20,214 nucleotides of DNA from a virus. Positions 1 through 20,214 of this stretch are shown here, one piece after another. Location of the stretch: the IMG/VR virus record IMGVR_UViG_3300022188_000064, positions 1-20,214 of that record. The stretch is one strand, 5' to 3'. The notes beneath the pieces are model-generated. The model was not told the origin of the DNA. It made no database searches and saw nothing but the letters and a program-made list of their open reading frames with translations. Positions within the stretch are counted from its first letter, which is position 1. Each line of letters starts with the position of its first letter. The position numbers and the translations under genes are program-made.

Positions 1-141
1 GTCAATTTCTTCCGCTGCCGAGATTATGGCTTCATCCAGCCTGACCGTATTAACCATTCCGGCATTTTCGTCATCAGTCAGGCGGATCAGCTGTTTTTCC
101 GGCAGCATTTTTTCAATATCGCTTTGTGTGCAATATGCCAC
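1..141 (-). CDS. DUF1320 family protein (Mu gp36-like), partial
   Basis: This is the first 47 codons of a gene that runs off the left edge. It starts with GTG just after the capsid gene stop, with an AAGGTG ribosome site about 8 bases upstream. The N-terminus reads VAYCTQSDIEKMLPEKQLIR, then LTDDE and an acidic AIISAAEEID helix. This is the typical opening of the DUF1320 family (YCT..D....LPE..LI.LTDD), known as Mu gp36, a head-tail joining region protein. Its position directly after the major capsid gene matches Mu-like genomes. The remainder and the tail genes lie outside the window. Confidence 0.8.
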   Translation of the reverse strand, partial: MAYCTQSDIEKMLPEKQLIRLTDDENAGMVNTVRLDEAIISAAEEID

Positions 142-143
142 TA

Positions 144-1154
144 CTACACCACCTTCGCATAGACTACGCAATCAGGACGCTGAAGCACCGGCAGAGGTCT
201 GCCTTCAGCCTTGATCCACCGACCGCTGGGATCTTCTTCTTCCCATGATTTTGAGAAAAACATCACGCCGTTTCCGCCGGCATCGATATTGCCGACACCC
301 CCGGGTGCTTTACTGTCAACCACCGGAGCGTATGGGACATCCGCCAGGTCTGAGCACAGGCCGATAAGCATAAAATGATCCGGCCCGATAAAATACTGAC
401 GGTTGTTTTTCTCATCCATGAACGAGCTGTCGTATTCAATCAGCTCGGTTGCGGCCAGCCGTGACACATCGCTTTCCTCTGCAATTTTTCTGCCTTTTTC
501 GTACTTGAGCAGATTCAAAATGGACGTATTTGAAAGCAGGGCATCCATCGCATTGTAGCCAGCAAAGGCCAGCCATCCGGTGATCCCTGCAAGACTGTCC
601 TGCTTAATCAGCCGCTTAAACTCCCGGATCTTATTCATGGGGTTTGAAGCTGCATTGTCCCACAGATCCGTCCCTGTCAATTCGGGCTGATGCGTGGCAG
701 CCATGTTGTAATTCACGAGTTCGGTTGTCATGTCTGCGTCGTAAATTTTACCTTTAAGCGCGTTGCATGCCCAGAACTCAAGCGTTCTGTCATGCTCGTC
801 TTTCATGTCTTTTTGCTCTCTGGCAATGCGGGTTTTCATTTGCTCTACGCTCACCTGTCCGCCGAATGCACGGATGGAATTAAGTTCTGCCGTATGCACG
901 AACCGTTTTGTTGCCAGCCGCGGGGCAGATACCGTGATGGTTTTTCTTCCCGTTTTTAAAGTAACTTCAGCCGGAGCATAGATTGATATGTTTTTCAGCA
1001 CCCGTTGGGATCCTGTAATAATATCAAATGCCAGCCTGTCGGATACCTCCATATGCTCCTTGCCGCGGAATACCCGGTTATACACTGTCATTGCCGGAGA
1101 TGTCATAGCGTTAATAGCCCCGGTTAATACCCGTATTTTAAACAGATTATCCAT
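144..1154 (-). CDS. Major capsid protein, phage capsid E family
   Basis: A 336-residue protein recognised as the phage major capsid protein E family, which forms the icosahedral shell. Visible family features are the N-terminal helix followed by a strand rich in basic residues, the long spine-like helix region (about residues 105-125, EQMKTRIAREQKDMKDEHD), and the C-terminal segment with GGNGVMFFSKSWEEEDPSGRWIKAEGRPLPVLQRPDCVVYAKV, here named by its positions (about 293-335). Length is normal for the family. The start ATG has an AGGGAGAG ribosome site. It lies between the decoration protein and a DUF1320 gene, the usual order in Mu-like phages that use capsid E instead of Mu gpT. Confidence 0.88.
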   Translation of the reverse strand: MDNLFKIRVLTGAINAMTSPAMTVYNRVFRGKEHMEVSDRLAFDIITGSQRVLKNISIYAPAEVTLKTGRKTITVSAPRLATKRFVHTAELNSIRAFGGQVSVEQMKTRIAREQKDMKDEHDRTLEFWACNALKGKIYDADMTTELVNYNMAATHQPELTGTDLWDNAASNPMNKIREFKRLIKQDSLAGITGWLAFAGYNAMDALLSNTSILNLLKYEKGRKIAEESDVSRLAATELIEYDSSFMDEKNNRQYFIGPDHFMLIGLCSDLADVPYAPVVDSKAPGGVGNIDAGGNGVMFFSKSWEEEDPSGRWIKAEGRPLPVLQRPDCVVYAKVV

Positions 1155-1219
1155 AATAGTTCTCTCCCTTTTTCATGTTAATATTAACACAAAAACAACG
1201 CAGATGCCTTTGGTCTCTA

Positions 1220-1654
1220 CTACGCTGTGGTTGTTGTTGTTGAACTTGTCGTTGTGGTTGTGGTTGTTGTGCTCACAGCAAGAATCGCCTCGTCAATCAG
1301 AATGCCGCGATCCTGCAAACCAACGATTGCCGTACGCTTTTGCAGCGTGGTAATGCCTGCCGGCCAGACCAGGTCGGTTTCTCTGTACCTGCCGATAAAA
1401 TAAGCCTGGACTTTCTGCGTTGCAGCAGAATCACTTACATCTTCAAGCAGAATTGCCCTGGCATTTGCCCCGCCTGACGACTGCATCTGCTGCCATGTCC
1501 CGCTTGCCACGCTGACCATCTCAAGCACTGTGCCGCGCAGCAGGGCGCCGGCTGATGCCTTGAGCGTAATTTCTTTTTGCTCATGTACATTTGACGCCAC
1601 GAGCTGGCTCAGCGCTGCTGAGTCAGCATTGTCTGTTACCCCGAATACTGCCAT
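1220..1654 (-). CDS. Head decoration protein with threonine-rich tail
   Basis: A 144-residue protein of the capsid decoration (lambda gpD-like head protein D) type. It probably binds the outer capsid surface and stabilises the shell. The core covers about residues 1-125 and includes the family-like stretch of KEITLKASAGALLRGTVLE, followed by a conserved-looking RAILLEDVSDSAA segment. The start ATG is preceded by a good GGAGGG site. It sits between the protease/scaffold and the major capsid gene, where decoration genes normally lie. The odd part is the C-terminus: about 16 residues made almost only of Thr and Ser, encoded by an ACA/ACC repeat. This could be a natural disordered tail or the result of slippage in the repeat. 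Confidence 0.78.
   Translation of the reverse strand: MAVFGVTDNADSAALSQLVASNVHEQKEITLKASAGALLRGTVLEMVSVASGTWQQMQSSGGANARAILLEDVSDSAATQKVQAYFIGRYRETDLVWPAGITTLQKRTAIVGLQDRGILIDEAILAVSTTTTTTTTSSTTTTTA
1237..1272 (-). repeat. Trinucleotide-like ACA/ACC run encoding poly-Thr
   Basis: On the minus strand the last codons of the decoration gene are almost all ACA, ACC, ACG or ACT/TCA, giving a Thr/Ser-only tail. Such a run is prone to replication slippage, so tail length may differ between related phages. Confidence 0.6.
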
Positions 1655-1674
1655 TGTTTATCCCTCCGTTTTCG

Positions 1675-1734
1675 TACAGACTGGTTTCGTACAGACGGGT
1701 TTGAAACCCGTCTCTACACCAAACACGTCTCTAC
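1675..1734. repeat. Palindromic element family 1, composite copy (intergenic)
   Basis: The core at 1693-1713 is a perfect inverted repeat, AGACGGGTTT-G-AAACCCGTCT. It extends to a GTACAGACG...CGTCTCTAC unit at 1689-1717. A half copy precedes it (GTACAGACTGGTTTC) and another follows (ACCAAACACGTCTCTAC). It fills the gap between the protease/scaffold stop and the decoration gene ribosome site. A hairpin here could influence the mRNA, but without a U-tract it is not a classical terminator. Confidence 0.85.
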
Positions 1735-1736
1735 AA

Positions 1737-2270
1737 TTATTTTTTTAGTTCAACCTTGGCTGCTATGGATTCACCGGCTTCCTGATCAGCTTTTGCCTCT
1801 GCAAACTCAGCCGAATCCCCTGCCTTTTCCTTTTTTGCCAGTTCCTCAAAAATCTTTGATTTGCTGAATCCTTCCAGGTAATCCTGAAACCACTGCCTTG
1901 AATTTTTTTTGTTATTTTCGGAAAACGAAATTTCCTTTTCCGCATCCAGTGTCTGCATAAAGCCCACAAGCCCGGAATCGAGCCAGGAGGGCGGTATCTT
2001 ACCTGATGCGGCCAATGTGTTGCAAAAGTCCGTAATCTCCTTTTCTGCGGCCTTACGCCTAACCTGCGCCTGCTTTTCCGCGAACTCCGCGGTCAGCTTC
2101 TCCCTCTCTGCAGCAACACCATCCTTTTTTGCCTGTTCGATATCGGCTTCACTGAAGACAGAGACGGGTTTGGAACCCGGCCCTGCGAATGTCCCTGCCG
2201 GCAGGTCAATATCCGAACCTTCGATTTTTTTCCAAAATTTAAATGCCTCCAAAAATTCCGCAAACTTCAT
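1737..2270 (-). CDS. Scaffold protein from internal start (Mu Z-like)
   Basis: Inside the protease gene, in the same frame, an ATG at 2270 is preceded five bases upstream by a perfect AAGGAGG ribosome site. Translation from here would give a 177-residue protein beginning MKFAEFLEAFKFWKK and containing only the helical scaffold half. In phage Mu, gene Z is nested in I in just this way, giving a protease and a separate scaffold from one reading frame. The strong ribosome site is seen directly; the function is inferred from Mu. Confidence 0.65.
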   Translation of the reverse strand: MKFAEFLEAFKFWKKIEGSDIDLPAGTFAGPGSKPVSVFSEADIEQAKKDGVAAEREKLTAEFAEKQAQVRRKAAEKEITDFCNTLAASGKIPPSWLDSGLVGFMQTLDAEKEISFSENNKKNSRQWFQDYLEGFSKSKIFEELAKKEKAGDSAEFAEAKADQEAGESIAAKVELKK

Positions 2271-2852
2271 ATCATCCTCCTTGTTATTGTTTTTTGCCGC
2301 ATCCCGAATATAGTCCACATCCCAGTCCGGGATAATTGAATCCGCTTTTTCCTTTCCCTCTTTCTCGATAAAATAATCCCGCATTTTACGGAAAATCCCA
2401 CCTACAGTCTCCCATGTCCAGGAATCGACTTCACCAAATTCAAATGTGACTGACTGATCATCATCTGAAAAAGACAGATCCGCCAGACCTTTTACTGCCG
2501 GAGGCGCGCCGCCTAAAAAGCCGACGTGCCGCAATCTTCCATCCGGATAAAAACTTGCAGAACGCTTTTTAAACAGGCCTTTTTCAACGGATTGAGAAAA
2601 TTCAGGGACCACATCCTTGAATTTTGCCAGAAGTGTGCCGCCTTTTTCTTTTAAGTCCGACACCCATCCGAATGCCGGCGAGTTGTCTTTTGGATGACCC
2701 GCCACCAGGGGCGGCTCATGATAAGAAGGCTTAAATGTCTCTAATGCCTTTAAAATAACAGCATCGCCATCATGTTCATGGCCGTTGCTGTCAATCTGTT
2801 TTCCGCCTTTGAAAATTTCTATCCAGTCATCGAATCCTTTAAAATTTTTCAT
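1737..2852 (-). CDS. Capsid maturation protease/scaffold (Mu gpI-like)
   Basis: A 371-residue protein resembling the Mu gpI protease/scaffold. The N-terminal half (about 1-130) carries the family pattern: PPLVAGHP around His53, LFKKRSASFYPDG around Ser98/Ser100, and a HVGFLGGAPPAVKGL block. The His and Ser residues are candidate catalytic groups of this serine protease family. The C-terminal part (about 235-371) is charged, with many Ala, Glu and Lys, and looks like a coiled scaffold. The start ATG overlaps the gpG stop (ATGA), so translation is probably coupled. Residues about 223-234 (AGPGSKPVSVF) are encoded by a diverged palindromic element in the linker; removing them restores a GTFSEAD join. 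Confidence 0.85.
   Translation of the reverse strand: MKNFKGFDDWIEIFKGGKQIDSNGHEHDGDAVILKALETFKPSYHEPPLVAGHPKDNSPAFGWVSDLKEKGGTLLAKFKDVVPEFSQSVEKGLFKKRSASFYPDGRLRHVGFLGGAPPAVKGLADLSFSDDDQSVTFEFGEVDSWTWETVGGIFRKMRDYFIEKEGKEKADSIIPDWDVDYIRDAAKNNNKEDDMKFAEFLEAFKFWKKIEGSDIDLPAGTFAGPGSKPVSVFSEADIEQAKKDGVAAEREKLTAEFAEKQAQVRRKAAEKEITDFCNTLAASGKIPPSWLDSGLVGFMQTLDAEKEISFSENNKKNSRQWFQDYLEGFSKSKIFEELAKKEKAGDSAEFAEAKADQEAGESIAAKVELKK
2158..2184. repeat. Palindromic element family 1, diverged copy inside the protease gene
   Basis: The plus strand reads AGAGACGGGTTTGGAACCCG and then decays into GCCCTG, a mutated copy of the element seen intact at 3419-3447. It is in frame within the protease/scaffold gene and adds roughly 11 residues to the linker between the two halves. 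Confidence 0.65.
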
Positions 2853-3400
2853 CTTTTCCCTCCCAGGAGATAATCCGAAAGCGACTCCCTGATTTCATCC
2901 CAGTCTTCGGTTTGCACCATCATAAACGGACGGGCAGGAATATCGCCAAAGGGCAGTGTTATTTCCCGTGTTCGTTTATGCGCTTTCACGTTTTGCCTCA
3001 CCCCTCTGACATTACGCACATGCGCTTTAACCTGCTGAGTAATGGAAAATGCGCCGAACGATCCTTTTTTAGCACCAAACTGATGAACAGCGGCATAAAC
3101 ACGGTTTGTTCCGATAACAGTCCTGTCTTTATAAGCCTTAGAATGGATTGAGTTCATCAGGTGGCCTTCCTCCCTGAGAATGGAAACCCCTTTGCCTCTT
3201 CGGTTTTCAGTGGTTTCAGAATGAGCTTTCCATCTTTGCGGACGCCCTTCCTTTTCAAAATTGCGGACAATCGATGTACGCACAATCTGCCCGATAATAT
3301 TCATGGCCGGTGTCAGACTATGCGTCCGCCGCTGTATCCGCGCGAGCAGTCTTTTAACGCCCTGATCTTCAATTCTTATATCCATCATCGTGCCGGTCAT
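2849..3400 (-). CDS. Phage virion morphogenesis protein (Mu gpG-like)
   Basis: A 183-residue protein of the phage virion morphogenesis family (Mu gpG), thought to act in head completion or tail joining. Family features are the N-terminal helix with LARIQRRTHSLTPAMNIIGQ, the Trp-containing segment EKEGRPQRWKAHSETTENRR, the ILREEGHLMNSIHS block, YAAVHQFGAKKG, and the C-terminal IPARPFMMVQTEDWDEI motif. ATG at 3400 is chosen because an AAAGGA site lies upstream; in-frame ATGs a few codons later are possible. It follows gpF and overlaps the next gene by ATGA. Confidence 0.85.
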   Translation of the reverse strand: MTGTMMDIRIEDQGVKRLLARIQRRTHSLTPAMNIIGQIVRTSIVRNFEKEGRPQRWKAHSETTENRRGKGVSILREEGHLMNSIHSKAYKDRTVIGTNRVYAAVHQFGAKKGSFGAFSITQQVKAHVRNVRGVRQNVKAHKRTREITLPFGDIPARPFMMVQTEDWDEIRESLSDYLLGGKR

Positions 3401-3418
3401 TTAACACATCCTTTTATT

Positions 3419-3447
3419 GTAGAGACGGGTTTTAAACCCGTCTCTAC
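3419..3447. repeat. Palindromic element family 1, perfect copy (intergenic)
   Basis: A perfect 29-base inverted repeat: GTAGAGACGGGTTT, one T, then AAACCCGTCTCTAC. It lies 19 bases upstream of the gpG start on the minus strand. It is the most intact of the four copies in the capsid module and defines the element boundaries. Confidence 0.9.
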
Positions 3448-3502
3448 TTGACTTTCTGTTACAATAACGTATAAATAAACATATCGATTGTTCCGGTACG
3501 GA

Positions 3503-3550
3503 CCGCGGCTTCAAAGCCGGAGCATGGCGGCCGGGCTGCTGCGGAGCCCG
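3503..3550. repeat. GC-rich double hairpin between gpF and gpG
   Basis: Two inverted repeats lie close together: CGGCTT-CA-AAGCCG (3506-3519) and CGGGCT-n7-AGCCCG (3532-3550). The stretch is much richer in GC than its surroundings. On the minus strand it begins about 13 bases after the gpF stop. It may be another REP-type element or a processing or mRNA-stability structure; no U-tract follows it. Confidence 0.5.
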
Positions 3551-3562
3551 AGCTTCTTTTTT

Positions 3563-4855
3563 TTATTCCTGCCTGGCCCATATCAATTTCCCCTGTCTTT
3601 GATTATTTAAATATGTAAGACTTCTCACTGGAATCATTGTTGACGATTCCATTATGCCGTTTACGGATTGCGCCACCATTAATAATCCCCGATTTTTTTT
3701 GAGTTTGACAGCTTTTATAATGCGCTGCCGCAATACGATTCTCCCCGTACCCTTATGCCGCTCAAACGAAAGCCATACCTCAAAAGGGTCATGCATCAGC
3801 TCAGTAAGAAACGGGACAAAAGACGCTCGATCTGCAGGAATATGTTTTGCTATCACCTCAGCGTTTACAAGCACGTCATATCTAAAAGTAGAGACGGGTT
3901 TGAAACCCGTCTGTACCAAACCCGTCTCTACAAATGTAAATATTTTTTCATCGGCGCCTAATACGGTTTTCAGCCGGGATTCAAGCTCCCCTGTGCCTTT
4001 GACGGCAGCGCCGATTTTTGCCTTTGCAGCATCTACAGGTATTTGTTCCGGTCTTCCTGCTGATTGCCAGTCACCAGCAGTCAATTTTTCCCACTGTTTT
4101 GCGCCCTGGGCTTTCCAGGCATCCATTGCGTTTGAGGATAATTGTTTTCCCCAGGAAGCTTCCCCAATATTATAATCCCAGCCCGGATCAATTCCCTTTG
4201 GTATTTTATGTATTTTACCGGTCTTTTTGCTTTTCCAATCATAATGCTCTATTTTCGGAGCTTTGGTCTTTACGGGATTCTGGCCGCCAGCCTCTTCTTT
4301 TTTTATTTTTTCAACTTCCCTGGCAGAATGGTTGACGATTCCGCACTTGCACCCCCAGCCGTTTGGCGGGTAGTGCGTTTTCCAAAACGAATCACCTGCA
4401 GGCAGTATAAGATTATACCATTTGACATGTTCCGGACGCGGGAATCTTGAGTTAGAGGCTACATACCGGAGAAAGGGTCTGGCTTTTAAAACTTCATGGC
4501 CGAACATCTGTTTATAATGGCCTGCGGCATATGCTGTTTTAATGTTTGTGTTAAATATCACGCTGGTTCTCCAGCCCTTACCGCCCTTATATTTCCAGCC
4601 GTGGCGCTTGATTATATCGTCAAAATCCTCTCTGAATTGCGCTATTGTTGTGCCGTCTGTGATACCCTTTTCAACTGCCTCGTACAGGTCGGAAACAAGC
4701 TGCGTTTTCATGGCGCCGGCAATTACAAAACCCCTGGCATGCATCCCCTGCCAGAGCTCTTCCCATGTTTTTGATGGAAGTTTGACTTTTTTTTTAAAAT
4801 GATCAATCGCTTCGTCAAAGGGGAGGTCGAATACTTTAGTTTCCGGTATCGGCAT
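3563..4855 (-). CDS. Head morphogenesis protein gpF-like with C-terminal nuclease-type domain
   Basis: A 430-residue minor head protein of the SPP1 gp7/Mu gpF family, which associates with the portal during head assembly. Residues about 100-180 carry the family core: NIKTAYAAGHYKQM, then RPFLRYVASNSRFPRPEHV and the HYPPNGWGCKCGI motif with its Cys pair. The C-terminal part (about 325-428; VLVNAEVIAKHI, FEVWLSFE, RIVLRQRIIKAV, GLLMVAQSVNG, RQGKLIWA) resembles the phage PBECR-type (barnase/EndoU/colicin/RelE-like) domain often fused to gpF. Residues about 309-323 (VETGLVQTGFKPVST) come from an inserted palindromic element. ATG at 4855 is chosen for its GGGAGG site five bases upstream; it overlaps the end of the portal gene. 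Confidence 0.85.
   Translation of the reverse strand: MPIPETKVFDLPFDEAIDHFKKKVKLPSKTWEELWQGMHARGFVIAGAMKTQLVSDLYEAVEKGITDGTTIAQFREDFDDIIKRHGWKYKGGKGWRTSVIFNTNIKTAYAAGHYKQMFGHEVLKARPFLRYVASNSRFPRPEHVKWYNLILPAGDSFWKTHYPPNGWGCKCGIVNHSAREVEKIKKEEAGGQNPVKTKAPKIEHYDWKSKKTGKIHKIPKGIDPGWDYNIGEASWGKQLSSNAMDAWKAQGAKQWEKLTAGDWQSAGRPEQIPVDAAKAKIGAAVKGTGELESRLKTVLGADEKIFTFVETGLVQTGFKPVSTFRYDVLVNAEVIAKHIPADRASFVPFLTELMHDPFEVWLSFERHKGTGRIVLRQRIIKAVKLKKNRGLLMVAQSVNGIMESSTMIPVRSLTYLNNQRQGKLIWARQE
3888..3931. repeat. Palindromic element family 1, copy in frame inside gpF
   Basis: The plus strand reads GTAGAGACGGGTTT-G-AAACCCGTCTGTAC, then CAAACCCGTCTCTAC, so it is one full unit plus a half unit, 44 bases. The reading frame passes straight through it on the minus strand and yields a 15-residue insertion in the loop before the C-terminal domain. 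The gene stays open. Confidence 0.9.
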
Positions 4856-6317
4856 CAAACCTCCCTGTAAGATCGGCCAGCGTCATGGCTTTTTGCATTA
4901 AATCGCCGAGACTGCTTTCGTCTACATCCCGATAAAGATCGAGCAATTCGTCCTGAAATTCTTCAAGAGTTGCTGCTTTCTCAAGGAGCTTTTTTGCAGC
5001 ATTGATCTCGTTGTCCATTGATGTGGCGTCAAGCGCTTTGTCTGTAATAATGTCCGGTGATGCGGATATGCCGTCGTCACCTTCGACAAATTCCGTTTTA
5101 TTATTCTCTTGCTCCTCTTTTTTTTTCGCAAGTTCAAAATCAGTCTCCTGAAGATTGTAAACCCTCTGATAATAGCTTGCCGTAAACTCGACACCCTGCC
5201 TCTCAAGCTGTTCATCCCGCTGGCTTCTTTCGTTTTGAATATCCTCTTCTTTATAAAAGCTGAACAAGGGAGAAGATGAACCAGCAAAATTAAGCTCCAC
5301 AACCCATCTGAAAAGCAGGTTAAAGGCCGACTTGACCATCTGCTTATCCTGTTCCACCAGATCAGCCCTGACCTCCATATGCTCTTTTGTGGCGGCAAAA
5401 GACCCGCCCTTGTCAAGCTCCGTGGTCAGGGTTTGCCCCAGAATGGCTTTTGATATTTCCCTGTTTGATGTGCTGATCAGTTTTTCGTAAATATCCGCAC
5501 TGGCGGTTTTGCCTGCAGCCTCTGTAATCTCAACGCTTTCATCATTATTAATAACAGCAGCAGCATCCTGGACCATATTTACAAGTCTTGTAAGCAAAAG
5601 CCCGCGTTCAGTCTCGTTTGTCTGCCTCGGAACCTTGCCGATAATCCAGGGCATCCCGTATTTTTCCGTAAATATGGCCCAGAATTTAAACCCGCCCCGT
5701 TTGAAAGCTACTGGCCAGAAACAGCGGGATAAAACACGTTCCCCATAAGGGTTTTGATAAGAGGCATGATGCCGCGGCAATAAAAATTTATACGGCGGCA
5801 TCTCTTCACCTTCTATCATATTGTCAATGGATAAAAACCTTAAACGGTTATCTGCATCAAACCCAAACCATTCCGGAGGTTTCCCCGCCACACGTTCAGG
5901 GAGCCAGGCCGACCCTGATTTCCAGATCACCTCAATGGGGCTCATTCCAAAGAACGGAGCCTCCAGCATATCTGTAATAATTTGGTGAACGTCCAGCGTA
6001 TCCATCATATTTTCAATCATCCGCAGCGCTTTTTTATTGGCCGGCTCACCCTCTTTTGCAGATTCACGGATTTCCCATTCGCAGGACAATGCCCCTGCCT
6101 TTCTGCTTTGTGCGCAGGAAAACACATGGGCATCTGACATTAGCTGGCGATATACGGTGATATCCTGCCCGAGTTTCGCAAGCACAGGGTCAGGATCAGG
6201 CAAAAGACCCATAACGCCCATCCAGTCAACAGACCGGGACCGCGGTGCAATTTCTGCGGCTAACGATTTTTTGTCGTCTAATTCAACAAAATCATTTTCA
6301 TTGATGTACAGTTTCAT
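4836..6317 (-). CDS. Portal protein, DUF935 family (Mu gp29-like)
   Basis: A 493-residue protein of the DUF935 family, the portal of Mu-like phages. It should form the dodecameric ring at one capsid vertex through which DNA is packaged. Recognisable segments are DITVYRQLMSDAHVFSCAQ (about 51-70), the FFGMSPIEVIWK block (about 122-133), the FWAIFTEKYGMPWIIGK core (about 213-230), and ISKAILGQTLTTELDKGGSF (about 290-310), all typical of the family. The acidic Lys/Glu-rich C-terminus is also normal. Its ATG directly follows the terminase TAA, and its end overlaps the gpF start, so the three genes are coupled. Confidence 0.9.
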   Translation of the reverse strand: MKLYINENDFVELDDKKSLAAEIAPRSRSVDWMGVMGLLPDPDPVLAKLGQDITVYRQLMSDAHVFSCAQSRKAGALSCEWEIRESAKEGEPANKKALRMIENMMDTLDVHQIITDMLEAPFFGMSPIEVIWKSGSAWLPERVAGKPPEWFGFDADNRLRFLSIDNMIEGEEMPPYKFLLPRHHASYQNPYGERVLSRCFWPVAFKRGGFKFWAIFTEKYGMPWIIGKVPRQTNETERGLLLTRLVNMVQDAAAVINNDESVEITEAAGKTASADIYEKLISTSNREISKAILGQTLTTELDKGGSFAATKEHMEVRADLVEQDKQMVKSAFNLLFRWVVELNFAGSSSPLFSFYKEEDIQNERSQRDEQLERQGVEFTASYYQRVYNLQETDFELAKKKEEQENNKTEFVEGDDGISASPDIITDKALDATSMDNEINAAKKLLEKAATLEEFQDELLDLYRDVDESSLGDLMQKAMTLADLTGRFDADTGN

Positions 6318-7721
6318 TTAATATGTCCTGTATGGAACATGTTCGTGATAGTCAGACAAATGCTTCCCCATCCCTCTTTTTCCGGATGTAACCACCGACG
6401 GTACCCCCGCGTAATCTTCCGATGCCCCATGAACAGCCAGGGCATGGCTCCAAAATTCGTCACTGTGCCCCTTGTCCGTCCGATCAGCGTCAAACCGGAT
6501 ATTTCCGGCTGCTGTTACGGTTTTTTTCACTGCATGGTGCGAACGCCGAATATCTTTATCCACAGGGATGCGAACCTGCCTGTCTTCAAATTTCCGTCTA
6601 AGCCCAAATGCAAGTTCCTGCTTTGCAGGACCGGTGAACAAAACACCTTCCACCCGGTATTCCCCATACCGTCTTTTGGCGTCTTCAACAGGTTTTTCCC
6701 CCATGCCGGTCTGATCCATGCAGATTCTAAAGGGATTATATGTATCCACAAGCCTGTCAAGCTCATCATCCTGTGCCGCAAAAGAAGCACCTTTTAGCTG
6801 CACAACTTCCCGCGTCCAAAGAATATCACCGACTTTTTCCATCACCCAGAACACAGCAAGATCATGACGCCTGCCAATATCATTGCCGATAAAAAACGTT
6901 CCGCTGCCGGAAAATTCGGGCTTCCCTGCGTTTTCATTTTCACATGGCCGGATCAGATCCCAGGTTAAAAACGCATCGTTTTCATCAACGGGAATGCAGC
7001 AGTATTCCTGCAGCCAGATGTTTTCATCTCCGCATGCCTGTCTTTCCTCTTCCAGCCATGTTTCCCGTTCTTCTTGTGTTGTTGGTTTCCCCATGATCCT
7101 GTCAAGCAGGCCCTGTTCAACTGCATCGAATATGGTGACCGTATGCAGGGAAAATACTGGAAGCTTCCCCTCGGATACGGCTTTTTTAGCGTCTTTAACA
7201 AACTGGGCATACAGGCTGGCATTGGATTGATATGTGCTTAAAATGCGCAAATCATATCCCCATGTTACACAAGGTTTTGCCGCGGCATACATTTTCGGCT
7301 GATCTTTGTGCCAGTCGAATTCGTCAAGATTTGTTTTTCCGCCCTTGGACCTGAAAGCCGTTGGGTTGCTTGACAAGCCATGTATTCTCGATCCATTGGC
7401 AAACCGGATCACAAGGGCTTTTACATCTTTATCTTTATTTAAAATTTCTTCCTTTAAACTTAAAATATCCCCTGCTTTTTTAAATATTTTAGCCCATTGT
7501 TCACAATACAAAATATATTCTTTTGCAGCAGATTCGTCAGCAGATGAAAACCATACCGGCATGCCAGGAGTTTTTACGCAGTCGCGTACATCCTCGTATG
7601 ACTGCACATAAGTAGCACCAATACGCCTGGATTTTTCCCATATTTTACGTCGGGACGTATCTTTGAGCCATGCAATTTGATACGGCAAAAAATATGATGA
7701 TTCTTTTATTACGCCTTTCAT
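6318..7721 (-). CDS. Terminase large subunit (Mu gp28-like)
   Basis: A 467-residue DNA-packaging motor protein of the Mu gp28 type. The ATPase domain has a deviant Walker A (KSRRIGAT, about 30-37), a Walker B (NLDEFD, Asp133/Glu134) and a coupling region near LSTYQSN (about 161-167). The RNase H-like nuclease half shows the expected acidic residues: Asp281 in FIGNDIGRRHDLAVF, Asp336 in CMDQTGMGEKP, and Asp421 in KGHSDEFWSHALA. The deviant Walker A (R-R-I-G-A-T instead of G-K-T) is normal for this family. The start codon overlaps the stop of the preceding small terminase gene (ATGA). Confidence 0.92.
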   Translation of the reverse strand: MKGVIKESSYFLPYQIAWLKDTSRRKIWEKSRRIGATYVQSYEDVRDCVKTPGMPVWFSSADESAAKEYILYCEQWAKIFKKAGDILSLKEEILNKDKDVKALVIRFANGSRIHGLSSNPTAFRSKGGKTNLDEFDWHKDQPKMYAAAKPCVTWGYDLRILSTYQSNASLYAQFVKDAKKAVSEGKLPVFSLHTVTIFDAVEQGLLDRIMGKPTTQEERETWLEEERQACGDENIWLQEYCCIPVDENDAFLTWDLIRPCENENAGKPEFSGSGTFFIGNDIGRRHDLAVFWVMEKVGDILWTREVVQLKGASFAAQDDELDRLVDTYNPFRICMDQTGMGEKPVEDAKRRYGEYRVEGVLFTGPAKQELAFGLRRKFEDRQVRIPVDKDIRRSHHAVKKTVTAAGNIRFDADRTDKGHSDEFWSHALAVHGASEDYAGVPSVVTSGKRGMGKHLSDYHEHVPYRTY

Positions 7722-8182
7722 CTCACCCCTAAAATACGATCCACTTCGTTAATCAGCATGCTGCGTGTTTTTTCTTTCTCTTCTTCAGAATGCTTCCCTG
7801 TTTCACTTTCCATATATTCGGTTTTTATTTTTCCGATCAGGGCCAGGGCTTTTTCCACCTTATCCCAGCGTTCCACCAGCGCACCAAGCTTGCTTAATGT
7901 ATCCATCATGGGGGCGGAAACCTCACACGGGGCAAGCCCCTCTACATATCCTAGCTGCCGTTCAAACAGATCCTTAAGCCGGATAATATTGCTTCTTTTC
8001 TGCTGCCTGGCCTTATCCCATCCGTCAATATCTTCGCCGAAAACCCGGGAGTCCTCCTTCCATCTGCGCAGAGTAGTGCCGCTGATATCAAGCTGTTTTG
8101 ATATCTCGGTCAAATTGCTCCCGCCTGTATACATCTGCATGGCCAAAGGCTCTTTTGCTGCCCTGTCTCCCTTTGTGCCCAT
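7718..8182 (-). CDS. Probable terminase small subunit (Mu gp27 position)
   Basis: A 154-residue DNA-binding protein in the place of the small terminase subunit, immediately before the large subunit. The N-terminus has a helix-turn-helix (about 8-45): AAKEPLAMQMYTGG, then LTEISKQLDISGTTLRRWKE, a typical Trp-containing recognition helix. The rest is helical and charged, ending in a coiled stretch. It would recognise phage DNA and present it to the large subunit. Both ends overlap the neighbouring genes (TGATG and ATGA), showing a tight operon. The assignment rests on position and the HTH more than on a clear family signature. Confidence 0.7.
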   Translation of the reverse strand: MGTKGDRAAKEPLAMQMYTGGSNLTEISKQLDISGTTLRRWKEDSRVFGEDIDGWDKARQQKRSNIIRLKDLFERQLGYVEGLAPCEVSAPMMDTLSKLGALVERWDKVEKALALIGKIKTEYMESETGKHSEEEKEKTRSMLINEVDRILGVR

Positions 8183-8427
8183 CAGTCCAGTTCCTTTTCA
8201 AGGCGGTCGATATCACTGCGAAGACTTAATATGCCTGCCCATGCAGTTTCCAGGTCACCCCACATTTGAGAAAGCTGGGGGATTTCCATATCTTCGATCT
8301 GGGTGAGATTTACATTAATACCCTGCCTGACAGAAGCAGCCAGGGCCTTAAATTTATTTTTCAGCCGAGACCTGTTTTCCCTGCTTTCTATTAATTTACC
8401 CTTTATGGCTGCACGTTCAAAATTCAT
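8182..8427 (-). CDS. Small coiled-coil protein, conserved in Mu-like phages
   Basis: An 81-residue protein, mostly helical and charged, with no membrane segment. It contains IRQGIN-like and EDMEIPQLSQMW-like blocks (VRQGINVNLTQIEDMEIPQL at about 33-52) and a terminal heptad-like helix. Similar proteins sit just before the terminase genes in Mu-like prophages; to my knowledge no function is established. Start and stop both overlap the neighbours (TAATG and TGATG). Confidence 0.7.
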   Translation of the reverse strand: MNFERAAIKGKLIESRENRSRLKNKFKALAASVRQGINVNLTQIEDMEIPQLSQMWGDLETAWAGILSLRSDIDRLEKELD

Positions 8428-8717
8428 TATTTGTTAATCTCCATATGCCTGATTATATCTTCCAGTCTTGTAAAAGCCTGTGTGTTCATGATTATTATTT
8501 CCTTGAGATCTTCTGAGAGGCCATTGGATTTTTTCACAAGCTCAACATTGTTTTCATACATTCGGCGCCACTCCGCCATATCCTGCCTGTAAACTGCCAG
8601 GGTTTTTTGATTGTCCTTTATAGATGTCCAGCACAAAACAGCCAAAATGCCTGTGATTCCGAATGAAGAAAAGTTTGAAACTATGTCGATTAAAGATGTT
8701 GCCGATGCTCCGTCCAT
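8427..8717 (-). CDS. Small membrane protein with coiled coil, lysis region
   Basis: A 96-residue protein with one hydrophobic segment at about residues 14-31 (FSSFGITGILAVLCWTSI) followed by a long charged helix likely to form a coiled coil. It lies between the endolysin and terminase genes, where Mu-like phages keep small membrane proteins. A role in lysis (spanin-like or holin-linked) or as an inner-membrane accessory is possible but not shown. It has an AGGAG ribosome site and a palindromic element lies just upstream. Confidence 0.65.
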   Translation of the reverse strand: MDGASATSLIDIVSNFSSFGITGILAVLCWTSIKDNQKTLAVYRQDMAEWRRMYENNVELVKKSNGLSEDLKEIIIMNTQAFTRLEDIIRHMEINK

Positions 8718-8732
8718 TTTGCTCTCCTGTCT

Positions 8733-8760
8733 GTAAGGGCACAGTGATCCGTGCCCTTAC
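8733..8760. repeat. Palindromic element family 2, copy a
   Basis: An inverted repeat, GTAAGGGCAC-n8-GTGCCCTTAC, in the short gap between two lysis-region genes. Ten-base arms are perfect. It belongs with the GGGCACGA/TCGTGCCC group found downstream in this window. Confidence 0.75.
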
Positions 8761-8772
8761 TATAATCGCGGC

Positions 8773-9030
8773 CTACCTGCTTTGTGATCTATAAGGAGCC
8801 ATGCCCTTAAACGGAATATCCTTATATTTATCACCAGGGTACTCTTTTGCCGGAACCGAAATTTCCGCTTTCCAGCCAAAAATCCTGCACATTGCATCCG
8901 CCAGATTAGCCATTTCATCAATTGTAATCCTGACTACTCCATCCTCATCCGGCTTAAGAGCATCTACTGCCCAGGTTGAAACTACCCCAAAAAAAGCCAA
9001 AACTTTCCAAATACTTGTCCTTGATCTCAT
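8773..9030 (-). CDS. Small membrane-anchored or secreted protein, lysis region
   Basis: An 85-residue protein with a basic N-terminus (MRSRTSIWK) and a hydrophobic segment (VLAFFGVVSTWAVDAL, about 10-25), followed by an acidic, soluble C-terminal part. Its place directly after the endolysin suggests a lysis role such as holin or a membrane regulator. Only one hydrophobic segment is seen, so a classical multi-span holin is unlikely. It has an AAGGAGA ribosome site six bases from ATG. No family recognised. Confidence 0.6.
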   Translation of the reverse strand: MRSRTSIWKVLAFFGVVSTWAVDALKPDEDGVVRITIDEMANLADAMCRIFGWKAEISVPAKEYPGDKYKDIPFKGMAPYRSQSR

Positions 9031-9056
9031 TTTTTCTCCTTGTTAAAATTGATAAT

Positions 9057-9074
9057 GGCACGATGCTTCGTGCC
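9057..9074. repeat. Palindromic element family 2, copy b
   Basis: GGCACGA-n4-TCGTGCC, ending one base from the endolysin stop codon. The stem may protect the 3' side of the endolysin message; there is no U-tract. Confidence 0.75.
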
Positions 9075-9075
9075 T

Positions 9076-9525
9076 TTATTTAAATCGCGCCCCTACCATT
9101 TCCCGCAAAGGTCCTAACCGAATATTAGGACAGGTTTTGCCGGAAAATTCATTATGACCATGTATATTTTCAGATTTTAAATCGAATATTTTCACCAGGG
9201 CAAACAAAAGCCTGGGCAGGGATGAATATAATTGCTTCCCTGTAAAATGCCGCCGGCCAATCAGGCAGACCCCCACCGAAGTTTCATTGTAACCCCGGCA
9301 GTGAGCACCGACTTCATTAATTAACCGGCCGCGCTGTATAAGGCCGTCAAGTTTTAGATTGTATGGTTTACCCTGGGTTGCAACGCCGTTGGTGATAATA
9401 AAATGATACCCGCAGCCTTTCCAGCCGCGGGCTTTGTGCCAGGAATTTATGAGGTTCACGTCTCCAAAGTCTGAATCGGAGCAATGAATTATAATCTTTT
9501 CGATATCAGATATCTTGCGGATCAT
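9076..9525 (-). CDS. N-acetylmuramoyl-L-alanine amidase (endolysin)
   Basis: A 149-residue single-domain amidase of the T7 lysozyme (amidase_2) type, which cuts the bond between N-acetylmuramic acid and L-alanine in peptidoglycan to lyse the host. Predicted zinc ligands are His14 (IIIHCSDS), His124 (HGHNEF) and Cys132 (GKTCPN). Lys130 and Tyr40 (CGYHF) correspond to the catalytic Lys and Tyr of T7 lysozyme; the His-Lys-Cys spacing of +6 and +8 is the same. No signal peptide is present, so it needs a holin or similar to reach the wall. ATG at 9525 is chosen because an AGGAGGG site lies five bases upstream. A strong hairpin with a T-tract lies directly before that site. Confidence 0.92.
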   Translation of the reverse strand: MIRKISDIEKIIIHCSDSDFGDVNLINSWHKARGWKGCGYHFIITNGVATQGKPYNLKLDGLIQRGRLINEVGAHCRGYNETSVGVCLIGRRHFTGKQLYSSLPRLLFALVKIFDLKSENIHGHNEFSGKTCPNIRLGPLREMVGARFK

Positions 9526-9545
9526 GGCTCCCTCCTGCAAAAAAA

Positions 9546-9597
9546 AAGACCGGTTGCGTCATACAGTTAACAGGGCTGTAAGTCCGCAACCGGTCTT
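9546..9597. terminator. Strong hairpin with T-tracts on both sides, before the endolysin
   Basis: Thirteen-base perfect arms, AAGACCGGTTGCG and CGCAACCGGTCTT, enclose a second stem (TACAG/CTGTA at 9562-9566 and 9576-9580). Reading leftwards (minus strand) the stem runs into a T-tract at 9539-9547, then the endolysin ribosome site. Reading rightwards it is followed by ATTTTTTTT. It therefore looks like a bidirectional rho-independent terminator or an attenuator at the head of the late operon. Confidence 0.75.
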
Positions 9598-9613
9598 ATT
9601 TTTTTACCGGGAC

Positions 9614-9641
9614 GCAGGAGCACGGCTCGCCGTGCTCCTGC
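9614..9641. repeat. Palindromic element family 2, copy c (long perfect stem)
   Basis: GCAGGAGCACGGC-TC-GCCGTGCTCCTGC, 13-base perfect arms. The A-tract after it on the plus strand means it is not a terminator in that direction, and on the minus strand it lacks a T-tract after the stem. It lies between the promoter candidate at 9671-9699 and the terminator-like hairpin at 9546-9597. Confidence 0.7.
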
Positions 9642-9670
9642 AAAAAAAACATGATCAATTGTGCTTTTTA

Positions 9671-9699
9671 TATATAAAAAATTTTGTTGCTTTGGTCAA
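9671..9699 (-). promoter_or_regulatory. Candidate promoter for the lysis/late operon
   Basis: On the minus strand TTGACC is followed after 17 bases by TATATA, in an AT-rich stretch. It is placed after the last middle gene and before the two hairpins and the endolysin. This fits the start of the late transcript, although activator-dependent Mu-like late promoters often have poor -35 boxes. Confidence 0.45.
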
Positions 9700-9705
9700 G
9701 GGTTT

Positions 9706-9810
9706 TTAAAAAAATCCTTTGTATTTTAATTGACCGTACATTGCCCTTAGCCGGTCAAGGCGCAGGATGATGTTATCAATGTTCTCGGCAGTATATGAGA
9801 TTGTTGCCAT
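9706..9810 (-). CDS. Micro-gene (34 residues) after rha
   Basis: The ORF starts at the ATG that overlaps the Rha stop (GCATAATGG) and encodes MATISYTAENIDNIILRLDR followed by LRAMYGQLKYKGFF. It is helical and charged, with no membrane segment. The overlap suggests translational coupling. No family recognised; it could be a spurious frame, but the coupling and the amphipathic sequence argue for a gene. Confidence 0.45.
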   Translation of the reverse strand: MATISYTAENIDNIILRLDRLRAMYGQLKYKGFF

Positions 9811-10541
9811 TATGCACCTGCCTTTGCCAGAAGCTCTTTGTAGTTCTGTTTTAAGCCGAGGCATCTTACCACTCTAACGCTGGAGCCGTGGATCATGAGC
9901 GTGGAAGAATAGGTGGTTTCAACGGCACGGTAAAGCTTCGTGAAAAAATGGGCTTTGCATTCTGCGTGAACTTTTCTCTTTTGGCAATGCTCCAGGTAAA
10001 TGCTGTAAAGATCATCCTTTGCAGCAACATGCCCCATGCCTACGTCGCAATATTTGTGGGCAAAGCTCCACATAGGATCGTAGACGTTGGCGTTAATTCT
10101 GAACTGATCCATTTTGACTTCAAGACGATCGATTTTAGCCAGAATTGCAGGGAGAATGGAAATATGCATATCGGAAGGCTTTTTCTCCATTGCATTAAAG
10201 GCTGCTATGTATTTTTCTTTCCACTCCATCATCTTTTTGCCTGTAAACCCCAACGTCAAAAGATCGAATCCGTTCCGGGTGATGAGGTACATGGGATATT
10301 CTTTCCCGCGGTCGTTTATGTAAGATGTCATCTGAAAGTTCAGCTTACCAAACTCATATGAGCACTCCAGCTTTCTGATAGATCGAAGAATGTTTTTATG
10401 CTCTTTTTCAAGATTCCCGGCAATACGCAGGGATGTTGTAACGGGTTTGCCTTCGCTGGTAGTGTTAACGAGTTCATTTTCTTGAAAGTGAATCAGGTTT
10501 GAGTTTGGCGCGGATGCGCCTGTGGCTGTTTCTGTGGTCAT
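9810..10541 (-). CDS. rha: Rha family regulatory protein
   Basis: A 243-residue protein with an N-terminal Rha domain (about 20-122). Its signature is clear: VTTSLRIAGNLEKEHKNILR, LNFQMTSYINDRGKEYPMY, LITRNGFDLLTLGFTGKK and YIAAFNAMEK. Rha proteins are phage regulators named from phi-80 and P22-type phages, where one interferes with growth in hosts lacking IHF; the exact biochemistry is unclear. The C-terminal part (about 150-235; MGHVAAKDDLYSIYLEHCQK and following) resembles the winged-helix DNA-binding tail found in P4-type primases. It sits between middle and late genes, where Mu keeps its late-transcription activators. ATG has a GGGAGA site. Confidence 0.85.
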   Translation of the reverse strand: MTTETATGASAPNSNLIHFQENELVNTTSEGKPVTTSLRIAGNLEKEHKNILRSIRKLECSYEFGKLNFQMTSYINDRGKEYPMYLITRNGFDLLTLGFTGKKMMEWKEKYIAAFNAMEKKPSDMHISILPAILAKIDRLEVKMDQFRINANVYDPMWSFAHKYCDVGMGHVAAKDDLYSIYLEHCQKRKVHAECKAHFFTKLYRAVETTYSSTLMIHGSSVRVVRCLGLKQNYKELLAKAGA

Positions 10542-10562
10542 GGTATTATCTCCCTTTTTAAT

Positions 10563-10591
10563 TTTATAATTTCATCCGGTTATTTCTGCAA
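10563..10591 (-). promoter_or_regulatory. Candidate rha promoter
   Basis: On the minus strand TTGCAG, 17 bases, TATAAA. The -10 box is good and the -35 is weak. The leader to the rha ribosome site would be only a few bases long. Confidence 0.3.
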
Positions 10592-10594
10592 TCG

Positions 10595-10620
10595 TAGGGG
10601 CACGATGCTTCGTGCCCTTT
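10595..10620. repeat. Palindromic element family 2, copy d
   Basis: GTAGGGGCACGA, then TGCT, then TCGTGCCC (arms 10598-10605 and 10610-10617). It lies in the gap between the FN3-like gene and the rha promoter, touching the stop codon of the former. Confidence 0.8.
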
Positions 10621-10985
10621 TAATAAACTATCTCCCTTTGCAGCTCCTGAGTAAATTCACCCATCCGTTTAAGAATATAGCCTGCTTCATTATAAATATA
10701 ATTAATGTTCACGGGCTCACTCTTATTTCCCGAAAAATCAAAAGAAGAAACTCCAAAAAAATTATCAACCCCCTCAGCCACAGCAAAATTGCCCTTAAAC
10801 TCCCTGGCGCCGGGGTCATTAATTACAGCAGTTTCTTCACCCTTAAAATAAATAATAAAACCTGCAAGATCATCAGCAACAGGCTCTTCTATTTCCCAAA
10901 AAACCGTGAGTAAAGGCTCACCGCCCGCAGGCTTCGCCCCGATCATCACCATGTCTATAAATAAAATCAAATATAAGAATTTCAT
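10620..10985 (-). CDS. Exported FN3-like protein, possible moron
   Basis: A 121-residue protein starting MKFLYLILFIDMVMIGAKPA, a short basic then hydrophobic stretch typical of a signal peptide, with possible cleavage near residue 19. The rest looks like one fibronectin type III-like beta domain: LLTVFWEIEEPVADDLAGF, then IIYFKGE, FAVAEGVDNFFGVSSFDFSG and NKSEPVNINYIYN, the usual order of F/Y-rich strands with a terminal S.P..v. motif. ATG at 10985 is chosen because it begins the signal peptide. An exported domain between regulatory genes is unusual and could be a host-modifying moron. Confidence 0.6.
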   Translation of the reverse strand: MKFLYLILFIDMVMIGAKPAGGEPLLTVFWEIEEPVADDLAGFIIYFKGEETAVINDPGAREFKGNFAVAEGVDNFFGVSSFDFSGNKSEPVNINYIYNEAGYILKRMGEFTQELQREIVY

Positions 10986-11032
10986 AATTTCTCTTTTTTG
11001 GAGATAAAATAATGTATTTTGACGTATGGCCC

Positions 11033-11064
11033 CCGTAGGGGCATGAAGCATCGTGCCTCTACGG
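11033..11064. repeat. Palindromic element family 2, copy e
   Basis: CCGTAGGGGCATGA, a short loop, then TCGTGCCTCTACGG: an imperfect 32-base inverted repeat. It overlaps the stop codon of the small gene at 11059-11268, so the element supplies that gene's last codons. Confidence 0.75.
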
Positions 11065-11268
11065 TTGGACAGCATTTTTTTTCTTACGCCATTTAATAAT
11101 ATCTTTAGCCAGCTTTCCAAACGCATTCACGCTGATCAACCCGCCGGCATCACCCCGTGTGTCAATACGATTGCTTAAAATCAATGAAAGTTCGCTCATA
11201 TCAGCCGCATCATCGTAGGTCAGTATATCCAGCAGAGACACGGCGCGCCGTGCCCCCGCGCTTTTCAA
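11059..11268 (-). CDS. Small hypothetical phage protein
   Basis: A 69-residue protein from a TTG codon that overlaps the previous stop (GATTGA), with GGGGGAGA just upstream. An ATG at 11199 (MSELSLILSNRID) would give a shorter product. The central part DMSELSLILSNRIDTRGDAG and the basic IIKWRKKKN tail look like a real protein. Residues 4-10 (AGARRAV) are encoded by a palindromic element, and the last codons by another, so both ends may have been altered. Function unknown. Confidence 0.5.
   Translation of the reverse strand: MKSAGARRAVSLLDILTYDDAADMSELSLILSNRIDTRGDAGGLISVNAFGKLAKDIIKWRKKKNAVQP
11239..11252. repeat. Palindromic element family 2, copy f
   Basis: CACGGCGCGCCGTG, a perfect 14-base palindrome flanked by GACA and CCCC. 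It lies within the first codons of the small gene and encodes ARRAV on the minus strand. Confidence 0.55.
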
Positions 11269-11519
11269 TCTCCCCCCTGTTCAGAACCAAACCCCAAAGC
11301 ATCAAGCCGCTCTTTATTTCTACGCTGTATCTTTTGATACGCATCATATTCGTCTGCGTACATCCTATCTGTAAAATAATATTCATAAATAATGTCCCTA
11401 AGCCTGCTTATTGACAACTGATGCTCAAAAATTTCATCCTTTAACGCCTGCAAAGAAGGCTTTTCAACTATATTTTTTTCTATCTCCTGCCAGGTTGGAA
11501 CATAATATTCATTCCCCAT
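11265..11519 (-). CDS. Small hypothetical protein
   Basis: An 84-residue protein with an acidic, helical character and many Tyr residues (IIYEYYFTDRMYADEYDAYQ). It has a GGGAGA site before ATG, and overlaps the previous gene by 11 bases. No membrane segment, signal peptide or recognised domain is seen. Its place in the middle operon suggests a phage accessory role. Confidence 0.6.
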   Translation of the reverse strand: MGNEYYVPTWQEIEKNIVEKPSLQALKDEIFEHQLSISRLRDIIYEYYFTDRMYADEYDAYQKIQRRNKERLDALGFGSEQGGD

Positions 11520-12069
11520 AATTTTTCTCCCTGCTCTTTTTCCGGTAATTTTCTTCTGTTATCTCTTTCATCTTATCAAACGACAGCCTTTCAGGCTTCC
11601 TGCCTTTGCTTTTCTCCGGTAAAGGCAGTGCCCGCCGTGCCTCTGCTGTTCCGTTGCGCTCTGCTCTGTTATGCCTGACCTCTTTTTGAACATCCATATC
11701 ATTTGCATAATCGTAGGCAATCGCCTTTAAATATCCATGACTTTTTAAAGGAAGGCGTTTGGGCGGATTCTCTATAATCTGATCCATTGCCATGCCCCAC
11801 GCTTTTGCGCTGTTCGGTCTTGCAGCGTTTTTATCATATTGTATATGAGGTGTGCCGATGAGCTCTTTTAGTTCCGATAACAGCCGTAACACCTTTCTCC
11901 ACGTCAGGGCTTTCACAGGAGGCCTAAACAGCGCCAGGTACGAAAAACACCGGCTGGAAACATCATACTGAAGCTCACCAGCCAGCTTCAGGCACTGCCG
12001 GGCGATTGCATCATTTAACCATGCCTCTGCGCTGTGTACCGCCGAACATGATGGACATATAAGCTTCAT
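11509..12069 (-). CDS. Conserved Mu-like phage protein with N-terminal Cys pair
   Basis: A 186-residue protein beginning MKLICPSCSAVHSAEAWLND, with a CPSC pair like half of a zinc ribbon. The middle (about 20-125) has conserved-looking blocks: SYLALFRPPVKALTWRKVLR, IQYDKNAARPNSAKAWGMAM and RLPLKSHGYLKAIAYD. Similar proteins of unknown function are found in the middle region of Mu-like prophages. ATG at 12069 (GGAG upstream) is preferred over one 12 codons earlier, whose first codons lie in a palindromic element. Residues near TAEARRALPLP (about 150) also derive from such an element. Confidence 0.7.
   Translation of the reverse strand: MKLICPSCSAVHSAEAWLNDAIARQCLKLAGELQYDVSSRCFSYLALFRPPVKALTWRKVLRLLSELKELIGTPHIQYDKNAARPNSAKAWGMAMDQIIENPPKRLPLKSHGYLKAIAYDYANDMDVQKEVRHNRAERNGTAEARRALPLPEKSKGRKPERLSFDKMKEITEENYRKKSREKNYGE
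11624..11641. repeat. Palindromic element family 2, copy g (in frame)
   Basis: GGCAGTGCCCGCCGTGCC, an imperfect inverted repeat within the Cys-pair protein gene. It encodes ARRAL in the frame used, similar to copy f. Confidence 0.45.
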
Positions 12070-12084
12070 AATTCTTTTCTCCGA

Positions 12085-12113
12085 GGGGGAGACACTGCGC
12101 GCCATGCTCCCCC
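12085..12113. repeat. Palindromic element family 2, copy h
   Basis: GGGGGAG at 12085-12091 pairs with CTCCCCC at 12107-12113, around a GCGCGC core. It lies between the small gene at 12131 and the Cys-pair gene at 12069. Confidence 0.6.
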
Positions 12114-12130
12114 AATATTTTTTTCATATT

Positions 12131-12304
12131 TTATTTTTTTTCAATACCCAAAGGTCCAGGAGGCAAAGGTTTCCTCGGTTCATAGGGTATAAAACCGCTC
12201 CCCTCAACCCCGCCGGTGATTTTTAAAAAATCAATTTCTGTTTTTGCAGAATTAATAATTGTTTGTGCTACAGCGCTGATCGTTTTAGCAGTTTCAATAT
12301 CCAT
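12131..12304 (-). CDS. Small phage protein (MDIETAKT type)
   Basis: A 57-residue protein beginning MDIETAKTISAVAQTIINSA, followed by KTEIDFLKITGG, GSGFIPYEP and a Pro-rich end. Small proteins with this pattern occur next to HNH genes in Mu-like prophages; function unknown. The start overlaps the tail of the broken HNH gene, and there is no convincing ribosome site (only GGGGC), probably because a deletion removed the original leader. It may be poorly translated. Confidence 0.6.
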   Translation of the reverse strand: MDIETAKTISAVAQTIINSAKTEIDFLKITGGVEGSGFIPYEPRKPLPPGPLGIEKK

Positions 12305-12768
12305 ACCGCATGCCCCGGCGGCACCGGCCCAAAACAAGACTCCCACAATATGCTGTGGGCGCTTTTCCAGTCCCGGGGAGAGTAACCGGTATCTGATATT
12401 TTTATTTGCAGAATTCCATCTTTACTGGTTCGCTCGCTGCCGACAGGCCTCCATGTATATGGGCGCCTACCTGCCTTGAACTGTGTTTTTACGGAGTTGC
12501 CTCCGGCCTGCCATCCTTTTACTCCAAAATTATGGGGCCGGTGCCCCAGCTTAAACGGCGCTGCCTTGCTTCGGTCATCCCCGGAACGAATACGCCCGAC
12601 ACCTGCGCTGTTAAGATATTCTTCGCTTTTACGCAGCCCAAGGCTGGATGCTTTGGAATATATACCTCTCTTTGAGCGGCAAGACAGAACAGCCAAAGCA
12701 CTTGTTGACGTATCCGGATAAAGCCGCGTTAATAATTCTATTTCGTCATTTGTCCAAATCTTTTTCAT
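12268..12768 (-). pseudogene. HNH endonuclease, C-terminal half deleted
   Basis: A 166-codon frame. Residues about 1-45 form a SANT/HTH-like DNA-binding segment (WTNDEIELLTRLYPDTSTSA), and about 105-155 match the front of an HNH nuclease: WRPVGSERTSKDGILQIKI, then WKSAHSILWE and FGPVPPGHAV. In intact relatives GHAV is followed by the second His and Asn metal-binding part (a KDG..NN..NLE pattern). Here the frame passes directly into the start of the next gene, out of phase (WILKLLKRSAL, then TAG). The catalytic core is thus incomplete and the protein is probably inactive. Overlap of its start with the preceding operon is normal. Confidence 0.7.
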
Positions 12769-12774
12769 TTTAAA

Positions 12775-13482
12775 TCACACTCCCAAAGACTCAACCATTA
12801 TAGAAAGCTCAGCAGCCTTGATTTTCATTTCAGCAACTTCTGCCTTGCCCAAAAGAATGCTCCCGTATTTGTTACTGAGTTTTTTCAGGCCAGCAGAGAA
12901 CCTGTCCGGGCTTTCAAGCATGCGGCCAAGAAAAGAATCCACAACAGCTATCGCGGCAGGATCACCGGACACCCCGGCGTTATCAGGCATTCCAACATCA
13001 GCCGCCATATCTTCAAATTCAAACGTGACCTGCTCCATCATATCCACTAAAGCTGCTTTTTTCCCCCTGGATGCCTTAATAAGCCCTGTCATACCCCGCC
13101 TTTTAAAAGTTTCATAAAAGGCCGCGGCTTCAGATTCCTCCCCTGCTATCCAGTATCCGCCCCCATTACCCGCTTTAGATAAAACAGGAATATTATCGTG
13201 CTTTTTCAGCAGATGAAGCTGTATTCTGCGCACCTCCCGCTTTTGTATCTCAAAATTCTGCCTTTTCTGCGCTTTCCTAACCATCACCGGCAATATTTTT
13301 GAATCCGGCTCAAACCCTTTTAATGCGCAGTCAAACCGGACAGCCAGCTCTATTGCGGAAATCTTTTCATCCGCTCCAAAATGATCCGTCCATAAAATAC
13401 CAAGAAATTTACTCTCAAAGTCTGTTAAAATCCTGGAATGAAGCCCTGTTTTTAAATCATACCCTAAATCTTTTCTATCCAT
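12775..13482 (-). CDS. Conserved Mu-like phage protein, winged-helix-like
   Basis: A 235-residue protein of unknown function. The region about 84-150 (RRIQLHLLKKHDNIPVLSKA, GNGGGYWIAGEESEAAAFYE, FKRRGMTGLIKASRGKKAAL) has the look of a winged helix: a short basic helix, a beta wing with GGGYW, and a further helix. Proteins with this pattern are found between GemA and HNH genes in Mu-like prophages. The C-terminal part is helical. The next gene follows after only a few bases. I do not recognise a named family. Confidence 0.65.
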   Translation of the reverse strand: MDRKDLGYDLKTGLHSRILTDFESKFLGILWTDHFGADEKISAIELAVRFDCALKGFEPDSKILPVMVRKAQKRQNFEIQKREVRRIQLHLLKKHDNIPVLSKAGNGGGYWIAGEESEAAAFYETFKRRGMTGLIKASRGKKAALVDMMEQVTFEFEDMAADVGMPDNAGVSGDPAAIAVVDSFLGRMLESPDRFSAGLKKLSNKYGSILLGKAEVAEMKIKAAELSIMVESLGV

Positions 13483-13503
13483 GATCTGGTCTCCTGCTTT
13501 TAT

Positions 13504-14091
13504 CTATAACCGTTCGTGACTGCCCGACGTGGTTGCCCTGCCGTGGCGGACCGCATCATACATCAGCGCAGACACAATATCGTGCATCTGCTTTGGCGGA
13601 CACCACTGAACACGATCCACACCGGCCATTTTTTTTGCCATGCTGTGGGCATACGCCCAGGGCCGTTTTGCTTCTGCAAGCATGGCCTCTATTTTTTTAA
13701 GCATCTTCCCCTTGTCCGGGTCTTGGAAACATGCCTTGTCCGGACGCCCGGGAAAATTTTGCTTTAAACGATCAAACAACGCTGTTTGATCAGCATCACC
13801 TGTTTTCCAGGCTTTAAGCGAATGCGGCACAAAAGGATTGTATGAAACCGCTTTTTGTTTTTTCAGATGACTGATCAGATCCCTCCGTTCGGCCAGTGTC
13901 ATTTCCGACAATCCGGAAACCCGCCTTTCGCATATAGCCGAAAGCGAATCCAGCCAGTATTCTTTATTCTCAAAATACGGCAGACACAAAGCCAAAAATC
14001 CTTTGTGTATAATTTTGTTTTGCCGGCCGTAAAGGTCTTTTGCGCTGATGCTTTTTGCTTTTGCTGGTTCACATACTTTTGCGCTGCTCAT
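13504..14091 (-). CDS. gemA: GemA-like regulatory protein (Mu gp16, DUF1018)
   Basis: A 195-residue protein of the DUF1018/GemA family. In Mu, GemA changes host gene expression and supercoiling-related functions. Family features are the N-terminal block KDLYGRQNKIIHKGFLALCL, the middle RRDLISHLKKQ segment, and the C-terminal part with KKIEAMLAEAKRPWAYAHSM, MAGVDRVQWCPPKQMHDIVS and LMYDAVRHGR. ATG at 14091 has a strong AGGAGGG site three bases upstream and overlaps the previous gene (ATGA). The longer open frame upstream of it is a chance extension. Confidence 0.82.
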   Translation of the reverse strand: MSSAKVCEPAKAKSISAKDLYGRQNKIIHKGFLALCLPYFENKEYWLDSLSAICERRVSGLSEMTLAERRDLISHLKKQKAVSYNPFVPHSLKAWKTGDADQTALFDRLKQNFPGRPDKACFQDPDKGKMLKKIEAMLAEAKRPWAYAHSMAKKMAGVDRVQWCPPKQMHDIVSALMYDAVRHGRATTSGSHERL

Positions 14092-14408
14092 AAACCCTCC
14101 TTTTCGCACGGTTTTCCCAGAGCATTGCCGCACCTGTCGCATGTTACTGGATGCCTGGGGCCTGTATCCCGCACCAGCCGCCAGGGCTGATAACTGCCGG
14201 CCCGGCCGCTTACATATTTCCCAAACCGGGCAATGTATCCGTGCCTGGACAATCCGGCCATGAATTTCCTTACATTGTTTCTTTTTGCGCATGATGTGCG
14301 GCACAGGTCTGCAATTGTAAATTGACGCATGATTCGCATGCTTTGCCATACCTTCCTTCTTGCAGCGCCTGGACGAGACGGGCATTTCATTCCTTTTTTG
14401 CCTGCCAT
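14088..14408 (-). CDS. Small winged-helix-like protein with C-terminal Cys motif
   Basis: A 106-residue basic protein. Residues about 20-62 look like a helix-turn-helix (VWQSMRIMRQFTIADLCRTS, then KRNNVRKFMAGLSRHGYIAR), with a wing ending near SYQPWRLVRDTGP. The last part has a CDRCGNALGKPCEK motif with three Cys residues, possibly metal-binding. It is common between MuB and GemA in Mu-like prophages and is probably a small DNA-binding regulator. It overlaps the MuB stop (TAATG) and the GemA start (ATGA). Confidence 0.7.
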   Translation of the reverse strand: MAGKKGMKCPSRPGAARRKVWQSMRIMRQFTIADLCRTSCAKRNNVRKFMAGLSRHGYIARFGKYVSGRAGSYQPWRLVRDTGPRHPVTCDRCGNALGKPCEKEGL

Positions 14409-15139
14409 TATCTGCCCCTCCTGAAGCCCGTTTTGAACACTGGCTGGTCATAAAACAGCGGCCTGTCCGACCACTCTGACCGTGTGACGGATTTTAAACT
14501 GTTGGTGCGGCCGAATGCTTCTATTTTTGACATTGCTGTGGTCATTCTTCCAATATTGGCTTTTGCTTCCAGCCGGACAAATTCAAGCAGATCATCGCCA
14601 ATATGTATATCGCACACAGTATCCGCCAGGGTTCTGGCGTCTTGAGCGTCAATGCCTGAAAATTCAATCCATTGCGTTATGCGCCTTGCAAACTTTCCTT
14701 TTGTCTGAATTTTTCGGGCCATTTCTTCCATGCCGATAAGTATGACCGGGGAGCCTGTAAGATCGTAGATATCGCGCAGAGCATCCACCATGTCCGCCTT
14801 TTTAAACAGATAATCCGATTCGTCTATAAATACAGGCCGCGGCCTTGCCATTAATTTTTCAACAATTGCATTTATCATGGGAGCTTTACGATGCAGGGGC
14901 TCCATCCCCAGCTCCCTCATCATATCCGCCAGCATGCTGGTTATACTCCAGCATGTGTTTGCCCGTAAGAACACGCCGTTTAGCATATTTGTTGCGTATG
15001 CGATAGTGGTCGATTTTCCCTCGCCGGGGGAGCCCCACAAAAGGCCCATTCCCTCAATGCCCAAAGAACGGTTTTGCAGCTCTCTGACGGCAGCTAAAAA
15101 CCGCTTAACGTTTTTGGTCATAGCCATTTCATGCTTCAT
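14408..15139 (-). CDS. MuB-like transposition ATPase (AAA+)
   Basis: A 243-residue AAA+ ATPase in the MuB position. In Mu, MuB binds target DNA, delivers it to the MuA complex and gives target immunity. Walker A is GSPGEGKST (Gly36-Thr44) and Walker B is PVFIDES (Asp106/Glu107). A sensor-like block LTGSPVILIGMEEMARKI follows at about 126-143, and an arginine-rich KGKFARRITQWIEF at about 147-160. It is shorter than Mu MuB (312 residues) because it begins directly with the ATPase domain and lacks the N-terminal helix-turn-helix. The start has an AGGAGG site and lies 12 bases after the transposase stop. Confidence 0.88.
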   Translation of the reverse strand: MKHEMAMTKNVKRFLAAVRELQNRSLGIEGMGLLWGSPGEGKSTTIAYATNMLNGVFLRANTCWSITSMLADMMRELGMEPLHRKAPMINAIVEKLMARPRPVFIDESDYLFKKADMVDALRDIYDLTGSPVILIGMEEMARKIQTKGKFARRITQWIEFSGIDAQDARTLADTVCDIHIGDDLLEFVRLEAKANIGRMTTAMSKIEAFGRTNSLKSVTRSEWSDRPLFYDQPVFKTGFRRGR

Positions 15140-15151
15140 ATTCGCCTCCTG

Positions 15152-17230
15152 CTATTGGTTCACGATGATGCTTTTTCCGGTTTCAAGCCACATCTCGTAA
15201 CGTTTCATCCACGCCAGATCTTTGTCCGGCACATCCATGCCCGATGCCAGATCCGCCTCTATCATCTCATATTTTTCCCAGTCGTTGGAGGGCAGGCGTT
15301 TTCGATTTGCAATGCTGATAATTTCGTTTGCCGTTTCTTCCTGTTCCTGCGTCATCTCAACAGGCTGGGGCAAAGCTGCCTTGATTCGTTCATCATGAAC
15401 GGCTTTGACCGCCTCTTCTATTGCCTGTGTGGTATATTCGGCTTCCTGCTTTGGGAATTCGCTGATATTTGCAAGCTGTTTTTCACGGTGGTCCAGAATT
15501 TCACTGTGTATGGTTTTGGTTTTTGCTTCCCGTGCCATTTTCTTTAGTTCTTTCCGGCCGTCTTTCATCACCTCCTTTTGCGCTTTGCGAACCATAACCG
15601 CCAGGTCTTTTCTGCTGATCCCTGATCGATCAGGGTCAACAGCCCGGCACAAAAACGTACCGGATTGCTCATACACATACACAGCCCCGAAATCCGTAAT
15701 ATCCAGAAGAACACTCACTCGCTGACCTTCATGACCCGCCATTTCCGGTGCTATATAGTATCCGCCGCCGATCTTGACCCCTTTTTTCCCGATAATCCTG
15801 AGCCCGTCACCGGCAGGAGCCGGCGAAAGCAGAATATCCAGTGCCCGTTCATCCTTGATTTTTCTCACCGGTTCTTTCCATTCACGGGCAGTCTGTGCAG
15901 GGGTTTTGCCGTTAAGACCGGAATGCTTATTATAATGATATACGGCATCAACCCACCGACGGCAGATGTCCTGGAAATCATCTGCCGTCATATTGATATC
16001 CACAGGGTCTTCACCCTGTTTCATTAAACGCTGGGAAAACGACCGGCGGGCTTCAACGGCTTTCCTGTCCGCAACATTATGACCTATATAACCGGGCAGC
16101 AGCTCAACAATATCGTGGGAGAATGTCCCCAAAGCGCGCTCAATAAACGGTTTTTGTTCCGGAGAAAACGGCGCACACAAGGACTGGGTTATCTCAAGAC
16201 CATCTAATACCCGTGTTATATGATTTGCAGTGTAATCTTTACCGTTATCCATTTTAATAATTTCCGGCACTCCCCAGTCTATTATCGATCTGCGGATCAG
16301 CGCCGCATGGGCATCCGCTTTGGCCGTTGGGGATACAAGCAGTTTGAGCCTTCTTGAAAAAATATCAATCACGCCCGAAATATTATGCCTGCCGTCCGTG
16401 AGCATTATGTCTGTTGGTGTGGAGTCCATTTCCCACATTTGATTAAGCCGGACAATGTTTTCCGACCGGCTCCCCGCCGCAAACATCCTGTTGTTTTTCC
16501 ATTTGTCGGGGTTAGCCATATATTCCAGCAGGCTTTTATTTTTCTTTGTCCACCGGTTCAAAAACCTGCGGACAACTCCCTGGCCGGCAATGGTTTGTCC
16601 TGAAAATCGTGCTTCAAGACCCGCCATTATTTTTGACACCCCAATATGGGGATGGTCAATTTTCATACCAATAATAAACTGCCTCATATCATCAGGTATA
16701 CCGCAGGGACGGCCGGAATTAATGTATTGGGCAGCAAGCCCTGCAAGCCCGTTTTTTTTATACGCTTTCTGCCATCGATTAAGGGTTGCCCATGACAGCG
16801 ATTTTTTATTGTTTTTCGTAATCGCCGACAAAACCCAGTCCGCCAGATCCACCTCTCCGGACGCCACGTTTTTGCAGAATATATTACTCCCCTCTTTCTT
16901 TTGCATGTCCGCGTGTTTGATAAACGCATCCCGGGCCCATAAAATTTCCAGCCGGGCTTCAGCCTCTTTTTTTCTTACACCAGGCAAACATGCATAATCG
17001 GCAAGACCCGTCTCCTTTGCAGTATCCGGTGACTTACAGATTGAAATTGCCGCTGCAACCTCAACCTGAACCTTCCTGGGAAGCCTTAAGAACATATATG
17101 TATTCTGATACCCCCCTCTGATTTTTTCTGAAGACTGAACCCATTGTTCACGCTCAGCCCTGTACCGAACAGCCCTTTCTGTAATATTTAATGCCTGTGC
17201 AACCTGGATGGAATTCAGTTCATGTATCAT
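15152..17230 (-). CDS. MuA-like DDE transposase
   Basis: A 692-residue transposase that should cut the phage ends and join them to target DNA. The N-terminal region (about 5-60) has a winged-helix fold start (SIQVAQALNITERAVRYRAE) for binding the ends. A second HTH-like region lies at about 140-230. The DDE core has Asp269 (MWEMDST), Asp328 (IKMDNGKDY) and Glu364 (KPFIERAL); 35 residues separate the last two. Asp269 even has the same number as in Mu. After the core come a beta-barrel-like domain (about 474-525) and a long charged C-terminal region that in Mu contacts MuB. ATG at 17230 has an AAGGAA site. The size is near that of Mu A (663). Confidence 0.95.
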   Translation of the reverse strand: MIHELNSIQVAQALNITERAVRYRAEREQWVQSSEKIRGGYQNTYMFLRLPRKVQVEVAAAISICKSPDTAKETGLADYACLPGVRKKEAEARLEILWARDAFIKHADMQKKEGSNIFCKNVASGEVDLADWVLSAITKNNKKSLSWATLNRWQKAYKKNGLAGLAAQYINSGRPCGIPDDMRQFIIGMKIDHPHIGVSKIMAGLEARFSGQTIAGQGVVRRFLNRWTKKNKSLLEYMANPDKWKNNRMFAAGSRSENIVRLNQMWEMDSTPTDIMLTDGRHNISGVIDIFSRRLKLLVSPTAKADAHAALIRRSIIDWGVPEIIKMDNGKDYTANHITRVLDGLEITQSLCAPFSPEQKPFIERALGTFSHDIVELLPGYIGHNVADRKAVEARRSFSQRLMKQGEDPVDINMTADDFQDICRRWVDAVYHYNKHSGLNGKTPAQTAREWKEPVRKIKDERALDILLSPAPAGDGLRIIGKKGVKIGGGYYIAPEMAGHEGQRVSVLLDITDFGAVYVYEQSGTFLCRAVDPDRSGISRKDLAVMVRKAQKEVMKDGRKELKKMAREAKTKTIHSEILDHREKQLANISEFPKQEAEYTTQAIEEAVKAVHDERIKAALPQPVEMTQEQEETANEIISIANRKRLPSNDWEKYEMIEADLASGMDVPDKDLAWMKRYEMWLETGKSIIVNQ

Positions 17231-17243
17231 CTGCCGTTCCTTT

Positions 17244-17972
17244 TTACACTTCTGATTTTACAGCCGTATAAAGAGCTTCAAGATAACGCAGCACAACTCT
17301 TTTTTCAGTATGCCGCCAGTCTTGCTGACGCTCTTTTTTAACCTGTATAAAAAAGGCATCAAACGTATCTCTAAAATTGATACTGACCCTGTCTTCCTTA
17401 AGCTCACAGGTCTTTTTTTCCACATCTGCTTTCGCAGCCTCATCCGCAATCTTTTCTATATTTGTAATATTCATAGCCCGGATGGTTTTTTTTATATGCG
17501 ATGCCGTGATTTTGCCCCCTTCAGGAATGGTTTTTATTGCTTCAAGCCACACCCTTGGCTGGTCTTCCGGGCTTAGCCTTGCAAGTACGCGGGCCTGCTG
17601 TTCATTTTTGGGCAATAAAACAGGTTGTTTTATCTCTTCAGCAGGGTTATTTTGGGAACTATAGTTCCCATTGTTTGGTTCGTCTAACTTTAAATTTTCC
17701 TGCAAATTATCAATCACATTTGCAGCGCTGATCTGAAAATCGGCACTTCTTTTCAGCATATCCCACATCTCCCGACAGTAATCCTCAAATGTGTCGTGGG
17801 CTTGCCTGTAATACCGATTTATTCTAATTTCACGCAGCGCACATCCCACCTCATAAAAAGCCTGGAAGTTTTTTGTAATTACAACTTCGAGTTCCCCCAG
17901 CCGGTTTTGATCTTTCACAGAGACCGCCACACCATCTTTATATTTTTCAGCATTTTCCATAAACTGTTCCAT
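17244..17972 (-). CDS. Early phage protein with ParB/methylase-associated-like N-terminus
   Basis: A 242-residue protein just before the transposase. The N-terminal half contains YEVGCALREIRINRYYRQAH, then DTFEDYCREMWDM, a helical pattern seen in phage and plasmid proteins annotated as ParB-like or DNA-binding. A central segment (LLPKNEQQARVLARLSPEDQ, then WLEAIKTIPEGGKITASHIK) recalls plasmid replication regulators. It probably binds DNA, but the function is not established. The linker with NYSSQNN is encoded by a perfect palindrome (17653-17670). ATG lies five bases after the preceding micro-gene. Confidence 0.6.
   Translation of the reverse strand: MEQFMENAEKYKDGVAVSVKDQNRLGELEVVITKNFQAFYEVGCALREIRINRYYRQAHDTFEDYCREMWDMLKRSADFQISAANVIDNLQENLKLDEPNNGNYSSQNNPAEEIKQPVLLPKNEQQARVLARLSPEDQPRVWLEAIKTIPEGGKITASHIKKTIRAMNITNIEKIADEAAKADVEKKTCELKEDRVSINFRDTFDAFFIQVKKERQQDWRHTEKRVVLRYLEALYTAVKSEV
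17653..17670. repeat. Perfect 18-base palindrome inside an early gene
   Basis: TGGGAACTATAGTTCCCA, perfect dyad symmetry with no loop, in the low-complexity linker of the gene at 17244-17972, where it encodes NYSSQ. It could be a small palindromic insertion or a protein-binding site. Confidence 0.75.
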
Positions 17973-17977
17973 CCGGT

Positions 17978-18100
17978 TTATTCCCTTATATCTTTGCGTA
18001 TCGTTTCAAAAAAAATTATCACAGCACATATCAGTAAAAGAGGCATGAGCCAGAAACGGCTGTTTGACAATGCAAAAACAGCGTTTACAAATAACTCCAT
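17978..18100 (-). CDS. Micro-gene: 40-residue single-pass membrane protein
   Basis: The frame begins two bases after the preceding stop (TAATAATGG) and encodes MELFVNAVFALSNSRFWLMP, then LLLICAVIIFFETIRKDIRE. Residues about 17-32 (FWLMPLLLICAVIIFF) form one membrane helix with a charged, positive-inside-compatible C-terminus. Its stop is five bases before the next ATG, so it is part of a fully packed operon. Small membrane proteins are common early genes in phages. No homologue recognised. Confidence 0.65.
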   Translation of the reverse strand: MELFVNAVFALSNSRFWLMPLLLICAVIIFFETIRKDIRE

Positions 18101-18102
18101 TA

Positions 18103-18363
18103 TTATCCGGCCCCCCCTGTTATATTTGCGGTGATCACTGTAATAGCCCTTTTCTCTTTTTTATCTATTTTTAGCACCACACCTTGAGCCGGGACCCAGT
18201 AAAGAGCCAGAACTTTACGGCGCCGCCCTCTTGCCGTAAAATATTCCTGCCCCTTTTGGAGCCAGACTGATCCCTCTATCATCTGTTCTATTTCTTTCGC
18301 GCTGGGAGCTGCTCCCCCCACCCGTTCTTCCCATCGCTGCTGAAAGTGCTTTGTAAGTTTCAT
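18103..18363 (-). CDS. Small conserved early protein (DUF4258-like possibility)
   Basis: An 86-residue basic protein with MKLTKHFQQRWEERVGGAAP at the start, and blocks EYFTARGRRRKVLALYWVPA and VVLKIDKKEKRAITVITANI. The pattern of an N-terminal H..R..ER helix followed by beta strands recalls small RelE/DUF4258-like folds. Such proteins occur in the early operon of Mu-like prophages. A toxin role is not supported by any antitoxin here. The start overlaps the preceding micro-gene stop (TAATG). Confidence 0.6.
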   Translation of the reverse strand: MKLTKHFQQRWEERVGGAAPSAKEIEQMIEGSVWLQKGQEYFTARGRRRKVLALYWVPAQGVVLKIDKKEKRAITVITANITGGAG

Positions 18364-18497
18364 TATGCCCCCATCTTTTCCGGTTCAGGATATATGCAAA
18401 CAAAATTTGCGGTATAATACAATATAAATTCATTGTCAGGACTGATCTCACAAAAAACGCACCACCTATCCTTAAAAAAAGTTAGTACCTTAATCAT
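18363..18497 (-). CDS. Micro-gene: 44-residue hypothetical protein
   Basis: An ORF fully locked between two others: its ATG overlaps the end of the upstream gene (AATGATTAA) and its stop overlaps the start of the downstream gene (TAATG). It encodes MIKVLTFFKDRWCVFCEISP, then DNEFILYYTANFVCIYPEPE and KMGA. It has three Cys residues and mixed beta-like composition. The double overlap and a GGGGGG ribosome region upstream support a real gene. No function can be assigned. Confidence 0.6.
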   Translation of the reverse strand: MIKVLTFFKDRWCVFCEISPDNEFILYYTANFVCIYPEPEKMGA

Positions 18498-18711
18498 TTT
18501 TTGCCCCCCACGTTTCAGCTGTTACTCTATATGTTAATGTATGTGTCGATTTATTCCCCACACAAAGAAACCAGAATATCAATAACCCAAGTTCAGGCTC
18601 AAAAGTGAAGCATTCGTGTAGATCAGTTTTTTCTCCGCATGGGACGATTTCACCGTATTTTCCCCGAGCGTCTGAAATTATATAATTATAAAGTTCCGAA
18701 ACTTTAGTCAC
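18490..18711 (-). CDS. Small hypothetical early protein
   Basis: A 73-residue protein starting with GTG, with GGGGGA upstream. It includes a hydrophobic stretch, LGLLIFWFLCVG (about 41-52), that is short for a membrane helix, and two Cys residues in the first half. It is the second gene of the early operon, after the Cro-like regulator. No family recognised. Confidence 0.5.
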   Translation of the reverse strand: MTKVSELYNYIISDARGKYGEIVPCGEKTDLHECFTFEPELGLLIFWFLCVGNKSTHTLTYRVTAETWGAKND

Positions 18712-18736
18712 GATTCCCCCTTTTTAAAGATTTGAC

Positions 18737-18761
18737 TTATTTTAAAAATTTTTTAAAATAA
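18737..18761. repeat. AT-only inverted repeat after the Cro-like gene
   Basis: TTATTTTAAAAA-T-TTTTTAAAATAA, 12-base perfect arms with a single-base loop. It lies in the 53-base gap between the Cro-like gene and the next one. It could be a regulator binding site or a weak structure. Confidence 0.4.
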
Positions 18762-18764
18762 AGC

Positions 18765-19010
18765 TTATTTGTCCGACTGCAAAGCAGCCTGGGACGTCCG
18801 CCCATACCTGTGCCCTGAAAAATATTCAGAAAAAACATCTTCAACACGGCAGCCGATGGAATTAGCCACCGCCGTCATAATAAAATTCGATACCATCTTT
18901 TTGTTTATGCACAAAGAAACAGCCGGCTCGGATCTGTTAATCTCTTTTGCGATTGCTGTTTGGGAAAGGCCTGCCTCTTTTATTGCTTCCCTGATCTCTA
19001 CTGATCTCAT
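18765..19010 (-). CDS. Ner/Cro-like HTH regulator, first early gene
   Basis: An 81-residue protein with an HTH at about 6-45 (EIREAIKEAGLSQTAIAKEI, then NRSEPAVSLCINKK), followed by a helix ending near VANSIGCRVEDVF. It is the first gene of the early operon and faces the repressor gene, exactly where Mu has ner. Ner in Mu lowers early and repressor transcription. ATG has an AAGGA site. The product probably binds the repeats between the two divergent genes. Confidence 0.75.
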   Translation of the reverse strand: MRSVEIREAIKEAGLSQTAIAKEINRSEPAVSLCINKKMVSNFIMTAVANSIGCRVEDVFSEYFSGHRYGRTSQAALQSDK

Positions 19011-19040
19011 TGTTTGCTGATTCCTTTTTTTTAATTTTAA

Positions 19041-19095
19041 TATTAAGTTAATAATAATCTTAAGTTACAAGCGAATCAAGCAAAAAGATTAACTT
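19041..19095. promoter_or_regulatory. Candidate operator cluster, TTAAGTTA repeats
   Basis: TTAAGTTA occurs at 19043-19050 and 19060-19067, 17 bases apart. An inverted match ATTAACTT lies at 19088-19095. The first overlaps the early -10 region, the second lies between -35 and -10, and the third is just upstream of -35. This is the layout expected for repressor or Ner operators. Confidence 0.45.
19051..19079 (-). promoter_or_regulatory. Candidate early promoter (Pe-like)
   Basis: On the minus strand TTGATT, 17 bases, TATTAT, about 40 bases upstream of the Cro-like ATG. Both boxes are close to the sigma-70 consensus and the spacing is optimal. It would drive the whole early operon. Confidence 0.55.
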
Positions 19096-19106
19096 CATCA
19101 AAAATA

Positions 19107-19541
19107 ATTAACATTATCCTAAATTGTAAAAAATTTAAGACTGAGGCTAAGCTCGCTAAGCACTGGAAAGTTTCACCCAATGCCATTACAACCTGGCGCA
19201 CTCGGAAGTCTATACCATTCAAAAAAATAATCGCATTTTACAAAGATGAAGGCTATTTTCACCGGCGAAGGGAAAATGACCCGAGGGAAAATAACACCCT
19301 TATAGATAAGGAAGAAAAACCGGATGCAGGTGGGCACGGCCATAATGACCAGGAATTGAAAGACAAACTAATCCAGACCCAGGGTAAGGTAATCAATCAG
19401 CTTAATTTAATCGGACAACTGAAATATACTCTTGTAAAAACTGAGGAAAAATTAAAAGCAAGCGAAGAACTCGCAGACAGGATAAGAAAAAATGACCTGG
19501 AGACTCAACGGGGTGATATTTTAAAAAAACGGGCAATATAA
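19107..19541 (+). CDS. CI-type phage repressor with non-canonical start
   Basis: The only plus-strand gene. The frame is open from 19047 to the TAA at 19541, but upstream of 19140 there is no in-frame ATG, GTG or TTG, so the start given (an ATT codon, 144 residues) is a guess. The HTH is clear at about 19137-19262: KTEAKLAKHWKVSPNAITTW, then RTRKSIPFKKIIAFYKDEGY, as in the bacteriophage CI repressor N-terminal family. After a polar linker comes a coiled-coil-like part (QGKVINQLNLIGQLKYTLVK, then TEEKLKASEELADRIRKND), probably for oligomerisation. No S24 peptidase domain exists, so it is not a LexA-type self-cleaving repressor. It could also be a decayed gene. Confidence 0.6.
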   Translation: MNIILNCKKFKTEAKLAKHWKVSPNAITTWRTRKSIPFKKIIAFYKDEGYFHRRRENDPRENNTLIDKEEKPDAGGHGHNDQELKDKLIQTQGKVINQLNLIGQLKYTLVKTEEKLKASEELADRIRKNDLETQRGDILKKRAI

Positions 19542-19604
19542 TACGTGTAGAATTTAGCTCTCATAAAAAATAGAGCAAAAAAGCGTAAACCACTTGCAAA
19601 AAAT

Positions 19605-19634
19605 CCCTGCCAGTCAAACAAAAACAGGGTTTTT
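19605..19634 (+). terminator. Weak terminator candidate after the repressor
   Basis: CCCTG at 19605-19609 pairs with CAGGG at 19625-19629, followed by TTTTT. The stem is short and the loop is 15 bases, so it would be inefficient. Confidence 0.35.
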
Positions 19635-19659
19635 AATGGTTTTTCCTGAATATTCCGGG

Positions 19660-19694
19660 TTATGAGCAGTTATGAGCAGTTATGAGCGATTATG
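19660..19694. repeat. 10-base tandem repeat TTATGAGCAG
   Basis: TTATGAGCAG at 19660-19669 and 19670-19679, then TTATGAGCGA at 19680-19689 and a partial TTATGG. One helical turn per unit suggests stacked protein binding on one DNA face, but simple slippage is also possible. Confidence 0.7.
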
Positions 19695-19740
19695 GACACA
19701 TCAGCAAAAAAAACGGGTTTTAACCAATCCCAGGGCATAA

Positions 19741-19779
19741 AAAAACAGAAAAAACAAACAATCTGTTTTTTCTGTTTTT
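19741..19779. repeat. 16-base perfect inverted repeat
   Basis: AAAAACAGAAAAAACA, seven bases, TGTTTTTTCTGTTTTT. It may act as a U-rich terminator for either strand or be an end structure. Pairs are mostly A-T. Confidence 0.6.
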
Positions 19780-19788
19780 ATAGGTTTA

Positions 19789-19920
19789 TTTCCGACTTTT
19801 TCGTTTCCGACTTTTTTTATTCCGAAAAAGTCGGAAAATCGCCACAACCATTTGTTTTTTTAGCAAATACCCTTTGTCATTACATTTGTTTGGACATGCA
19901 GTTTTCGTTTCCGACTTTTT
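19789..19920. repeat. Four copies of TTTCCGACTTTTT
   Basis: Exact 13-mers at 19789-19801, 19804-19816 and 19908-19920 in plus orientation and at 19825-19837 inverted. The second and fourth share extra bases (TTTTCG before, TT after) and are 104 bases apart. Copies two and three form a perfect hairpin with an 8-base loop. Candidate binding sites for the transposase or repressor. Confidence 0.75.
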
Positions 19921-19983
19921 TTTAAACCTTTACCGTAAAATCAAACCTAACAATTTGAATTTATTTATTTATTTCCATTTATG

Positions 19984-20196
19984 CCCCAGGTTGCAATCTT
20001 TTCGAACATTGTGTCTCATAAAGATTCATTTGTGAGCCACAACAGCCTTAACCATCTGATTTATAAAACAATTACCCCAGGTTGCAATCTTTCGGTCGCT
20101 TTTTTGCCCAAAAACCACACCCAAATCCCTATTTTCTCTAATCATTTCACAACCATACAACCCACAAACCCTTGATAATCCAGGTTCCAATCTTTC
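19984..20196. repeat. Three spaced repeats CCAGGTTGCAATCTTT at the prophage end
   Basis: CCCCAGGTTGCAATCTTTT at 19984-20002, CCCCAGGTTGCAATCTTTCG at 20075-20094 and CCAGGTTCCAATCTTTC at 20180-20196, all in the same orientation, with starts about 91 and 103 bases apart. If the terminus is at 20208, the first two sites inward lie about 12 and 115 bases from the end, close to the L1 and L2 spacing in Mu. They are good candidates for MuA-like binding sites. Confidence 0.55.
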
Positions 20197-20214
20197 TGAC
20201 CCCCCACAGATCTG

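Follow-up and report, generated by a model that had tools for sequence, protein, structure and literature searches.

The question raised by the structural module of this phage is why one short palindrome recurs between and within genes for virion proteins, and how it could have entered them while leaving their reading frames open. The window, meaning the whole stretch of DNA analysed, is a virus record of 20,214 bases, and its phage is a Mu-like transposable phage with genes for transposases A and B, portal, gpF, protease, capsid and terminase.

Palindrome copies in the window

The palindrome is 29 nt long and has the form GTAGAGACGGGTTT-N-AAACCCGTCTCTAC, with a central loop of a single base. 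When scored against the 29-nt consensus GTAGAGACGGGTTTNAAACCCGTCTCTAC, four copies match at 29/29 (3419-3447), 28/29 (1689-1717), 28/29 (3888-3916) and 23/29 (2158-2186) positions, compared with a top score of 19/29 in 100 shuffled windows. The half-site GACGGGTTT occurs eight times in 1694-3926 against 0.13 expected (0 of 100 shuffles). The perfect copy, GTAGAGACGGGTTTTAAACCCGTCTCTAC (3419-3447), is intergenic and is flanked by the tail-completion/Neck1 gene (2849-3400) and the stop of gpF. The second intergenic copy (1675-1734), flanked by the head decoration gene (1220-1654) and the protease stop, is a composite of the full palindrome at 1689-1717 and diverged flanking arms; it has at least four arms and is longer than the composite in gpF. 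The gpF gene (3563-4858, minus strand) encodes a Mu F-like head morphogenesis protein fused to a PBECR2 nuclease-like domain (Phage_Mu_F + PBECR2). Its 44-nt copy (3888-3931) comprises the full 29-nt palindrome and an extra 15-nt arm, so that the arm is present twice, and encodes in frame the peptide VETGLVQTGFKPVST (residues 310-324). The degenerate copy (2158-2186) lies in frame in a hypervariable linker of the head maturation protease gene (1737-2852, minus strand; phrog_976) and is read as GPGSKPVSV. The sequence-only reading, which had described four copies within 2.3 kb, two of them intergenic and two in frame in the protease and gpF, is borne out in number and in gene context, with scores far above those of the shuffled windows.

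That reading had also placed the gpF peptide in a linker, which has to be revised. In the AlphaFold model of gpF (mean pLDDT 73) the insert is a low-confidence loop (residues 313-323, pLDDT <50) between two strands (304-312 and 323-332) in the PBECR2 region; it occupies a beta-turn inside that domain and not a linker between domains. The portal model was set aside (mean pLDDT 43). Further palindromes with GTAGGGGC-like feet and other cores (e.g. GTAGGGGCATGAAGCATCGTGCCTCTAC) are found at 8733-8760, 9052-9079, 9614-9641, 10594-10617 and 11033-11064, and probably represent additional REP families of this phage. The head decoration gene ends in a trinucleotide-like repeat (1220-1270) that yields a poly-threonine tail; an ORF in the relative L007 (6694-7221) likewise ends in a threonine run.

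Filled and empty alleles, target replacement and reading frame

Two close relatives in IMG/VR, contigs L009 (3300022188_000113) and c71 (3300022188_000071; L007/L097/L108), share about 79-89% DNA identity with the window over the aligned blocks of the module. At the gpF site, in gene direction, the window reads ACATTT, the 44-nt composite and TTTTAG; c71 has a 29-nt single copy between ACATTT and TTTCAG, with junctions as in the window; and L009 has ACATTT-AAAACGTCAAA-TTTCAG, in which 11 nt of unrelated sequence stand in place of the element. The gpF of L009 (85% identical) and those of the more distant L117 and L132 carry a four-residue turn in place of VETGLVQTGFKPVST, reading EKEG and RSGQ in the latter two, and since these homologues share the short turn it is probably the ancestral state. 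Homologues without the palindrome thus lack the inserted residues, as the reading of gpF as an insertion had predicted. The portal gene (4836-6317, minus strand) presents the reverse arrangement, being free of the element in the window and filled in L009, which reads LYRDVETGFKPVSTIMQKAM where the window reads LYRDVDESSLGDLMQKAM; c71 is as the window at this site. The L009 protein has ETGFKPVSTI in place of DESSLGDL and is the sole sequence in the portal alignment with a length change there. These gpF and portal relatives were found by alignment queries; single-sequence scans gave none.

Other sites also vary among these phages. The intergenic copy at 3419-3447 occurs in the window only and is absent from L009 and c71, and c71 has no element at the counterpart of 1675-1734, where the spacer has diverged. 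The small-terminase-like protein of L009 contains a 44-mer; at that place the sequence of L110, whose match is 83% identical, is different and 15 nt shorter. The protease site holds the degenerate copy in the window, a 14-nt half element, AAACCCGTCTCTAC, in L009, and none in c71. An exact test of insertion at this site is not decisive; the case is weaker than that of gpF because the site is a naturally hypervariable linker, and the copy is too degenerate to prove insertion by itself. Taken as sequence comparison, the alleles support in-frame insertion of a mobile palindrome.

The element is not simply added to the protein, as had been assumed, because native residues are replaced. About 11, 23 and 29 nt of target are missing at gpF, portal and small terminase, respectively, and it is for this reason that the net length changes (+18 or +33 in gpF, +6 in portal and +15 in small terminase) are all multiples of three although 29 and 44 are not. 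Either the element replaces its target or the alleles are frame-neutral survivors of insertion plus deletion. At the portal site (n=1) the target already had GTAGA, the element's own foot, at the left junction, and no target motif was found outside the feet. Such replacement has not been documented as a hallmark of RAYTs (REP-associated tyrosine transposases), and template switching driven by hairpins would account for it too.

The palindrome offers the same set of frames in both orientations: one contains TAG, one encodes RDGF(E/Q)TRLY and one encodes VETG(L/F)KPVST. The earlier proposal of a harmless peptide in either orientation therefore holds for one frame, the others giving the stop or RDGF(E/Q)TRLY. 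Eight independent phage insertions lie in proteins with homology support, and every one of them is read in the VETG-type frame: gpF (window and c71), protease (window), portal and small terminase (L009), tape measure (c71), portal (L006) and, with a different core, protease (L117) and endolysin (L145). The same frame is used in five cellular genes with family support (TauE, a subtilase, HsdM, a two-component propeller protein and a Por-secretion protein), giving 13 of 13, for which the chance is about 1 in 8000 if both open frames were equally tolerated. This tally is restricted to ORFs supported by a family match or by homology to phage proteins and does not take every open frame as a gene; it leaves out L053 (other frame, with the element upstream of the conserved domain, probably in a leader) and L013 (no family). 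In the type I restriction methylase HsdM (L063:224-1429) the in-frame peptide is VQTGLKPVST. A second element with identical feet, GTAGAGACAAGGCATGCCTTGTCTCTAC, is present in three related phages (L097:10517-10544, L114:8651-8678 and L145:1066-1093), the L145 copy lying in frame in a GH108 endolysin.

Relation to bacterial REPs and RAYT genes

The motif extends beyond this phage. In a scan of 84,980 species genomes for the exact core of 20 bases, the core was found in 77 genome stretches, mainly from Flavobacterium and other Bacteroidota, the remainder including some Deltaproteobacteria, Nitrospirae, Lentisphaerae and Patescibacteria. Among 101 exact cores, 64 are flanked on both sides by GTA/TAC-type feet, and beyond the feet no base is strongly preferred. 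Five exact cores in unrelated records (L004, L005, L008, L011 and L060) have AAA/TTT feet and appear to be intrinsic terminators, so that matching the core is not by itself enough to call a REP. The exact 19-nt core is present in 1-13 copies per genome (21 genomes, diverged copies uncounted), which is low beside the over a hundred copies often found for classical REPs (PMC2817692) and weighs somewhat against the reading as a REP. Rfam gave no match to the palindrome.

The element is a palindrome within the 20-40 bp range, with 5′ GTAG and 3′ CTAC. A recurrent class of ORFs carries it in frame, with a PNHxH motif followed by the palindrome peptide and then a conserved C-terminal region. All 12 aligned HUH ORFs of this kind match PF01797 (Y1_Tnp) and NF047646 (REP_Tyr_transpos), the one NF047646 match table shown giving a score below the model's curated cut-off. 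In the 12 ORFs the insert lies after PNHxH and before the conserved C-terminal region, that is, between the HUH and Y motifs, and in two Flavobacterium records (L030 and L055) further copies flank the RAYT ORF. Quentin et al. (2018, PMC6006769) described double-foot REPs within tnpAREP genes of subclass 2.4. The REPs of that subclass likewise have 5′ GTAG and 3′ CTAC feet and a long stem, and their cognate copies flank tnpAREP and enter it between the HuH and Y motifs with the frame unbroken; the placement of our element in and beside RAYT genes is therefore an arrangement already published. These features make a GTAG-tagged double-foot REP the best reading of the palindrome. A RAYT-like ORF of Flavobacterium sp. 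HJJ (L035:4369-4689) holds five palindromes with a 75-nt period, all in frame.

The phage record carries no RAYT, and a source in the host was considered. Among 85 genomes from the class of G001 and 389 from the class of G008, the best terminase relative (75% identical) lies in a prophage of G139, a genome in the class of a Desulfobacterales MAG (Desulfobacteria). That genome has no copy matching GTAGAGAC-n-GTCTCTAC, and has two RAYT-like genes, each with its own double-foot REP of another core, in frame. From the terminase identity and these RAYT-like genes we infer that the window phage probably has a host in Desulfobacterota and that such hosts have REP-RAYT systems.

Origin of the insertions and their consequences

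We propose, with good though not full confidence, that the palindrome is a double-foot REP linked to a host RAYT/TnpAREP of subclass 2.4 and mobilised by it in trans, with repeated entry into Mu-like phages. The REP is non-autonomous and 29 nt long, with GTAG as its 5′ foot and CTAC as its 3′ foot, and forms a hairpin when single stranded; the HUH tyrosine transposase (RAYT) of the host would move it in trans. Acting on single-stranded phage DNA at replication, the RAYT would insert the hairpin and swap out a short target stretch, with no target motif beyond the element's own feet. Copies in essential genes would survive only where the gene's length changes by a multiple of three overall and translation of the element gives V-E-T-G-(L/F)-K-P-V-S-T, a short, flexible peptide sited in turns or linkers; duplication of arms in 15-nt units would keep the frame. 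Selection acting on the phage protein would then determine which frames and locations persist. The host RAYT would have performed the insertions, and the phage would gain nothing by them.

We infer the RAYT step from linkage, and its main rival is hairpin template switching. Spread without a transposase, by template switching or illegitimate recombination during the replicative transposition of the phage on a host-derived REP template, would account for the replaced target (about 11, 23 and 29 nt) without evident target duplication, for arms that are 15-nt tandem units and for the GTAGA present beforehand at the left portal junction. It is nevertheless unlikely, given the sharp ends at the GTAG and CTAC feet, the flanks not shared between sites and the linkage of the element to RAYT genes in several phyla. 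The copies might instead be late-operon attenuators or terminators kept by selection, as their strong RNA folds (-20.9 and -27.9 kcal/mol; z -6.7 and -7.5), the two intergenic sites and the terminator-like feet on five exact cores elsewhere would suggest. This we regard as very improbable, because presence varies among close relatives, some copies lie within genes, there is no Rfam match, and the stems are not of intrinsic-terminator form, the T tracts beside them being interrupted.

The earlier comparison with Rickettsia palindromic elements (RPEs) captures the logic of the case, a selfish palindrome coding in frame for a tolerated peptide, and does not extend to the element itself. RPEs are about 150 bp long (review PMC10969869), have been described from Rickettsia and lack RAYT linkage in those descriptions, whereas the present element has 29 nt and is RAYT-linked, and 0 of the 77 core-bearing stretches are from Rickettsiales; a system of that kind unrelated to REPs is hardly credible. 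It had further been suggested that the inserts reflect either tolerance or a decaying prophage. Four inserts in 2.3 kb might indeed be expected where virion genes are no longer needed, but dN/dS among relatives is 0.03-0.19 where computable (gpF, portal, protease, capsid and terminase), the ORFs are intact and open in several relatives, and the filled gpF state has been kept between the window and c71 at a dS of 0.47. The phage proteins are under purifying selection, which means tolerance and not decay; these tests refute decay, to which we give almost no weight, except in the case of a very recent death of the window phage alone.

The novelty of the finding is one of location, a REP having landed several times in structural genes of a Mu-like phage family, with related copies in frame in portal, small terminase, tape measure, protease and endolysin genes. 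Relative to the subclass 2.4 REPs, the element here enters virion, packaging and lysis genes, shows filled and empty alleles and has no RAYT on the phage record. The GTAG REP superfamily (Di Nocera et al. 2013, PMC3733652) also comprises short GTAG palindromes with RAYT linkage and copies inside cellular genes; that paper describes such copies in chromosomal genes, and no word starting with 'phage' occurs in its text, whereas here allelic junctions with replaced target are seen. We found no description of REPs in phage structural genes in the literature searched, the coverage of which was incomplete, and we claim no priority.

The insertions show that a foreign peptide of 10-15 residues can be accommodated in essential portal, head and lysis proteins, sometimes in place of conserved native residues. 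Filled and empty alleles in small phage genomes provide defined junctions, a frame readout and a test bed for RAYT activity. It is possible, though we hold it only tentatively and lean against it, that REPs are moving now in phages, host RAYTs exchanging a short stretch of target for the hairpin while the phage replicates, and that transposable phages act as carriers of the elements from one bacterial lineage to another; if true, phage-borne REP transfer would help to explain the occurrence of one identical element in many phyla.
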